Part shown: in pieces, positions 1 to 64,000 of the stretch
Position numbering within the stretch: the first letter of the stretch is position 1
How the letters are laid out: every line of letters starts with the position of its first letter
DNA from: Flavobacteriia bacterium
GTDB taxonomy: Bacteria > Bacteroidota > Bacteroidia > Flavobacteriales > Flavobacteriaceae
DNA: 64,000 bases
Assembly (NCBI GenBank): GCA_004293045.1
Contig: RDXY01000005.1
Location: forward strand, 17,607 to 81,606
Reading direction: 5' to 3'
Notes under the pieces: generated by a model
Told to the model about the DNA's origin: nothing
The model's input: the letters and a program-made list of their open reading frames with translations, nothing else
Databases searched by the model: none
Made by a program: the position numbers and the translations under genes

Positions 1-649
1 CGCTTGCAAGAACTTTAAAAACAAGAACTTTTCTTCTACTACCATCATTATTAAAACATTCTGGATTTTCACCAGGAGTAGTAAGTTCTCCCTCGCAATA
101 ATCTACTTCTTCGTAATACCCAACTTCAAGACATCCACTCGTATTGGTTACATTAGATGAAGAACTATTGAGCCTTGCAGTTGAAGTGCTAGTGATTGAG
201 TTCATAAACATGTCATTATTGCTAATTTGTCCTAAATGTTTGTTTAAATAATAAGTTACTAAGTACGTTTGAGGACTCTGATTTGGCTTACAATCAATTA
301 CAATATTTTGTGAAAAAGTAGCAGTAGCTGATTGTAAAACACGAAAAGAAAAAGTTTCTTGGTTGTTAGTTTTTTTTAAGTATTGAATATTTTGTAAATC
401 TATATCAAAATCGGAAATAGATTCAATACTATTATGTTTATCAGCAGGTAAAACTTTTTTAAGTTTAGCTGATTCAATAAATGCTTGATTGTTGATGTTT
501 CTCAATTCTTGAAAATTAATCTTTTTAAAGCGGTAATCTCTCGTGTCTATATTTAAATTTTCATCATAAGCATCTTTACTACAACTAAATGTAAATAGCA
601 CAGTTACTAAAAGTAGGATGTTTTTCAATTTTTGTTTGGGGTTTTTCAT
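1..649 (-). CDS. Lipoprotein of unknown function, 3' part outside window
   Basis: An open frame reads leftward from an ATG at 649 to the window edge without a stop, giving at least 216 residues. The N-terminus is basic (MKNPKQK), then hydrophobic, and ends in a lipobox-like FTFSC followed by SKD, so it is probably a lipid-anchored protein exported by the Sec system. The rest is Asn/Ser/Thr-rich with several cysteines near the visible end (GCLEVGY, DYCEGE, PECFNN). I do not recognise a family. The C-terminus lies outside the window, so a sorting domain cannot be excluded. The gene is real by its signal sequence and uninterrupted frame; its function is unknown. Confidence 0.7.
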   Translation of the reverse strand, partial: MKNPKQKLKNILLLVTVLFTFSCSKDAYDENLNIDTRDYRFKKINFQELRNINNQAFIESAKLKKVLPADKHNSIESISDFDIDLQNIQYLKKTNNQETFSFRVLQSATATFSQNIVIDCKPNQSPQTYLVTYYLNKHLGQISNNDMFMNSITSTSTARLNSSSSNVTNTSGCLEVGYYEEVDYCEGELTTPGENPECFNNDGSRRKVLVFKVLAS

Positions 650-927
650 ACATTAAAATTTAAAGTTAATAAAAATGGATAATGTAAATATTATACTAAA
701 GTAATACATTTTTCAAAACAAAAAACAACTATTTTTGATTTTTTCTTAAAATATATATTTTTTTGTTATAGATTATGTAAATTCTTAAAAAAATTTGAAA
801 GAATTCAAAAAAGAAATAGTTTGAGTAAACAAATTACTCAGGAAACAATAGATTTTGATTGTGATGTGAATGTTCTGTAATAAGCAGAAAAGAAAGTTAA
901 CATAATCAAAAGATAGATTTTGTACTT
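650..927. other. AT-rich gap without recognisable genes
   Basis: The region upstream of the partial lipoprotein gene is very AT-rich and holds several poly-A/T tracts. I see no gene, tRNA or clear hairpin; the lipoprotein promoter probably lies here. Confidence 0.5.
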
Positions 928-1159
928 ATGGATAAAATTTGTAGTGAAATTAAAGTTGACTTTGAGTATTTCAAAGAAGGTAAGCAAGTAAATAAAGTCA
1001 AAAAAACGGCGGTAGTGTAGGAGTTATAAGCTATAATCAAGGAACAATTAATTTATTTCCCGAGAACAAAATTGAACATCTAAAAAAATAATTGAGGAGA
1101 GTAAATTATAAGATATGAAGATTATAGAATTAGAAAAATTACTATCTTCAAAAGAATAA
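928..1159 (+). pseudogene. Remnant of a small gene, possibly an HTH-type regulator tail
   Basis: From the ATG at 928 a 30-residue frame (MDKICSEIKVDFEYFKEGKQ...) stops at 1020. A run of seven A at 1000-1006 precedes the break; shifting frame there gives NGGSVGVISYNQGTIN...IEHLKK, stopping at 1091. A further short frame at 1115-1159 reads MKIIELEKLLSSKE. Glycine/asparagine stretches followed by an 'IIELEKLL' heptad-like tail are familiar from small Bacteroidota XRE-type regulators, so this looks like a decayed gene of that sort. No helix-turn-helix is visible, so the family assignment is weak. The rest of 650-1169 is AT-rich and holds nothing else I can support. Confidence 0.35.
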
Positions 1160-1169
1160 TTAGCATTTT

Positions 1170-2186
1170 TTATTTCATTTTCCCAACCAACGCTTTCAAA
1201 TACACCTTCATATCTAAAAACTCAAAATCAATAGCGGTTTTAATTTTATTTGTATCGTGAGTTTCTAAATTATATAATGCGTTTATGGTAGCTTTTGTTA
1301 ACATTCTTTTTCTAAAAAATAGCTTCGCCAAAACAAACTCAAAGATTCGAAGGATTTGCAATTGCCACTTCTTTATTTCAAATTTTGGTTTTTTTATTTT
1401 GTTAGCTGAGGTGCTCGATGCCAAACTATCTGCAATACTATCAAATAATTCTTTGTAAGTTACATCTTCGGCAACTAAAATAAAGCGTTCGCCAGAAATT
1501 GTGCTTTTCATTAGAGCTGTCATTGCTTTTACGACATCTTCTACAGCTACAATTCCAAGTTTACCATGCGTATAAAATAATTGTCCGTCTTTAATATTTT
1601 TGATAAATAAAGAACTGCCTTCTGTTGGAAATCCGTTCCCGAAAATCACACCTGGATTGACAATTACCACTTCCAATCCTTCTTGAAACCCACGCCAAAC
1701 TTCCATTTCTGCGCCAAATTTTGAAATAGAATAATCGCTTCTTACAGCTTCGTTGTTTCTTTCAGTTTCTTCATTTATCAATAAATTATGTTCCGTTCCG
1801 TTTCCTAAAGCCGAAATTGAACTTACATAGCACAATTTTTTTACATCAGAAGATAAGCAACAATTCACCACATTTGCGGTTCCTACCATGTTATTTTGAT
1901 AGAGTTTTTCTTCATCTTTTGGATTAAAAGAAACCAACGCCGCACAATGATATACATAAGAAATGTTAGTAAAAGCAGTTTCAAGAGCAGGAATATCTAA
2001 AATATCGGCTTTAACCCAATCTATTTTTTCAAAATTAGTAAGTTTGTTTTCTTTTTTAAATAATTGTTTAATGAGTTGTAGTTTTTTCTCCGATCTATAT
2101 ATTGCTCGAATGGCATTCTCTTCTTGAGAAAGTTGCAATAATAAATGAAAACCAACTAAACCTGTTCCGCCTGTAATTAATATCAT
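1170..2186 (-). CDS. NAD(P)-dependent epimerase/dehydratase (extended SDR)
   Basis: A 338-residue protein starting MILITGGTGLVG, the glycine-rich dinucleotide-binding motif of extended short-chain dehydrogenases (residues 4-12). The catalytic Tyr-x3-Lys is visible as YSISK (Y152, K156), with an upstream SS pair at 122-123 and the downstream NPGVIFG segment typical of this family. It should be a cytoplasmic oxidoreductase acting on a sugar-nucleotide, steroid-like or dihydroflavonol-like substrate; the substrate cannot be told. It is divergent from asnS with 53 bp between the long open frames. No pathway partners are adjacent. Confidence 0.85.
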   Translation of the reverse strand: MILITGGTGLVGFHLLLQLSQEENAIRAIYRSEKKLQLIKQLFKKENKLTNFEKIDWVKADILDIPALETAFTNISYVYHCAALVSFNPKDEEKLYQNNMVGTANVVNCCLSSDVKKLCYVSSISALGNGTEHNLLINEETERNNEAVRSDYSISKFGAEMEVWRGFQEGLEVVIVNPGVIFGNGFPTEGSSLFIKNIKDGQLFYTHGKLGIVAVEDVVKAMTALMKSTISGERFILVAEDVTYKELFDSIADSLASSTSANKIKKPKFEIKKWQLQILRIFEFVLAKLFFRKRMLTKATINALYNLETHDTNKIKTAIDFEFLDMKVYLKALVGKMK

Positions 2187-2290
2187 GTTGTAAAATTAGT
2201 GAAAAATTGAAATACAAAGTGACTTCTAATAAATAAAAAATGAGTAAATTAAACTACAAATTCGTATTTCTAAAACTCAAAAATTCGCAC

Positions 2291-2298
2291 TATATTTG
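2291..2298 (+). promoter_or_regulatory. -7 promoter element of asnS
   Basis: TATATTTG matches the Bacteroidota -7 consensus TAnnTTTG. It lies 26 bp upstream of the ATG at 2324 and inside the longer open frame that begins at 2240, which argues that translation starts at 2324. Confidence 0.6.
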
Positions 2299-2323
2299 CA
2301 CTATAAATGAATTTTACGAAAAG

Positions 2324-3775
2324 ATGAAGAAGCACATAAGAATTATAGATTTATTAGAAAACACAAAAACGTTGCAAGAAGTAAACGCAAAAGGTTGGGT
2401 AAGAACGTTTAGAAACAATCAGTTTGTAGCGTTAAATGATGGTTCAACACTTAATAATATTCAGTGTGTGGTTGATTTTGAAAACACACCTGAAGAAACG
2501 CTAAAACGCATTACTACTGGCGCGGCTATTTCTGTTACTGGAACTTTAGTGGAAAGTCAAGGTGCTGGACAAAAAGTAGAAATCCAAGTAACGAAACTTG
2601 AAATTTTAGGAGATTCTGATGCGGAAAAATTCCCAATACAACCCAAAAACAAACCAAGTTTAGATTTTCTTAGAGAAAATGCACACTTGCGCACCCGAAC
2701 CAATATGTTTGGAGCTATTATGCGTGTGCGCTCCACGTTATCTTTCGCAGTGCATAAGTATTTTCAAGAAAAAGGATTTGTGTATGTAAATACGCCAATT
2801 ATTACAGGTTCTGATGCAGAAGGTGCTGGAGAAATGTTTCAAGTTTCGGCTTTGCCTTTTGATAACACACCAAGAACTGAAGACGGTAAAGTAAATTATA
2901 AAGAAGACTTTTTCGGGAAACAAACCAATCTTACGGTTTCTGGGCAATTAGAAGCAGAAACGTATGCCATGTCTTTAGGGCAAGTGTATACTTTTGGACC
3001 TACTTTTCGTGCGGAAAATTCAAATACATCACGTCACTTAGCCGAATTTTGGATGATTGAACCAGAAGTAGCTTTTAATGATTTGGCTGCAAATATGGAT
3101 TTAGCGGAAGATTTTATTCAAAATGTAATTAAATATACGTTAGATAAATGTTCTGAAGATTTGAAGTTTTTAGAAAACCGTTTACTAGAAGAAGAAAAAA
3201 ACAAACCACAAGCGGAACGTAGCGAAATGGCTTTGTTAGAAAAATTAAATTTTGTTTTAGAGAATAATTTCAAACGTGTTTCGTATACCGAAGCTATTGA
3301 TATCCTTAAAAATTCGAAACCAAATAAAAATAAAAAATTCCAATATATAATTGACGAATGGGGTGCCGATTTACAATCAGAACACGAACGTTTCTTAGTA
3401 GAAAAACATTTTAAATGTCCTGTAATTTTATTTGATTATCCTGCCAAAATTAAAGCATTTTACATGCGATTAAATGATGGAACCGAGCCAGGAAAAGAAA
3501 CTGTTCGCGCTATGGATATTTTATTTCCAGGAATTGGCGAAATTGTTGGAGGTTCGCAACGTGAAGAACGTTTAGACGTATTAATTGAAAAAATGAAAGC
3601 ATTAGGTATTGATGAAGAAGAATTATGGTGGTATTTAGATACTAGAAGATTCGGTTCAGCCGTGCATTCAGGTTTTGGTTTAGGTTTTGAAAGATTGGTA
3701 TTGTTTGTTACGGGGATGACTAATATTCGCGACGTAATTCCTTTCCCAAGAACACCGGATAACGCAGAGTTTTAA
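2324..3775 (+). CDS. asnS: Asparaginyl-tRNA synthetase
   Basis: Class IIb aminoacyl-tRNA synthetase that charges tRNA-Asn. The frame is open from 2240, but I choose the ATG at 2324 (483 residues, [11 protein letters not shown]) because a -7 promoter element sits at 2291-2298 and because this length fits bacterial AsnRS. The N-terminal OB-fold anticodon-binding domain ([10 protein letters not shown]) is followed by the catalytic domain with motif 2 ([18 protein letters not shown]) and motif 3 ([11 protein letters not shown]...[11 protein letters not shown]). The acidic-residue pattern around EFWMIEPE is typical of AsnRS. There is no gatCAB gene nearby. The gene is followed by short heptamer repeats and then rpoN. 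Confidence 0.96.
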
Positions 3776-3778
3776 TAA

Positions 3779-3807
3779 GGCATTAGGCATTAGGCAATAG
3801 GCAATAG
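3779..3807 (+). repeat. Four-copy heptamer tandem repeat
   Basis: GGCATTA twice, then GGCAATA twice, then GGC, lying entirely between the asnS stop and the rpoN start. The following bases (cttaacgcataatgcataaagc) continue as degenerate versions. It is non-coding. Confidence 0.85.
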
Positions 3808-3845
3808 GCTTAACGCATAATGCATAAAGCTTAAAGCAAGATATA

Positions 3846-5318
3846 ATGTTAAAACACAGTTTAAATTTCAAATTATCGCAAAAATTATCGCCACAACAAA
3901 TTCAGTTGATGAAGTTGATTCAATTGCCTACGCAAGCTTTTGAGCAACGTTTGCAAGAGGAAATGGTTGAAAACCCAGCTTTAGAAGGAAGTTTAAACGA
4001 CAATAACGAATCGTTAGAAGATTATAATGATACTTCAAATGATGAGGATGGTTATGATGATTACGATAACGACCAAATAGATACTGGCGATATTAATATT
4101 GATGAATATTTAAGTAACGACGATACGCCAGATTATAAATATCAAAGTAATAATTATAGCGATGATGATGAAGACCGAACGTTGCCCATGGCAGCACAAA
4201 TTAGTTTTCATCAAGATTTAATTAATCAATTAAACACCTTTATACTTTCAGAGAACGATAGAGAAATTGCTGAGTTTTTAGTAGGAAGCATTGAAGATTC
4301 TGGTTATATCAGAAGAACCATTCAGGATATTGTAGACGATATGGCGTTTACGCAAGGGGTGTATACCGATGAGAAATCCGTTGAAAAAGTATTGCATATT
4401 GTGCAACAGTTAGAACCTTCTGGAGTTGGCGCAAGAGATTTACAAGAATGTTTGTTGATCCAATTAAAGCACAAAACACCTACAGAATCGGTTAATTTAG
4501 CCATTGCTATACTTGATAAACAATTTGATGCGTTTACTAAAAAGCATTACGAGAAATTACTTCAAAAATTTAATTGCTCCAAAGAACAATTAAAAAAAGC
4601 TATTGAAGAAATAGAAAAATTAAATCCGAAACCAGGAGGCAGTTATGACAGCAATAGTAGAATTATTGAACACGTAGTTCCTGATTTTACCATTCGTATT
4701 GTTGATGGCGAATTAGAATTGCTTTTGAATGGAAGAAATGCTCCAGAATTGCACGTTTCAAAAGACTATCAAGAAATGCTGCAAACGTATAAAGTTTCTA
4801 GTGAAAAGTCGAATTCACAGAAAGATGCAGTGCAATTTATCAAGCAAAAATTAGATTCTGCCAAATGGTTTATTGATGCGATAAAACAACGTCAGGAAAC
4901 ACTTTTTGTTACGATGAATGCGATTATGTATTTCCAACAAGAATACTTCTTAGACGGTGAAGAATCTAAGCTAAAACCAATGATTCTAAAAGATATTGCT
5001 GATATGATTGGTTTAGATATTTCTACCATTTCGCGAGTAGCAAATAGTAAATATGTTGACACGCCTTACGGAACAAAACTAATTAAAGAATTTTTCTCTG
5101 AAGCGATGAAAAACGATCAAGGTGAAGATGTTTCTACCATTGAAATTAAAAATATTTTAGAACGTGTTATTGCGGAAGAAGATAAAAGCAAACCCTTGCC
5201 TGATGAAGATTTAGCAGCAATTCTTAAAGAAAAAGGATTCCCTATAGCCAGAAGAACTATTGCAAAATACCGAGAACAATTAGATATTCCTGTGGCAAGA
5301 TTGAGGAAAAAAATGTAA
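3846..5318 (+). CDS. rpoN: RNA polymerase sigma-54 factor
   Basis: A 490-residue sigma-54. Region I, which binds enhancer ATPases and locks the closed complex, is residues 1-50 (LSQKLSPQQIQLMKL, MVENPALE). A very acidic Asp/Asn/Tyr-rich linker covers about residues 52-115. The core-binding domain and the helix-turn-helix (LKDIADMIGLDISTISRVAN) follow, and the diagnostic RpoN box ARRTIAKYREQL is at 468-479. It directs transcription of -24/-12 promoters and needs a bEBP partner, none of which is in the window. It lies 70 bp downstream of asnS on the same strand. Confidence 0.96.
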   Translation: MLKHSLNFKLSQKLSPQQIQLMKLIQLPTQAFEQRLQEEMVENPALEGSLNDNNESLEDYNDTSNDEDGYDDYDNDQIDTGDINIDEYLSNDDTPDYKYQSNNYSDDDEDRTLPMAAQISFHQDLINQLNTFILSENDREIAEFLVGSIEDSGYIRRTIQDIVDDMAFTQGVYTDEKSVEKVLHIVQQLEPSGVGARDLQECLLIQLKHKTPTESVNLAIAILDKQFDAFTKKHYEKLLQKFNCSKEQLKKAIEEIEKLNPKPGGSYDSNSRIIEHVVPDFTIRIVDGELELLLNGRNAPELHVSKDYQEMLQTYKVSSEKSNSQKDAVQFIKQKLDSAKWFIDAIKQRQETLFVTMNAIMYFQQEYFLDGEESKLKPMILKDIADMIGLDISTISRVANSKYVDTPYGTKLIKEFFSEAMKNDQGEDVSTIEIKNILERVIAEEDKSKPLPDEDLAAILKEKGFPIARRTIAKYREQLDIPVARLRKKM

Positions 5319-5346
5319 CTTTTTTAAACTTTCAAAACCGCTTCAA

Positions 5347-5958
5347 TTGATAATAAAATATCTTTTACAACCATTTTCATATATTTTCCATCCTATATTT
5401 ATTTCTATGTATGGTGCAATTTTATATTTCTTTTTCACAAATAACAGCAATTATTTGGCAGAAATGTACTTGACATGCATTCAAATTTTTATTCTTACGA
5501 TACTTTTACCGCTTAGTTTTTATTCGTTATTAAAAATTTTTAAAAAAATAAAATCATTTACAGAAGCTACTCTTGAAGAAAGAAGATTGCCCATTTTTAT
5601 TCAACTGGTACTGTTATATTTGCTATTACGATTTACAGTTTTAGAAACCCATTTTCCAGAATTATTTAAGTTTTTTCAAGCGGGTTTTATCAGTGCTTTT
5701 TTAGTCTTTATTTCTGTACTGTTTCGATTTAAAGCTAGTTTGCATATGATAGGTTGTACTTCTTTAGCAGTTTTTGTCTTACTGTTTACGAGTTATTTAG
5801 AAATAGCCGCACTTAATACTGTAGCACTTTTAATACTTTGCATGGGATTTGTTGCCTCTTCACGTTTATTTATGAAGGCACATACGCCAATAGAGTTGAT
5901 GGCAGGAATGCTACTTGGGGGCTTACCTCAACTCTTTATTTGGTTCTATAATATATAA
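5347..5958 (+). CDS. Integral membrane protein with degenerate PAP2-like motif
   Basis: A 203-residue, strongly hydrophobic protein with about five or six membrane spans. The longest frame starts with TTG at 5347; an ATG is available only at 5407. Near the C-terminus it carries SRLFMKAHTPIELMAG, which has the SR-x5-H spacing of PAP2-type phosphatases, with Glu in place of the usual Asp three residues later. That suggests a relative of membrane phosphatidic acid or undecaprenyl-pyrophosphate phosphatases, but the other PAP2 signature blocks are not obvious, so activity is uncertain. Its stop overlaps the convergent barrel gene by 13 bp. Confidence 0.75.
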   Translation: MIIKYLLQPFSYIFHPIFISMYGAILYFFFTNNSNYLAEMYLTCIQIFILTILLPLSFYSLLKIFKKIKSFTEATLEERRLPIFIQLVLLYLLLRFTVLETHFPELFKFFQAGFISAFLVFISVLFRFKASLHMIGCTSLAVFVLLFTSYLEIAALNTVALLILCMGFVASSRLFMKAHTPIELMAGMLLGGLPQLFIWFYNI

Positions 5959-6590
5959 AAGATAAAACCAACATTAAAATTACTCATTTTGGAGCCTTCT
6001 TTAAAGATTGGATTTAAACCATAATAAATATATGGGTTCCAAGTATTAAATCCAACAGAAATATATGCACCATATTGCCAACGATTTATTTCGTCTGAAA
6101 TAGATTCTTTAGTACTTTCTGTTGTTGACTCTAATTTTAATTTGGAATTAAATACATAACTAGTTTTTAATCCGGTATAAATTCTCCAAAAGCTGTGACT
6201 ATTTTGGGTGGAATTTCGCCATCTAATTTCTAATGGAAAATCAATGCTATGCGTAGTAATTATGGTCCTAATATTTTCGGAAGTGTTATTTTCAGTAGCG
6301 CCAACAATTTCTTTAGAATTAATAAATTGTTTAATATTATTGTATGAATAGCCAATTCCTGGCGCAATAGCCCAATGTCTGTTTTTTGAAATAGGAAAAT
6401 CTCTTAAAATTCCAAAAGTTATTCCAGGGGAAAAAGAAAACTGTTTAAATCCATCTGGACGATTTTGTATTAAATTATAACTTAATGAGGCGTAAAATTG
6501 GTCTTCTCTGTAAAGTGAATCCATTGCAATGGGTTTTATTTCTTGCGAGAAACAAAAAAAGGGAATCCATAAAAAAAATAATATTCTCAT
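5946..6590 (-). CDS. Outer-membrane beta-barrel protein (OMP_b-brl type)
   Basis: A 214-residue exported protein. The signal peptide is MRILFFLWIPFFCFSQ. The mature part alternates aromatic and polar residues in short strands (SFSPGITFGIL, WAIAPGIGYSYN, IRWRN, WQYGAYISVGF) and ends NVGFIFYIL with hydrophobic residues, as in eight-stranded barrels. It resembles the broad porin/PorT-like superfamily but lacks the segments I would expect of PorT/SprT itself, so I do not give it that name. It lies 45 bp downstream of tRNA-Ser on the same strand. Confidence 0.75.
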   Translation of the reverse strand: MRILFFLWIPFFCFSQEIKPIAMDSLYREDQFYASLSYNLIQNRPDGFKQFSFSPGITFGILRDFPISKNRHWAIAPGIGYSYNNIKQFINSKEIVGATENNTSENIRTIITTHSIDFPLEIRWRNSTQNSHSFWRIYTGLKTSYVFNSKLKLESTTESTKESISDEINRWQYGAYISVGFNTWNPYIYYGLNPIFKEGSKMSNFNVGFIFYIL

Positions 6591-6635
6591 GTGTAATAGT
6601 TATTGTTTTTAATTGTCTAAAACCACACAGTTTTG

Positions 6636-6720
6636 CAGAGAGGAAGGGATTCGAACCCTCGATATGTTGCCATATACACGCTTTCCAAGCGTGCGCCTTC
6701 AGCCACTCGGCCACCTCTCT
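6636..6720 (-). tRNA. tRNA-Ser(GGA)
   Basis: The minus strand folds into a class II tRNA. The acceptor stem is AGAGAGG/CCTCTCT with discriminator G, the D arm contains GCCGAGTGGCTGAAGGC, the anticodon arm is CACGC-TTGGAAA-GCGTG (anticodon GGA), there is a long variable arm (ATATGGCAACATAT), and the T arm holds GGTTCGAATCC. CCA is not encoded. It begins 4 bp after the asparaginase stop codon, so it may be processed from the same transcript. Confidence 0.96.
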
Positions 6721-6724
6721 AGTT

Positions 6725-7762
6725 TTAATCATTCATTTCGCCTCGTAAAGATGTTTCAAAAATAGTCTTAAAAACCGAGTTAGCCACGTTTTGGCCCAAC
6801 AAATACATTAATTTTGTTATTGCTGCTTCCGTTGTTATATTTTTTCCGGAAATTAAACCTATCTCTTTTAATCTTGTGCTAGTTTCATAGGCACCCATTA
6901 AAACGCTCCCGCCACTACATTGTGTTACATTAATAATGTGTAAGCCACGTTGTATCGCGTTTTCTATTTCATCAATAAACCAATCTTCCATAGGTGCATT
7001 TCCAGATCCATAGGTTTCTAAAACTACCCCTTTTAAATTTGGAGTGTGTAAAATAGCGTGTAAAATACTTTTGTTTATACCTGGAAACAATTTTAAAATT
7101 AAAACATTATCGTCAAAACAGGTATTCACTTTTAATTTTTTAGAAACTTTTTCTTTTAGAAGCACTTCGTTATTTACATTCAAATGCACACCTGACTCTA
7201 CAAGTTCAGGAAAATTAGGTGATGTAAACGCATTAAAATGTTCGGCACTTATTTTAGTAGTTCGGTTTCCTCGGTATAATTTATATTCAAAATAAAGGGA
7301 AACTTCTTGAATAATTGGTTTTCCTTTTTCTTGCAACGAAGCAATTTGAATGGCGGTTATTAGGTTTTCTTTTGCATCTGTACGTAAATCACCAATAGGT
7401 AATTGAGAGCCTGTAAAAACAATTGGTTTGTTTAAATTTTCGAACATAAAACTTAACGCAGAAGCACTATAAGACATGGTATCCGATCCATGTAGCACCA
7501 CAAAACCATCAAAATTCGCGTAGTTTTCTTCTATAATTGCCGCTGTTTTTTGCCAATCTAAAATTTGCATATTAGACGAATCAATTGGTTTTTCAAATGA
7601 AACGGTTTCAATATTGCACTCTAACAATTTAAGTTCGGGAATGCCTTTTAGAAGTTTTTTAAAATCAAAAGCCTTTAGCGCTCCAGTATCGGCATCTTTA
7701 ATCATGCCAATAGTTCCGCCGGTATAAATTAATAAAATAGAGGGCTTTTGATTTGCTTTCAA
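6725..7762 (-). CDS. ansA: L-asparaginase, type I-like
   Basis: A 345-residue member of the L-asparaginase family that hydrolyses asparagine to aspartate and ammonia. Both catalytic threonine blocks are visible: YTGGTIG (T14/T17) and HGSDTMSYSASAL (H91-T95), and the lysine block RTDAKENL follows. No signal peptide is present, which suggests a cytoplasmic type I enzyme. The only usable start is a TTG at 7762, one base after the stop of the upstream acyltransferase gene, so translation is probably coupled. tRNA-Ser follows 4 bp after the stop. Confidence 0.92.
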   Translation of the reverse strand: MKANQKPSILLIYTGGTIGMIKDADTGALKAFDFKKLLKGIPELKLLECNIETVSFEKPIDSSNMQILDWQKTAAIIEENYANFDGFVVLHGSDTMSYSASALSFMFENLNKPIVFTGSQLPIGDLRTDAKENLITAIQIASLQEKGKPIIQEVSLYFEYKLYRGNRTTKISAEHFNAFTSPNFPELVESGVHLNVNNEVLLKEKVSKKLKVNTCFDDNVLILKLFPGINKSILHAILHTPNLKGVVLETYGSGNAPMEDWFIDEIENAIQRGLHIINVTQCSGGSVLMGAYETSTRLKEIGLISGKNITTEAAITKLMYLLGQNVANSVFKTIFETSLRGEMND

Positions 7763-7763
7763 T

Positions 7764-8891
7764 TTATTGGTATTTTAGTTTATTAATCACTGGATTGGCA
7801 TACATGGCTAAGAAACTTTCTTTCATTTTAATGTCATCCGCATTTATTCTCAATTCTAATCTACGCTCAAAAAGCTGTTTTTCCTTTTCGGTATAATTAT
7901 CAGAATAAGTGCTGGTTTGATGAAGTAGGTCGTAAGCAATATAATTAGTAGGCCAAATTTTGTAAGACTGCAAAATAGAATCGTCAATAACTTGCGCTAC
8001 AGCAAACATTTGTTTGTTTGCATTTGTTGTTTCTTCAGAAATTAAGTCTAATTCATGATCTAAAATATCGCCAACATGAATATGAATACGTTTTTTCTGC
8101 CCAATAATTCCACTTAATAGCGTAATAAAATCTTCGTTTTTTTCTTTTGTATAAATTTCGTCATTTGCTTCGGCCATTAATTGAGGAATTTTTAAGGCAT
8201 CCGTTGGATCGTATTCGTAAGAGATGGAAACCGGAACAATTTTAATTTTCTTAAAGAAATCCATATTGTTTTTTTCATCGGAAGCCATGGCAATCATTTT
8301 TAATACCCCAGAGTGTGTAGCATCATTACCATCCTTAGTTCTTCCTTCTCGCTGTGCTATCCATACGGAACGATTTTCTTTTGATACCAATCGGTACATG
8401 TATTCTGAAAGTAATTTAGAACTCTCTAATAACTCTCTTGGGGAAAGATTTCTTTGGACTAAAAAATTTCTATTTAGTTTGGAAAGCATTAGTAAAAAAT
8501 CTTTTTTCACTAAATTATCTCCAATGGCAGATGCGGTCATTACTAAACCATGTTCGTGTAAACATACATTTAATAACGAGGTGTCTAAAATTATATCTCT
8601 ATGATTTGAAATGAAGAAATAAGCGGTATTTGGTTCTAATTTTTCAAAGCCAGATGTAGTAAGTCCGTCTGAACTTTTTTCCAATATTTTTTTTATGGCG
8701 TGGTACGCAAAATTAATTTGAAAATCTCTTATAGAATGGGTACGAAGCAATTGTTCTTTCCAAACGGATTCTTCCGTATTTGGATACGCAAAATCCACCA
8801 ATGCTTTCATCATAGGATGATTTATAGAAGCACGAATTGCATCGTTTACTTCTGCATCATAAAAGGGACGTATTTTATCAAATTTCGACAT
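7764..8891 (-). CDS. Acylglycerol-phosphate acyltransferase-like protein
   Basis: A 375-residue protein of the lysophospholipid acyltransferase superfamily. The active-site block is SNHRDIILDTSLL, in which the His is followed by Asp two and six residues later rather than the canonical HX4D spacing. Other blocks are AIGDNLVKKDF, NRNFLVQRNLSPRELL, WIAQREGRTKDG (the equivalent of the FPEGTRS phosphate-binding motif) and VPVSISYEYDP. It probably acylates a glycerol-phosphate or related lipid, though it is longer than PlsC. It is the first gene of a pair with ansA. Substrate is inferred only from family. Confidence 0.78.
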   Translation of the reverse strand: MSKFDKIRPFYDAEVNDAIRASINHPMMKALVDFAYPNTEESVWKEQLLRTHSIRDFQINFAYHAIKKILEKSSDGLTTSGFEKLEPNTAYFFISNHRDIILDTSLLNVCLHEHGLVMTASAIGDNLVKKDFLLMLSKLNRNFLVQRNLSPRELLESSKLLSEYMYRLVSKENRSVWIAQREGRTKDGNDATHSGVLKMIAMASDEKNNMDFFKKIKIVPVSISYEYDPTDALKIPQLMAEANDEIYTKEKNEDFITLLSGIIGQKKRIHIHVGDILDHELDLISEETTNANKQMFAVAQVIDDSILQSYKIWPTNYIAYDLLHQTSTYSDNYTEKEKQLFERRLELRINADDIKMKESFLAMYANPVINKLKYQ

Positions 8892-8947
8892 ACTTTATTT
8901 TATATCTACAAAAAAACGAAAAAAATAGGAATATACATTAACAAATT

Positions 8948-9715
8948 TTAAAATCCGAAGATATCTTTGCTGTTTTGTGTGGTAATAGCCGCTATATCTT
9001 CTACTGGCAACTGATAAATTTCGGCTAATTTTTCTGCAATTAATTTAATATAACTACTTTCATTGCGTTTCCCTCTAAAGGGTACAGGAGCTAAGTAAGG
9101 TGCGTCGGTTTCTAAAACAATATGTTTGAGGTCAATTTCATTTAAAAACTGATCAATTTTTCCATTTTTAAAAGTGGCTACACCACCAATTCCTAATTTC
9201 ATACCGCAAGAAATAGCTTGTTTTGCTTGATTGAAATCTCCAGTAAAACAATGGAAAATCCCCCACAATGCTGCTGATTTTTCTTGTTCTAAAATTTCAA
9301 AAACTTCGTAAAATGCTTCTCTACAATGAATATTTATGGGTAATTCATATTGTTTAGCTAGTTGAATTTGCTTTACAAAAACGTCTTGCTGTTGTTTTAA
9401 AAACGATTTGTCCCAGAATAAATCAATACCAATTTCGCCAATTGCTGCAAATTTTCTATGGGCTAATTCAGAAACGACATGCGCCAATTCCTCTTCATAA
9501 TTTTCTTTTACATAACAGGGATGTAGCCCCATCATTAAAAATACATTTTCCGGATATTGTGCTTCTAGAGCATACATTTTCTTAGTATAACTACTATCTA
9601 TAGAAGGTACAAATAGTCGAGAAACGCCAGAATCAATAGCGCTTTGAATCATTTTTTCTCGGTCTTCAGAAAATTCTTCAGAATATAAATGAGTATGTGT
9701 GTCAGTTAAAATCAT
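8948..9715 (-). CDS. tatD: TatD-family metal-dependent hydrolase
   Basis: A 255-residue TIM-barrel hydrolase, the usual TatD length. Metal ligands are visible in order: THTH (H7, H9), IGEIGID, NIHCREA, FHCFTGD and LETDAPYLAP. Family members act as metal-dependent 3'-5' exonucleases in DNA repair and RNA or tRNA quality control. It follows the LuxE-like gene by 8 bp and is probably co-transcribed with it. Confidence 0.93.
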   Translation of the reverse strand: MILTDTHTHLYSEEFSEDREKMIQSAIDSGVSRLFVPSIDSSYTKKMYALEAQYPENVFLMMGLHPCYVKENYEEELAHVVSELAHRKFAAIGEIGIDLFWDKSFLKQQQDVFVKQIQLAKQYELPINIHCREAFYEVFEILEQEKSAALWGIFHCFTGDFNQAKQAISCGMKLGIGGVATFKNGKIDQFLNEIDLKHIVLETDAPYLAPVPFRGKRNESSYIKLIAEKLAEIYQLPVEDIAAITTQNSKDIFGF

Positions 9716-9723
9716 TTTATTTT

Positions 9724-10704
9724 TTAATAAACCATTAAATTACAGCCTCTTATGTCAGAATTATCAAATCGTCCTAATACTTCAAAAGTCATATTGTGGT
9801 GTTTTTTCCCTAAATCTTGCGTAGCAATAAAGGAACAGGAATTAATATTCGCTAAATCAATCACATTGATGCCGCCAGTTTTCCCATTCTCAACGTATTG
9901 TAAAGCGTCTTCTGCATCTCTAATTAGTACGTCCATCCATAAGGAACATTCAAACACACCGTTTCCTAACGAGTAAGCTTGAGATAAGAGTTCGGTCATT
10001 CCGTATTCCGAATGTATGGTGTTTACTCCAAATCCTTCACAAAGCGTTTGGTGTAATTCTTCTCGAATGATTTCTTTTCGTTTGCCTTTCATACCACCAG
10101 TTTCCATTACTATGGTATTAGTTAGATTGAATTTTTTGTATTCTATTAAGTCTAATAAAGCATAAGTAACCCCTATCAAAAGAATATTCTGTCCATCAGT
10201 TTCAAGTTCGATAATTTTATTGGCAAGTTGTTCAAGATTATTTAAATAGAAACCACTGTCTTGATGATTACTTTTTGCGATCCAATCGTTTACCATATAA
10301 ATTAAAGAAGAACCTTCCCTTTCTAAATAAGATGGAAGTAAAGCTAAAACACAATACTCTTGAATATTCCCATAAAATTGAGCGAAAGCAATAGAATAGC
10401 TGTTCTCGTATACCGAAACATCTGTAACAAAATGCTGGCTTGTTTGTGTACCTGTTGTGCCGCTACTAGTAAAAATTGCTTGAGCTGGTTCAAAATTAGA
10501 GACTATTGTTTCCGATTTAAAAAATTGTATGGGTAAAAATGGAATCGCATTTATTTGTTTTACATTATTTGGACTTTTGCCTAAATGATTACAAAAAGCT
10601 TGATACACTTTGTTGTTTTCATATTGATAACGAAAAACTTTTAAAGTAATTTTTTCAAATTCTTTTTTAGAGGAAATAGCAAAAATGTCATCTTGTGAAA
10701 TCAT
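9724..10704 (-). CDS. LuxE/PaaK-like acyl-protein synthetase
   Basis: An adenylate-forming relative of the LuxE acyl-protein synthetase. The ATP-binding loop is FTSSGTTGTQTSQH, followed by MKGKRKEIIREEL, HSEYGMTELLSQAYS and a short C-terminal part ending at 326 residues. The frame is open from 10737, but I prefer the ATG at 10704 (MISQDDIFAISS) because a TAnnTTTG element lies at 10709-10716. No luxCD genes are present, so bioluminescence is not implied. It most likely activates a carboxylic acid for transfer; the substrate is unknown. Confidence 0.8.
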   Translation of the reverse strand: MISQDDIFAISSKKEFEKITLKVFRYQYENNKVYQAFCNHLGKSPNNVKQINAIPFLPIQFFKSETIVSNFEPAQAIFTSSGTTGTQTSQHFVTDVSVYENSYSIAFAQFYGNIQEYCVLALLPSYLEREGSSLIYMVNDWIAKSNHQDSGFYLNNLEQLANKIIELETDGQNILLIGVTYALLDLIEYKKFNLTNTIVMETGGMKGKRKEIIREELHQTLCEGFGVNTIHSEYGMTELLSQAYSLGNGVFECSLWMDVLIRDAEDALQYVENGKTGGINVIDLANINSCSFIATQDLGKKHHNMTFEVLGRFDNSDIRGCNLMVY

Positions 10705-10708
10705 ATTG

Positions 10709-10716
10709 CAAAAGTA
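10709..10716 (-). promoter_or_regulatory. -7 element of the LuxE-like gene
   Basis: TACTTTTG on the minus strand matches TAnnTTTG. It ends only 4 bp before the ATG at 10704, so a transcript starting about 5-8 bp downstream would be nearly leaderless. Confidence 0.4.
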
Positions 10717-10763
10717 GAAAAAGAATATTAGTTGCAAGTATCTTTTCTAGTTTTAGATATAAA

Positions 10764-10791
10764 AAAAGCACCAATTAATATTGGTGCTTTC
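10764..10791 (-). terminator. Intrinsic terminator of the 570-aa T9SS protein
   Basis: GCACCAAT (10768-10775) and ATTGGTGC (10780-10787) form an 8-bp stem with a 4-base loop. On the minus strand it is followed by a T run. Confidence 0.8.
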
Positions 10792-10812
10792 TTGAATATG
10801 TTTTAAAACTAA

Positions 10813-12525
10813 TTACTGAATAATTAGTTTTTTAGTTGCCGTTTTTCCTTCTTCAGTAATTTTTACAATGTACATACCAGGAGTTAAACCAGTAATATTT
10901 ACAGAATTATTACTTACTTTCGAATTGATTACTTCTTTTCCTAAAACATTTATTATAGATACATTAATATCACTATTTAAAGCTGTTTCAATAAATAAAT
11001 TATTTTTTGTTGGATTTGGATACATTTTCAATCCGTCAATTTGAGAGAAAGATTGGTTTGCTAAAGTGAAATTAGGAGTAGTTGTAATTGATAATTCATC
11101 TAATGTCATTGCAGGTGTGGATGTTGCGCTATCTTGTCTGAAAATAAAGTTAGCAATACTTGTTAAAGCAGTAGTAGGCGTAGTTGAAATAGTTGCGCTT
11201 GCAGAACCTCCAATGGTTGGGTTTTCATATAAAGCTAATAAATTAGATGTAAAATTATAGCCTAAAACTAAATATTGTACAGAGTTTACATTGTATAAAT
11301 TTGGAGACCAAACAATATCTGCAGTTACTGTAGTGGTGCTAATTCCATATTGAAATTGTGTTCCATTTGATTTTATCCAAATTTTACCAGAATATACATT
11401 TGTTGCACTTGAAAAACTTGCAAAGTAGGTTGAACCTGTTGTAGATATTCCTGTTAAATCAGTAACTTTAATTAAAAATGAAGTGTAAATAGTACCAGAT
11501 GTAGTGTCTGTAAACGGTAACAAAGTGTCACTTCCTGTACCTGCTAAGGCTACTGAATTTCCTGTTGCAGTAATGCCTGTATAAGATAAATTACCAGAAA
11601 CAGCTAAAATTTCATCTGATCCAACTGAAGTATTTTTCCACATTTGAGAAAAGCTAAGCGCTGTACCGGCACTATAATTGAAAGATTCATTTACAGGTAT
11701 AGTACTTGTTCCAATACAGCTATCTGGACTTGTGACACTAAATGTAAATGAACAAGTTGGTCCAGAAGAAATTTGAACAGTAGACGTCCCTAAAGTGCTT
11801 TCATTATAGGTTAAAATAACACTTCCTATTGCAGCTGTTGAAGGATTGTCTCCAGTTATTGAAGCGCCAGGAGCTGTTATTGTATAAGTACCAGTTGCGC
11901 CACCTGTATAAGGAATTGTTACAGTATAATTATCTAAAGCTGAAGTTGAAGTTACACAAGCAATTACAGGAGTTCCTAATGATAATGTACAAGAAGCTGA
12001 TACTGCAGCTAATTTAATATCGTCAATTCTCATTTGAGCAGTTGCTGGTTGTGTGAATCTTAGTGACAAAGTTGTCGATGCTGGGATTTGACCTCCAGGG
12101 ATTGTAACTAAATTCCATGACGTATTTGTGTTATTTGTAAAAGTTATAGGTGTCCAAGTTGTACCGTCTGTTGACTTTTCAACTACTAATTGAGTTGCAG
12201 CTACACTTGTAAGATAACCAAATGAAAGTTGAATATCAGAAGCTGTGTAAGTAGATGTATTAATGCCGCTAATAATTAAGTTTTTTCCAGCTGTATTGGT
12301 TAAAAAAACATTTCCACTTCCAGAAGCACCAACATATCCAGATGAAGCTAAAGAAGTTCTTACATCTCCAGAACCTGAATAGGCTATTGGAGTACTTGCC
12401 TGCCATCCAGTATAAGCAGTAATTAGTGTCGTAGAAGCAGGAGTTCCAAAGTTTTCAGAATAAATAGTTTGTCCAAAACTAGAAATAGTTAATAAACAAG
12501 AAAGTAAAAAGTAAATTTTTTTCAT
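10813..12525 (-). CDS. Secreted protein with T9SS type A sorting domain
   Basis: A 570-residue exported protein. The signal peptide is MKKIYFLLSCLLTISSFG. The body is Ser/Thr/Gly-rich and contains two jelly-roll-like segments of the choice-of-anchor or cleaved-adhesin sort (SENFGTPAS, RIDDIKL; VNESFNYSAG) separated by an Ig-like, cysteine-containing part. The C-terminal 75 residues are a type A sorting domain: LKMYPNPTKNNLFIE, VLGKEVI, GLTPGMYIVKI and final KKLIIQ. It should be moved across the outer membrane by the type IX system and attached to the surface or released. Ligand or role unknown, possibly adhesion. Confidence 0.85.
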   Translation of the reverse strand: MKKIYFLLSCLLTISSFGQTIYSENFGTPASTTLITAYTGWQASTPIAYSGSGDVRTSLASSGYVGASGSGNVFLTNTAGKNLIISGINTSTYTASDIQLSFGYLTSVAATQLVVEKSTDGTTWTPITFTNNTNTSWNLVTIPGGQIPASTTLSLRFTQPATAQMRIDDIKLAAVSASCTLSLGTPVIACVTSTSALDNYTVTIPYTGGATGTYTITAPGASITGDNPSTAAIGSVILTYNESTLGTSTVQISSGPTCSFTFSVTSPDSCIGTSTIPVNESFNYSAGTALSFSQMWKNTSVGSDEILAVSGNLSYTGITATGNSVALAGTGSDTLLPFTDTTSGTIYTSFLIKVTDLTGISTTGSTYFASFSSATNVYSGKIWIKSNGTQFQYGISTTTVTADIVWSPNLYNVNSVQYLVLGYNFTSNLLALYENPTIGGSASATISTTPTTALTSIANFIFRQDSATSTPAMTLDELSITTTPNFTLANQSFSQIDGLKMYPNPTKNNLFIETALNSDINVSIINVLGKEVINSKVSNNSVNITGLTPGMYIVKITEEGKTATKKLIIQ

Positions 12526-12547
12526 TTTTTAAAAATTAAATTAGTCA

Positions 12548-12555
12548 CAAATATA
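12548..12555 (-). promoter_or_regulatory. -7 element of the 570-aa T9SS protein
   Basis: TATATTTG on the minus strand, 22 bp upstream of the start codon. Confidence 0.5.
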
Positions 12556-12625
12556 AGTACACAACCTGTTTCAATAACATGGAAGTAGTAAAGTTAATGT
12601 AAACTTAATAAAGATAAATTATTAG

Positions 12626-12964
12626 CTAGTTAATGATCAGTTTTCTAGTAGCAGATGCTTCGCCTTCTTTGATCTTAATGATATAAACACCAGGATTTAA
12701 AGTAGAGACATTTAATTCTTTGGTATATAGAATAGTGTCAATTACTTTTTTGCCTAACACATCAAAAATTTCAACTTTTTTATCTAAATTTAATCTTGAA
12801 GAAATGAAAACTTTGCCAGTATTGTTAGGGTTTGGGTACAAACTTAATCCTTCAATAACAGGCTCTTGCGATCTAGTAGAGCCATTATTTTTGCTTTCTT
12901 GAGCAACTGCAGCCACACTAAATAAGAAGAATAAGATGAAAGTATAAATGTAATTTTTAGCCAT
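12626..12964 (-). CDS. Small secreted protein consisting mainly of a T9SS sorting domain
   Basis: Only 112 residues. After a signal peptide (MAKNYIYTFILFFLFSVAAVAQ) comes about 15 residues of linker (ESKNNGSTRSQEP) and then a full type A sorting domain (LSLYPNPNNTG, VLGKKVI, LNPGVYIIKI, TRKLIIN). Hence almost nothing would remain after the sorting domain is cut off. It lies 100 bp upstream of the larger T9SS protein on the same strand. It could be a truncated cargo, or a small secreted peptide carrier. Confidence 0.82.
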   Translation of the reverse strand: MAKNYIYTFILFFLFSVAAVAQESKNNGSTRSQEPVIEGLSLYPNPNNTGKVFISSRLNLDKKVEIFDVLGKKVIDTILYTKELNVSTLNPGVYIIKIKEGEASATRKLIIN

Positions 12965-13155
12965 AATTTTAATATATGTTGTAAATTTATAAAATAAATA
13001 TCAATTAAAATGCCAAAAATGAGAAAATTATTTATTTTTCATTATTTTTTTTAGTGGTGTAAATTTATTTTTTTAAAACTATAACAATTTGTTATTTTTT
13101 TGATGATTTCTTATTTTTTTCCAGGGTGTTTTCTTTTTTCTTAAAAAAACGCTAA

Positions 13156-14577
<1,422 letters not shown>

Positions 14578-14596
14578 TCTTATTTATATTATTAAC

Positions 14597-14634
14597 AAAA
14601 AAGCAGTTTTCCTTTTTGAAAACTGCTTTTTTTA
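14597..14634 (+). terminator. Intrinsic terminator of gdhA
   Basis: A 15-bp stem (14597-14611 with 14618-14632) around a six-base loop. The core is GCAGTTTTC/GAAAACTGC and it ends in T7. The symmetrical A/T flanks let it work for the convergent HD gene as well. Confidence 0.9.
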
Positions 14635-14656
14635 TATTTATAATTGAAACTATTTA

Positions 14657-15301
14657 CTAAATAATTCCGTTCCATTCTCCGTAAAATTGCTCCAAATACA
14701 ATTCCATAAAATCATGGCGTTTTTGGGCTAGTTTTTTTCCTGTTTGGGTATTCATTTTGTCTTTTAACAGCAATAATTTTTCGTAAAAATGATTAATTGT
14801 GGGCGCAGTGGATTTTTTATATTCTTCCTTAGACATTGATAAATTGGGTAAAATTTCAGGGTGATAAATAGCTCTATTTTTAAACCCTCCATAATTAAAC
14901 GTTCTTGCAATTCCTATAGCTCCAATAGCATCCAGTCTGTCGGCATCTTGCACAATTTCTAATTCTTTGGAATGAAAGTCTTTTTTGAAATTTCCACCTT
15001 TGAAAGATATATTTTCAATAATATTTACCACATGATGTATAGTTTCTTCTGCAACATTTTCTTTTGTTAAAAAATCACGTGCTATTTTCGGCCCAATTGT
15101 TTCATCACCATTATGAAATTTACTATCGGCAATGTCGTGCAACAAAGCGGCTAATTGAACTACTTCAATATTACAACTTTCTTCTTTAGCAATTAATATA
15201 GCATTTTTATAAACACGCTCAATATGAAACCAATCATGTCCGCCTTCTGCTGACTTTAATTGCTGTTTCACGAAATTTTCTGCGTTTTCTAGTACTGACA
15301 T
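14657..15301 (-). CDS. HD-domain phosphohydrolase
   Basis: A 214-residue HD superfamily protein, taking the ATG at 15301 (MSVLENAENFVKQQL). Metal ligands appear as HDWFHIERV, LLHDIADSKF and the distal QDADRLDAIGAIGIARTF block. Family members are metal-dependent phosphohydrolases acting on nucleotides or related phosphates. The protein resembles YedJ/YpgQ-type HD enzymes, but the substrate is not known. It follows the desaturase gene on the same strand after a spacer rich in GGAATTT repeats. Confidence 0.85.
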   Translation of the reverse strand: MSVLENAENFVKQQLKSAEGGHDWFHIERVYKNAILIAKEESCNIEVVQLAALLHDIADSKFHNGDETIGPKIARDFLTKENVAEETIHHVVNIIENISFKGGNFKKDFHSKELEIVQDADRLDAIGAIGIARTFNYGGFKNRAIYHPEILPNLSMSKEEYKKSTAPTINHFYEKLLLLKDKMNTQTGKKLAQKRHDFMELYLEQFYGEWNGII

Positions 15302-15367
15302 TTTAGTTTGGATAAAAAATTCCAAACTCTTTTGGAATTTGGAATTTATATTTTTAGAATTTAAATA

Positions 15368-16357
15368 TTATCTAATTAAAGCAGGTGCTACCCATTTGAA
15401 AACCTGCCCTTCTTCAGGAATGATTATTCTTTCAGATATTTTCTTCATTCTTTCTGGTAATTTCATTAGGTAATCTCTTGCTTTTTCAGCTTCGGCGGTT
15501 AGTCCGTTGATATTAGCAATATCCCATTTTACGTTTAATTTTTCTAAAATATCAACATAATCAGCAGCTGTATACACGCCAATTCTTTGAGCGGAATCAG
15601 AAAATGCTTCAAATGCACTACCAATTTTTTCGCCAGATTCACGTAAGAAAACTGCAGGCATGGTAATTTTTTGCTTCATCATGTATTGAAAAGCCAGCAT
15701 CATTTCGCTAGGATCTACTTTAAATATTTGATTTACAAATTCGCTATAGGCTAAATGATGGCGCATTTCATCACCAGCAATAAGATTGCACATTTTGAAT
15801 AATTTTTTTTCTCCATATTTTTTAGCAATAAGTGCTACTCTGTTATGAGAAACAAATGTGGCTAATTCTTGAAAACTGGTATAAACAAAGTTTTTGTAGG
15901 GATCTCTTCCGGTTCCAATATCAAAACCATCATTAATTAGATGTTGCGTGGTTTGCTCTATTTCACGCATATTTACTCTTCCTGATAAGTACAAATATTT
16001 GTTTAAAGCATCACCATGACGATTTTCTTCACCTGTCCAATGGCGTACCCATTTGCTCCATCCATTTCTTTCTACATTATCTACCCCTTCTACATCCATT
16101 AACCACGATTCGTAGGTTGGTAAAGCTTCTTCTGTAATAGTATCTCCAACTAAAGTAACCCAAAAATCGTAGGGTAAATCTTTTGAAATTTCTCTTAGTT
16201 CTTTTACTTCTTCTAAAAAACTTTCTTGATTAGAATCGGGTAGTAAATCCGTTGGTTGCCATATTTTTTCTACTGGAATTAAAAATTCTTCCATAAAAGA
16301 ATCAATTTTCTTTTCCAATAATTGCATCACTTCAAGTCGTATGTTTTGTATTGACAT
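15368..16357 (-). CDS. Acyl-ACP desaturase (soluble di-iron)
   Basis: A 329-residue soluble fatty-acid desaturase of the stearoyl-ACP desaturase family. The two iron-binding EExxH-type motifs are visible as TGEENRHGDALN and AGDEMRHHLAYSEF, plus a conserved EALPTYESWL block. It would insert a double bond into an acyl-ACP using O2 and reduced ferredoxin. It sits 5 bp downstream of a PlsC gene, so the pair probably supplies membrane lipids with unsaturated chains. Confidence 0.92.
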   Translation of the reverse strand: MSIQNIRLEVMQLLEKKIDSFMEEFLIPVEKIWQPTDLLPDSNQESFLEEVKELREISKDLPYDFWVTLVGDTITEEALPTYESWLMDVEGVDNVERNGWSKWVRHWTGEENRHGDALNKYLYLSGRVNMREIEQTTQHLINDGFDIGTGRDPYKNFVYTSFQELATFVSHNRVALIAKKYGEKKLFKMCNLIAGDEMRHHLAYSEFVNQIFKVDPSEMMLAFQYMMKQKITMPAVFLRESGEKIGSAFEAFSDSAQRIGVYTAADYVDILEKLNVKWDIANINGLTAEAEKARDYLMKLPERMKKISERIIIPEEGQVFKWVAPALIR

Positions 16358-16362
16358 GGTTT

Positions 16363-17094
16363 TTAATTTATATGTTTTTTTATACTTTCTTCAGTTTTTT
16401 CAAAAATTTCATCAAATGAATAATCAGAAATTTTTAATGGTTGATGTATTTGAAATGTTATTTTTGTTCCTAACCCTAAAGGGAATTGTCCAAATCTGTT
16501 CATCTTCCAGGAATTATTTATACTAATAGGAACAAAATAAGCATCTGGTGCAAATTTGTATAACATTTTCAATCCATTTGTAGCAAATTCTTTAGGCTTA
16601 CCCGTTTTGCTTCTCGTACCTTCAGGAAAAATAACCATCGAACGATTTGTACTATTAATGTATTCTCCAGCTTTTTTTATTTCTGTCAAAGCTTGTTTTC
16701 CGTCTTTTCTATCAATTAATGCAGAACCACCAATTCTTAAATTTAAAGAAACACTTGGAATGCCTTTTCCTAGCTCTTTTTTACTGATAAATTTTGGATG
16801 CACATTTCTTAAAAACCAAATAATTGGAATAATATCGTGCATGCTTTGATGGTTACAAACTAAAATTAAAGGTTTGTTTTCTGGTAAATTTTCTTTGCCC
16901 ACGAAGGTGTATGTTGTACCTAAAATATGAGCAGTTCTTAATAGAAAAAAATTTAAAACCGCTACAGAAATTCTATGTGCATTATACCCAAATACATGGT
17001 AACATACCAATTGAATAGGGTGAAAAATAAGCAACCAAAATAAAAAAACTATCGCATAAAGGACCGATAATGGATACGAAATAATTTTTTGCAT
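16363..17094 (-). CDS. plsC: 1-acyl-sn-glycerol-3-phosphate acyltransferase
   Basis: A 243-residue membrane-associated acyltransferase that makes phosphatidic acid. It has two hydrophobic N-terminal segments, the HX4D motif NHQSMHD, the glycerol-phosphate motif FPEGTRSK, and the VPISINNSWK block. This is the first gene of a unit with the acyl-ACP desaturase (5 bp gap). Confidence 0.92.
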   Translation of the reverse strand: MQKIISYPLSVLYAIVFLFWLLIFHPIQLVCYHVFGYNAHRISVAVLNFFLLRTAHILGTTYTFVGKENLPENKPLILVCNHQSMHDIIPIIWFLRNVHPKFISKKELGKGIPSVSLNLRIGGSALIDRKDGKQALTEIKKAGEYINSTNRSMVIFPEGTRSKTGKPKEFATNGLKMLYKFAPDAYFVPISINNSWKMNRFGQFPLGLGTKITFQIHQPLKISDYSFDEIFEKTEESIKKHIN

Positions 17095-17140
17095 ACCTTT
17101 TTTGTATTAAACGCTGTCAAAGATATGTGTTATAAATAAA

Positions 17141-17165
17141 AAAAACCACCTATTAGGTGGTTTTT
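17141..17165 (-). terminator. Bidirectional terminator hairpin
   Basis: AAAAACCACC (17141-17150) and GGTGGTTTTT (17156-17165) form a 10-bp stem with loop TATTA. It lies just after the minus-strand bacilliredoxin gene, upstream of the plsC unit. Confidence 0.85.
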
Positions 17166-17185
17166 ATAGTATGCTTGCATAGTAA

Positions 17186-17596
17186 TTAGCAAAATTCGTT
17201 GTAAGCGTCTTTTAAGTTTTCTGCGATTAGTTCTGCTGGACGGCCTTCAATATGATGGCGTTCTAACATGTGAACCAGTTCGCCGTCTTTAAATAAAGCC
17301 ATACATGGCGAAGATGGAGGAAAAGGAAACATATGTTCTCTTGCTTTGTCCACTGCTTCTTTGTCCACTCCTGCAAAAACAGTTACTAAATTACTTGGTT
17401 TTTTTACATTTTCTAAACTCATTTTTGCACCTGGACGAGCATTTCTGGCCGCGCAACCACAAACCGAATTCACAACCACTAAAGTAGTTCCTGCTTTACT
17501 GATAGCTTGTTCCACAGTTTCAGCGGAATATAAATCTTGAAAACCTGCATCAGATAATTCTGCACGCATGGGTTTTACCATTTCTTCTGGATACAT
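17186..17596 (-). CDS. BrxA/BrxB-family bacilliredoxin
   Basis: A 136-residue thioredoxin-fold protein of the YphP/YqiW family. The active site is [15 protein letters not shown], with the CGC motif in place of CxxC. Homologues remove bacillithiol from oxidised proteins, or act as weak disulfide isomerases. In Bacteroidota the natural low-molecular-weight thiol partner is less certain. It is a single-gene unit with its own promoter and terminator. Confidence 0.92.
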
Positions 17597-17627
17597 ATTT
17601 TGTTTTTTAATTTGCGTTTATAAAGCA

Positions 17628-17635
17628 CAAATTTA
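17628..17635 (-). promoter_or_regulatory. -7 element of the bacilliredoxin gene
   Basis: TAAATTTG on the minus strand, 31 bp upstream of the start codon at 17596. Confidence 0.5.
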
Positions 17636-17721
17636 CAAAGTTTTTACTTCTACACATATAAACTTTTCATAAAGATTTGTTATCGTGTTATAAATTTGAT
17701 TAAATCTTTAATATTGTATGT

Positions 17722-17729
17722 TATATTTG
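17722..17729 (+). promoter_or_regulatory. -7 element of the 275-aa exported protein gene
   Basis: TATATTTG, 17 bp before the ATG at 17747. A TTTG at 17695-17698 lies 23 bp upstream and could be the -33 element. Confidence 0.55.
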
Positions 17730-17746
17730 TAACAAGATATTAGATT

Positions 17747-18574
17747 ATGAGATATTACATTTTATTTTTTTTAGGTTTAGCCACATTTAGTTTTGCACAA
17801 GAACTAAAAGATGCAGAAATTGAAGTGGTACATATTAAAAGCAAACCTAAAATTGCAACTATTTTAAAAAGAGTAAACAAGCAATTATTAAAAAAATCCG
17901 ATACTACCAGTTTTGTTTTCGATTTGCGTCAAATAAATTTAAAAAATTCGGATACCATTATAAATAGAACAGAAGCGCAAATTATTAAAATTACCAATTT
18001 CAATAGTACATTTTCAAAAAAAAATGTGATAGAAAATAAAAACAATTGGTTTTCTAATTTTAAAGAAATCTTTAAAGAATATAGTTCAGAAGAATCACCA
18101 ATTGGTTGGCTTTCAGGTTTCCCGATTCGTAAAAATTTATCAACTGCCGAATTAGACTTTTTTATTCATCCAAACGGTTACGAATTTACTAGAGAATGGT
18201 TAGATAATGAAGAATTATTAGTCACTTTTAAATCGAATGGTTTTTATAAAGGAAATTTTATTGTGGATAAAAATTACAATTTATTACAATTAAATTATGA
18301 AACGGAACTACCTTATCCGTTTTTTTACACTAGTGAAGCAAGCATTGGTAAGAATCATAAATTCACTTCAAATTGGATATATCAAAGGGAAAAAGTTGCC
18401 ATGAAATTTGAAATTTTCAACAATAAAATGATCTTAAAATCTTTATTTATTGAAGAAAAATTACGAGATTTTACCTTTAAACGATTTGATGAAAAAGGCG
18501 TTACTTTTACCGATGTAAATCAGTTTTACACAAATATCAAATTGGTGAACAAGAAGTTTCAAGAAGTAGAATAA
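17747..18574 (+). CDS. Exported protein of unknown function
   Basis: A 275-residue protein with signal peptide MRYYILFFLGLATFSFAQ. I do not recognise the family. It is basic and Asn/Lys-rich, has an NSTFSKKNVIENKNNW segment, and beta-like blocks such as ELDFFIHPNGYEF, LLVTFKSNGFYKGNF and YNLLQLNYETELPYPF, which look like a periplasmic or outer-membrane-associated beta protein. It has its own promoter. The convergent gene is lycopene cyclase, 28 bp away. Confidence 0.7.
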   Translation: MRYYILFFLGLATFSFAQELKDAEIEVVHIKSKPKIATILKRVNKQLLKKSDTTSFVFDLRQINLKNSDTIINRTEAQIIKITNFNSTFSKKNVIENKNNWFSNFKEIFKEYSSEESPIGWLSGFPIRKNLSTAELDFFIHPNGYEFTREWLDNEELLVTFKSNGFYKGNFIVDKNYNLLQLNYETELPYPFFYTSEASIGKNHKFTSNWIYQREKVAMKFEIFNNKMILKSLFIEEKLRDFTFKRFDEKGVTFTDVNQFYTNIKLVNKKFQEVE

Positions 18575-18602
18575 CTGGATTCTGAAACTTGTTTGATGGG
18601 TA

Positions 18603-19739
18603 TTAAAAAATTCGTTTTAGTAACGCTTTAATAAACAACCCTTTTGGGCACATCCAAATAACTTGTACATCTTCCCAAATAGTCGTTTCTTCATCTAAGA
18701 ATTTGAAAATTAACGGCGCTTTTCCAGTTTTAAACATACTCGAAAAAATGGTGCTTCCATATTGATTGGTTTGATATAAAATGTCAATCAATAATAAATC
18801 GTAAAACCAAAATTTGTTGATTTTGTGAAATTTGGTAAAATCGTTTTCGGTCTTTAAAAACTGAACCAATTTCTTCGACTTTTTTACCGAATTTTTAAAT
18901 GTATAACCCGTACTGGCTTTGCTCCATCCGCCTGCCGAACCTATATTTATTATGTTTTTACTGTTATTTTTCCAAAATGGGAAACACGTCATTGGAATAT
19001 TACCTTGCTCTTTTTCTACAATTTCATATTCGGTTATGCCTAATTTTTTTATGTAGTTTTCAATTTCAGATTCATAAGCTTCTTTTGAAAGGAGCTCTTT
19101 AGAAAACAAGGTATATTCAATTAATGCTTCGGTTGAAGAAGTTGGTAGCACATACATAAATCGGGTATTCCCTTTTTGTTCTACGGAAAAATCCATAAAA
19201 GTTGGGCAATCTTCCGTGAAAACGGCTTCTTTACTTTTGATAAACCAACCAATAAAATGTTGTTGCACCAAAGGAAATTTAGTTTGTGATGTTACAAGTC
19301 CCGGATTGTAGATGCTATTAAAAATTTGATTGCAAGTAAACGATTTTGTTTTTGTTTGAACCACACAATGATTGCCTAATTCCGAAAAATCAAGTACTTC
19401 ATCTTGAAAAATCTCTATATTTTTATGGTGACTTATTTCTTCAAAAATTAACTTATAAAAGTCCGCACTTTTAATCATTTTGTATTCGTACGGATGTAAA
19501 TTTAATGGATTCGTGAAATTGTCGTTTTTAAACCAAGCAAGTTGCCATTTTTTGGAACTAATTTCATCAAATAAATTTCCGGAATCCCAATAACACCACG
19601 TTCTGTCGTTTTTATTTTTTGCAACGGAATCTATCAAAAGTATTTTTTTATCAGAAAATCGACCAGCTTGAATCATTTCAAACAACGTTAATAATGCCGA
19701 CAAACCGTTTCCGGTAAATATGTAATGATAATGATTCAT
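18603..19739 (-). CDS. crtY: Lycopene beta-cyclase
   Basis: A 378-residue flavoprotein of the CrtY/CrtL family, which cyclises both ends of lycopene to beta-carotene. The N-terminal dinucleotide-binding segment is FTGNGLSALLTLFEM, followed by the characteristic KNDRTWCYWDSGN. Further blocks are IFNSIYNP, GWFIKSKEAVF...TFMDFSVEQ, YVLPTSSTEALIEYTLFS, and GSAGGWSKASTGYTF. No other carotenoid genes are in the window, so the pathway is split. The regulator-operator region of the DtxR-like gene lies immediately upstream. Confidence 0.9.
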   Translation of the reverse strand: MNHYHYIFTGNGLSALLTLFEMIQAGRFSDKKILLIDSVAKNKNDRTWCYWDSGNLFDEISSKKWQLAWFKNDNFTNPLNLHPYEYKMIKSADFYKLIFEEISHHKNIEIFQDEVLDFSELGNHCVVQTKTKSFTCNQIFNSIYNPGLVTSQTKFPLVQQHFIGWFIKSKEAVFTEDCPTFMDFSVEQKGNTRFMYVLPTSSTEALIEYTLFSKELLSKEAYESEIENYIKKLGITEYEIVEKEQGNIPMTCFPFWKNNSKNIINIGSAGGWSKASTGYTFKNSVKKSKKLVQFLKTENDFTKFHKINKFWFYDLLLIDILYQTNQYGSTIFSSMFKTGKAPLIFKFLDEETTIWEDVQVIWMCPKGLFIKALLKRIF

Positions 19740-19787
19740 TAATTTTTTGAAAATTTTTATAAAGATACTAAATTTATATTTTAAAAT

Positions 19788-19809
19788 ATTTTTAGATTTG
19801 TCTAAAAAT
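19788..19809. promoter_or_regulatory. Inverted repeat, candidate DtxR/MntR-type operator
   Basis: ATTTTTAGA and TCTAAAAAT form perfect 9-bp arms around TTTG. It lies 24 bp upstream of the -7 element of the DtxR-family gene at 19856 and 49 bp upstream of the start of divergent crtY. The symmetry and TTTAGA core resemble metal-regulator boxes, so autoregulation by the adjacent gene is plausible. Confidence 0.6.
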
Positions 19810-19833
19810 TAATTTATAATTAAATAAAAATAA

Positions 19834-19841
19834 TATCTTTG
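19834..19841 (+). promoter_or_regulatory. -7 element of the DtxR-ZIP operon
   Basis: TATCTTTG, 14 bp upstream of the ATG at 19856. Confidence 0.55.
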
Positions 19842-19855
19842 TTAGATTATAATAT

Positions 19856-20506
19856 ATGATGACCACTTCTGAAGAGAATTATTTAAAAGTTATTTATCAT
19901 TTATCACATCTTTCTCCGAAAGGCGTGAATACGAATGCTATTGCGGCAATGTTAGATACAAAAGCCTCATCTGTAACAGATATGCTTAAAAAATTATCAG
20001 AAAAAGAATGGATTCATTATCAAAAATATCAAGGTGTTTCATTAACGGATAAAGGAAAATTAAACGCGAAAATTATAGTAAGAAAACACCGTTTGTGGGA
20101 AGTTTTTTTAGTAGAAAAGCTAGGTTTCGCTTGGGATGAAGTGCATGAAGTAGCAGAAGAATTAGAACACATTAAGTCCGAAAAATTAATCAATCAATTG
20201 GATCATTTTTTAAATTATCCAAGTTTTGATCCGCATGGCGATCCCATCCCAAATGCAAAAGGAGAAATAAAAAAAATAGAAAAACAATTAGTATCTGAAA
20301 TAGAACTAGGTAAAACCATCACTTGTGTAGGTGTAAAAGATACTTCTGTTGCTTTTTTACAATATCTAAACAAATTGAACATTTCGTTAGGGACAAAAAT
20401 GAAAGTAATAGACAAAGAACCCTTCGATGGAACTCTTAAAATTGAAGTAAATACAACTGTTATAGTTATTTCAGATAAAATTGCAAATAATTTATATGTA
20501 AAATAA
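19856..20506 (+). CDS. DtxR/MntR-family metal-dependent repressor
   Basis: A 216-residue metalloregulator. The N-terminal winged helix (NYLKVIYHLSH, TNAIAAMLDTKASSVTDMLKKL, GVSLTDKGKL) is followed by the metal-binding dimerisation domain (VRKHRLWEVFLVEKLGF, HEVAEELEHI, FDPHGDPIP) and a C-terminal FeoA/SH3-like domain. Such proteins sense Mn2+ or Fe2+ and repress uptake genes. The following ZIP transporter gene is 4 bp away, and an inverted repeat lies upstream, so it probably controls its own operon. Mn versus Fe versus Zn specificity cannot be decided. Confidence 0.92.
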   Translation: MMTTSEENYLKVIYHLSHLSPKGVNTNAIAAMLDTKASSVTDMLKKLSEKEWIHYQKYQGVSLTDKGKLNAKIIVRKHRLWEVFLVEKLGFAWDEVHEVAEELEHIKSEKLINQLDHFLNYPSFDPHGDPIPNAKGEIKKIEKQLVSEIELGKTITCVGVKDTSVAFLQYLNKLNISLGTKMKVIDKEPFDGTLKIEVNTTVIVISDKIANNLYVK

Positions 20507-20509
20507 TAT

Positions 20510-21328
20510 ATGTATCAAGATTTAATAAAATATTTAGAAGGAATTGATCCCATATTAGCTGCTTTTTATGCTACTATGTTTACTTGGTTGGTTACTGCTG
20601 CCGGAGCCTCTTTAGTTTTCTTTTTTAAAACCATGAATCGTGCCGTTTTGGATGGCATGTTGGGATTTACAGGTGGTGTTATGGTGGCGGCAAGTTATTG
20701 GAGTTTGCTGGCACCAGCTATAGAAATGAGTGAAGGCGAAGGTTTTACAAAAGTAATTCCAGCTGCAAGTGGTTTTTTAATAGGCGCTTTATTTTTATTT
20801 GCATTAGATAAAACACTACCACATTTGCATATTAATTTTAAAGAAACCGAAGGGATAAAATCGCCTTGGCAACGCACAACTTTATTGGTGTTGGCCATTA
20901 CACTTCATAATATTCCCGAAGGTTTGGCAGTTGGAGTTTTGTTTGGTGGTGTTGCGGCGGGCATTCCAGAAGCCTCTATTGCAGGAGCCGTTACGTTAGC
21001 AATAGGTATTGGAATTCAAAACTTTCCAGAAGGAATTGCCGTTTCTATGCCTTTAAGACGAATGGGAATGAGTCGTAAAAAAAGTTTTATGTACGGACAA
21101 TCGTCTGCTATTGTGGAACCTATTGCCGGAGTTTTAGGAGCGCTTGCTGTTACTTTTTTCACGCCAATTTTGCCTTATGCTTTAGCATTTGCTGCTGGAG
21201 CGATGATTTTTGTAGTCGTAGAAGAAGTAATCCCAGAAACCCAACAAGATAAAAACACCGATATTGCCACCTTAGGATTTATTGCTGGCTTTATCGTCAT
21301 GATGAGTTTAGATGTGGCTTTGGGATAA
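20510..21328 (+). CDS. ZIP-family divalent metal transporter
   Basis: A 272-residue polytopic inner-membrane protein of the ZIP/ZupT family, which imports Zn, Mn or Fe. The metal-binding helix motifs are HNIPEGLAVG and the following QNFPEGIAVSMPLRR, in which the usual second His is replaced by Gln-Asn, plus EEVIPE in the next helix. It is 4 bp downstream of the DtxR-type gene, so the pair probably forms an uptake unit repressed by metal. Confidence 0.92.
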   Translation: MYQDLIKYLEGIDPILAAFYATMFTWLVTAAGASLVFFFKTMNRAVLDGMLGFTGGVMVAASYWSLLAPAIEMSEGEGFTKVIPAASGFLIGALFLFALDKTLPHLHINFKETEGIKSPWQRTTLLVLAITLHNIPEGLAVGVLFGGVAAGIPEASIAGAVTLAIGIGIQNFPEGIAVSMPLRRMGMSRKKSFMYGQSSAIVEPIAGVLGALAVTFFTPILPYALAFAAGAMIFVVVEEVIPETQQDKNTDIATLGFIAGFIVMMSLDVALG

Positions 21329-21336
21329 TAGACTAT

Positions 21337-22191
21337 TTAAAAATAAATACCAGCGCCGAAAGTCACAAAATTATAACTTGGCGATGCAATTCTTAAATTT
21401 TCATAGCCTATAGAATAAAAGTAATTTTTTTGATGGTATTTTCCTCTAATTTCAAATGTATTTACGGGTTTTCCATTTATTTTACTCCAAATCATAGCGC
21501 TAGTAAAACTCATTTTTTTAGCAGCAAAAATGTCTGTATTTAATCCATAAGAAAAACCGGCTTTGTTGACATTATTTGCAATATAAGTGGCGCCGAGTGT
21601 CCAGCCTAAATTAAATTTTTCAAAACGAATTCTATCGTAACCTAAATTAAATTGGTATAAAGATAAATTAGAATTGGTTTTATTAAAATTATTTCGTTCG
21701 AATAATGCTCTGTAATCGGTTTGAATATATAGATGTTGAAACGGTCTAAATTTCCCTTTTACATGGTTGCCAAAAGAAGCCGAATTACTATATAAAAAAT
21801 GATTTTCAATTTCAAAACGAAGTTGTTTTTTTAAAATAGAGGTGTCATTTATTTTTTCAAAATTCCCTGATTTTCCATTAAAAAAAGGGTAAGGTGAAAG
21901 CGGATTGTATAAATGATTTTCGTTTCGATAATCGCCAATTGTGGTATATAAAGTAATATAAAAACCCAGTTCTACAAAAAAACCTCCAATACCAAAATGG
22001 TCTTTACTTTCTTTTGAGGGAGTTGATGGATAATCACTTTCAGGTGTTGTTGGTAAAGGCGGACGAGTGTCCTCTTTTATAGTGTTAAGCTCGTTTTTTG
22101 ATTTTTCAATTTTTTGCGCATAAAAGTCGCTTGAAAATAGTACTAGAATAAGTAATGCTGTATTTTTTATCATAAAAAGTTTTCTTTTCAT
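21337..22191 (-). CDS. Exported protein, probable outer-membrane barrel
   Basis: The frame is open from a TTG at 22197, but the ATG at 22191 (MKRKLFMIKNTALL) is the better start, giving 284 residues. The signal segment ends LFSSDFYAQ. A proline/charged linker (DTRPPLPTTPESDYPSTPS) is followed by about 200 residues of amphipathic strands (YIQTDYRALFERN, LSLYQFNLGYDRIRF, FNLGWTLGATYI, MSFTSAMIWSK, YSIGYENLRI) ending FVTFGAGIYF. It is probably an outer-membrane beta-barrel of unknown role, and it lies downstream of the feo operon on the same strand. Confidence 0.7.
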   Translation of the reverse strand: MKRKLFMIKNTALLILVLFSSDFYAQKIEKSKNELNTIKEDTRPPLPTTPESDYPSTPSKESKDHFGIGGFFVELGFYITLYTTIGDYRNENHLYNPLSPYPFFNGKSGNFEKINDTSILKKQLRFEIENHFLYSNSASFGNHVKGKFRPFQHLYIQTDYRALFERNNFNKTNSNLSLYQFNLGYDRIRFEKFNLGWTLGATYIANNVNKAGFSYGLNTDIFAAKKMSFTSAMIWSKINGKPVNTFEIRGKYHQKNYFYSIGYENLRIASPSYNFVTFGAGIYF

Positions 22192-22216
22192 AATCAAAAA
22201 TGATGCCGAGAAGTTT

Positions 22217-22342
22217 TTACTTACAATCGCATGTATCTCCGCAATTTTTTTTAGGTGCTTTTTTCTTCCAAAAGAATTTTTTAAATAAAAAACTGATGGC
22301 TAAACCTAAACAGATGTATGTTAAAATTTCTTGCAAATTCAT
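22217..22342 (-). CDS. FeoB-associated Cys-rich membrane protein
   Basis: A 41-residue protein from the ATG at 22342: MNLQEILTYICLGLAISFLF, then a basic stretch and a C-terminal CGDTCDCK. One membrane helix plus a cysteine cluster is the pattern of the small FeoB-associated (FeoC/VirK-like) Cys-rich proteins found after feoB. It lies 44 bp downstream of feoB on the same strand. The cysteines may bind iron or another metal. Confidence 0.75.
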   Translation of the reverse strand: MNLQEILTYICLGLAISFLFKKFFWKKKAPKKNCGDTCDCK

Positions 22343-22386
22343 AAATTTCAATTTTATTAATTTCTTAAATCTGTGTTTCCAAAAAA

Positions 22387-24489
22387 CTATTTCAAACTTT
22401 GATAAGCAATTAGTGCAACCAAATAAGCAAATCCGCTCATAAAAACCAATTGAATAATTGGCCATTTCCACGAGTTGGTTTCTTTTTTTACAATAGCAAG
22501 TGTACTTACACATTGCATAGCAAAAGCATAAAATAAGAGCAATGAAATTCCGGTTGCGAAATTAAATATCTTATTTCCTTTAGCATCAATGTCTTCTGCC
22601 ATTTTCATTTTTATTGTAGCTTCTTCTTCGCTCTGATTTCCTACACTATATATGGTGGCAAGTGTTCCCACAAATACTTCTCTAGCGGCAAATGAACTTA
22701 CTACTGCAATTCCAATTTTCCAATCGTAACCTAATGGTTTTATAGCGGGTTCAATGGTTTTACCCATAATTCCGATATAAGAATTTTCTAATTTGTAGGC
22801 AGAAACATTATTTTCAATCACAGAAGGATTTATTTTATGGTGGCTTGAATAGACTTCTTTTTCAACGATTTCTTGCGCGTTATTAAAATTGTCTCCAGGT
22901 CCGTGTGATCCTAAAAACCAAAGAATTACTGATAAAGCTAAAATTATTTTTCCAGCCCCTGTTACAAACGCTTTGGTTTTTTCAAGAACATTTAGGGCTA
23001 CATTTTTTAAAAGCGGCACTTTATAACTCGGCATTTCAACAATAAAATACGATTTGCATTTTAATTTTAGTGCCTTATTTAGCAAATATGCCGAGCCAAT
23101 TGCTACCACAAAAGCCAATAAATACAATGCCATTAAAGTTAAACCTTGTAAACTGAAACCTAAAAACCGTTTTTCTGGAATAATTAATGAAATTAATATG
23201 GCGTAAACTGGTAAGCGTGCAGAACAAGTAATAAAAGGTGTGATTAAAATTGTAATTAAACGTTCTTTCCAATTTTCAATATTTCGAGCACTCATTATGG
23301 CAGGAATAGCACAAGCCGTTCCAGAAATTAAAGGCACAATACTTTTTCCGGACAAGCCGAATTTTCGCATAATTTTATCCATTAAAAATACAACACGACT
23401 CATATAGCCGCTTTCTTCTAAAACAGAAATAAACAAGAACAAAAAGGCAATTTGCGGAATAAAAATGATAATGCCTCCAATTCCGGGAATGATTCCATCA
23501 GAAAGTAAATCCGTAAATTTTCCTTTAGGAAGACTTTCTTTAGTTAACGCACTAAATTTTGAAAAAGTAGTATCTATAAAATCCATTGGAATGCTACTCC
23601 AATCGAAAATAGATTGAAAGATAAGTAATAATATTCCGAAGAAAATTAAATACCCAAAGACTTTGTGTGTTAAAATATTATCCAATTTACTTTGAAAATC
23701 TGTGGCTTTAGATTTGTCAATTTTTTGGGTAATTTTCAACGTATCATTAATAAATTGATACCTTTTTATGGTTTCTTTTTGTTGCAGTTTTTTTAAATCA
23801 GAGTGCGATCGGGTAAAATTATTTTCAATTGCATTTCGTTCTAAATTTAAGAAATTAACATCTTGTGTAATTACCAACCATAATTTGTAAAGCAACTGAT
23901 TTGGAAATGCTTTTTTAAGACGATTAAAATATTCTTCATCTATAGAACTGGCATTTAAACAAGCTTCTGTAGATAGATTTTTATAATTTAGAATTAATTC
24001 TTTTATATACTCCATTCCAATATTTTTTCTGGAACTTATTAAGGCAATTTTAGTTTTTAATTCGGTTTCGAGCAACGGAATGTTTAATTCAATTCCTTTT
24101 TGTTTCATTCGGTCACTCATATTTATTACAAGCAACGTGGGAATTTCTAAGTCTTTTATTTGTGTGAAAAGTAATAAATTTCGTTTTAAATTTTCTACTT
24201 CTGTAACCACCACAGCTACATCTGGAAAATCTTCATCGTTTTTATTTAATAGTAATTCAATTACTACATTTTCATCAATTGAATTCGCATTTAAACTGTA
24301 CGTCCCTGGTAAATCTATAATTTTAGCTTTCGTAATTTGATTGAGTTTACAAATGCCTGATTTTTTATCCACAGTAATTCCAGGATAATTTCCCACTTGC
24401 TGATTTAATCCTGTTAACTGATTAAAAACAGAAGTTTTACCCACATTTGGATTCCCTATTAACGCAACTTTTATGGTATTAGAATACAT
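22387..24489 (-). CDS. feoB: Ferrous iron transport protein B
   Basis: A 700-residue Fe(II) transporter. The N-terminal GTPase has G1 GNPNVGKTS (12-20), G3 DLPG (59-62) and G4 NMSD (123-126). A helical spacer precedes a membrane domain with the gate-like motifs VPLISGTACAIPAIMSAR and SSFAAREVFVGTLATIY. Its ATG follows the stop of feoA with no gap. Homologues import ferrous iron across the inner membrane under low-oxygen or acidic conditions. Confidence 0.96.
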   Translation of the reverse strand: MYSNTIKVALIGNPNVGKTSVFNQLTGLNQQVGNYPGITVDKKSGICKLNQITKAKIIDLPGTYSLNANSIDENVVIELLLNKNDEDFPDVAVVVTEVENLKRNLLLFTQIKDLEIPTLLVINMSDRMKQKGIELNIPLLETELKTKIALISSRKNIGMEYIKELILNYKNLSTEACLNASSIDEEYFNRLKKAFPNQLLYKLWLVITQDVNFLNLERNAIENNFTRSHSDLKKLQQKETIKRYQFINDTLKITQKIDKSKATDFQSKLDNILTHKVFGYLIFFGILLLIFQSIFDWSSIPMDFIDTTFSKFSALTKESLPKGKFTDLLSDGIIPGIGGIIIFIPQIAFLFLFISVLEESGYMSRVVFLMDKIMRKFGLSGKSIVPLISGTACAIPAIMSARNIENWKERLITILITPFITCSARLPVYAILISLIIPEKRFLGFSLQGLTLMALYLLAFVVAIGSAYLLNKALKLKCKSYFIVEMPSYKVPLLKNVALNVLEKTKAFVTGAGKIILALSVILWFLGSHGPGDNFNNAQEIVEKEVYSSHHKINPSVIENNVSAYKLENSYIGIMGKTIEPAIKPLGYDWKIGIAVVSSFAAREVFVGTLATIYSVGNQSEEEATIKMKMAEDIDAKGNKIFNFATGISLLLFYAFAMQCVSTLAIVKKETNSWKWPIIQLVFMSGFAYLVALIAYQSLK

Positions 24490-24729
24490 TTATTGAATAG
24501 ATTCTTGTAAAATATAGATTTCTTGAGCGGTTTTTTTTCTAATAGCTACTTTCGCGTCGTTTATATTAAAAAATAAAGGATCACCCATTGGTGCCACCTG
24601 AATTAATTCGATAGTATTACCTGGTAAACATCCCATTTCAATAAGTTTCAATGGAATTTCATCGATATTAATATCTGAAATTTGAGCCATTTGCCCCTTT
24701 TTCAATACAGTAGCATTACTATTTTTCAC
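24490..24729 (-). CDS. feoA: Ferrous iron transport protein A
   Basis: A 79-residue SH3-like protein (LKKGQMAQISDINID, LIEMGCLPGNTIELI, NINDAKVAIRKKTA). FeoA supports FeoB activity, possibly through the GTPase domain. Its stop codon directly abuts the feoB start. The promoter has a TAnnTTTG element at 24756-24763, and a degenerate box resembling the DtxR operator lies just downstream of it. Confidence 0.94.
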   Translation of the reverse strand: MKNSNATVLKKGQMAQISDINIDEIPLKLIEMGCLPGNTIELIQVAPMGDPLFFNINDAKVAIRKKTAQEIYILQESIQ

Positions 24730-24735
24730 AAACTT

Positions 24736-24754
24736 ATTTAGATTGAATTAAAAT
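24736..24754. promoter_or_regulatory. Degenerate DtxR-like box in the feo leader
   Basis: ATTTAGA-TTGA-ATTAAAAT resembles the ATTTTTAGA-TTTG-TCTAAAAAT repeat at 19788-19809. The left arm matches well and the right arm only partly. It lies between the feoA start and its -7 element, a good place for repression. Confidence 0.3.
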
Positions 24755-24755
24755 A

Positions 24756-24763
24756 CAAAGATA
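24756..24763 (-). promoter_or_regulatory. -7 element of feoAB
   Basis: TATCTTTG on the minus strand, 26 bp upstream of feoA. It is identical to the -7 element of the DtxR-ZIP operon. Confidence 0.5.
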
Positions 24764-24853
24764 ACATATTCCGAAAACAAAAACCTAACAAATATCCTGT
24801 TTTACAATTGAACTATTATTTGTATATTGGTAACCCTATTATAAAAGATATAA

Positions 24854-25591
24854 ATGAGCAGAACACTAGTTATTGGCGACATACATGGCGGATTAAAAGC
24901 CTTACTTCAAGTACTACAAAAAGCAGCAATAAAACAGAATGATATTTTAATATTTTTAGGCGATTATGTAGACGGTTGGAGCGAATCGCCAGGCGTTTTA
25001 GAGTATTTAATTGCTTTATCGGAGCAACAAAAATGTATTTTCTTAAGAGGAAATCATGACGAATTGCTTTTAGATTGGTTAGAAAACCGACATGAAAATA
25101 TAAAAGAAGAACTATGGTTTAAGCATGGAGGAAAGGCCACTGTTGATGCGTATTTAACTGTTTCAGAAACGGAGAAACAAAAACACATTGCCTTTTTGAA
25201 ATCCTTACGAAATTATTATTTAGATGCCGAAAACAGATTATTTGTGCATGCCGGTTTTACAAATATGAATGGCGTTTCACAGGAGTTTTTTCCTAAATTA
25301 TTGTATTGGGACAGAACGCTTTGGGAAGTAGCTTTGTGTTTGGATGAAAATAAGGATAAAAATTCTCCAGAATATCCCAAAAGATTAAAAATTTATTCTG
25401 AAATATTTATCGGACATACGCCAATTTCTAAAACGGAAATAGTCGCGCCGCTTTGTAAAAATTCTGTTTGGAATTTAGATACTGGCGCCGCTTTTTCAGG
25501 CGTGTTAACCATTATGGATTGTGCTTCTAAAATGTACTGGCAAAGTGATAAATTGCGAGAGTTATATCCAAACGAAATAGGAAGAAATTAA
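24854..25591 (+). CDS. Ser/Thr-type metallophosphoesterase
   Basis: A 245-residue calcineurin-like phosphatase. The metal-binding blocks are VIGDIHGGLKALL, FLGDYVDGWSES, RGNHDELLLDW, VHAGF and GHTPIS. These are the PPP-type protein phosphatase signatures also found in PrpA/ApaH-like enzymes. Substrate may be a phosphoprotein or a dinucleoside polyphosphate. No signal peptide. Confidence 0.9.
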   Translation: MSRTLVIGDIHGGLKALLQVLQKAAIKQNDILIFLGDYVDGWSESPGVLEYLIALSEQQKCIFLRGNHDELLLDWLENRHENIKEELWFKHGGKATVDAYLTVSETEKQKHIAFLKSLRNYYLDAENRLFVHAGFTNMNGVSQEFFPKLLYWDRTLWEVALCLDENKDKNSPEYPKRLKIYSEIFIGHTPISKTEIVAPLCKNSVWNLDTGAAFSGVLTIMDCASKMYWQSDKLRELYPNEIGRN

Positions 25592-25595
25592 TTCT

Positions 25596-25603
25596 TATAT
25601 TTG
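25596..25603 (+). promoter_or_regulatory. -7 element of the PhnA-like gene
   Basis: TATATTTG, 41 bp upstream of the ATG at 25645. Confidence 0.5.
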
Positions 25604-25644
25604 CCCAAAATTAGGAATAAATAACAGCCATAAAAACAGAAATA

Positions 25645-26220
25645 ATGAGTGTAATTGAAAGAAAATTAAAAGACAGAAGCGAGTCAAAATGTGAAATTAG
25701 TGGTGCCGAATTGGATTTAGTGGTGTACACGTTACCACCTTATACAGAAGAAAGTTTAGCACATTCGGTTTTATTGGCCAAGCATTTAAAAGATCAAGTA
25801 GAAAACCCAGATACAATGAATCCAAATGATTGGAGAGGGTTGTCTGATAGTATGTGGAACGAAAATTTACCGGTTCAAATTCTTTCTTGGCGCATGTTAG
25901 CACGTTTAAAAAATATCGATACATTAGAAATGATGTATTTAGACGAAGAAGCTTTAGCATGGGCAAAAGCAACAGGCGAAGGAGAAGAGGAAGACGAAAA
26001 TAAAATTGTGCATAAAGACAGCAACGGTGCCATTTTAAAAGATGGCGATTCTGTGGTTTTAATTAAAGATTTAGATGTGAAAGGTGCTACATTTACTGCA
26101 AAACGAGGCGCAGCAGTTCACAATATTAAAGTGGTTTGGGACGATGCTAATTTAATTGAAGGTAGAGTAGAAAACCAACACATTTATATTTTAACACAAT
26201 ACGTGAAGAAAACGAAGTAA
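25645..26220 (+). CDS. PhnA-domain protein
   Basis: A 191-residue protein with the C-terminal PhnA domain (VHKDSNGAILKDGDSVVLIKD, LDVKGATFTAKRGAAVHNI, IEGRVENQHIYILTQYVKK). The N-terminus carries CEISGAELDL, which looks like a reduced remnant of a zinc ribbon. Despite its historic name, PhnA in most bacteria is not part of phosphonate breakdown and its role is uncertain. It is expressed from its own promoter and closed by a terminator. Confidence 0.85.
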   Translation: MSVIERKLKDRSESKCEISGAELDLVVYTLPPYTEESLAHSVLLAKHLKDQVENPDTMNPNDWRGLSDSMWNENLPVQILSWRMLARLKNIDTLEMMYLDEEALAWAKATGEGEEEDENKIVHKDSNGAILKDGDSVVLIKDLDVKGATFTAKRGAAVHNIKVVWDDANLIEGRVENQHIYILTQYVKKTK

Positions 26221-26257
26221 TTAGCCAATTAGCCGATATAGCAATGTGATACTAGAG

Positions 26258-26285
26258 AACCTGCAAGATTTTTGCGGGTTTTTTC
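26258..26285 (+). terminator. Terminator of the PhnA-like gene
   Basis: AACCTGCAA and TTGCGGGTT pair (one G-T) around a short loop and are followed by a T run. Confidence 0.75.
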
Positions 26286-26351
26286 TTATACTTAAATAAT
26301 ATTTAATAGATTTGAAAAACTAAAAAACGAAACAAAACTTTTGCATAGCCA

Positions 26352-26413
26352 CCAAAATACGGGTGTATATAAGATGTTCTATTTTGCACATATATAGAAG
26401 TTAGTGGCAATTA
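26352..26413 (+). repeat. Imperfect stem structure ahead of the cassette-like gene
   Basis: CCACCAAAA at the left and TTAGTGG at the right can pair imperfectly, with TATATA blocks inside, giving a roughly 60-base bulged stem. The right end, GTTAGTGGCAATTA (26400-26413), recurs in inverted form after the gene at 27251-27264. The form recalls integron attC sites, but the core heptamers do not match the consensus exactly. Confidence 0.4.
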
Positions 26414-27264
26414 ATCCTGATTAAGCTAAAAATGAGTAAACTAAATTTGATAGTAGTAATTTTGATTTGCAATTTCATAAGTGCACAAAACAAAAGTAAT
26501 GAACAAAACTTTAAACGAAATTCAATATCTATTGAGTTTTACAAACCTATCGAAAATTCTTTATCAGAATTTTATAATTTTAATTATGGATTTGGAAATT
26601 CAATTAACGGAATAAATAATTATTCAAAAAATAAACTTTCAAATTCTTTTGGAATAAGCTATGAAAGAATATGTATTAACAATATTATTTTCAGACCTAG
26701 AATTGGACTTTCAAGAACAAAAACTAATGAAAATCAGTTCTCCGAAGAACTTGTAGCTAATCCAAAGAAATACACAAAGGAATACATATATAAACAGAAT
26801 AATTTAAATATTTTTGTTGGAATAGCAAAAAGGATTGACCTTACAAAAAAAATAAAATTGGATTTAGGATTAGATTTAGCTTCTATATATTATTCTAAAG
26901 GTAGTGGAAATTATAAATCTATTCAAACACAAAAAGATATAAATAATGGAGATACTTATAAACAAGAAATAAATATCATTAGCGAAATGGGAAAAGTTTA
27001 TTCCTTTGGAATTGGTCCTTATTTTAAACCTGAAGTTTCAATATTTACAGATTTTACTTTGTCATTTGAAATGCAAGTTTATTTTTTAAGAACAATATCT
27101 AGTGATCAGTCATTTCAAATAGAAATTAGTGACCAGTATACTAATGAGATAAATTTTGAACATAATGAATTAAAAACATTAATTAATAATAACTTTAAAT
27201 TTTGGGAATGGACGAAAACATCACCACTCTTAAGATTGGGCTATAAATTCTAATTGCCACTAAC
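26400..27264. repeat. 14-bp inverted repeat flanking one gene
   Basis: GTTAGTGGCAATTA (26400-26413) and its exact reverse complement TAATTGCCACTAAC (27251-27264) enclose the 273-residue gene. The second arm begins with the gene's stop codon. No transposase is present. Confidence 0.8.
26432..27253 (+). CDS. Exported protein, probable outer-membrane barrel, in cassette-like context
   Basis: A 273-residue protein with signal peptide MSKLNLIVVILICNFISA. Beta-strand-like blocks (FGISYERICINN, IIFRPRIGLSRT, KIKLDLGLDLASIYYS, YSFGIGPYFKPEVS, LSFEMQVYFLRT) and the ending SPLLRLGYKF suggest a barrel. I do not recognise the family. It is rich in Ile, Asn and Lys and in AT codons even for this genome. 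It is flanked by a perfect 14-bp inverted repeat and isolated by terminators on both sides, which suggests it arrived as a unit. Confidence 0.65.
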   Translation: MSKLNLIVVILICNFISAQNKSNEQNFKRNSISIEFYKPIENSLSEFYNFNYGFGNSINGINNYSKNKLSNSFGISYERICINNIIFRPRIGLSRTKTNENQFSEELVANPKKYTKEYIYKQNNLNIFVGIAKRIDLTKKIKLDLGLDLASIYYSKGSGNYKSIQTQKDINNGDTYKQEINIISEMGKVYSFGIGPYFKPEVSIFTDFTLSFEMQVYFLRTISSDQSFQIEISDQYTNEINFEHNELKTLINNNFKFWEWTKTSPLLRLGYKF

Positions 27265-27307
27265 CCCGATAGCGCGGAATTGCTTTCCATGCTCACAAAG
27301 TAAAATA

Positions 27308-27340
27308 AAAAACCCCTGCAAAAATTTCGCAGGGGTTTTT
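27308..27340. terminator. Strong bidirectional terminator
   Basis: AAAAACCCCTGC (27308-27319) and GCAGGGGTTTTT (27329-27340) form a 12-bp stem with a 9-base loop. It closes the convergent genes at 26432 and 27380. Its CCTGC core is close to that of the terminator at 26258. Confidence 0.92.
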
Positions 27341-27379
27341 CTCTATCTTAAAAAGTGACAAATCACTTATTACTTAATG

Positions 27380-28933
27380 CTACAAATCGAACTTAATCCC
27401 TTGCGCTAATGGCAATTGATCCGAATAGTTTACGGTGTTGGTTTGTCTTCTCATATATACTTTCCAAGCGTCTGAACCCGATTCTCTTCCGCCGCCTGTT
27501 TCTTTTTCGCCTCCAAAAGCACCGCCGATTTCTGCACCAGAAGTTCCGATATTTACGTTAGCAATTCCACAATCCGAACCAGCGAAAGATAAAAATTTCT
27601 CTGCTTCTTTGATGCTGTTTGTCATAATAGCAGAAGACAATCCTTGTGCTACACCATTTTGTTTTTCGATCGCATTTTCTACTTCGCCTTCGTATTTCAT
27701 TAGGTATAAAATTGGGGCAAACGTTTCGTGTTGTACAATTTCAAAATGATTTTCAGCTTCAATGATGGCCGGTTTTACATAGCATCCCGATTCGTATCCT
27801 TCACCTGATAAAACACCACCTTCTACTAATACGTTTCCGCCTTCAGCTTTTGCTTTTTCAATCGCTGCTAAATACGTGTTCACCGCATCTGTATCAATAA
27901 GCGGTCCAATATGATTTTTTTGATCTAATGGATTTCCAATAGTTAATTGCCCGTAAGCACCCACAATGGCATCTCTTACTTTATCGTATACACTTTCGTG
28001 AATAATTAATCGTCTTGTAGAAGTACATCTTTGTCCAGCCGTTCCAACCGCTCCAAATACGGCTCCAGGAACTACTACTTTTAAATCGGCAGTTGGGGTA
28101 ATAATAATGGCATTGTTTCCGCCTAATTCCAATAAAGATTTTCCGAAACGTTGCGCCACAGTAGTACCAACAATTCTTCCCATTCTAGTAGAACCTGTAG
28201 CAGAAATTAAAGGAATTCTTACGTCAGTAGTCATCATTTCGCCTACTTTGTAATCGCCGTTAATGATACAAGAAATTCCTTCTGGTAACTCATTTTCTTT
28301 TAAAATAGCAGCAATAATATTCTGACAAGCAATAGAACATAAAGGTGCTTTTTCAGAAGCTTTCCACACACAAACGTCACCACAAATCCAAGCCAATGCG
28401 GTATTCCAAGCCCAAACGGCTACTGGAAAGTTAAAAGCAGAAATAATTCCTACTACTCCAATAGAATGCCATTGTTCTCTCATTACGTGCCCAGGACGTT
28501 CAGATGGAATGGTTTGTCCGTTCAATTGTCGAGATAAACCTACGGCGAAATCACAAATATCAATCATTTCTTGTACTTCACCATACCCTTCTTGTAACGA
28601 TTTTCCCATTTCATAGGAAACTAATTTACCAAGCGGTTCTTTTAATTCTCTTAATTTATTTCCAAATTGTCTAACAATCTCACCACGTTGCGGCGCTGGC
28701 ATAGCGCGAAACGATTTGAAAGCAGCTGTAGCACTTTGCATTACTTTTTCGTAATCTGCTGCAGTGGTGGTTTTTACTTTTCCAATTAATTGTCCATCAA
28801 CTGGTGAATAACTTTCAATGATATCTCCAGAAGAAAAACAATTAGAACCTGTTGAGGTTCCGTCATTAATTTCTTTTATTCCTAGTGCTTTTAAGGCTTC
28901 AGGCATTCCAAATTGTGAGGCTATTGTTGACAT
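27380..28933 (-). CDS. Aldehyde dehydrogenase, ALDH7 (aminoadipate semialdehyde) type
   Basis: A 517-residue NAD(P)-dependent aldehyde dehydrogenase. Family blocks are AFNFPVAVWAWNTALAW, WKASEKAPL, SATGSTRMGRIVG, the catalytic Glu motif LELGGNNAI and the catalytic Cys motif GTAGQRCTSTRRL. The long N-terminus (LKALGIKEINDG) and ESGSDAWKVYMRR near the end are typical of ALDH7/antiquitin enzymes, which oxidise alpha-aminoadipate semialdehyde in lysine breakdown. The neighbouring 3-hydroxyanthranilate dioxygenase raises the alternative that it handles a related aminomuconate-type semialdehyde. It has its own promoter. Confidence 0.9.
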   Translation of the reverse strand: MSTIASQFGMPEALKALGIKEINDGTSTGSNCFSSGDIIESYSPVDGQLIGKVKTTTAADYEKVMQSATAAFKSFRAMPAPQRGEIVRQFGNKLRELKEPLGKLVSYEMGKSLQEGYGEVQEMIDICDFAVGLSRQLNGQTIPSERPGHVMREQWHSIGVVGIISAFNFPVAVWAWNTALAWICGDVCVWKASEKAPLCSIACQNIIAAILKENELPEGISCIINGDYKVGEMMTTDVRIPLISATGSTRMGRIVGTTVAQRFGKSLLELGGNNAIIITPTADLKVVVPGAVFGAVGTAGQRCTSTRRLIIHESVYDKVRDAIVGAYGQLTIGNPLDQKNHIGPLIDTDAVNTYLAAIEKAKAEGGNVLVEGGVLSGEGYESGCYVKPAIIEAENHFEIVQHETFAPILYLMKYEGEVENAIEKQNGVAQGLSSAIMTNSIKEAEKFLSFAGSDCGIANVNIGTSGAEIGGAFGGEKETGGGRESGSDAWKVYMRRQTNTVNYSDQLPLAQGIKFDL

Positions 28934-28969
28934 TTTTTAACTTTTTTAAATGTTTTTGTTAATTTTTTA

Positions 28970-28977
28970 CAAAGGTA
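28970..28977 (-). promoter_or_regulatory. -7 element of the ALDH7-type gene
   Basis: TACCTTTG on the minus strand, 36 bp upstream of the start codon at 28933. Confidence 0.55.
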
Positions 28978-29001
28978 ATAAATTGATTTTATCTTTTAGA
29001 A

Positions 29002-29037
29002 CATAGAGTATAGATAATAGAATATAGAAAATAGATT
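29002..29037 (+). repeat. Degenerate ATAGA intergenic repeat
   Basis: CATAGAG-TATAGA-TAATAGA-ATATAGA-AAATAGA is a run of five imperfect 6-8 base units between the dioxygenase stop and the ALDH promoter. Confidence 0.6.
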
Positions 29038-29043
29038 TCAGAC

Positions 29044-29580
29044 TTATTTATTTACAAAATTCGGATGGCTTTCCATTATCGTTCCGCATTTGTTACACGT
29101 TCTTTTTTCTGCTGAAGCATAAAAATCATTGAAGTGGGTAAGGAAATCATTTTCAATATTGTTCAATTCAAAATATACTTCGTGAAGTTTGTGATTACAC
29201 GTCTCGCAAAACCAAAGCAATCCGTCTTTTACATCCAAATGATTTCGTTTTTTTTCAATTACCAAACCCATAGAATTTTCTGACCTGCTTGGCGAATGCG
29301 GTACTTTTGCAGGTAATAAAAACAGATCTCCAGCGGAAAGATGCATCGCTTTTTTTTCGCCATTTTCTTGAATATACACGGTAATATCACCTTCTAATTG
29401 ATAAAATAATTCTTCGGTTTCGTTATAATGATAATCTTTTCGGGCATTTGGTCCAGCCACAATCATTACTATATAATCGCCAGAATCAATATATAAATTT
29501 TTATTTGAAACCGGGGGAACCAGAAGATGTCGATTTTCTTCTATCCATTTATTTAAGTTGAACGGTTTTGTAATTGACAT
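29044..29580 (-). CDS. nbaC: 3-hydroxyanthranilate 3,4-dioxygenase
   Basis: A 178-residue cupin that opens the ring of 3-hydroxyanthranilate to 2-amino-3-carboxymuconate semialdehyde in tryptophan/kynurenine breakdown and quinolinate synthesis. Active-site Fe ligands fit H51, E57 (YHYNETEEL) and H95 (VPHSPSR). The second, structural rubredoxin-like iron site of bacterial enzymes is present as C125-x2-C128 and C162-x2-C165. It lies upstream of the ALDH7-type gene in the same direction, with its own -7 element at 29607-29614. Confidence 0.93.
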   Translation of the reverse strand: MSITKPFNLNKWIEENRHLLVPPVSNKNLYIDSGDYIVMIVAGPNARKDYHYNETEELFYQLEGDITVYIQENGEKKAMHLSAGDLFLLPAKVPHSPSRSENSMGLVIEKKRNHLDVKDGLLWFCETCNHKLHEVYFELNNIENDFLTHFNDFYASAEKRTCNKCGTIMESHPNFVNK

Positions 29581-29606
29581 AAAAAGAATTTTAAAAGGTA
29601 AAGTTA

Positions 29607-29614
29607 CAAAATTA
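29607..29614 (-). promoter_or_regulatory. -7 element of the dioxygenase gene
   Basis: TAATTTTG on the minus strand, 26 bp upstream of the start codon, directly after the terminator of the upstream gene. Confidence 0.45.
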
Positions 29615-29638
29615 AAAAAGGTACTTTAAAAAGTACCT
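29614..29638 (-). terminator. Terminator of the EEP-family gene
   Basis: AGGTACTT (29619-29626) and AAGTACCT (29631-29638) form an 8-bp stem with a 4-base loop. On the minus strand the stem is followed by TTTTT. Confidence 0.8.
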
Positions 29639-29649
29639 CAATTATTTTT

Positions 29650-30744
29650 TTATTTTTTTGCTTCTTTTATCAGGTAAATATAGGATGGAAAATGATCGGA
29701 ATATCCAGGTCCTGTGGCACCGTTTCGTAAAGCATATCCTTTGTACTGACCCGTTTGCTGAATCATAAAGGGAGCGTTATACACCCCAGCTTTCCAATAT
29801 CTCCAAGAAGAATAGTCTTTTCTTAATAAGGGTTCTGAAATGATAATTTGATCGAAAAAATCCCAAGAATCTCTAAAGGCTAAGGTTCCAATTCCTTTAT
29901 TCATTAATTTTTCTGCTGGATTGTAAAGTCCTAAAGGTTGAACTTCTTTTTCATCTCCTTTAGCTCCTAACACTTGTTTTATACTTTTATTAAAAGGTCC
30001 GTCATTTAAATCCCCCATGGTAAAAATTTTCGCATTTGGATTAATTACTTGTAACGAATCGATAATTTTTTTGTTCAATGCGGCGGCAGCTTCACGAAGT
30101 GGACTACTTCTTTTTTCACCACCTCTGCGCGAAGGCCAATGGTTAACTATAAAATGCATTTCCTCGCCGTCTAATACTCCTGTCATTAGAATTTGATCTC
30201 GAGTATAAATTCTTTTTGTTTTGGTATCTACCACATTATCATCGGTATCTTCTACTTTTACTTTGTCTTTTGCTTTTTTGTCGGTTTCATCTTCGGTCAC
30301 AATTAAGGCATAATTTTTATAACTTGTAGGCTGAAAATGGCCTTTTTGATATAAAAATCCTGTATCAATTCCTCTTTTATCTGGTGAATCGAAGTGAATT
30401 ACGGCATATCCTTTTGCTGCCAATAAAGGTTGTTTGCATAGGTCTTCTAACACTTGTCTGTTTTCCACTTCTGCTACACCCAACACTACAGGTGAATTTT
30501 TTTGGTCGGCACTCGTTCCAAGTTGGGAAATTACGCGCTCTAATTTTTGAAGTTTGTCTTTATAATTTTCAGGGGTATAAATAAAATCTTCATCATTTAT
30601 ATTTGGATCATTTATAGTATCAAATAAATTTTCTAAATTGTAGAAAGCGATTGTGTTTACAGCGTAAGTTTTTTTCTCTTGAGAAAAACTTATTGAAATG
30701 CAAAAAAATATTGCTAAAATGCTATATAATGATTTGATTTTCAT
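29650..30744 (-). CDS. Exported endonuclease/exonuclease/phosphatase-family protein
   Basis: A 364-residue protein with a signal peptide (MKIKSLYSILAIFFCISISFSQ). The EEP (DNase I-like) fold is shown by IAFYNLENLFDTI, GVAEVENRQVLEDL (catalytic Glu), NHWPSRRGGEKRS, TMGDLNDGPFN and YSDHFPSYI. It is predicted to cleave nucleic acids or phosphate esters outside the cytoplasm. It is divergent from a TonB-dependent receptor and lipoproteins, with mirrored promoters, which suggests a shared scavenging role. Confidence 0.9.
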   Translation of the reverse strand: MKIKSLYSILAIFFCISISFSQEKKTYAVNTIAFYNLENLFDTINDPNINDEDFIYTPENYKDKLQKLERVISQLGTSADQKNSPVVLGVAEVENRQVLEDLCKQPLLAAKGYAVIHFDSPDKRGIDTGFLYQKGHFQPTSYKNYALIVTEDETDKKAKDKVKVEDTDDNVVDTKTKRIYTRDQILMTGVLDGEEMHFIVNHWPSRRGGEKRSSPLREAAAALNKKIIDSLQVINPNAKIFTMGDLNDGPFNKSIKQVLGAKGDEKEVQPLGLYNPAEKLMNKGIGTLAFRDSWDFFDQIIISEPLLRKDYSSWRYWKAGVYNAPFMIQQTGQYKGYALRNGATGPGYSDHFPSYIYLIKEAKK

Positions 30745-30789
30745 GTTTCAGATTAAGTTATAATTAAAATTCAAGTACAAAATTGACAA

Positions 30790-30797
30790 CAAAGGTA
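30790..30797 (-). promoter_or_regulatory. -7 element of the EEP-family gene (mirrored pair)
   Basis: TACCTTTG on the minus strand. It lies in the left arm of an inverted repeat CAACAAAGGTAAA (30787-30799). Confidence 0.6.
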
Positions 30798-30827
30798 AAT
30801 AATTTAATTTATTGTTTTACCTTTGTT

Positions 30828-30835
30828 GGCTTTTT
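30828..30835 (+). promoter_or_regulatory. -7 element of the TonB receptor operon (mirrored pair)
   Basis: TACCTTTG on the plus strand, inside the right arm TTTACCTTTGTTG (30826-30838), the exact complement of the left arm. Confidence 0.6.
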
Positions 30836-30880
30836 AGTTTATCACTAAATTGCTTGTAAGGTATTAATTAATAATTAAGT

Positions 30881-33646
30881 ATGAAAAAACTTGTATTAAG
30901 TCTATTGTTTTTGTTTCAAGTGATATTTGTTTTGGCACAAAATCAATCCACCGTTAAAGGAAAAGTAGTGGATTCAAAATCGCAAAGCCCTTTGGGTAGC
31001 GTTAAAGTAATGATTCAGTCCAATGAACAATTTGTTACAACCAATAGTTTGGGAGAATTTCAAATTAGTGGCATATCAGATGGAAATCAAATTTTAGTTA
31101 TTTCTGTTGATGGCTATACCACCCAAAATTTTGCCATTGAAGTGGTGGCAAATCAAACTTTAGATGTTGGTTTGTTATTTTTAGATGAAGATATTACTTC
31201 CGAACAACAATTAAGTTTGGTTACTATTACAGAAAACGATTTAAGTGATGATAACAGTGGTTCGGAAAGTACGGCTGGATTATTACAATCATCAAGAGAT
31301 GCCTATCAACAAGCGGCTGCTTTCAATTGGGGTCAAGCTCGTTTTAGAATGAGAGGATTAGATAATGAATATGGAATAACCATGATAAATGGAATTTCTA
31401 TGAATAAAATCTATGATGGAAGACCGCAATGGAGCAACTGGGGCGGATTAAATGACGCTACAAGAAATCAAGAATTTACTTTAGGTTCTGCACCTTCCGA
31501 TTATACTTTTGGAGGCATTTTAGGAACGCAAGAAATAAACACAAGAGCTTCTTTATACAGAAAAGGAACAAGAATTTCTCAATCGGGTACGAATACGAAC
31601 TATTCCTGGCGATCTATGGTTACGCATAATTCGGGATTAATGGAAAATGGTTGGGCCTATAGTATTTCTGGTTCAAGAAGATGGGCACAAGAAGGCTATT
31701 TTGAAGGTACAGATTATGGAGCTAACTCTTTTTTTGCAAGTGTAGAGAAAAGATTTAATAAAAAACATAGTTTAAATTTTACAAGTATCTATGCTCAAAA
31801 TACGAGAGGAAAATCTTCTCCAAACACTAATGAGGTAAATAATTTAATGGGAATTAAATACAATTCATATTGGGGATGGCAAGATGGGAAAAAACGTAAT
31901 TCTAGAGATAAAGATGTAGAAGAACCAATTTTAATGTTAAGCCATTATTGGAAAATGTCTGATAGAACTACATTAAATACTAATATAGCTTATCAAACGG
32001 GTTCAATTGGAAACAGTAGATTAGATTATCAAACAGCAAATAGCCCAGATCCAACGTATTATAAAAACTTACCAAGTTATTTTACTAATTTAGGTGATAT
32101 TGCAGGTGCTAATGCTGCTCAAAATTATTTTTTAAATAACAGTCAAATTAATTGGAATGCGATGTATTATGCAAACCAATTTAGTAGTGTTGATCCTGGA
32201 AAGAGTGTTTATGCATTATATGAAGACAGAACGGATGACAAACAAATCACTGCTAATTCCATATTATTTTCAGATTTATCTGATAATGTAAAATTAAATG
32301 CAGGTGCTAGTTTTAAAAAATTAAAATCGCATAATTTTCAACATATGTTGGATTTGTTAGGGGGTCAATATTTTGAAGATATCGATCCGTTTTATTCTGG
32401 AGATCAAACGCAATCTGATTTAAATAATCCTAACAGACAAATTAAAGTAGGTGATGAATATGGATACAATTATAATTTAAATGCTATTGTTGCGGATGCA
32501 TTTACACAATTTAAATTCACCTATAAAAAAGTAGATTTCTACTTGGCACAATCTTTCTCAAGAACTCAATATCAAAGAGAAGGTTTGTACAGAAACGGAA
32601 TTTATGCCAACACGTCTTTTGGAAAAGGATCAAAACAAATTTTTGAGAATTTTGGATTCAAAGGGGGACTAACATATAAAATTACAGGTCAGCATTTATT
32701 AGATTTCAATGGGGTGTATATGACAAAAGCACCAAATATGAGAAATACTTTTGCTAATGCTCGTATAAATAATAATATTACTCCGGATTTAAATAGCGAA
32801 ACAATTGCGAGTTTAGATGCTTCTTACGTAGTAAGAACACCAAAATTTAAAGCTCGTGTAACAGGATTTGCATCAAGAGTACAAAATGCAACAGAAATTT
32901 CATTCTTTTACGCTGAAGGTATAGGGGAGGATGTAGATGGAAACGACCAAGATTCGTTTATATCTGAACTTTTAACAGGAATTGAAAAGAGAAATTTCGG
33001 TGCAGAAATTGGTTTAGAATATCAAATCACATCAACAATTAAAGCAACCGCTGCCGCATCATACGGTCAATATTTGTATGGGAACAATCCAAACTTAAAA
33101 ATTAATGATGATGCACAAGCTACCTTAACCAATACGCAACCAGTAGTTGATTTTGGAAAAGCGTATTTAAAAAATTACAGATTACCAGGTATGCCTCAAA
33201 CAGCCGCCTCTTTAGGATTAGAATATAGAGATCCAAATTTTTGGTGGGTGGGTGCAAATATTAATTATTTAGCCGATTCGTATTTAGATGTTTCAAATAT
33301 CACTAGAACAGATAATTTTTCATTAAATAATATTGGAATTTCTTACCCAGGCGCTACTGAAGAAGCTGTAAGACAAGCGTTAAAACAAGAAAAATTTGCT
33401 AATTTTAATTTATTAAATCTTACTGGTGGAAAATCATGGCGAGTAGATACTACTACAATAGGATTTTTTGCTTCAATTAATAATGTGTTAGATACAACCT
33501 ATAAAACAGGTGGTTTTGAACAATCAAGAAAAGCTACTTTCCCAGATTTACAAGCAGATAATGCAAACGGAACACCTGCATTCGGTCCGAAATATTTTTA
33601 CGGATATGGAAGAACTTATTTTATAAATGTATACGTTAACTTTTAA
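30881..33646 (+). CDS. TonB-dependent receptor with carboxypeptidase-like N-terminal domain
   Basis: A 921-residue outer-membrane receptor. The signal peptide is followed by a CarboxypepD_reg-like domain (TVKGKVVDSKSQSPLGSVKV...SVDGYTTQNF, residues 22-100), then a plug (FRMRGLDNEYGITMINGISM) and a beta-barrel ending YFINVYVNF. It takes up a large or scarce ligand using TonB energy. The substrate is unknown; the downstream lipoproteins and the divergent EEP enzyme suggest nucleic acid or phosphate-containing material. Confidence 0.93.
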   Translation: MKKLVLSLLFLFQVIFVLAQNQSTVKGKVVDSKSQSPLGSVKVMIQSNEQFVTTNSLGEFQISGISDGNQILVISVDGYTTQNFAIEVVANQTLDVGLLFLDEDITSEQQLSLVTITENDLSDDNSGSESTAGLLQSSRDAYQQAAAFNWGQARFRMRGLDNEYGITMINGISMNKIYDGRPQWSNWGGLNDATRNQEFTLGSAPSDYTFGGILGTQEINTRASLYRKGTRISQSGTNTNYSWRSMVTHNSGLMENGWAYSISGSRRWAQEGYFEGTDYGANSFFASVEKRFNKKHSLNFTSIYAQNTRGKSSPNTNEVNNLMGIKYNSYWGWQDGKKRNSRDKDVEEPILMLSHYWKMSDRTTLNTNIAYQTGSIGNSRLDYQTANSPDPTYYKNLPSYFTNLGDIAGANAAQNYFLNNSQINWNAMYYANQFSSVDPGKSVYALYEDRTDDKQITANSILFSDLSDNVKLNAGASFKKLKSHNFQHMLDLLGGQYFEDIDPFYSGDQTQSDLNNPNRQIKVGDEYGYNYNLNAIVADAFTQFKFTYKKVDFYLAQSFSRTQYQREGLYRNGIYANTSFGKGSKQIFENFGFKGGLTYKITGQHLLDFNGVYMTKAPNMRNTFANARINNNITPDLNSETIASLDASYVVRTPKFKARVTGFASRVQNATEISFFYAEGIGEDVDGNDQDSFISELLTGIEKRNFGAEIGLEYQITSTIKATAAASYGQYLYGNNPNLKINDDAQATLTNTQPVVDFGKAYLKNYRLPGMPQTAASLGLEYRDPNFWWVGANINYLADSYLDVSNITRTDNFSLNNIGISYPGATEEAVRQALKQEKFANFNLLNLTGGKSWRVDTTTIGFFASINNVLDTTYKTGGFEQSRKATFPDLQADNANGTPAFGPKYFYGYGRTYFINVYVNF

Positions 33647-33656
33647 TTTTTTAGAT

Positions 33657-34271
33657 ATGAAAAATATAGTATTAAAAATTACACTAGTCGTATTCTCAAT
33701 GACAATTTTATTAAGTTGTTCTGAAGACGAAACTGCATTACCAACAACTACAGTAACTATTTCAAATGAAGATTTTCAAACGGCAGTAAACAGCACAGAT
33801 TTAGATATTGCATCTTGGACAAATTTTAACGAAACAGGTGCGTGGAAGTGGAGAGAAAAAACGTTTTCTGGAAATGGATATGCTGAATTTAGCGCTTTTA
33901 ACTCAGGGAGTACAAACATAGCCTGGTTAATTTCTCCAGAAATTAATTTAGATGTAGCACAGAAAAAAGGAGTAGCATTCGAAGTAGCGCAACATCACTT
34001 AGATGTTGATTCGCCAAATAATAGCCTACAAGTATTTATTTCAACAAATTATGATGGCACTAATGTTTTAGCTGCTACTTGGACGCCTTTACAAGCAAAT
34101 ATCCCTACAAAAAGTGTGGCTTGGTATCAGTTTGTAGCAAGCAATATTGATTTATCAGCGTATAACGGGAAAGCACATATTGCCTTCAAATTCAAAGGCT
34201 CTGGAACAGACACTACTTTAGATGGTGCCTTTCAAGTAGATAATTTTTTATTTTACAAATTAAATAATTAA
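33657..34271 (+). CDS. Lipoprotein with choice-of-anchor/cleaved-adhesin-like domain
   Basis: From the ATG at 33657 the protein is 204 residues (MKNIVLKITLVVFSMTILLSC), with a lipobox ending LLSC. The body, with NEDFQTAVNSTDL, WKWREKTFSGNGYAEFSAFN, AWLISPEINLD, and AFKFKGSGTDTTLDGAFQVD, is a jelly-roll of the choice-of-anchor J type. It is probably a surface lipoprotein working with the receptor upstream, 10 bp away. Confidence 0.82.
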   Translation: MKNIVLKITLVVFSMTILLSCSEDETALPTTTVTISNEDFQTAVNSTDLDIASWTNFNETGAWKWREKTFSGNGYAEFSAFNSGSTNIAWLISPEINLDVAQKKGVAFEVAQHHLDVDSPNNSLQVFISTNYDGTNVLAATWTPLQANIPTKSVAWYQFVASNIDLSAYNGKAHIAFKFKGSGTDTTLDGAFQVDNFLFYKLNN

Positions 34272-34276
34272 GCGTT

Positions 34277-35662
34277 ATGAAAAAATTAAACATATTATTA
34301 GCAACGGTACTATTTTCAACACTTTTTAGTTGTATTAATAGTGACAATTATGACGCACCAAATTTATCTGGCGAGTGTAGTGATTTATCTGCAACTATTA
34401 CGGTGCCGGCTTTAATTGCTACCTCTACAGCAACATATCAAAAATATGTTCCAAATGATATTATTGAAGCATTTGTAACTTCGAGTGACGAAGGAGGAAA
34501 TTTTTATAAATCCATTTCATTAGTATCGGTTGATGGCACGAAAGGTTTTAGTATGCCTATAGACGCTTATAATTTATATACAAAGTATGAGCCAGGTAGA
34601 AAAGTATATGTAAATTTAAAAGACAGATATTTTGTTACAGAAAATGGCGCTATGGTTTTGGGTTCATTATACAATAACGGAACACCAGCTATTTTAACTG
34701 ATGATGAAGTAGGTAGAATTTCTGGCGTTGAATATGAAGCAATTATTAAACGTGGCTGTACTAAAGTAAATGAAAATACTTTGGTAAATAGTTTAACTGT
34801 TTTAGCTACATTAAACAATGCTAATTTAAATAAACTTATCGAATTGGATAATGTACAATTTACAGATGCATCAATGGGTAAAAAATATTTTGATGCTACT
34901 CTAAATAATTTGGGAGGTGCTACAAATCACGAAATTACAGATCAATTTGGAAATAAAATTATTGTAAGAATTTCTGAATTTGCAAACTTTGCATCAAAAC
35001 CAGTTCCAAATAAAAGTGGAAAAATACGTGGTGTATTAACTAAATTCGGAAGTACTTTCCAATTTATGGTTCGTACGGAAAATGATATTATGTTAACTAA
35101 TCCAAGATTAACGGTTGATTTTGCTCCTCCAATTGTAGGTTCAGCATTAACTTATGACGCTACTTTAAATGAGCCTTTTACATCATACACTACAACAAAT
35201 CAACAAATATTCCCAAAATATATTAATGATGCTGCAATTGGAACTAGATATTGGCAAGTAAAAACGTTTGGTGGTAATAAATACATTCAAATGACTTCTT
35301 TTGGAGGAACAGCAGAAGCTAATAGAAGTTTGTTTTTTGTGCCAATAAACCTTACAAGCGCCTCAACAGTTTCATTTAAAACCAAAGCAGGGTTTGCAAA
35401 TGGAGCTTGTTTAAAAGTATATTACACTACAAATTATGTAGCAGGTTCTAATATTACAACAGCTACATTGACAAATATCACGTCAAGTTTTACGATAGAC
35501 CCAGGTTTGTCTTCAGGATACCCTACTAATTTTACCGATAGTGGAAATTGGGCTATTCCCGGAACTTTAACAGGTAATGGCTTTTTAGTTTTTGAATATA
35601 TTGGAAATGGTAGTGGTGGTGTAACTACCACAATGCAAATAGATGATATAGTAATTAACTAA
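34277..35662 (+). CDS. DUF5689-type lipoprotein
   Basis: A 461-residue lipoprotein with signal and lipobox MKKLNILLATVLFSTLFSC. The central part, with VPNDIIEAFVTSSDEGGNFYKSI, GFSMPIDAYNLYTKYEPG and ITDQFGNKIIVRISEFANF, fits the DUF5689 (OB-like) domain. A C-terminal jelly-roll (RSLFFVPINLTS, TTMQIDDIVIN) repeats that of the preceding gene. It is the third gene of the receptor operon, 5 bp after the second. It is likely a surface-exposed ligand-binding partner. Confidence 0.85.
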   Translation: MKKLNILLATVLFSTLFSCINSDNYDAPNLSGECSDLSATITVPALIATSTATYQKYVPNDIIEAFVTSSDEGGNFYKSISLVSVDGTKGFSMPIDAYNLYTKYEPGRKVYVNLKDRYFVTENGAMVLGSLYNNGTPAILTDDEVGRISGVEYEAIIKRGCTKVNENTLVNSLTVLATLNNANLNKLIELDNVQFTDASMGKKYFDATLNNLGGATNHEITDQFGNKIIVRISEFANFASKPVPNKSGKIRGVLTKFGSTFQFMVRTENDIMLTNPRLTVDFAPPIVGSALTYDATLNEPFTSYTTTNQQIFPKYINDAAIGTRYWQVKTFGGNKYIQMTSFGGTAEANRSLFFVPINLTSASTVSFKTKAGFANGACLKVYYTTNYVAGSNITTATLTNITSSFTIDPGLSSGYPTNFTDSGNWAIPGTLTGNGFLVFEYIGNGSGGVTTTMQIDDIVIN

Positions 35663-35678
35663 TTCAAATAATATTCAT

Positions 35679-35716
35679 AAAAAATGCCTTCTTAAATTTA
35701 AGAAGGCATTTTTTTT
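35679..35716. terminator. Bidirectional terminator between the lipoprotein operon and polA
   Basis: TGCCTTCTTAAA and TTTAAGAAGGCA (35685-35708) are perfectly complementary and flanked by A and T runs. Confidence 0.92.
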
Positions 35717-35738
35717 AAACCCAACAGGTTAAAAAAAA

Positions 35739-38573
35739 TTAATGTGCTTCTAACCAGTTTTTTCCACTGCCAATTTCTACTTCTAACGGAACAATCATTT
35801 TAAAAGCATTTTCCATTTCGAATTTAATCATCGGTTGAATTTTTTCTAATTCACTGTTATGCACATCAAAAACCAATTCATCATGTACTTGTAACAACAT
35901 TTTGGATTGCCAATTTTCCGATTTTAGTTTTTTATGAATATTTATCATCGCAATTTTAATTATGTCCGCAGCCGAACCTTGAATTGGCGCGTTTACGGCA
36001 TTTCTTTCTGCCCCCCCACGTACTATTGCATTTGCAGAATTTATATCTTTTAAATAACGTCTTCTTCCCGAAATGGTTTCTACATAACCGTTTTCTCTTG
36101 CAAAATCTACTTGCTCTGAAATAAATGATTTCAATTTCGGATAGGTTTTGTAATAGGCGTCAATCAACTCAGCACTTTCTTTACGTGATAAATTGGTTTG
36201 ATTGCTCAATCCGAAAGCTGAAACCCCATAAACAATTCCAAAGTTGACGGTTTTGGCGTGACTTCTTTGCTCTTTTGTTACTTCATCTAATGGAATATTA
36301 AAGACTTTAGCCGCTGTACTTTTATGAATGTCTTCGTTGTTTTTAAACGCAGCAATCATATTTTCTTCACCACACAAAGCAGCAATAATTCGCAATTCAA
36401 TTTGAGAATAATCGGCAGAAACTAAGGTGTAGTTTTCATCTCTGGCAATAAATGCTTTTCTAATTTGTCTTCCTCTTTCGGTACGAATAGGAATATTTTG
36501 TAAATTCGGATTATTAGAGCTCAAACGACCTGTCGCAGCAACGGTTTGCATATAATCGGTATGCACGCGTCCTGTTTTTGAATCCACTTGATTGGGTAAT
36601 GCATCAATGTAAGTACTTTGTAATTTTACCATTTGACGCCATTCTAAAATGTCTTTTACAATCGGATTGTCATTAGCCAAATAACTCAAAATGTCTTCCC
36701 CAGTAGCGTATTGACCGGTTTTGGTTTTCTTTTGTTTTGCCCCACCAATTTTCATTTTCTCAAACAAAACGTCTCCTAATTGTTTTGGAGAGGCTAAATT
36801 GAACGTTTCGCCAGCGGTTTCGTATATTTTTTGCTCTAAAGCTTTACTTTCAGCCGTCATGTCAATTGACATTTTTTGCAAGAAATCGACATCTAAGTTA
36901 ATTCCCTCTTTTTCCATATCGGCCAAAACAGGTACTAACGGAATTTCAATTTCATCATATAATTTTTTCGTACCCACTTTTTCTAAAATAGGTAAAAAAT
37001 GATTTTTCAATTGAATGGTAACATCGGCGTCTTCTACCGCATATTCTTTAATTTCATCCAATGGAATATCGCGCATATTACCTTGATTTTTTCCTTTTTT
37101 ACCAATTAATTCGGTAATAGATTTTGGTGAATATTTCAAATACGTTTCACTCAATACATCCATATTATGGCGCATATCGGGATTAATCAAATAATGCGCT
37201 ATCATCGTATCGAATAAATTTCCTTTGACTTCAATTCCGTATTGAGAAAGAATTTTTAAATCGTATTTAATATTTTGACCGACTTTTTCGATGTTTTCAT
37301 TTTCGAAAAAAGGCTTGAATTTTTCAATTAATACTTGAGCTTCTTCTCTGTTTTCTGGAAATGGCACATAAAATCCTTTTCCTTTTTCCCAAGAAAAGGC
37401 CAAGCCTACTAATTCGGAATTTAAGGCGTCTAAACCTGTGGTTTCTGTATCAAAACATACCGAAGTTTGTTTCAATAAATTTTGCACAAACATTTTTGTA
37501 GGTAAATCGCCTTGTACGTTTTGATAAAAATGTTCCGTATTTTCTAAAGTCGCATAATATGATGTGGTGGTTTCTGTGGCGTCTTCACCATCTGAAAAAC
37601 CAAATAAATCATATTGTTCCTCGTTAGATTTTTTTACAATTTGTTTTTTTGGTTCTGTTTGAAAATTGTCATTGTTATTACTATTTTCATTGCCATTGTA
37701 AAGTTTATCAAACTGTGCTTTCATTTGACGGAATTCTAATTCCATAAATAACGCATCAGTTTTCTCTACATCTGGTGTAGCTAATTCGTAATCTTTTTCA
37801 TCAAAAGTTACTGGGCAATCTAGTAAAATTGTAGCTAATTTCTTAGATAATATGCCTTGTGCTTTATTGGCTTCAATTTTGTCTTTTAAGGCACCTTTTA
37901 ATTTATCCGTATTGTCTAAAAGATTTTCCATGGAACCGAATTCGGCCAATAATTTTTTTGCTGTTTTTTCTCCAACACCTGGTAATCCAGGAATATTATC
38001 TACGGCATCGCCCATCATTCCTAGATAATCTATAACTTGTAATGGATGTTCTACTTCAAACTTCGCTTGTACCTCAGGAATTCCCCAAATTTCAATGTCA
38101 TTTCCCATTCTGGCGGGACGATACATAAAAATATTTTCCGAAACTAATTGCGCAAAATCCTTATCAGGTGTCACCATAAAGACTTTAAAATTTTCTTTTT
38201 CAGCTTGTTTAGCAATCGTTCCAATTAAATCATCGGCTTCAAAACCTGCTACTTCTATAATTGGAATGTGCATGGCGCGCAATAAATCTTGAATATAAGG
38301 TACTGCAATTTTTATGGCTTCTGGTGTGGCATCTCGGTTGGCTTTATATTGTTCAAACATTTCCAAACGAAACGTACTACCTCCTTTATCAAAAGCCACC
38401 GCTAAATGATCTGGTTTTTCTCGTTTAATCACATCCATTAAGGCATTCATAAATCCCATTATGGCAGACGTATCCATGCCTTTAGAGTTAATTCTTGGGT
38501 TTTTTATAAAAGCATAATAGCCTCGAAAAATAAGTGCGTAAGCGTCTAAAAGAAATAAGCGTTTTTGTGACAT
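35739..38573 (-). CDS. polA: DNA polymerase I
   Basis: 944 residues from the ATG at 38573 (MSQKRLFLLDAYALIFRGYY); the longer frame to 38642 adds an unlikely 23 residues. It has the three PolA domains: 5'-3' exonuclease (AGFEADDLIGTIA, GDAVDNIPGLPGVGEKTA), 3'-5' proofreading with acidic residues in place (FDTETTGLD, NIKYDLKIL, EYAVEDADVT), and the family A polymerase (VSADYSQIELRI, RSHAKTVNFGIVYG, LLQVHDELVFDV). The proofreading site looks intact, unlike in several other bacterial PolA proteins. Confidence 0.95.
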   Translation of the reverse strand: MSQKRLFLLDAYALIFRGYYAFIKNPRINSKGMDTSAIMGFMNALMDVIKREKPDHLAVAFDKGGSTFRLEMFEQYKANRDATPEAIKIAVPYIQDLLRAMHIPIIEVAGFEADDLIGTIAKQAEKENFKVFMVTPDKDFAQLVSENIFMYRPARMGNDIEIWGIPEVQAKFEVEHPLQVIDYLGMMGDAVDNIPGLPGVGEKTAKKLLAEFGSMENLLDNTDKLKGALKDKIEANKAQGILSKKLATILLDCPVTFDEKDYELATPDVEKTDALFMELEFRQMKAQFDKLYNGNENSNNNDNFQTEPKKQIVKKSNEEQYDLFGFSDGEDATETTTSYYATLENTEHFYQNVQGDLPTKMFVQNLLKQTSVCFDTETTGLDALNSELVGLAFSWEKGKGFYVPFPENREEAQVLIEKFKPFFENENIEKVGQNIKYDLKILSQYGIEVKGNLFDTMIAHYLINPDMRHNMDVLSETYLKYSPKSITELIGKKGKNQGNMRDIPLDEIKEYAVEDADVTIQLKNHFLPILEKVGTKKLYDEIEIPLVPVLADMEKEGINLDVDFLQKMSIDMTAESKALEQKIYETAGETFNLASPKQLGDVLFEKMKIGGAKQKKTKTGQYATGEDILSYLANDNPIVKDILEWRQMVKLQSTYIDALPNQVDSKTGRVHTDYMQTVAATGRLSSNNPNLQNIPIRTERGRQIRKAFIARDENYTLVSADYSQIELRIIAALCGEENMIAAFKNNEDIHKSTAAKVFNIPLDEVTKEQRSHAKTVNFGIVYGVSAFGLSNQTNLSRKESAELIDAYYKTYPKLKSFISEQVDFARENGYVETISGRRRYLKDINSANAIVRGGAERNAVNAPIQGSAADIIKIAMINIHKKLKSENWQSKMLLQVHDELVFDVHNSELEKIQPMIKFEMENAFKMIVPLEVEIGSGKNWLEAH

Positions 38574-38697
38574 AAATGGTTTTTTATCTATTTGTTTGTA
38601 AAAATACAATTCTTTAAATAAAAAATCTTTGTTAAATTTCAATAAATATTTATGTTAATTGTGAACTTGTTAGTTAATTTGTAAAAAATAAAAACAA

Positions 38698-39927
38698 ATG
38701 AAAGGTTTACTACCACTTCTCATATTACTAATTGTTGAATTTTATTCGTTTCAAGCGGTAAAAACAATTACCAAAAACAAATGGATTTTATTGATTTATT
38801 TAATCATTTCTATCGTTTTAATGCTTTTTATCGTATATTCTTTCATGAGTTTTGATAGAGGAAAAGGTCAAAATAAAACAAGTTTGTTAGTTATTGGTTT
38901 GACTTTACTTATTTATGTTCCTAAAATTTTAATTTTTTTAATTTTATTTATAGAAGATGTTTCACGCTTGGTGGAAGCCTCAATTATGAGCTTTGTGGAT
39001 GAAAATAGGGAACAATTTTTTAGTCCAAGAAGACGTTTTGTAAGTCAAATTGCCTTAGGAATTGCGACTATTCCTTTTGCGTCTTTACTTTACGGAATGA
39101 CTATTGGAAAATATAATTTTAAAGTACTCCGACAACAAATCTTTTTCGACGATTTACCTGAAGAATTTGACGGCACAACAATTACGCAAATTTCGGATAT
39201 TCACAGCGGTAGTTTTGACGAAGATACAGATAAAATTAAATATGCGGTAGATTTAATCAACCAACAAAATTCCGATTTATTATTGTTTACAGGTGATATT
39301 GTAAATACACACGCCAAAGAAATGGATCCCTGGATTGATACGTTTAAAGGTTTGTATCAACCAAAATTAGGTAAGTTTTCCATTTTAGGGAATCATGATT
39401 ACGGGAAATATTTCGATTGGGATTCGGAAAAAGAAGAAAATCAAAATTTTGAAGATGTGAAAGGCATTCATGAAAAATTAGATTTTACCTTGTTACTGAA
39501 TGAAAATGTAAAGTTGAAAAAAGGCTCTTCCGAGATTGTGTTGGTTGGTGTAGAAAATTGGGGAGTACATTTTGGCAAAAAAGGAGATTTAAAAAAGGCG
39601 ACATTAGGAGTGAAACCTGAAGATTTTAAAATACTTATGAGTCACGATCCAAGTCATTGGGAAAATGAAATTAAAAATCATGAAACTCATTATCATTTAA
39701 CGTTATCGGGTCACACGCATGGTTTGCAATTTGGAATTGAAATTCCGGGTTGGTTCAAATGGAGTCCTGTGCAGTATGTTTACAAACAATGGGCGGGATT
39801 GTATGAAAATGCTGGAAGATATATTTATGTAAATCGGGGTTTTGGCTTTCACGCCTATCCTGGTAGAGTAGGAATTATGCCTGAAATTACCGTAATTGAG
39901 TTAAAAAAAACCAAAAAAGAGGCGTAA
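38698..39927 (+). CDS. Membrane-anchored metallophosphoesterase
   Basis: A 409-residue protein. Three or four hydrophobic segments lie in the first 150 residues. A calcineurin-like domain follows with QISDIHSGSFDED, LLLFTGDIVN, LGNHDYGKY, MSHDPSHW and LSGHTHGLQ. It is likely anchored in the inner membrane with the catalytic domain in the periplasm or cytoplasm, similar to YkuE-type or UDP-diacylglucosamine-hydrolase relatives. Substrate is unknown. Confidence 0.88.
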   Translation: MKGLLPLLILLIVEFYSFQAVKTITKNKWILLIYLIISIVLMLFIVYSFMSFDRGKGQNKTSLLVIGLTLLIYVPKILIFLILFIEDVSRLVEASIMSFVDENREQFFSPRRRFVSQIALGIATIPFASLLYGMTIGKYNFKVLRQQIFFDDLPEEFDGTTITQISDIHSGSFDEDTDKIKYAVDLINQQNSDLLLFTGDIVNTHAKEMDPWIDTFKGLYQPKLGKFSILGNHDYGKYFDWDSEKEENQNFEDVKGIHEKLDFTLLLNENVKLKKGSSEIVLVGVENWGVHFGKKGDLKKATLGVKPEDFKILMSHDPSHWENEIKNHETHYHLTLSGHTHGLQFGIEIPGWFKWSPVQYVYKQWAGLYENAGRYIYVNRGFGFHAYPGRVGIMPEITVIELKKTKKEA

Positions 39928-39973
39928 TCGCTTAAAAAATCTGGTTTTTTGTTTGATATATTAAAAAAATATA

Positions 39974-39981
39974 TACATTTG
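39974..39981 (+). promoter_or_regulatory. -7 element of the thioredoxin-like gene
   Basis: TACATTTG, 20 bp upstream of the ATG at 40002. Confidence 0.5.
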
Positions 39982-40001
39982 TTTAATAAACAATTCGGTC
40001 T

Positions 40002-40298
40002 ATGTCGAAATTTGGAGAACTTATAGATGCACAAGTGCCAGTATTAATTGATTTTTTTACAGAATGGCATGAGCAATCAATGATTATGAATGAAACAATT
40101 CGTCACGTTGCAGCAGCCTTAGGCGACAAAGCAAAAGTGATTAAAATTGATGTAGATAAAAATAAAGAATTAGCGGAAGCACTTCGTATTAAGGGTCTAC
40201 CAACTTTTATGATTTATAAAGATGGTCAAATGGTTTGGAGACAAAGTGGTGAATTTGATGCCAATACTTTAATTTCTCTTATTCAAGAACAAGCTTAG
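40002..40298 (+). CDS. Thioredoxin-fold protein lacking the active-site cysteines
   Basis: A 98-residue thioredoxin by length and fold (VPVLIDFFTEW, VIKIDVDKNKELAEALRIKGLPTFMIYKDG). The place of WCGPC is W22-HEQS, and the protein contains no cysteine at all, so it cannot do thiol-disulfide exchange. The cis-Pro loop (GLPTF) is kept, so the fold is intact. It may act as a chaperone or binding partner. Its stop codon overlaps that of the convergent deacetylase gene. Confidence 0.92.
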   Translation: MSKFGELIDAQVPVLIDFFTEWHEQSMIMNETIRHVAAALGDKAKVIKIDVDKNKELAEALRIKGLPTFMIYKDGQMVWRQSGEFDANTLISLIQEQA

Positions 40299-40924
40299 GC
40301 GATTTTTTCAAAATTAAATCCTTTACGTTTTAATGTTTCAATGGTTTTTTCTAAACTATTGAGTACATTTTCTTTTGCCTTATGGCTATCATGAAATACA
40401 ATTATACTTCCAGAAGAAACATTTTGTATTACATTTTCGTAACACATTTCTGCCGAAATACTTGCGTTATAATCTTTACTTACTACATCCCACATAATTA
40501 TTTTATAACCTAATTTTCTTAATTTGTAGGATTGCCACGGTGTAATTTTACCATAAGGCGGTCTGAAAATTTGTGAATTTTGAATGGTAAATTGTGAATT
40601 TAGTTTCATTCTACAAGCTTCTGTATTACTTATGTATATTTTTGTAGGTGTATTCCAACCCTTTAAATGACTATAGGTATGATTTCCTACAGCATGCTGT
40701 TTGGAAAGAATTTTCTGAACGATTTCTGGGTGTTTTCTAACATTGTCACCAATACAAAAAAAGGTAGCTTTGATGTGATGTTTGTCTAAAATTTCTAAAA
40801 CTTTTTCAGTTATTTCAGGCGTTGGTCCGTCATCAAAAGTTAAATAAATAGTATTTTCAGTATTCGGAATATTCCAAACCTGATTGAAAAATAAGTGTTT
40901 TATTATTTTAGGAACTTTTATCAT
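40295..40924 (-). CDS. Polysaccharide deacetylase-family protein
   Basis: A NodB-homology carbohydrate deacetylase. Catalytic motifs are TIYLTFDDGPTPE (Asp dyad), HTYSH (metal His pair), RPPYGK and VFHDSHKA. The frame is open to 40969, but the upstream part encodes a perfect terminator hairpin (40925-40950), so I choose the ATG at 40924 (MIKVPKIIKHLF), giving 209 residues. It may remove acetyl groups from peptidoglycan or another polysaccharide. No clear signal peptide. Confidence 0.85.
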   Translation of the reverse strand: MIKVPKIIKHLFFNQVWNIPNTENTIYLTFDDGPTPEITEKVLEILDKHHIKATFFCIGDNVRKHPEIVQKILSKQHAVGNHTYSHLKGWNTPTKIYISNTEACRMKLNSQFTIQNSQIFRPPYGKITPWQSYKLRKLGYKIIMWDVVSKDYNASISAEMCYENVIQNVSSGSIIVFHDSHKAKENVLNSLEKTIETLKRKGFNFEKIA

Positions 40925-40950
40925 AAAAAAAGCCATTCTATGGAATGGCT
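40925..40950 (-). terminator. Terminator of the DUF2723 gene
   Basis: AGCCATTC (40931-40938) and GAATGGCT (40943-40950) make an 8-bp stem followed, on the minus strand, by seven T. It is 11 bp after the DUF2723 stop and ends directly at the ATG of the deacetylase gene. Confidence 0.85.
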
Positions 40951-40961
40951 TATGTATTTGT

Positions 40962-43900
40962 TTATTCAATTTCTCTTTTGTATTCGCCCATCATATTGTT
41001 AAAATTATTGAATTTTACACGTTGTGAAAAATAAAACTCAAAATCTCCATTTTCCTGAGCTAATAATAATAACGAACGATAAATATCAATTTCTCTATGA
41101 ATTTCCCTACGATAAAATGCTTTCTGTTTTTCGGATTGCGAATGAAAGAAAGTTAATTTTTCTTGATATTTTTTAATCAGTTGATTTAAGATTTTTCTCG
41201 CTTCTTCTTTTTTACCAATTTTATAATATCCTTCTGCAAAGGGTTCTACCGTTGTGTAATATTCAAAGTAATCAATTGGCATATTTTTCATAGCAATTTC
41301 AATTACTTTTTTAGCTTTATCAAATTTCTTTTCTTCAATTAAAGCTGTCATTAATCGAGATAAGTTATTTCTATAAGATAGGGCGTTTTTGCGCGTTTCT
41401 GGATCGTGATAAATTTTATCGCTTCCTGCGTTACCCCAAGTCCATTGGTTGATGATTTTGAAGGTTTTTTCTGTGTCAATATAGCCCATATCGTAAGAAT
41501 TTCCTTCTTTTAGTTTGGTTCTTACGGGAACTAATTTATACACCATGCCGTCTAACTGAAGGTATTCTTTCATCCAAATATAATCGTCGGCACCAAAACT
41601 TCCTGGAGAGAAATAGATAGGTCGTTTCCAGTTGTTTTCGTTAAAAATATCTAACATTAAAATTCTGTTTTTGTAAATCGCGCCGCCTTTTAATTTTAAA
41701 TTAATTTGTGGCACAATTGAATCGTAATATTTTTTATCTACAACTTTATTTTTGATGATGTTTTGCTTGTCAATTTTAACTTTCAAATGTTCACTTGGAT
41801 AAAAATGTACAAATTGACCGTTTTTCATTTCTCTTTTAGAACAATCGTCTTTTAAGAAATCTAAAGTTAATCCTAAATCCAACGTGTCGGTTGTTCTTTC
41901 GTCAAATAAACAGTAATTTCTTTTGTCGCCCACATATTGATCATGTGTAAACGAAATAGGTACTGCATCTGATTGATTTGATTTGATTTTCATCTCATCA
42001 ATATACCAATCTGTAGCTAACAAACTGGTGTTTACAATTCTAACATCCGTTCTGTATCCTTCAATTTCTTGCAAATACCACATTGGGAATGTATCATTAT
42101 CGCCAATGGTAAATAATATAGCATTAGGCTCGCAGGAATCTAAATAGGCTTTTGCCATAGCAACTGCTGTATATTTTCCGCTTCTATCATGGTCATCCCA
42201 GTTTTCAGTTGCTAATAGTACTGGCGAAGCTAATAAAGTAGTGGCTAAAACGGCTGGAAGTGCTACTTTAGGCGATATATATTTTAAAATATATTGATAA
42301 ATGGCATATATTCCAACGCCAATCCACATCGCAAAAATATAAAACGAACCTACTAGGGCATAATCTCTTTCTCTTGGTTCAAAAGGTCTTTCGTTTAAGT
42401 AAATTTTCAAAACTAAACCGGTGAATAAAAATAAGAGTAATAAAACATAAAACGATTTCCATTCTTTTTGTGCGTGATACACCATTCCGATCACCGCTAA
42501 AATGAATGGTAAAAAGAAATACGTATTTCTACCTTTATTATTTTTCATATCGGTAGTTAATTCGCTTTGATTATCTAAATGTAAGTTGTCAATAAAGCGG
42601 ATGCCACTTAACCAATTTCCTTCTAAACTTTCATAATTTCCTTGTAAATCATTTTGTCTTCCCACAAAATTCCACATTAAATATCGAAAATACATGTAGC
42701 CAAATTGGTATTCAAACATAAATTTCATATTGTCTGAAAACGATGGTTTTTCAATTGTTAAATAGTCACCATAGTTTTTTAGAAATTCTTCGTATTCGTC
42801 TAATCCAAGTTTGTTTGATGCAAATTGACTTCTAAAATCAGAAACAATTTCAGTAAATTGACCTAATTTTTCTTCATTCGTTTCGCCAGTTTCTTCATCA
42901 TAAAAGGCTTCATGATTTACACTAAATTCTAATGGTTTGGTAAATGTCATGTAATTTTTAGCGTGTTCTTCACTCCAAAGTCTTGGTAAAAACGCATTGT
43001 GTTTAGAATTTGGATTGTGATTGGCGTTTTTATAATTGTTGGTGATAATATATTTACCTGTTTTTTCGTCTCTTTCGTAATTTGGTTTGTCATCAGAATA
43101 CGGATTTTCTTCATCAGCCCCAGCATAAGTATTAGAAAATTGAGGGCCATAAAACAACTTGGTTTCTCCGTATTGTTCTCTGTTATAGTAGGCTAAAACT
43201 TCGGCAGCATCACTAGGTTTGTTTTCATTGATATTGATATTAGAATTAGCTCTTACAGGAAGCATGATCCATGTTGAAAATCCAATTAAGATAAATAATA
43301 TGCTTAATAATAGCGTATTAAACTTTACTAATTCTTTTTTCTTGGTATATGTCAAACCATAATAAAAACCAGCTACAATTAGTAAAAAGGCAATAATAGT
43401 TCCAGAATTAAAAGGCAATCCCATGGAATTTACTGCGAAAATTTCTGTTTTCGCAAAAAATGATAAAGTATAAGGCAATAGAAATTTAAAAATAAACATC
43501 AAAATTGATACTATCACTACATTGGCAATGATAAAGTTTTTAACTGTAATATTTTTTTGAGTTTTAAAGTAATATAGCATTCCAATTGATGGCAAAGCTA
43601 ATAAGGCCAAGAAGTGCACCCCAAAAGAAAGTCCAATTACCAATGAAATTAAAATTACCCATTTATTTCCTCTTTCCGTTTCCAGTTCTTCTTCCCATTT
43701 TAGACCCAACCAAAATAATAATGCAATAAATAAAGAAGCCATAGAATATACTTCAGCTTCTACCGCATTGAACCAAAAACTATCTGTAAACGCAAAGGAT
43801 AAGGCAGCAATTAATGACGCGCCTAATGTAAGTTTTGATGTTTCATTATTCCATTCAGAAGTAGCTATAACAATTTTTCGTATGATTTTTGAGGCCGACA

Positions 43901-44189
43901 AAAACATAAATAAAATGGTAAAAGCACTAGAAAACACAGAAACCATATTTACCATTAAAGCAATTTGGCTATTATCTGTGGCAAACATAGCAAAAAACGC
44001 ACCTATCATTTGGTATAATGGTGCTCCCGGCGGATGTCCTACTTCTAATTTGGCAGCTGTGGCAATATATTCACCACAATCCCAAAAACTCATTGTAGGT
44101 TCTACGGTTAAAGTATAGGTAACTAATGCAATTATAAAAGCAAACCAACCCAAGTAGGTGTTCCATTTGCTGTAATTAAATGAAGTCAT
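40962..44189 (-). CDS. DUF2723 membrane protein, GT-C/protein O-mannosyltransferase-like
   Basis: A 1075-residue protein. The N-terminal half (about residues 1-660) has around 12 membrane helices and starts WNTYLGWFAFIIALVTYTLTVEPTMSFWDCGEY; the acidic DCGEY in the first periplasmic loop and the HPPGAPLYQ segment are features of the DUF2723 family. The C-terminal half is soluble (TIGDNDTFPMWYLQE, RPIYFSPG), ending in helices that resemble tetratricopeptide repeats. The family is related to GT-C glycosyltransferases, so it may take part in the protein O-glycosylation known in Bacteroidota; this is inference. Confidence 0.9.
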   Translation of the reverse strand: MTSFNYSKWNTYLGWFAFIIALVTYTLTVEPTMSFWDCGEYIATAAKLEVGHPPGAPLYQMIGAFFAMFATDNSQIALMVNMVSVFSSAFTILFMFLSASKIIRKIVIATSEWNNETSKLTLGASLIAALSFAFTDSFWFNAVEAEVYSMASLFIALLFWLGLKWEEELETERGNKWVILISLVIGLSFGVHFLALLALPSIGMLYYFKTQKNITVKNFIIANVVIVSILMFIFKFLLPYTLSFFAKTEIFAVNSMGLPFNSGTIIAFLLIVAGFYYGLTYTKKKELVKFNTLLLSILFILIGFSTWIMLPVRANSNININENKPSDAAEVLAYYNREQYGETKLFYGPQFSNTYAGADEENPYSDDKPNYERDEKTGKYIITNNYKNANHNPNSKHNAFLPRLWSEEHAKNYMTFTKPLEFSVNHEAFYDEETGETNEEKLGQFTEIVSDFRSQFASNKLGLDEYEEFLKNYGDYLTIEKPSFSDNMKFMFEYQFGYMYFRYLMWNFVGRQNDLQGNYESLEGNWLSGIRFIDNLHLDNQSELTTDMKNNKGRNTYFFLPFILAVIGMVYHAQKEWKSFYVLLLLFLFTGLVLKIYLNERPFEPRERDYALVGSFYIFAMWIGVGIYAIYQYILKYISPKVALPAVLATTLLASPVLLATENWDDHDRSGKYTAVAMAKAYLDSCEPNAILFTIGDNDTFPMWYLQEIEGYRTDVRIVNTSLLATDWYIDEMKIKSNQSDAVPISFTHDQYVGDKRNYCLFDERTTDTLDLGLTLDFLKDDCSKREMKNGQFVHFYPSEHLKVKIDKQNIIKNKVVDKKYYDSIVPQINLKLKGGAIYKNRILMLDIFNENNWKRPIYFSPGSFGADDYIWMKEYLQLDGMVYKLVPVRTKLKEGNSYDMGYIDTEKTFKIINQWTWGNAGSDKIYHDPETRKNALSYRNNLSRLMTALIEEKKFDKAKKVIEIAMKNMPIDYFEYYTTVEPFAEGYYKIGKKEEARKILNQLIKKYQEKLTFFHSQSEKQKAFYRREIHREIDIYRSLLLLAQENGDFEFYFSQRVKFNNFNNMMGEYKREIE

Positions 44190-44300
44190 ATATTTGCCAA
44201 ATTAATTTAGATTACAAAGAAACTATTTATTGGAGAGAATACCAATTTATTTTTTCTTAAAAATTATTTAAAAATTATTTGCAGAGTATAAAATATGTAT

Positions 44301-44308
44301 TACATTTG
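44301..44308 (+). promoter_or_regulatory. -7 element of tRNA-Gln
   Basis: TACATTTG, with TTTG (44278-44281) 19 bp upstream as -33. This is the best full match to the Bacteroidota promoter in the window. Confidence 0.7.
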
Positions 44309-44329
44309 CACTCGCAATTACAAAATAAT

Positions 44330-44400
44330 TGGTTCATGGTGTAATGGTAACACTACTGTTTTTGGTGCAGTCATTCAAGGTTCGAGTCCTTGTGAACCAA
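44330..44400 (+). tRNA. tRNA-Gln(TTG)
   Basis: A 71-base class I tRNA. The acceptor stem is TGGTTCA/TGAACCA with discriminator A, the D arm is GTGTAATGGTAACAC, the anticodon arm ACTGT-TTTTGGT-GCAGT gives anticodon TTG, and the T arm is AAGGTTCGAGTCCTT. CCA is not encoded. Confidence 0.96.
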
Positions 44401-44401
44401 C

Positions 44402-44433
44402 AAAAAATCCCGCTTTTTCAAGTGGGATTTTTT
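44402..44433 (+). terminator. Terminator after tRNA-Gln
   Basis: AAAAAATCCCGCT and AGTGGGATTTTTT pair (one G-T) around TTTTCA, followed by more T. Confidence 0.85.
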
Positions 44434-44452
44434 ATTTTAAAAATATTTTACA

Positions 44453-45277
44453 TTAAATTTTAAATGCAATAACGGGTCTTTTTGCGTGGTTAACTAAGTC
44501 TTCAGAAATACTTCCGTTTAAAAAGTGAGAGATTCCTTTTCTTCCATGCGTACAAACGGCAATAACATCAGAACTTGAATCTTTTGCAAAATGTAAAATT
44601 CCTTTTTCCACATCAATGTCATTGTAAAGATGTATAGAATAATCAGAAAAGTGAAATTCTTCAATAAAGTCTTTAACTTTTTCATTTGCCATTCTAGTAG
44701 TAGTGAAATTGTTTGGCGTAATAATATGTAATAAGTTAATGTGAGCTCCAAAATATTTGGCAAAATCAACTACTTTTTCAAAAGGTTTTTTGATTTCACT
44801 TGAAAAATCAGAGGCAAAAGTAAGTGTGTCCACTTTAAAATTGTCTTCTTCTTTTTTAATAACTAATACTGGAATTTCTGAATTTCTCACCACTTTTTCG
44901 GCATTGGAACCCACAAACATTTCGTGAAAACCACTTGCTCCATGAGAACCCATAACTACTAAATCAGCATGATGCTTTTTTCCATTTTCAATAATTCCTT
45001 CAAAAGCCATATTAAATTGCACGATGCTTGAAACTTTAATATCATTTAAAAAATCAGCGTTTTCTAATTCTTCTAATTTGGCTACAGCTGCATTTTTAAA
45101 GAAAATTAATTCAGGAATTTCATGAGAGGTATTTAGTGCGTCATTTCCTGAAGTTGATAATTCTAACATATGAAGTAGTAGTATTTCACCATTATTTTTT
45201 TTGGCAATTTGTGCAGCAACTTTTAAAGCATTTTCAGCATGTTTTGAAAAATCGGTAGGGACTAAAATTGTTTTCAT
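44453..45277 (-). CDS. Tandem universal stress protein
   Basis: A 274-residue protein with two UspA domains, residues 1-140 and 145-274. The first has the ATP-binding signature GSHGASGFHEMFVGSNAEKVV; the second has a shorter copy, THGRKGISHFLNGSISEDLV. Usp proteins help cells survive starvation, low oxygen or other stress; the direct activity is not known. It is a single-gene unit. Confidence 0.92.
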   Translation of the reverse strand: MKTILVPTDFSKHAENALKVAAQIAKKNNGEILLLHMLELSTSGNDALNTSHEIPELIFFKNAAVAKLEELENADFLNDIKVSSIVQFNMAFEGIIENGKKHHADLVVMGSHGASGFHEMFVGSNAEKVVRNSEIPVLVIKKEEDNFKVDTLTFASDFSSEIKKPFEKVVDFAKYFGAHINLLHIITPNNFTTTRMANEKVKDFIEEFHFSDYSIHLYNDIDVEKGILHFAKDSSSDVIAVCTHGRKGISHFLNGSISEDLVNHAKRPVIAFKI

Positions 45278-45387
45278 AGATATAAATTTAATTACGATTT
45301 AATTATAGTATAAAGTTACAATTTTTTTTTGAATTGTTTAACTTTTTTGGAAAAATGAAATATTTGGACATTTTAAAAAAAATGTTG

Positions 45388-45395
45388 TATATTTG
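45388..45395 (+). promoter_or_regulatory. -7 element of the rimP-nusA-infB operon
   Basis: TATATTTG with TTG at 45364-45366, 21 bp upstream. Transcription should start near 45402. Confidence 0.65.
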
Positions 45396-45424
45396 CGAAG
45401 TTATTTAGTAAACAACCAAATAAT

Positions 45425-45450
45425 GAGGCACGCATTGCGTGCCTCTTTTT
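45425..45450 (+). terminator. Terminator-like hairpin in the rimP-nusA-infB leader
   Basis: GAGGCACGC and GCGTGCCTC form a perfect 9-bp GC-rich stem with loop ATT, followed by TTTTT. It lies between the promoter and the RimP start codon, so it would stop transcription before the operon unless bypassed. Confidence 0.75.
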
Positions 45451-45456
45451 ATAAAG

Positions 45457-45924
45457 ATGACATTTAAAGAAAAAGTAAAAAACCTGCTTGACAAAGCATT
45501 AGAGGATAACCCACAATTGTTTCTGATAGATTTAGATTTCTCAGAATCAAACAAAATTTCCGTTATTTTAGACGGTGATTCTGGTGTGAATTTACAAGAT
45601 TGTATTCATGTAAATAAGTTTTTAGATAGCGGTTTAGAAGCCGAAGATGTAGAATATTCTATTGAGGTTGCCTCGGCAGGTGTTTCTTCGCCATTAAAAT
45701 TGGTTAGACAATATAAAAAAAATATAGGAAGAACAGTAAAAGTAAAAACCATTTCTCAAGGTGATTTTGAAGCTTCATTATCTGATGCAGATGAAGATAC
45801 TGCTACATTAACTTGGAGCGCCAGAGAACCAAAAGAAATAGGTAAAGGAAAAGTAACCGTACAAAAAACACGCTCAATTCCTTACACAGACATAAAAGAA
45901 GCAGTAGTAATAATATCATTTTAA
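45457..45924 (+). CDS. rimP: Ribosome maturation factor RimP
   Basis: A 155-residue protein from the ATG at 45457; the GTG at 45439 lies in the leader hairpin and is not a credible start. Family segments are LDFSESNKISVILDGDSGVNLQDCIHVNK, EVASAGVSSPLKLVRQYKKNIGR and the C-terminal SH3-like strand pattern. It assists 30S subunit assembly. It heads the conserved rimP-nusA-infB operon; nusA follows after 14 bp. Confidence 0.94.
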   Translation: MTFKEKVKNLLDKALEDNPQLFLIDLDFSESNKISVILDGDSGVNLQDCIHVNKFLDSGLEAEDVEYSIEVASAGVSSPLKLVRQYKKNIGRTVKVKTISQGDFEASLSDADEDTATLTWSAREPKEIGKGKVTVQKTRSIPYTDIKEAVVIISF

Positions 45925-45938
45925 AAATAAAGCATACC

Positions 45939-47180
45939 ATGGAGAATATTGCATTAATAGATTCATTTTCAGAATTTAAAGACGACAAACTAATCGACAG
46001 AGTTACCTTAATGGCAATTTTGGAAGACGTGTTTAGAAATGCGTTAAAAAAGAAATATGGTTCAGATGACAATTTCGATATTATCATAAATCCAGATAAA
46101 GGAGATATGGAAATTTGGAGAAACCGTGTAGTTGTAGCCGATGAAGATTTAGATCTTGAAAACGAAGAAATCACATTAACAGAAGCTAGAAAAATCGAAC
46201 CTGATTTTGAAATTGGAGAAGAAGTATCGGAAGAAGTAAAATTAATCGATTTAGGTAGAAGAGCTATTTTAGCGTTACGCCAAAATTTGATTTCTAAAAT
46301 TCATGAACATGATAACACCAATCTTTACAAACAATTTAAAGATTTAATAGGTGATATATATACTGCCGAAGTACACCATGTCCGACCAAAAATGGTGGTG
46401 TTAATGGATGATGATGGAAACGAAATTATCCTACCAAAAGAAAAACAAATTCCAAACGATTTCTTCAAAAAAGGAGAAAACGTAAGAGGTATCATCGAAA
46501 GTGTAGAGCTTAAAGGTAATAAACCTCAAATTATAATGTCAAGAACAGCACCAAGTTTCTTAGAAAAATTATTCGAACAAGAAATTCCAGAAGTTTTTGA
46601 TGGACTAATAACCATAAAAAAAGTGGTTAGAATTCCTGGCGAAAAAGCAAAAGTTGCTGTTGATTCTTATGATGATAGAATTGACCCAGTTGGTGCTTGT
46701 GTAGGTATGAAAGGATCTCGTATTCACGGAATTGTTCGCGAATTAGGAAACGAAAATATTGACGTAATTAATTACACACAAAATACACAATTATTTATCA
46801 CAAGAGCGCTTAGCCCAGCTAAAGTATCTACTGTAAAAATTGATGAAGAAAATAAAAAAGCAGAAGTTTTCTTAAAAATTGAAGAAGTTTCAAAAGCCAT
46901 TGGTAGAAACGGACAAAACATTAAATTAGCTAGCCAATTAACGGGATACGAATTAGATGTAATTCGCGAAGGAATGGTACAAGAAGAAGATGATGTAGAA
47001 TTAAGAGAATTTAGTGATGAAATTGAAGAATGGATAATTGAAGAATTCGAAAAAATTGGTTTAGACACAGCTAGAAGTATTATCGATAAAGATGTTGCAG
47101 ATTTAGTAAGACGAACAGATTTAGAAGAAGAAACCATTTTAGATGTTATCAGTATCTTAAAACAAGAATTAGAGAGCTAA
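45939..47180 (+). CDS. nusA: Transcription factor NusA
   Basis: A 413-residue NusA, with the N-terminal RNA-polymerase-binding domain, S1 domain (IYTAEVHHVRPKMVVLMDDDGNEIILPKEKQIPND), and two KH domains (GAKV-like VGACVGMKGSRIHGIVRELGNENIDVI; KAIGRNGQNIKLASQLTGYELDVI). A short C-terminal extension follows, without the two AR repeats found in E. coli. It controls pausing, termination and antitermination. Confidence 0.95.
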   Translation: MENIALIDSFSEFKDDKLIDRVTLMAILEDVFRNALKKKYGSDDNFDIIINPDKGDMEIWRNRVVVADEDLDLENEEITLTEARKIEPDFEIGEEVSEEVKLIDLGRRAILALRQNLISKIHEHDNTNLYKQFKDLIGDIYTAEVHHVRPKMVVLMDDDGNEIILPKEKQIPNDFFKKGENVRGIIESVELKGNKPQIIMSRTAPSFLEKLFEQEIPEVFDGLITIKKVVRIPGEKAKVAVDSYDDRIDPVGACVGMKGSRIHGIVRELGNENIDVINYTQNTQLFITRALSPAKVSTVKIDEENKKAEVFLKIEEVSKAIGRNGQNIKLASQLTGYELDVIREGMVQEEDDVELREFSDEIEEWIIEEFEKIGLDTARSIIDKDVADLVRRTDLEEETILDVISILKQELES

Positions 47181-47233
47181 TCTAAAAATCATTTAGCATC
47201 ACAATCACAAAGAAAATTAAGCAAAAAACAAAT

Positions 47234-50056
47234 ATGTCTGAAGAAAGAGTAATACGAATAAGTAAAGTTTTAAAAGAATTCAACATTTCACTTGATCGAG
47301 CTGTTGACACCTTAAAAGAAAAGGGTCATACCATTGAGCACAGTCCCAATGCAAAAGTTTCTCAATTGGAATTCGACGTCTTGTGCGATATTTTTTCGGC
47401 CGATAAAGGAAATAAAGTAGCTTCGAAAGAAGTTGGCGAAGAAAAGAAAAAAGAAAAAGAAGCACTAAAACGTGAAATCGAAAAAGAACTCGAAGTGAAA
47501 CGTCTTGCCGAAGAAGAAAGACAAAAACAAGAAATAATAAAAGCAAAAGCAGTTGTTACCGCTCCGGTTTCTTTAGGAAAAATTGATTTAAATCCAAAAA
47601 AACAAGAAGCAACTAAAACAGATAAGCCAGCGGCTGCTAAAGAAAATAATGTTGTTTCAAAAGAAGAAAAAACAGTTGTTGCAGAAAAAACTTCAGACAA
47701 ACCTGCAGAAACTAGTAAAAAATCTGTTGAAAAAACAAAAGCAAAATCAGAAGAACCTTCAGTTCAACCTCAAGAATTTAATCCTGATGGCACACCAATT
47801 GAAGTGAAGTTAGATACTCAATACACCAAACTTTCAGGAGCTACTTTTACTGGTCAAACAATTGATTTATCTCAATTTAATAAACCAAAGAAAAAGAAAG
47901 AGGAATTTAAAAAACCAGGAACTCCAGGTGCTGTTGCAAATAAACCAGGAACTCCGGGAACGCCAGGTGCGGCAAATAAAAGAAAAAGAATCGTAAAGCC
48001 AGGAACATCAAATACAGGTGGAACAGGTGGAAATACGCCAGGTGGAGGTCAAGGTGGTTTTGTAAAAAAACCCTACCAAGGCGGACAAGGTGCAGGTGGT
48101 TTCAAAAAACCAGGTTTTAACAAATCAGCACCAATTGTAAAAGTTGAGCCAACGGAAGAAGAAGTAAAAAATCAAATCAAAGAAACTTTAGAAAGATTAC
48201 AAGGAAAAGGTAATAAATCTAAAGCTGCAAAATATAGAAGAGATAAAAGAGATACGCACCGTCAACGTACAGATGACGATTTAGCTCAACAAGATTTAGA
48301 AAGCAAAATCCTTAAAGTAACAGAATTTGTTACTGTAGGTGAAATTGCAACTATGATGGATGTGCCAATTACAAAAGTAATCGGAACGTGTATGTCTTTA
48401 GGAATTATGGTAACCATGAACCAACGTTTAGATGCTGAAACATTAACAATTGTTGCAGATGAATTTGGTTACGAAATGCAATTTATTACCACCGATATTG
48501 AAGAAAATGCAGTAATTATTGAAGATACTGAAGAAGAATTAGAATTCAGAGCACCAATTGTTACCGTTATGGGTCACGTAGATCATGGTAAAACATCGTT
48601 ATTAGATTATATTCGTAAAGCAAATGTTATTGCTGGAGAATCTGGAGGAATTACACAGCATATTGGTGCCTACGGAGTAACTTTAGATGGCGGCCAAAAA
48701 ATCGCTTTCTTAGATACACCTGGTCACGAAGCCTTTACGGCCATGCGTGCTCGTGGAGCGCAAGTTACCGATATTGCTATTATTGTAGTAGCGGCTGACG
48801 ACGACATCATGCCTCAAACGAAAGAAGCAATTTCACATGCACAAGCTGCAGGAGTTCCAATGATTTTTGCCATTAATAAGGTGGACAAACCCAATGCAAA
48901 TCCTGAGAAAATTAAAGAGCAATTAGCAGGTATGAATTTACTTGTAGAAGATTGGGGCGGAAAATACCAATCCCATGATATTTCTGCAAAATTCGGACAA
49001 GGTATTCCTGAATTATTAGAAAAAGTATTATTAGAAGCGGAGGTTCTTGAACTAAAAGCTAATCCAAATAAACCTGCACAAGGAACGGTAGTAGAAGCAC
49101 AATTAGACAAAGGCCGTGGGTATGTCTCTACGATTTTAGTACAAGCAGGAACTTTAAAAATTGGCGACTACATGTTGGCTGGTAAAAATCATGGTAAAAT
49201 TCGTGCCATGTTTGATGAAAGAGGAAACAATGTAAAAATTGCCGGACCTTCCACTCCAGTATCTGTTTTAGGTTTAGACGGAGCGCCAACAGCAGGAGAC
49301 AAATTTAATGTGTATGAAGAAGAAAGAGAAGCCAAACAAATTGCAACAAAACGGGCACAATTAGCTCGTGAGCAATCGGTTCGTACACAAAAGCATATTA
49401 CACTTTCAGAAATTGGACGTCGTATTGCTTTAGGTCAATTTAAAGAATTAAATATTATTCTTAAAGGAGACGTGGATGGTTCTGTAGAAGCACTATCTGA
49501 TTCGTTCTCTAAATTATCAACAGAAGAAATTCAAATTAATATCATTCATAAAGGAGTGGGAGCGATTACAGAATCTGACGTATTATTAGCTTCTGCTTCT
49601 GATGCTATTATTATCGGATTTAACGTTCGTCCGGCTGGAAATGCAAAAGCTTTAGCTGATAAAGAAGAAATTGATATCCGTAATTATTCTATTATTTACG
49701 CTGCTATCGACGATTTAAAAGATGCGATGGAAGGTATGCTTTCTCCAGAATTGAAAGAAGAAATTACAGGTACTGCCGAAATTAGAGAATTGTTTAAAGT
49801 ATCTAAAGTAGGAACAATCGCTGGATGTATGATTACAGATGGTAAAGTAATTCGTAGCAACAGAATCCGATTAATTAGAGAAGGTGTTGTTATTTTCACT
49901 GGAGAATTAGTGGCTTTAAAACGTTTCAAAGACGACGTAAAAGAAGTGTCTAAAGGATACGATTGTGGTATGCAAATTAAAGGATACAATGATATTAAAG
50001 AATATGATATTATTGAAAGTTTCCACGAAATTGAAATCAAAAAGAAATTAAAATAA
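47234..50056 (+). CDS. infB: Translation initiation factor IF-2
   Basis: A 940-residue GTPase that delivers initiator tRNA to the 30S subunit. The N-terminus holds an IF2-N segment, then a highly charged Glu/Lys part and a Gly/Pro-rich linker with repeats of KPGTPG (about residues 230-300). The G domain starts near residue 446 with GHVDHGKTS, then [15 protein letters not shown] and NKVDKPNA, followed by the fMet-tRNA-binding domains. It is the last gene of the operon. Confidence 0.96.
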
Positions 50057-50073
50057 AATTTCTTTAAAATATT

Positions 50074-50102
50074 AAATCCCAATGAAAATTGGGATTTTTT
50101 TT
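50074..50102 (+). terminator. Terminator of infB
   Basis: AAATCCCAAT (50074-50083) and ATTGGGATTT (50088-50097) form a 10-bp stem closed by a GAAA tetraloop, then T. Confidence 0.92.
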
Positions 50103-50211
50103 GTTCTATTCTTTTTTCATCCCTTTTTTTAAATGAAAAATAAAACAAAAATTAGTAGAAAATCTTTATATATTAAACATAAAAAAATATAATAATTTGT
50201 TTTTTTTAACT

Positions 50212-50219
50212 TATTTTTG
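50212..50219 (+). promoter_or_regulatory. -7 element of the aromatic degradation operon
   Basis: TATTTTTG, 21 bp upstream of the ATG at 50241. It is the only promoter-like element I see ahead of the nine co-directional genes. Confidence 0.45.
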
Positions 50220-50240
50220 AAGATACTAATATAACCTCAA

Positions 50241-50843
50241 ATGCAATTCGACATTCAAAACACCGAATCTTCGGCTTTATATAAACTATTGACAGGAACT
50301 GTTATTCCAAGACCCATCGCTTGGGTAGCTACGATCGATGAAAATGGAATGGATAATTTAGCCCCGTTTTCTTTTTTTAATGTCGTGAGTGAAGATCCGC
50401 CACACATTATGTTTTCAACGGTTCGAACTGGAAATAAAAACAAAGACACGTTAAATAATATTCTCGCCAATCAGCAATTTGTAGTCAATTTAGTTACCGA
50501 AGATGTTGTAGAACAAATGAATATTACTTCACAATCTGTAGCGGCTGATGTCAATGAATTTGAATTGGCAAACGTAACTCCAATAGATTCCATTTATATC
50601 AAACCAAAACGAGTAAAAGAAAGTTGGGTGCAATTTGAGTGCGAAATGGTTCATCATTATTTTATCGAAAAGCATCAAAATGGAGGCGCTTGTATTATCA
50701 TTGGAAAAATTATTACCATGCATATTGACGATTCCATTTTGATGGAAAACCATAAAATAGATTTAGAAAAATACAAACCTGTTGCGCGTTTAGCAGGTTC
50801 CAATTACAGTAAATTAGGAGAAATATTCTCTATTAAAAGATAA
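50241..50843 (+). CDS. Flavin reductase-like (DIM6/NTAB) protein
   Basis: A 200-residue FMN-binding split-barrel protein (YKLLTGTVIPRPIAWVATIDENG, NLAPFSFFNVVSEDPPHIMFST, NKDTLNNILANQQFVVN). Relatives are flavin reductases or flavin-binding oxidoreductases. As the first gene of the cluster it may supply reduced flavin to, or share work with, the monooxygenase encoded next. However, many members of this family have no proven reductase activity. The gap to the next gene is 39 bp and contains AATTATC repeats. Confidence 0.82.
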   Translation: MQFDIQNTESSALYKLLTGTVIPRPIAWVATIDENGMDNLAPFSFFNVVSEDPPHIMFSTVRTGNKNKDTLNNILANQQFVVNLVTEDVVEQMNITSQSVAADVNEFELANVTPIDSIYIKPKRVKESWVQFECEMVHHYFIEKHQNGGACIIIGKIITMHIDDSILMENHKIDLEKYKPVARLAGSNYSKLGEIFSIKR

Positions 50844-50845
50844 AT

Positions 50846-50877
50846 TAATTATCAATTATCCATTGTTAATTATCCAT
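50846..50877 (+). repeat. AATTATC-type intergenic repeat
   Basis: Three imperfect copies of AATTATC(CA) fill the gap between the first two genes of the cluster. Confidence 0.6.
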
Positions 50878-50882
50878 AAAAT

Positions 50883-53174
50883 ATGAAAATAACAGTTATA
50901 GGTGGTGGTCCAGGCGGACTTTACTTTTCGATATTAACCAAAAAAGCAATGCCGCATTGCCAAATCGATATTTACGAACGCAATAAGCCCGATGATAGTT
51001 TTGGATTCGGAGTTGTGTTTTCAGATGAAACCTTAGGCGAATTTTTAAAACGCGACATGCAATCGTATGAATTAATTCGAAGCAAATTTGCTTATTGGGA
51101 TGATATTATTATTGCAAGAGATGGTGAATCCGTAACTATTGCAGGAAATGGTTTTTGCGGTTGTTCCAGAAAAACACTACTGCAATTATTGCAACAACGT
51201 TGTGTGGAAGAAGGTGTGAATTTGCATTTCGAACAAAATGTAGAGGATCTATCACAATTTGCAGATTCCGATATTATTCTGGCAACAGACGGTATATCAA
51301 GTGCTATTCGAACAAAATACCAACAAGAATTCGGAACAGAAATCGAATTAAAAAAGAACCGCTTTGTGTGGTTAGGCTCCACAAAACCGCTTGACGCATT
51401 TACCTATTTTTTCAGAAGTACACCTCACGGAACCATAGTGGCGCATTCATATCAATACGAAGAAGGGATGAGTACTTGGATTTTTGAATGTAGCGATGAA
51501 ACTTGGCAAAAACATGGTTTTGAAGTCACCAACGAAGCAGACACGATGGCAAAAATTGCGGAAATATTCGCAGCCGAATTAGACGGACATCCCTTAATTT
51601 CAAATAAATCGCATTGGCGTCAGTTTCCGCATGTTACCAACCAAAATTGGTATCATAATAACATGGTTTTATTAGGCGATGCCAAAGCTACAGCCCATTA
51701 TTCTATTGGTTCAGGAACAAAATTAGCCATGGATAGCGCAATTGGATTATCCGATGCCGTGATTGCTCATCCAAATGATGTTCAAGCCGCTTTTGCACAA
51801 TATGATAAAACCCGAAGAAATACGGTTGAAATGATTCAATATGCCGCTATCGTTTCTTTAGATTGGTTTGAAAATATGGACCGTCACATGCAACATTCCT
51901 TTCAGCAATTTGCCTTTGGGTGCATGACGCGTTCTAAAAAAGTAACCTATGAAAATTTAAGGTTGAGAGACAGTTCTTTTACCGATAAAGTATTGGAAGA
52001 ATTTAATACCAATCACAATACCAATGTAAAAAATCAATCGGCTGCTTTTACACCATTTAAACTAAGAAGTGTAGCGTTACAAAACCGTATCGTAATGTCA
52101 TCCATGGGGCAATATGTAGCCGAAAACGGATTGGTGAACGATTGGCATTTTCAACATTATACCTCAAGAGCTGTGGGCGGTTTAGGATTAATTCTTACCG
52201 AAATGACTGCTGTTTCAGACACGGGAAGAATTACAGAAGGTTGCGCCGGAATTTATACCGAAAATCAAGTAAATGCTTGGAAACGAATTACTGATTTTAT
52301 TCACCAATATACCCAAACTAAAATCGGAATGCAATTGGGCCATTCAGGAAGAAAAGGCGGTTCTAATATTCCTTGGGAAGACCAATTTCAGGGTAAAAAA
52401 GGGGAGCTACTTTCAGCATCTGCCATTCCTTTTAATGAAAACTCTTCATGTCCGAAAGAAATGACTTTGGCAGACATGCAATGGGTTAAAAGTCAATTTG
52501 TACAAGCCACAAAAAATGCTAATGAAGCAGGTTTTGATATGATTGAATTACAAGCGCATCACGGCTTTTTATTGGCTTCTTTTTTGTCACCATTAACTAA
52601 TATTCGCACCGATGCATTTGGTGGAAGTGTTCAAAATCGTTTAAAATATCCATTAGAGATTTTTACAGCCATTCGGGAAGTATTTCCAAAAGAAAAGCCA
52701 ATCTCTGTTAGAATATCCGCAACCGATTGGGCAGAAAACGGAATTTCAGAACAAGATGTTTTGGTAATTTCTGAAGCGTTTAAAACGGCAGGTGCAGATA
52801 TTATTAATGTATCCACAGGAAATACGGTTGCCAACCAAAAACCACAAACTGGCAGAATGTGGCAGACACCATTTTCAGATGCAGTTCGAAATACGGTTCA
52901 TATTCCAACAATAACAGCCGGATATATTCAAGATATTGATCAAATTAATACCATAATTTTAAACGGAAGAGCCGATTTAGTGGCACTTGGAAGGCCTTTG
53001 TTATTGGATGCTAATTTTGTACGAAATGCGCAAGCGTATGAACAATTTCAAGCCAGGGATATTCCAAATTCCTATAAAATGGGTATTTCACATTTATATC
53101 CATTACAAGCTGCCGAAAGAAAACAAGCAGAAGGCATGAAAAAAGCATTGAAACCGAAAAGCAATAAATTATAA
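50883..53174 (+). CDS. Bifunctional aminobenzoyl/salicylyl-CoA monooxygenase-oxidoreductase
   Basis: A 763-residue two-domain flavoenzyme. Residues 1-375 are a class A FAD monooxygenase (GGGPGGLYFSIL at 7; FFRSTPHGTIVAHSYQYEE; GDAKATAHYSIGSGTKLAMD). Residues about 385-750 are an Old Yellow Enzyme-type FMN oxidoreductase (FTPFKLRSVALQNRIVMSSM; LQAHHGFLLASFLSPLTN; FGGSVQNRLKYP). This fusion is characteristic of 2-aminobenzoyl-CoA monooxygenase/reductase and the 'bifunctional salicylyl-CoA 5-hydroxylase' group, which hydroxylate the ring of the CoA thioester para to the amino or hydroxyl group. The adjacent CoA ligase and thioesterase agree. Which aromatic acid it uses is inferred. Confidence 0.9.
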   Translation: MKITVIGGGPGGLYFSILTKKAMPHCQIDIYERNKPDDSFGFGVVFSDETLGEFLKRDMQSYELIRSKFAYWDDIIIARDGESVTIAGNGFCGCSRKTLLQLLQQRCVEEGVNLHFEQNVEDLSQFADSDIILATDGISSAIRTKYQQEFGTEIELKKNRFVWLGSTKPLDAFTYFFRSTPHGTIVAHSYQYEEGMSTWIFECSDETWQKHGFEVTNEADTMAKIAEIFAAELDGHPLISNKSHWRQFPHVTNQNWYHNNMVLLGDAKATAHYSIGSGTKLAMDSAIGLSDAVIAHPNDVQAAFAQYDKTRRNTVEMIQYAAIVSLDWFENMDRHMQHSFQQFAFGCMTRSKKVTYENLRLRDSSFTDKVLEEFNTNHNTNVKNQSAAFTPFKLRSVALQNRIVMSSMGQYVAENGLVNDWHFQHYTSRAVGGLGLILTEMTAVSDTGRITEGCAGIYTENQVNAWKRITDFIHQYTQTKIGMQLGHSGRKGGSNIPWEDQFQGKKGELLSASAIPFNENSSCPKEMTLADMQWVKSQFVQATKNANEAGFDMIELQAHHGFLLASFLSPLTNIRTDAFGGSVQNRLKYPLEIFTAIREVFPKEKPISVRISATDWAENGISEQDVLVISEAFKTAGADIINVSTGNTVANQKPQTGRMWQTPFSDAVRNTVHIPTITAGYIQDIDQINTIILNGRADLVALGRPLLLDANFVRNAQAYEQFQARDIPNSYKMGISHLYPLQAAERKQAEGMKKALKPKSNKL

Positions 53175-53213
53175 ATAACAAATAACAAAAGCCAACTCCC
53201 AATAATTTTATAA

Positions 53214-53246
53214 TTTGGAATTTGGAATTTTCAAAATTGGAATTTT
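53214..53246 (+). repeat. TTGGAATTT-type intergenic repeat
   Basis: Three imperfect TTGGAATTT(T) units, preceded by two AATAACA units, in the gap before the ligase gene. The same GGAATTT unit occurs at 15334-15347 in an unrelated gap. Confidence 0.6.
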
Positions 53247-53249
53247 AGA

Positions 53250-54839
53250 ATGAATCAATACAAAGATAATTTTGCTCACAATAGCTTACCAGCACTGGAA
53301 TTACAACCAGAATATACCTTTTTGGATTTACCACAATTCCAACTTCCTGAAGTATTGAATTGCGTAGAAAAATTACTTGACAATCACATTAAAGAAGGCA
53401 GAGGAAATACCATTTGTATTCGAACCTTTGAGGAAACTTGGACCTATCAAGATTTGTTTGAAAAAGCCAATCAAATTGCGCATGTTTTAGTCGAAGATTT
53501 AGGTTTGCAATCGGGAAATCGAGTATTGTTGCGTTCCGCTAATAATCCCATGATGGTCGCTTGTTGGTTTGCGGTTTTAAAAGCGGGCGGAATTGTAGTG
53601 GCAACCATGCCCTTATTACGGGCTAAAGAAATAACTACTATTATTGATTGTGCTGAAATTTCTCACGCGCTTTGCGATAGCGATTTAGCTGAAGAAATGA
53701 ATTTAGTCCAATCCAATTTTCTAAAAAAAGTAAGTTTCTATAGAAATTCCGATTTAGAAAAGTTAATGGAATCCAAACCAAAAACATTTGATAAGTATCC
53801 GTCAAAATCAGAGGATGTCGCTTTGATTGGTTTTACTTCGGGTACCACAGGTTTGCCAAAAATGACAGCACATTATCACAAAGATATTCTTAATATTTGC
53901 GAAGCATTTCCAAACTATTCGCTGCAACCTACTTCAAATGATATTTTTATTGGAAGTCCGCCCATTGGTTTTACTTTTGGTTTAGGCGGATTGGTGTTGT
54001 TTCCGATGTACTTTGGTGCTTCCACTTTTTTAATCGAAAAACCAAGTCCAGATGTATTGTTGAAAGCCATTCAAGAGTATAAAATTACCATTTGTTTTAC
54101 TGCTCCAACCGCATGGCGAATGATTACAACAAAAAATCAAGACTACAATATTTCGAGTTTACGAAAATGTGTTTCAGCAGGTGAAACATTACCGTTAAAA
54201 GTTTGGCAAGATTGGTATGATGCCACAGGGCTAAAAATTATTGATGGCATTGGCGCTACCGAAATGCTACATATTTTTATTTCGTCAAACGAAGAAAATA
54301 TGAAACCCGGCGCAACTGGAAAAGCGATTTCAGGTTACGAAGCTAAAATTATTGACCAACATGGAAAAGAATTATCAAGAAATGAAGCGGGTCGATTAGC
54401 GGTTCGAGGAATTACAGGTTGTAAATATTTGAATCGAGAAGATAAACAAAAGGAATATGTTGAAAACGGCTGGAACATCACAGGCGATATTTTCCGTCAA
54501 GATGACGAAGGGTATTTTCATTTTGTGGCTCGTGGCGATGATATGATTATTTCTTCTGGTTATAATATTGCGGCAATTGAAGTAGAATCCGTACTTTTAA
54601 CTCATGAAAATATTTTAGAATGTGCCGTTGTAGGTTTACCCGATGAAGAACGAGGCATGTTGGTTTGTGCGCATATCGTTTTAAAAGAACAAGCAATGGC
54701 AGAGGAAGCCTTAAAAATTCAGATTCAAAATTGGTTTAAAAACACGGCAGCACCTTATAAATATCCAAGAGTCATTCATTTTGTAGATTGTTTGCCAAAA
54801 ACAGAGACAGGGAAAATTCAACGATTTAAGTTAAAATAA
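53250..54839 (+). CDS. 2-aminobenzoate/benzoate-CoA ligase family protein
   Basis: A 529-residue adenylate-forming ligase. The N-terminus LPALELQPEYTFLDLP and YPERLN-like PEVLNCVEKLLD are typical of 2-aminobenzoate-CoA ligases. The ATP loop is GFTSGTTGLPKM (about 194-205), then GATEMLHIF, the hinge GDIFRQDDEGYFHFVARGDD and the final catalytic Lys in KTETGKIQRFKLK. It should convert anthranilate (or another ortho-substituted benzoate) to its CoA thioester using ATP. It lies 75 bp after the monooxygenase gene. Confidence 0.88.
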   Translation: MNQYKDNFAHNSLPALELQPEYTFLDLPQFQLPEVLNCVEKLLDNHIKEGRGNTICIRTFEETWTYQDLFEKANQIAHVLVEDLGLQSGNRVLLRSANNPMMVACWFAVLKAGGIVVATMPLLRAKEITTIIDCAEISHALCDSDLAEEMNLVQSNFLKKVSFYRNSDLEKLMESKPKTFDKYPSKSEDVALIGFTSGTTGLPKMTAHYHKDILNICEAFPNYSLQPTSNDIFIGSPPIGFTFGLGGLVLFPMYFGASTFLIEKPSPDVLLKAIQEYKITICFTAPTAWRMITTKNQDYNISSLRKCVSAGETLPLKVWQDWYDATGLKIIDGIGATEMLHIFISSNEENMKPGATGKAISGYEAKIIDQHGKELSRNEAGRLAVRGITGCKYLNREDKQKEYVENGWNITGDIFRQDDEGYFHFVARGDDMIISSGYNIAAIEVESVLLTHENILECAVVGLPDEERGMLVCAHIVLKEQAMAEEALKIQIQNWFKNTAAPYKYPRVIHFVDCLPKTETGKIQRFKLK

Positions 54840-54861
54840 TTAGCTTTAAAATAACAGAAAT

Positions 54862-55278
54862 ATGCAATTTATAAAACAAGAAAAAGTTCGTTTCCAACAT
54901 ATCGATTATGCTGGAATAGTTTTCTATCCTCGATTTTTAGAAATGCTCAATGGTTTGGTGGAAGATTGGTTTGAAGAAGCGTTAGACAGCCCTTTTTCAA
55001 AAATGCATCAAACTAACGGTATTCCTACGGTTGATTTGAAAATTCAATTCAAAAATGCCGCCCGTTTGGGCGAAATCTTAACCAAAAAGCTTTGGGTAAA
55101 AGAGTTGAAAAATTCGTCTATTCTTTGTGGATTTAATTTTGTAAATGAAGCAGAAAACACCGTTTTAGAAGGCGAAGTTACCTTAGTAAATGTAGCGTTC
55201 AATCCTGAAAGAAATGGCATCAAAGCCGAACCTTTTAATGAGGAAATGAAAAGTAAAATTTCAAAATATATAGTATAA
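54862..55278 (+). CDS. 4HBT-family acyl-CoA thioesterase
   Basis: A 138-residue hotdog-fold thioesterase. The active site is HIDYAGIVFYPRF with D15, the 4-hydroxybenzoyl-CoA thioesterase signature. In this context it probably releases the hydroxylated aromatic acid from CoA before ring cleavage. It is followed by a gap of 148 bp with a long hairpin. Confidence 0.88.
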   Translation: MQFIKQEKVRFQHIDYAGIVFYPRFLEMLNGLVEDWFEEALDSPFSKMHQTNGIPTVDLKIQFKNAARLGEILTKKLWVKELKNSSILCGFNFVNEAENTVLEGEVTLVNVAFNPERNGIKAEPFNEEMKSKISKYIV

Positions 55279-55280
55279 CA

Positions 55281-55354
55281 ACACAGATTGAAGAAATCAG
55301 AGAAATATACACGGGATTTATTTTTCAAATTTCTTTAACTTCTTCAATCAGTGT
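55281..55354 (+). repeat. Long imperfect hairpin between thioesterase and nitrilase genes
   Basis: ACAC-A-GATTGAAGAA-ATC-AGAGAAAT pairs with ATTTCTTT-AAC-TTCTTCAATC-A-GTGT, giving about 22 pairs with two small internal mismatched patches and a 22-base loop. It lacks a T tract directly after the stem and so is not a typical terminator. It may be a small intergenic repeat element or an mRNA processing site. Confidence 0.7.
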
Positions 55355-55426
55355 TTAAAATTAAAATCAGCAATTATTAGCGTATGTAAAGCAATCTGTT
55401 TCATCCGCGTACCAAAACAATAAAAA

Positions 55427-56407
55427 ATGGAATTCAAAAAATTTATAGCCGCAACTGTTCAAACGTCACCAGTATTTCTTAATGTAGAAAAAACGGTGGA
55501 TAAAGCGATTTCTTTTATTAAAGAAGCGGCCTCAAACCAAGCAAAACTAATTGCTTTTCCTGAAGTATTTGTTTCGGGATATCCTTATTGGAATTGGATC
55601 ATGACGCCCGTTCAAGGGAGTAAGTGGTACGAAGCATTATATAAAAATTCAGTAGATGTGGCTGGACCTGAAATTCAGAAATTGTGTTTGGCTGCTAAAG
55701 AAAACGATATTCATATTGTAATCGGAATCAACGAACGAGGTTCAAGCTATGGCGAAATTTATAATACCAATTTAATCATCGACAACAAAGGGGTTATCAT
55801 CGGAAAACACAGAAAATTAGTACCAACTTGGGCAGAAAAACTGACTTGGACTTCAGGCGATGGGTCGTCATTAAAAGTCTATGATACCGAAATAGGACCT
55901 ATCGGAACTTTGGCGTGTGGCGAAAACACCAATACTTTGGCACGTTTTACGCTACTTTCGCAAGGCGAATTGATTCATATTGCTAATTACATTTCGCTAC
56001 CGGTTGCACCACCAGATTATGACATGGCAGAAGCGATTAAAATTAGAGCTGCAGCACATTCTTTTGAAGGGAAATTATTTACGATTGTTTCGTGTTCTAC
56101 GGTTTCACAAGAAATCAAAGATGCCTTACGAGCCGATGTGCCCAATGTAGATGAATTGTTAGACCGAAAAAGTTCGGCATTTTCTGGTTTTATTGGTCCA
56201 AATGGCGCTGTTATTGGACAACCTTTAATTGATGAAGAAGGAATAGTATATGCCGAAATTGATTTGGAAAAATGCATCCAACCGAAACAAATGCATGATA
56301 TTTTAGGTCATTATAATAGATTTGATATTTTCGATTTACGAGTAAATACGGCTCCTACCCGAAAAATTACATTTATAGACAATCACGAAGAATTTAATAA
56401 AAAATAG
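55427..56407 (+). CDS. Nitrilase-superfamily hydrolase
   Basis: A 326-residue C-N hydrolase with a complete catalytic triad: E46 (FPEVFVSGYPYW), K130 (GKHRKLVPTWAEKLTW) and C164 (TLACGENTNTLARF). The CGENTNTLAR block and length are closest to true nitrilases, though the superfamily includes amidases. Inside an aromatic-acid cluster that has a maleate isomerase but no other amidase, a role as an omega-amidase acting on a ring-fission amide such as maleamate is attractive. Nitrile hydrolysis is the alternative. Confidence 0.88.
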   Translation: MEFKKFIAATVQTSPVFLNVEKTVDKAISFIKEAASNQAKLIAFPEVFVSGYPYWNWIMTPVQGSKWYEALYKNSVDVAGPEIQKLCLAAKENDIHIVIGINERGSSYGEIYNTNLIIDNKGVIIGKHRKLVPTWAEKLTWTSGDGSSLKVYDTEIGPIGTLACGENTNTLARFTLLSQGELIHIANYISLPVAPPDYDMAEAIKIRAAAHSFEGKLFTIVSCSTVSQEIKDALRADVPNVDELLDRKSSAFSGFIGPNGAVIGQPLIDEEGIVYAEIDLEKCIQPKQMHDILGHYNRFDIFDLRVNTAPTRKITFIDNHEEFNKK

Positions 56408-56435
56408 TATTAAGATTAGAGTATTAAGTATTAAG
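56407..56435 (+). repeat. GTATTAAG intergenic repeat
   Basis: GTATTAAG occurs three times, with the last two overlapping in a tandem, in the 38-bp gap between the nitrilase and dioxygenase genes. Confidence 0.65.
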
Positions 56436-56445
56436 ACAACTTATT

Positions 56446-57555
56446 ATGCAAGATAAATTTTCAGATGACCAAATTGGTCGTGCAAGAGTACAAGATTCAC
56501 CAGAATTAGTTGCCTATTACAAAGAATTGGAAACATTAGGTGCGGGTGCTTTATGGACTGTAGCGAATGATATCGAACCTTGGGAGCCACGTTCCTCATC
56601 CGTACCCATGCTTTGGAAATATGATGATTTACGCGATTTAGTATTAAAATCATCCGAATTAGTAACACCTGAACAAGCAGGTCGTCGTGTGGTTTATTTA
56701 GTAAACGACAAACGTAAAGATGTATCAGCAGCTGTGGGTTGGTTGTACACTGGAATTCAAGTTACGCGTCCAGGCGAAAGCACTTCGGCACACCGTCATA
56801 AGGCTTCGGCATTGCGCTTTATTATGGAAGGTGAAAAAGGCTATACCGTTGTGGATGGAAATAAAATTATGCTGGAAGTGAATGATTTTGTCATCACCCC
56901 AAACTCCACTTGGCACGAACACGGTGTGGAAGAAGGTGGAAAAACCTGTATTTGGCAAGATGGTTTGGATATTCCTTTAGTAAATGCTTTAGAAGCCAAT
57001 GATTATGCCGTTTATGATGGTAAGCAACCTTTGGTGAAACCTTTAAATTACTCCCCTATTACTTATGGTTGTGCTGGATTAATTCCTGCTGATACAACGT
57101 GGGACAAACCCTATTCGCCTTTATTTAAATATTCTTGGAAAAACGTATACCCAGCTATATTAGAAGCTCAAAAAGTGAATGATGTTAATCCGTTTGATGG
57201 CATTTTTATGCAATATTCTAATCCTTTAACAGGCGGACACGTGATGCAAACTATGGGAGCCGCGATGCAATTATTACCCGCAGGTTTCAAAGGAAAAGCA
57301 CACAAGCATACGGGTTCGTTTGTATATCAATGTGCAAAAGGAAAAGGTTTTTCCATCATCAACGGACAACGTTTCGATTGGAAGGAAAGAGATATTTTCT
57401 GTGTTCCGAGTTGGGCTTGGCACGAACATCACAACCTTTCCGAGACCGAAGACGCTTGCTTATTTCAATTCAACGATTTACCTGTAATTGAAAGTTTAGG
57501 GCTTTTTCAATCAAGAGATTTGGAAGAAAATGATGGTCATCAGCAAATACAATAG
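56446..57555 (+). CDS. Gentisate 1,2-dioxygenase-like bicupin
   Basis: A 369-residue double cupin, the usual gentisate dioxygenase length. The first cupin shows TSAHRHKASALRFIMEG (H116, H118) and WHEHG (H157, H159); the second shows KAHKHTGSFVYQ and WAWHEHHN. PGESTSAHRHKASALRF is the key signature of gentisate/1-hydroxy-2-naphthoate dioxygenases. They open the ring between the carboxyl-bearing carbon and the neighbouring hydroxyl-bearing carbon. With 5-hydroxyanthranilate the same cleavage would produce an amide. The stop codon lies in the first unit of a hexamer repeat. Confidence 0.92.
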   Translation: MQDKFSDDQIGRARVQDSPELVAYYKELETLGAGALWTVANDIEPWEPRSSSVPMLWKYDDLRDLVLKSSELVTPEQAGRRVVYLVNDKRKDVSAAVGWLYTGIQVTRPGESTSAHRHKASALRFIMEGEKGYTVVDGNKIMLEVNDFVITPNSTWHEHGVEEGGKTCIWQDGLDIPLVNALEANDYAVYDGKQPLVKPLNYSPITYGCAGLIPADTTWDKPYSPLFKYSWKNVYPAILEAQKVNDVNPFDGIFMQYSNPLTGGHVMQTMGAAMQLLPAGFKGKAHKHTGSFVYQCAKGKGFSIINGQRFDWKERDIFCVPSWAWHEHHNLSETEDACLFQFNDLPVIESLGLFQSRDLEENDGHQQIQ

Positions 57556-57616
57556 CAATAGCAATAACTATAGCAATAATAATAACAATAACAATAACAA
57601 TAGCAATAGCAATATC
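57551..57616 (+). repeat. AATAGC/AATAAC hexamer array
   Basis: About eleven imperfect copies of AATAGC or AATAAC follow directly from the dioxygenase stop codon, which is itself part of the first unit. Confidence 0.85.
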
Positions 57617-57679
57617 AAATTCAAAATCAATAACAATTTTTGCTGCTTTGTAACTTAGCAACTTTGAAACATAAAAAAA

Positions 57680-58588
57680 ATGAAACTACTTACCTATAAA
57701 ACACAAGACACCGAGCCACGTTTGGGCTTCGTTCATAACAACCAAGTCATCGACATGGAAGATTTTGGAGAAATATCTAATTTCCCATTACCTAATGATA
57801 TGTTAGATTTAATTGATATGGGCTTTGAAATTATTGCTGAAATAAGCGAATTAATTTCGGAAACACCAGAAAATTTCTTCGAGGAAATCGCTTATGAAAT
57901 GAACGAAGTTACGATTTTAGCACCCATCGAAAAACCAAGAAAAAACATCATCGGTATTGGATTAAATTACACCGAACACGTGGCAGAAAGTGCTCGCGGT
58001 TTAGATACCACTGGAAAATTACCAACGAAACCTATTATTTTCTCCAAACCACCTACAACGGTTACAGGAACTAATACGGAAATAATAAAAAACAAAAAAT
58101 TAACCTCACAATTAGATTGGGAATGTGAATTAGCAGTTGTTGTTTCTAAAAAAGGAAAATATGTAACCAAAGAAAATGCAATGGATTATGTATTTGGTTA
58201 CACCGTAATTAATGATATTTCTGCACGCGATTGTCGTAGAGAAGGACAATGGATTGTATCTAAAGGACAAGATACTTTTGCACCAATGGGACCTTATTTG
58301 GTTACAAAAGACGAAATCGAAAACCCACATAACTTGAATTTATCGTTAAAAGTTAATGGTGTGGAAAAACAAAATTCCAACACCAAATTTATGTTGTTTA
58401 ACATCCATGATTTGATTGAAGATTTAAGTATTGTATTCACCTTAGAAGCTGGTGACATCATCGCAACCGGCACGCCAGCAGGCGTTGGAGCAGGTCGTGA
58501 CCCACAAGAATGGTTACACAATGGCGATATTGTTGAAGCTACAGTGGAAGGCATTGGAACAATTGTGAATACGATTAAAGAAATTTAG
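57680..58588 (+). CDS. FAA-family hydrolase (fumarylpyruvate/maleylpyruvate hydrolase-like)
   Basis: A 302-residue fumarylacetoacetase-superfamily hydrolase. The N-terminal substrate-cap part is followed by GIGLNYTEHVAES, IIFSKPPTTVTG, the metal ligands in LDWECELAVVVSKK and NDISARDCR, and AGDIIATGTPAGVGAGR. It should cleave the C-C bond of the ring-fission product to pyruvate plus a C4 acid. There is no maleylpyruvate isomerase in the cluster, so direct hydrolysis of the cis product is likely, which agrees with the maleate isomerase further on. Confidence 0.92.
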   Translation: MKLLTYKTQDTEPRLGFVHNNQVIDMEDFGEISNFPLPNDMLDLIDMGFEIIAEISELISETPENFFEEIAYEMNEVTILAPIEKPRKNIIGIGLNYTEHVAESARGLDTTGKLPTKPIIFSKPPTTVTGTNTEIIKNKKLTSQLDWECELAVVVSKKGKYVTKENAMDYVFGYTVINDISARDCRREGQWIVSKGQDTFAPMGPYLVTKDEIENPHNLNLSLKVNGVEKQNSNTKFMLFNIHDLIEDLSIVFTLEAGDIIATGTPAGVGAGRDPQEWLHNGDIVEATVEGIGTIVNTIKEI

Positions 58589-58602
58589 TTTTTTGGTTAA
58601 AG

Positions 58603-59229
58603 ATGGATCAAACAAAAATTGCAGTTGACATATTCAATAAACTTGCCACTGTTTATCAGGATAAGTTTATGGATGTTTCGTTGTATCATGATTCGCTTGA
58701 CGTATTTTGCCAAAGAATCCCAAAACAAAAGGCTGAAATTTTAGAATTGGCATGTGGTCCTGGTAATATCACAAAATATTTGTTGGAAAAACGTCCCGAC
58801 TTTAAGATACTGGGTACCGATTTAGCTCCCAATATGATTGAGTTGGCGCAAATTAATAATCCTACTGCCAAATTTCAATTATTGGATTGTAGGGATGTGA
58901 ATAAAACAAATACTAAATTCGATGCGATCGTCTGCGGTTTTGGATTTCCTTATTTGTCAAAAGAAGATGCGATACAATTTATCGCGGATGCGGGTAATCA
59001 GCTAAATTTCAATGGTGTTCTTTATTTTAGCACTATGGAGGATGACAATTCCAAATCTAGATTTAAAACCGGAAGTACTGGTGACAAAATGTATCAGAAT
59101 TTCCATCAAGCAGATTATTTGACTAAAGCACTCGAAGACAACGGTTTTAAAATAATAAATTTGCAACGTAAAAACTATTTTTACAATGAAGAATACACAA
59201 CCGATTTAATTATTATTGCAACAAAATGA
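58603..59229 (+). CDS. Class I SAM-dependent methyltransferase
   Basis: A 208-residue Rossmann-fold methyltransferase. The SAM-binding motif I is ILELACGPGNITKYLL, followed by ILGTDLAPNMIELA, QLLDCRDV and FDAIVCGFGFPYL. The family acts on small molecules. It overlaps the maleate isomerase gene by 4 bp, so it is a true member of the operon, but no methylation step is needed in the inferred pathway. Its role is unknown. Confidence 0.85.
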   Translation: MDQTKIAVDIFNKLATVYQDKFMDVSLYHDSLDVFCQRIPKQKAEILELACGPGNITKYLLEKRPDFKILGTDLAPNMIELAQINNPTAKFQLLDCRDVNKTNTKFDAIVCGFGFPYLSKEDAIQFIADAGNQLNFNGVLYFSTMEDDNSKSRFKTGSTGDKMYQNFHQADYLTKALEDNGFKIINLQRKNYFYNEEYTTDLIIIATK

Positions 59230-59975
59230 AAAAATACAGAATAGGACAAATAGTTCCATCTTCAAACGTAACGATGGAAACCGAAATACCAGCCATTTTT
59301 CGTTCACGAGAAACCATTTTACCTGAGCGTTTTACGTTTCACAGCAGTAGAATGCGTATGAAAAAAGTAACCAAAGAAGAACTCGAAGCCATGGATGCGA
59401 TGAGCTTAAAATGTGCGCAAGAATTGTCAGATGCTCACGTAGATGTGATGGGTTATGCCTGCTTGGTAGCCATAATGAGTATGGGACGCGGGTATCATTG
59501 TGTGTCGGAAGTAAATTTGCACCAAGAAACAATTGCTAATGATTTTCCAACGCCAATTGTAACTTCTGCAGGTGCATTAATTAACGGATTAAAAGTTTTA
59601 GGTGCGAAACAAATTTCGATTATTACACCTTATATGCGACCATTAACTGATATGGTGGTGGATTATATTGAAAATCAAGGCATCAAAGTAAAACAGAGTA
59701 TTGCTTTAGAAATTCCAGACAACTTAGAAGTAGCGGCACAAAATCCAATGAATCTATTAGAAATCTACAAACAATTAGATTTAACGGATGTCGATGTTTT
59801 AGTCGCTTCGGCTTGTGTGCAAATGCCATCTTTGGAAGCCATCGATTTAATTCAAGCAGCATGTGGCATTCCAGTTACTTCGGCTGCGGTTTGTACCACC
59901 TATGAAATGATGAAAAAAATTGGAATCGAAGCCAAATCCGCTATTGGAGGCGAATTATTAAGCGGGAAATATTAA
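59226..59975 (+). CDS. maiA: Maleate cis-trans isomerase
   Basis: A 249-residue Asp/Glu racemase-superfamily enzyme. The pattern VPSSNVTMETEIPAIF, GYACLVAIMSMG (C79) and ASACVQMPSLEAI (C197) matches maleate isomerases with their two catalytic cysteines. It converts maleate to fumarate, feeding the TCA cycle. As the last gene of the cluster it marks maleate as the predicted end of the upper pathway. Confidence 0.9.
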   Translation: MKKYRIGQIVPSSNVTMETEIPAIFRSRETILPERFTFHSSRMRMKKVTKEELEAMDAMSLKCAQELSDAHVDVMGYACLVAIMSMGRGYHCVSEVNLHQETIANDFPTPIVTSAGALINGLKVLGAKQISIITPYMRPLTDMVVDYIENQGIKVKQSIALEIPDNLEVAAQNPMNLLEIYKQLDLTDVDVLVASACVQMPSLEAIDLIQAACGIPVTSAAVCTTYEMMKKIGIEAKSAIGGELLSGKY

Positions 59976-59990
59976 ACAAAGTAACAGCAT

Positions 59991-60036
59991 AAAAATGCGT
60001 TCTGAATATTAACCAGAACGCATTTTGTTTTTTATA
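59991..60036. terminator. Terminator of the aromatic degradation operon
   Basis: AAAATGCGTTCTG (59992-60004) and CAGAACGCATTTT (60014-60026) form a 13-bp stem with a 9-base loop, then GTTTTTT. It also lies after the convergent TonB receptor gene. Confidence 0.92.
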
Positions 60037-60045
60037 TAGAATATT

Positions 60046-62244
60046 TTAAAAACTATATTTTGCTCCGCCATATATGTTTCTTCCTGCAGCATTAATTCCT
60101 GATGCAAAATTTCTATATTGCGTATCTAAAATATTTTCTATTCCTGTAAATAAAGTAAATCCTTCTATTGATTTTGTTGCAGCTTTAAAATTATATGTTT
60201 CCCAAGCAGGCATGCCATTTGCTGGGGCATAATTTAAGTTGTCTTCTCCACTTGTAGAATAATCACTTAACTGTTTTTTCCCGTTGAACAACATATAAGC
60301 TTCAAAAGTTGCCCAATTTGGCTCGTAATTAATTCCAAATTTTCCGAAAAATGGAGGAATATGATCTAAAGGTCTTTTGTTGCCATCAGTAGTAACTCGT
60401 CCTATAGTAATAGTATAAGAACCATTAAATTGCACGTTTTTAGCCAAAGTTGTTTTTATATTTCCGTTGACTCCAGTTACAAATGCTTTTCCTAAATTTT
60501 GATTAGCTACTACGTTTCTTACATCGCCACCACCAAAATCGTAGGTGTTTTGCCCATTAAAAGCAAATGTATCTGTTACAATAGCATCGTATAATTGCGT
60601 GTAAAAATAGGTAGCATCAAATTGATGTTTGTTCGATTTAGATTTTAAAACAAATCCAAAATCTCCAGTAACAGTTTGTTCTGGTTTCAAATCTTTATTA
60701 GGAACAATTAAAGTCCCAGCGCCAGATTCAAATATTTTTGCTAAATCATCAATATTTGGCACTCTAAAACCAGAGCTAAAATTAGTTTTAAGTATAAAAT
60801 TTTCAGAAGCGTTATGCACCATTCCTATGTTTCCACTGTAGGTTAAGTTTTGCTGTTTGATTTCATTAAAAGGCAAGGGCATTATTGAATTATCTGCAAT
60901 TGTACTAGTAAGCGTAGCGTATCCAACTCTTGCACCCATTGAAAAATTAGTAGCCACATATCTTTTGGAAGAATAAGAAACATAAATATCATTTCGCATC
61001 ATATTGTTTTTTCCATTCGGATATCTAGTGTCTAATGGAACTACTACGCCTGTATTAATATTGTTTTTAAAAGCAGTCGATTTCAAATCATCATAGTAAT
61101 TTTCCATACCATAATACAGATTTCCTTTTTTTAATTTGGTTTCAAAATTGGCGGCTAATGAATATATGTTCACATTTTCTATTCTATTTTGTAGATTGTA
61201 ATTTCTGTAATTTCTATTCCTTCTACTTTCTTCCACGTTTTGATAACCCGCATCTAGTTTGAAATCGGTATTAGTAAATACATTTTCTTTTTCTATGCTA
61301 TACACACCTAAAAGTCTTTTTTGTGGGCCGTAGTACCATTCCGCACTTTTTAAACCGGAACCTGCAGGATCTGTTAATCGATCGTATCTATTGATGTTTG
61401 AAGAGGTGGAATATTGAAAATTGGCATTATGAGTATATCCGCTTTTAGATTTGTAAATGAATTTTTGCATAAAGTTGTATTGTTTATAAGCACTCCCAAC
61501 TTGCACATATTTATTGTCATTTTGAGTTAAAACATCCACTCCATTTATGGTTTCAACATATTTTGTTCTTTCTCCAAAAAAATCACCGTTATGATTTTTA
61601 GATTTTCCCATTTTCAAATCACCAAAATCATTGTATGAAAAAGCAGTTAACGATGCAAAGTTTCCGCTACCATAATTAATATCAAAATAGCCAGATTTTT
61701 CTTCGTTTACAGAAGAATATCGGGTATTAAAATTTCCAGTAAAACCGCCAATAAATTTCGCGTTTTTTGTAATCATATTTACCGAACCTCCAAGTGCGTC
61801 ACTTCCATATAATGTTGAAGTTGGGCCGTATTGTACCCATGCTGCTTCTAGGAAATTTTCATCAACAGTTATTACATTTTGCAAATGACCCGATCTAAAA
61901 ATTAGATTGTTCATACGTATGCCATCAACTAAAAGTAAAATTCGACTGGATTCAAATCCTCTAATGACAGGACTTCCGCCGCCTTGCTGCGATTTCTGAA
62001 CAAATAAAGCACCTGAATTTGCCAACATGTCGGCGGTGCTTTGAAAGTTTTGAAATTCTATTTTTTCTTTTGAAAAGAGTTCAATTTGAGAAGGAGTTTG
62101 ATTTTTATCAATTGTAATTTTTTTAGAATTGATTTTTATTTCTTCGATGTTTTGTGTTTTGATGGTATCTGTAACTTCTTGACTAAATGATGATTGTGTG
62201 TTTATAATTAGGAAACCAATGAGGAATAAGTATTTTTTTATCAT
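60046..62244 (-). CDS. TonB-dependent receptor
   Basis: A 732-residue outer-membrane receptor. The signal peptide is MIKKYLFLIGFLIINTQSSFS. The plug has SGALFVQKSQQGGGSPVIRGFESSRILLLVDGIRMNN and YGSDALGGSVNMIT, close to heme/hemoglobin or transferrin-type and vitamin B12 receptors. The barrel ends NIYGGAKYSF. No CarboxypepD-like domain is seen, unlike the receptor at 30.9 kb. It is convergent with the degradation operon and there is no direct evidence that it imports an aromatic substrate. Confidence 0.93.
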   Translation of the reverse strand: MIKKYLFLIGFLIINTQSSFSQEVTDTIKTQNIEEIKINSKKITIDKNQTPSQIELFSKEKIEFQNFQSTADMLANSGALFVQKSQQGGGSPVIRGFESSRILLLVDGIRMNNLIFRSGHLQNVITVDENFLEAAWVQYGPTSTLYGSDALGGSVNMITKNAKFIGGFTGNFNTRYSSVNEEKSGYFDINYGSGNFASLTAFSYNDFGDLKMGKSKNHNGDFFGERTKYVETINGVDVLTQNDNKYVQVGSAYKQYNFMQKFIYKSKSGYTHNANFQYSTSSNINRYDRLTDPAGSGLKSAEWYYGPQKRLLGVYSIEKENVFTNTDFKLDAGYQNVEESRRNRNYRNYNLQNRIENVNIYSLAANFETKLKKGNLYYGMENYYDDLKSTAFKNNINTGVVVPLDTRYPNGKNNMMRNDIYVSYSSKRYVATNFSMGARVGYATLTSTIADNSIMPLPFNEIKQQNLTYSGNIGMVHNASENFILKTNFSSGFRVPNIDDLAKIFESGAGTLIVPNKDLKPEQTVTGDFGFVLKSKSNKHQFDATYFYTQLYDAIVTDTFAFNGQNTYDFGGGDVRNVVANQNLGKAFVTGVNGNIKTTLAKNVQFNGSYTITIGRVTTDGNKRPLDHIPPFFGKFGINYEPNWATFEAYMLFNGKKQLSDYSTSGEDNLNYAPANGMPAWETYNFKAATKSIEGFTLFTGIENILDTQYRNFASGINAAGRNIYGGAKYSF

Positions 62245-62296
62245 ATTAAATATTTTAAATAAACATCATATCAAAAATTATGCCATGTAGCGCAGT

Positions 62297-62689
62297 TTAT
62301 TTTTTATTTGGTTCAATAATTACAGCACTTGGATATTTCTTTTTTAAACTCATAAGCGCTTTTTCTGCTTCAATTTTACTTTTAAAACTCCCCACCCAAA
62401 CTTTGTAAGATGGGTTACTAAAAACTATGGTTCCGTCGGTTTGTATAAATTCCTTTTTAAAAGAAAGCAATGTTTTTTTGGATTCTTCTATGTTTCCAAA
62501 AAATATTTGAATTTTATATTTGTCATTTATAGTAATACCAGAATTGTTTTTTCTTTTTTCTTGTAGTAATTTTTCAATTTTTTCATCTTGTTCAATTATA
62601 GTTTTAGAAGTTTGCGAAAAAATATTTTGCGAGAACAAAATCGTAAATATTAAGATTGAAAAGGAGGTAATTTTTTTTAAAGTCTTCAT
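62297..62689 (-). CDS. SPOR-domain protein
   Basis: A 130-residue exported protein with signal peptide MKTLKKITSFSILIFTILFSQNIFS. A short charged coiled segment (IIEQDEKIEKLLQEKRKN) is followed by a C-terminal SPOR domain (YKIQIFFGNIEESKKTLLSF, YKVWVGSFKSKIEAEKALMSLKKKYPSAVII). SPOR domains bind denuded peptidoglycan at division sites. The role of such small stand-alone proteins is not known. It is upstream of the TonB receptor on the same strand. Confidence 0.88.
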   Translation of the reverse strand: MKTLKKITSFSILIFTILFSQNIFSQTSKTIIEQDEKIEKLLQEKRKNNSGITINDKYKIQIFFGNIEESKKTLLSFKKEFIQTDGTIVFSNPSYKVWVGSFKSKIEAEKALMSLKKKYPSAVIIEPNKK

Positions 62690-62812
62690 AATGAATGATA
62701 TTTAATGCAAATTTATTACTTAGAATTAAATAATTGCCCTTTATCTTATTTAGAATTAAAATAAATTACATTTTAAGATAAATTTAGGGTTTTTATAATT
62801 ATTCTAATGTTG

Positions 62813-62820
62813 TATTTTTG
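62813..62820 (+). promoter_or_regulatory. -7 element of the actA gene
   Basis: TATTTTTG, 77 bp before the ATG at 62898. Confidence 0.5.
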
Positions 62821-62897
62821 TCCAAGTTTTTAAAAAAGTATGATGAAGCATTAGCTAAAACCATACCAAAAAATAAGTTTGATAATTAATTTTTAAT

Positions 62898-64000
62898 ATG
62901 AAAAAGTTGGGTAACCCTAAATCGTTTTCAAAAACTATCTTTTCTTTAGCACTTTCTGCATTTTTTGCAGTAGGTGTTTCTGCGCAAGAGCCTGCAACAG
63001 CGGCTGCGCCTGCTGCAACAGCGGCGGCACCAGCAACTGGTTCAGGTGATCCAGTAAAAGGAAAAGAATTGTTTAACACTAATTGTGCCGCTTGTCACAA
63101 ATTAGATGCAAAAATGACTGGTCCTGCATTGAGAGGTGTTGGCGATAAGTATGACAAAGCTTGGTTGTACAAATGGATTAAAAATAGTTCAGACTTAATT
63201 AAGTCTGGTGATGCTAAAGCAGTAAAAGTCTACGAAGAATTTGCGAAAGCAAATATGACGGCTTTTCCTCAATTATCAACTGGAGACATTGATAATATTA
63301 TAGCCTATACTATGGAAGTGGCTCCTGCTGCTGAAACTCCAAAAACAGCTGTTGGTGGTGCTGCCGAAAAAACAGAAGGTGGTGTATCAAATAATTTAAT
63401 ACTAGGTGTGTTAGCATTTGTATTGGGTATTTTGGTATTCATGTTAGTTACCGTAAAAAAATTATTGAAAAATGTAATTGAATCGAAAGGTCTTGAAGTT
63501 GCAGAAGCACCAAAAGGATTGCCTTTCTGGAAAGCATTTGTAAAAAATCAGTTTTTAATGGTAGTAACAGCAATTTTGTTTCTTTTAATTTCTGCTTATT
63601 TTATGTATGGCTATTTCATGCAAATTGGAGTAGATAAAGGATATGAGCCAATTCAGCCAATTCATTATTCACACAAAATTCACGCTGGTGAAAACGGTAT
63701 CGATTGTAAATACTGTCACTCCTCTGCGAGAGTTTCTAAAAATGCGGGTATTCCTTCATTAAATGTGTGTATGAATTGCCATAAAAACATTGCTGAATTC
63801 CAAGGTTCTAAAGATTCAACTTATGTGGAATACACTAAGGAATTTTACACAGGAGAAATTCAAAAATTGTATGATGCCGTTGGTTGGGATAAAGCCACTC
63901 AAAAATACACAGGAAAAACGAAACCAGTGAAATGGGTTAGAATTCATAATTTGCCAGATTTTGTTTACTTTAATCACTCACAACACGTAACTGTTGGTGG
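62898..64000 (+). CDS. actA: Alternative complex III cytochrome subunit ActA, C-terminus outside window
   Basis: An open frame of at least 367 residues reaching the window edge. A signal peptide (MKKLGNPKSFSKTIFSLALS...VSAQ) and an Ala/Pro-rich linker precede a class I cytochrome c domain with CAACHK and a distal Met region (ANMTAFPQLS). A membrane helix (ILGVLAFVLGILVF) and a second helix follow, then multiheme segments with CKYCHS and CMNCHK plus HYSHKIHAGE. This arrangement, a monoheme domain fused in front of the multiheme ActA, is typical of Bacteroidota alternative complex III, a quinol:cytochrome c oxidoreductase. It is likely the first gene of the act operon. Confidence 0.88.
   Translation, partial: MKKLGNPKSFSKTIFSLALSAFFAVGVSAQEPATAAAPAATAAAPATGSGDPVKGKELFNTNCAACHKLDAKMTGPALRGVGDKYDKAWLYKWIKNSSDLIKSGDAKAVKVYEEFAKANMTAFPQLSTGDIDNIIAYTMEVAPAAETPKTAVGGAAEKTEGGVSNNLILGVLAFVLGILVFMLVTVKKLLKNVIESKGLEVAEAPKGLPFWKAFVKNQFLMVVTAILFLLISAYFMYGYFMQIGVDKGYEPIQPIHYSHKIHAGENGIDCKYCHSSARVSKNAGIPSLNVCMNCHKNIAEFQGSKDSTYVEYTKEFYTGEIQKLYDAVGWDKATQKYTGKTKPVKWVRIHNLPDFVYFNHSQHVTVG

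Follow-up and report, generated by a model that had tools for sequence, protein, structure and literature searches.

The question raised by this locus is whether its genes degrade salicylate by way of gentisate, or anthranilate by a route in which the ring is opened with the nitrogen still attached. The window, the whole 64,000-nucleotide stretch of contig RDXY01000005.1 that was analysed, contains nine ORFs on the + strand at 50241–59975 with intergenic gaps of at most 148 bp. A sequence-only reading had described nine co-directional genes here, which is what the ORF map gives, and profile and PDB matches bear out the family that it had assigned to each. The cluster is flanked by an IF-2 (infB) ORF at 47234–50056 and by a TonB-receptor-like ORF on the minus strand at 60046–62244, both named by eye. 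The features are:

50241..50843, +, flavin-reductase-like protein (PF01613), 200 aa; conserved, without an assigned step
50883..53174, +, fused FAD monooxygenase-OYE of the ABMR type; predicted 2-aminobenzoyl-CoA 5-hydroxylase with an altered reductase domain (Q557, H560, F562)
53250..54839, +, predicted anthranilate-CoA ligase (AMP-forming; benzoate/anthranilate-type); best PDB match 4wv3
54862..55278, +, hotdog-fold thioesterase (4HBT); predicted 5-hydroxyanthraniloyl-CoA thioesterase by family match
55427..56407, +, nitrilase-superfamily enzyme with a CGENTN motif and the residues E46, K130, E137 and C164; putative maleamate amidase
56446..57555, +, bicupin dioxygenase of the GDOsp (PDB 3bu7) clade; predicted 5-hydroxyanthranilate 1,2-dioxygenase by PDB match and His set
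57680..58588, +, FAA hydrolase; predicted maleamylpyruvate (acylpyruvate) hydrolase yielding pyruvate and maleamate, by family match
58603..59229, +, class I methyltransferase; occasional guest outside the predicted pathway (10/71 relatives)
59226..59975, +, predicted maleate cis-trans isomerase (314 bits to 4fq7)
about 59991..60025, no strand assigned, likely terminator, read by eye as an inverted repeat with a run of T after it

Judged from its predicted proteins, the operon probably encodes every step of anthranilate catabolism, with ring opening predicted to precede the removal of the nitrogen.

Boundaries and conservation of the operon

A promoter-like element had been proposed ahead of the cluster but is not supported: a sigma-70 scan returned 32 sites against a shuffle mean of 40.8, which is fewer than expected. 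A TATTTTTG box is located at 50212–50219, upstream of the first gene, and resembles the Bacteroidota -7 element; a TTG at the expected spacing from this box is absent. The terminator proposed earlier is plausible by eye from its inverted repeat and T run, though the automated scan did not flag it.

Conservation was followed in 80 contig relatives taken from at least 576, nearly all of them Flavobacteriaceae, with wider diversity coming from plasmid records and locus L160. Eight of the nine genes keep their order in Flavobacterium relatives, and because of this the cluster is not a chance assembly. Among the 80, the FAA hydrolase is kept in 77/77 and the maleate isomerase in 71/71 relatives, the thioesterase in 75/76, the ligase in 69/71, and, where enough flank is available, the fused enzyme in 63/65 and the flavin-reductase-like gene in 62/65. 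The nitrilase gene lies upstream of the bicupin gene in 76 of the 77 testable contig loci, and a routine lack of the nitrilase in homologous operons, which would have refuted the proposed route, was thus not observed; the gap between the two genes is at most 300 bp in 66 of the 78 loci having both. The methyltransferase, which had been counted as part of the operon, is found in only 10/71 relatives and falls outside this conserved eight-gene unit. Extra genes within the operons of relatives were considered as pathway members and judged by eye to be unrelated cargo. In a sample of the phylum, the bicupin is encoded by 6 of 395 genomes, all six belonging to the genus of this stretch.

Predicted pathway

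The ligase is predicted to be an anthranilate-CoA ligase that would convert anthranilate to 2-aminobenzoyl-CoA. Its best PDB match is the anthranilate-CoA ligase 4wv3 (280 bits; next 225), and it is 46–50% identical to ligases adjoining ABMR genes in loci L152–L156 and L158. The FAD domain of the fused enzyme would then hydroxylate 2-aminobenzoyl-CoA at C5. OYE and VioD entries of the PDB match the two halves of this protein, and the full-length ABMR architecture is present, with a match to NF006101 of 975 bits (cut-off 1078) covering positions 1–762 of 768. In Azoarcus, the OYE domain of the fused enzyme dearomatises the ring, and the active-site His/His/Tyr are taken here to be the residues for ring reduction. 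This site reads Q557/H560/F562 in the present protein rather than an intact His/His/Tyr, and the OYE domain is predicted to perform ring reduction no longer. The first His is replaced by Gln in all 71 bicupin-linked ABMRs examined (L134 left out as a duplicate of the L074 gene), whereas all 10 ABMRs without bicupin linkage have H/H/Y. In a tree built on the other domain, this Gln arose at least twice. Changes in the downstream pathway thus seem to have put the OYE half out of use on more than one occasion.

The thioesterase would release 5-hydroxyanthranilate from the 5-hydroxy CoA ester ahead of ring cleavage, and the bicupin would cleave it between C1 and C2 to give maleamylpyruvate (C7H7NO5). 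The bicupin matches GDOsp (PDB 3bu7) with 520 bits (next 232) and 60% identity, and its 303 bits to the curated gentisate 1,2-dioxygenase family TIGR02272 fall below the cut-off of 442. The three-His sites of both cupin domains are present (H116, H118, H157 and H286, H288, H326), and the second-cupin set H286, H288, H326, H328 is specific to the clade. At 38 positions, at least 97% of the 97 clade members agree on a residue that four canonical enzymes do not share, some of these positions being alignment gaps in the latter. That the bicupin may prefer 5-hydroxyanthranilate over gentisate is among the least certain predictions of the scheme. GDOsp itself was deposited as a gentisate 1,2-dioxygenase, which counts against an amino substrate, and it is reportedly active in assays. 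Over the stretch compared, the 3bu7 sequence matches that of the Ruegeria pomeroyi bicupin of L033, whose gene is found in a nitrilase-bicupin-FAH-isomerase cluster with IorAB alongside. A further point against is that the more distant cupin 5NSDO is described, in an excerpt of its paper (PMC10306065), as having no activity on 5-hydroxyanthranilate.

The FAA hydrolase would split maleamylpyruvate into pyruvate and maleamate, the nitrilase-family enzyme would release ammonia from maleamate to leave maleate, and the maleate isomerase would convert this to fumarate. The nitrilase is a CN hydrolase of the Nit6803 type (231 bits; cut-off 503), and the catalytic Glu-Lys-Glu-Cys residues occur in 88/88 members of its clade, the present protein included. 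Its close solved relatives are nitrilases and cyanide-degrading enzymes, which counts against the maleamate route; its position and its co-occurrence with the maleate isomerase point to a maleamate amidase, an assignment that likewise belongs to the least certain. The isomerase matches the maleate cis-trans isomerase 4fq7, from P. putida S16, over its full length (residues 1–249; 314 bits), followed by 2xec with 183 bits.

The flavin-reductase-like protein has PF01613 as its sole family match, and homologues are encoded near the bicupin in loci L038–L041, L142, L143 and L162. It may conceivably correspond to the dioxindole oxygenase IifA, although an excerpt on IifA (PMC7225977) describes a two-domain protein with a C-terminal part of SnoaL fold. 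Of the step scheme drawn in the sequence-only reading, the predicted catabolic order gains support; a thioesterase step has been added, and the flavin-reductase-like gene is conserved yet has no step.

Distribution of the module and neighbouring genes

Seventeen bicupin-clade loci came from other sources (16 of the 17 plasmid loci listed, plus L160). The CGENTN nitrilase and the maleate isomerase are jointly present in 10 of these and jointly absent from the other 7, which means that a bicupin of this clade is not by itself diagnostic of the route. Neither a nitrilase nor a maleate isomerase was found near canonical gtdA at four loci (L148–L151, of 45 such records), three of which carry maiA, and no nitrilase was found at nine loci with ABMR genes lacking an adjacent bicupin.

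Nitrogen-aromatic feeder genes are encoded near the module in 7/17 of these loci, in a feeder search that covered genes of this kind. An isatin hydrolase occurs in four (L035, 461 bits to 5nmp; L036, 336 bits to 5nna; L037 and L160 by similarity), IorA in six, and KynA with KynU (tryptophan dioxygenase and kynureninase) in one. L160, from another Flavobacteriaceae genus, combines the module with an ABMR, isatin hydrolase, IorAB and a styrene/indole-monooxygenase-like pair, and no CoA ligase was detected at this locus. In Embleya, the genes from KynA to the nitrilase are hard to call. A correlation of the operon with TDO or kynureninase across genomes was set aside as support, since these are near-universal (184/199 and 189/199 Flavobacterium-genus genomes) and carry no signal.

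Alternative explanations

Under a salicylate route, salicylyl-CoA would be converted through gentisyl-CoA and gentisate to maleylpyruvate, hydrolysed to maleate and pyruvate and then isomerised, with the nitrilase unrelated or turning a nitrile into an acid. The NCBI name of NF006101, 'bifunctional salicylyl-CoA 5-hydroxylase/oxidoreductase', and the gentisate dioxygenase name of the nearest solved bicupin relative agree with this. A family scan found no maiA-type maleylpyruvate isomerase in the operon, a departure from the canonical gentisate pathway that is not decisive because some gentisate pathways hydrolyse maleylpyruvate directly; with a maleate isomerase downstream, the enzyme would not be needed. 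However, the salicylate route leaves a nitrilase present in 76/77 loci without a role, the ligase is nearest to an anthranilate-CoA ligase, and feeder genes for isatin hydrolase, IorAB or the kynurenine pathway, which lie close to 7/17 related modules, are not what a salicylate route would predict. This route is considered unlikely.

An Azoarcus-type aerobic pathway, in which the fusion hydroxylates and reduces 2-aminobenzoyl-CoA, the non-aromatic product enters beta-oxidation and the bicupin serves elsewhere, is very improbable. The same fusion architecture does occur with beta-oxidation-type genes at 7/9 ABMR loci without an adjacent bicupin, but family scans found neither beta-oxidation genes nor RidA among the nine ORFs, Gln and Phe replace the first OYE His and the Tyr that the 10 unlinked ABMRs retain, and the genes conserved in their place encode a bicupin, an FAA hydrolase and an isomerase.

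Deamination of 5-hydroxyanthranilate to gentisate ahead of cleavage, with either the nitrilase-family protein or some unlinked enzyme as the deaminase, is equally hard to credit. In its favour, a path through 5-hydroxyanthranilate and gentisate was described for Nocardia opaca in a 1968 report (excerpt of the review PMC4539516). Against it, the substrates of the nitrilase superfamily are nitriles and amides, not aryl amines, other deaminase families are absent from the operon by family scans, and the nitrilase clade tracks the maleate isomerase rather than the bicupin as such.

The best-supported reading is the one first drawn from the sequence, with CoA activation, 5-hydroxylation, C1–C2 cleavage and the predicted FAA hydrolase, nitrilase and isomerase steps, given the nitrilase conservation, the feeder genes and the altered OYE site.

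A possible wider role for the module

No description of the proposed route was found in open-licence PMC papers, and a route with nitrogen retained through ring cleavage is apparently undescribed. About as likely as not is a broader reading, namely a new central 5-hydroxyanthranilate/maleamate pathway across Bacteroidota, Proteobacteria and Actinomycetota that would collect anthranilate, indole and auxin products and tryptophan alike, with the OYE reductase role lost more than once upon takeover by the bicupin and with 3bu7 being a 5-hydroxyanthranilate 1,2-dioxygenase. Anthranilate would enter through the ligase, tryptophan through KynA-KynU, and indole and auxin through isatin hydrolase and IorAB, which would make 2-aminobenzoyl-CoA out of isatinate. 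A point against the proposed anthranilate route is that the sole ABMR sharing a replicon with the module is H-type and at least 18 kb away in three cases (R. pomeroyi, Leisingera and a Shinella replicon), and that no ABMR was found on the replicon of the module in five others (Embleya, Sagittula, Sulfitobacter THAF37, another Leisingera and another Shinella replicon). Modules without a nearby hydroxylase, such as the one with KynA-KynU in Embleya, may act on indoles that already carry a 5-hydroxyl group, for example 5-hydroxytryptophan.

Anthranilate is a tryptophan breakdown product and a common drain for tryptophan, indole and auxin breakdown. If correct, the predicted pathway would add a route to its known aerobic fates and two predicted new activities, a 5-hydroxyanthranilate 1,2-dioxygenase and a nitrilase-family maleamate amidase, in proteins whose present annotations read gentisate dioxygenase, nitrilase and salicylyl-CoA hydroxylase.

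Comparison with known systems

The Nocardia opaca route (Cain 1968; excerpt of PMC4539516) shares the intermediate 5-hydroxyanthranilate, but there gentisate is formed before cleavage. The Azoarcus ABMR pathway, earlier labelled anaerobic-type, is described as aerobic in the same excerpt (PMC4539516). The operon resembles the Azoarcus evansii pathway in the predicted CoA activation of anthranilate and the fused FAD monooxygenase-OYE enzyme. It differs in that a ring-cleavage module follows and the OYE residues are altered, and neither ring reduction nor beta-oxidation is predicted.

The salicylyl-CoA to gentisate pathway comprises a CoA ligase, 5-hydroxylation of the CoA ester, a thioesterase, a gentisate-type bicupin and an acylpyruvate hydrolase, and the pathway predicted here shares these five components. 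The predicted substrate, however, carries NH2 instead of OH at C2 and would yield an amide on cleavage, a nitrilase-family enzyme is conserved, and some relatives have isatin or kynurenine feeders. GDOsp of Ruegeria (Silicibacter) pomeroyi shares the second-cupin His residues with the present bicupin and is named for gentisate, whereas the physiological substrate predicted here is 5-hydroxyanthranilate. In nicotinate and nicotine catabolism (NicF, NicE/Iso), maleamate is converted to maleate and then fumarate, with deamidation by an isochorismatase-type amidase. The same sequence from maleamate to fumarate is predicted for this operon, whose isomerase is homologous to 4fq7, but deamidation is predicted to proceed through a nitrilase-superfamily enzyme.

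Operon organization and surroundings

The sequence-only reading had proposed a nine-gene co-directional operon that would convert anthranilate to its CoA ester and then to 5-hydroxyanthranilate, with ring cleavage leading through maleamate and maleate to fumarate. Nine forward-strand ORFs do occupy positions 50241–59975 and encode, in order, a flavin-reductase-like protein, a fused FAD monooxygenase-old yellow enzyme (OYE) protein of the 2-aminobenzoyl-CoA monooxygenase/reductase type (ABMR), a CoA ligase, a thioesterase, a nitrilase, a bicupin, an FAA hydrolase (FAH), a methyltransferase and a maleate isomerase. Family searches agree with these assignments, with the fusion (975 vs 1078 bits), bicupin (303 vs 442) and nitrilase (231 vs 503) scoring below the NCBI curated cut-offs. 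The operon is flanked by an IF-2 ORF on one side and a convergent TonB-receptor-like ORF on the other, both named by eye. A terminator-like repeat, also found by eye, follows the last gene as proposed; the promoter-like element placed before the operon was unsupported by a promoter scan. The assembly is 1.68 Mb and 75.6% complete, and the named near relatives of the window nitrilase are Flavobacterium. The G+C content of 48001–60000 is 0.354–0.364 vs 0.296–0.335 in the remaining 4 kb steps of the window.

Conservation among Flavobacteriaceae

A query alignment built from 11 bicupins was run once against genome contigs. At least 576 relatives matched, and the top 80 (L045–L124), nearly all titled Flavobacteriaceae, form the set used here. 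These loci are closely related and therefore the counts, restricted to loci with sufficient flank, are not independent events. The maleate isomerase (71/71) and FAA hydrolase (77/77) are present throughout, followed by the nitrilase (76/77), thioesterase (75/76), ligase (69/71), ABMR fusion (63/65) and flavin-reductase-like gene (62/65); the methyltransferase is found in 10/71, and L114 is missing all five genes upstream. The nitrilase and bicupin lie within 300 bp of each other in 66 of the 78 loci carrying both, and intervening sequence separates them in the other 12 (7.3 kb in L119). Retention of the core is more telling because many relatives' operons hold unrelated inserted genes. The bicupin occurs in 86 of 199 genomes of the window's genus.

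Such insertions are frequent between core genes across L045–L124, marking the operon as an insertion hot spot; 25 loci contain a glutamate-synthase-like protein of approximately 526 aa (identified by eye) between the ligase and thioesterase. Flavobacterium-like operons also appear on contigs titled Limnohabitans (L074), Sphingobacterium thalpophilum (L105) and Bifidobacterium breve (L109), for which the titles are likely wrong or the bins mixed.

Co-occurrence in independent loci

In plasmid records, 17 rows showed a bicupin at ≥54% identity, and 16 of them were used, omitting H66, a second N. humi record; these and L160, from another Flavobacteriaceae genus, form an independent set of 17 loci. 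Ten encode a maleate isomerase and all ten carry the same nitrilase clade (60–66% identity, CGENTN motif), while both are missing from the other seven (Fisher p 5e-5, relatedness ignored). Five of these seven (L039, L040, L041, L142, L143) encode a different, CWENYMP-type nitrilase, which in each adjoins a PF01613-like protein.

Four canonical gtdA control loci, from 45 such plasmid records, have neither the nitrilase clade nor the maleate isomerase, and three have maiA. Nine ABMR loci lacking an adjacent bicupin, from 97 ABMR-bearing records, contain no nitrilase; beta-oxidation-type genes are found in seven and RidA in eight. Six of the seven loci without the isomerase also carry the flavin-reductase-like gene, as does the L160 genome (G135, on L162). 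This gene, conserved yet outside the proposed steps, counts against the anthranilate reading.

Reductase domain of the fusion and modules without a linked ABMR

Residues Q557 and F562 of the window fusion align with a His and a Tyr of 8uaj, an OYE-family NADPH dehydrogenase, in the PDB alignment, residues with roles in substrate binding and proton donation. Every compared ABMR lying no more than 8 kb from a bicupin has Gln at the first His position (n=71: the window, 64 contig loci, L034, L035, L041, L142, L143 and L160; duplicate L134 excluded), and the Tyr position is F in 68, Y in two and N in one. Nine other compared ABMRs are H/H/Y, as is a tenth from Leisingera (L164), which has SDR and enoyl-CoA hydratase neighbours and a partial bicupin approximately 18 kb away on the same replicon. 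Since 66 of the 71 Q-type enzymes come from Flavobacteriaceae-type loci, the set represents three independent lineages: Flavobacteriaceae, Burkholderiaceae and Novosphingobium. A 23-row tree of the monooxygenase domain alone, which carries long-branch warnings, requires three changes of the Q label, forced by well-supported branches: three gains if H is ancestral, as in 8uaj, and two under the least favourable rooting. We read this as the ring-destroying reductase being retired once a ring-cleaving dioxygenase follows. A third ABMR arrangement is seen on the L154 (Rhodococcus) and L155 (Arthrobacter Rue61a) plasmids, composed of a ligase, H-type ABMR, small single cupin, FAA hydrolase, acyl-CoA thioesterase and RidA.

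Some nitrilase-bicupin-FAH-isomerase modules have no ABMR nearby. The sole ABMR found for R. pomeroyi, the Leisingera replicon of L147 and the larger Shinella replicon is H-type and at least 18 kb from the module. No ABMR was found on the searched replicons of Embleya (5.7 Mb), Sagittula, Sulfitobacter THAF37, Leisingera (L144) and Shinella (L036); the other plasmid of Sagittula carries one (H25). These modules would either rely on a hydroxylase encoded elsewhere or take a substrate that is already 5-hydroxylated, and the distant H-type or absent ABMR counts against the anthranilate reading.

Substrate of the module

The nearest solved relative of the window bicupin is the R. pomeroyi gentisate 1,2-dioxygenase (GDOsp, PDB 3bu7). 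The four second-cupin His positions are kept in 97 clade members with at most one exception each. Thirty-eight positions, including E158 and Q171 beside active-site motifs, are near-fixed in the clade (n=97) and absent from four canonical enzymes, where some are alignment gaps. These residues do not discriminate between gentisate and 5-hydroxyanthranilate as the substrate. The nitrilase catalytic residues are kept in 88/88 clade members, and its amidase role is predicted.

Neighbouring feeder genes favour a substrate with a nitrogen-bearing ring: three kinds of nitrogen-aromatic genes lie near seven of the 17 independent modules. Isatin hydrolase is found in L035 (461 bits to 5nmp), L036 (336 bits to 5nna), L037 and L160, and IorA, annotated as indolepyruvate ferredoxin oxidoreductase, in six of the 17. 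As a 2-oxo acid, isatinate may be a substrate from which IorAB forms 2-aminobenzoyl-CoA, and such a step fits the ligase not being detected in L035 and L160. In Embleya sp. NBC_00888 (L146, 4268–12869), tryptophan dioxygenase and kynureninase genes, assigned by similarity, are upstream of the module; amidohydrolase-like and AraC-like ORFs (by eye) also precede it. Among ABMR loci, L158 has kynU and kynA within its operon, and a tryptophan dioxygenase gene adjoins that of L152. Within the window's genus, tryptophan dioxygenase and kynureninase are background genes and carry no information on this operon. The window ligase is 46–50% identical to those of L152–L156 and L158. PMC3534580 reports anthraniloyl-CoA formation for the ligase of the Arthrobacter Rue61a plasmid, equated here with the L155 ligase by position.

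One G135 region (L160:383–17119 and L162:3584–6292) encodes a styrene/indole-monooxygenase-like pair, an SDR, isatin hydrolase, IorAB, a thioesterase and a Q-type ABMR, with a divergent nitrilase-bicupin-FAH-isomerase set. It is possibly a complete indole degradation locus, because an L160 protein matches 7z4x (583 bits), an indole monooxygenase; a StyB-like reductase is also encoded in L160.

Comparison with known pathways

Review PMC4539516 lists four aerobic anthranilate pathways, among them a Nocardia gentisate route via 5-hydroxyanthranilate and the Azoarcus CoA route. In open-licence PMC literature, no paper was found on 5-hydroxyanthranilate ring cleavage with nitrogen retained or on maleamate from anthranilate. 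The component families are known, and their assembly and predicted activities appear to be new.
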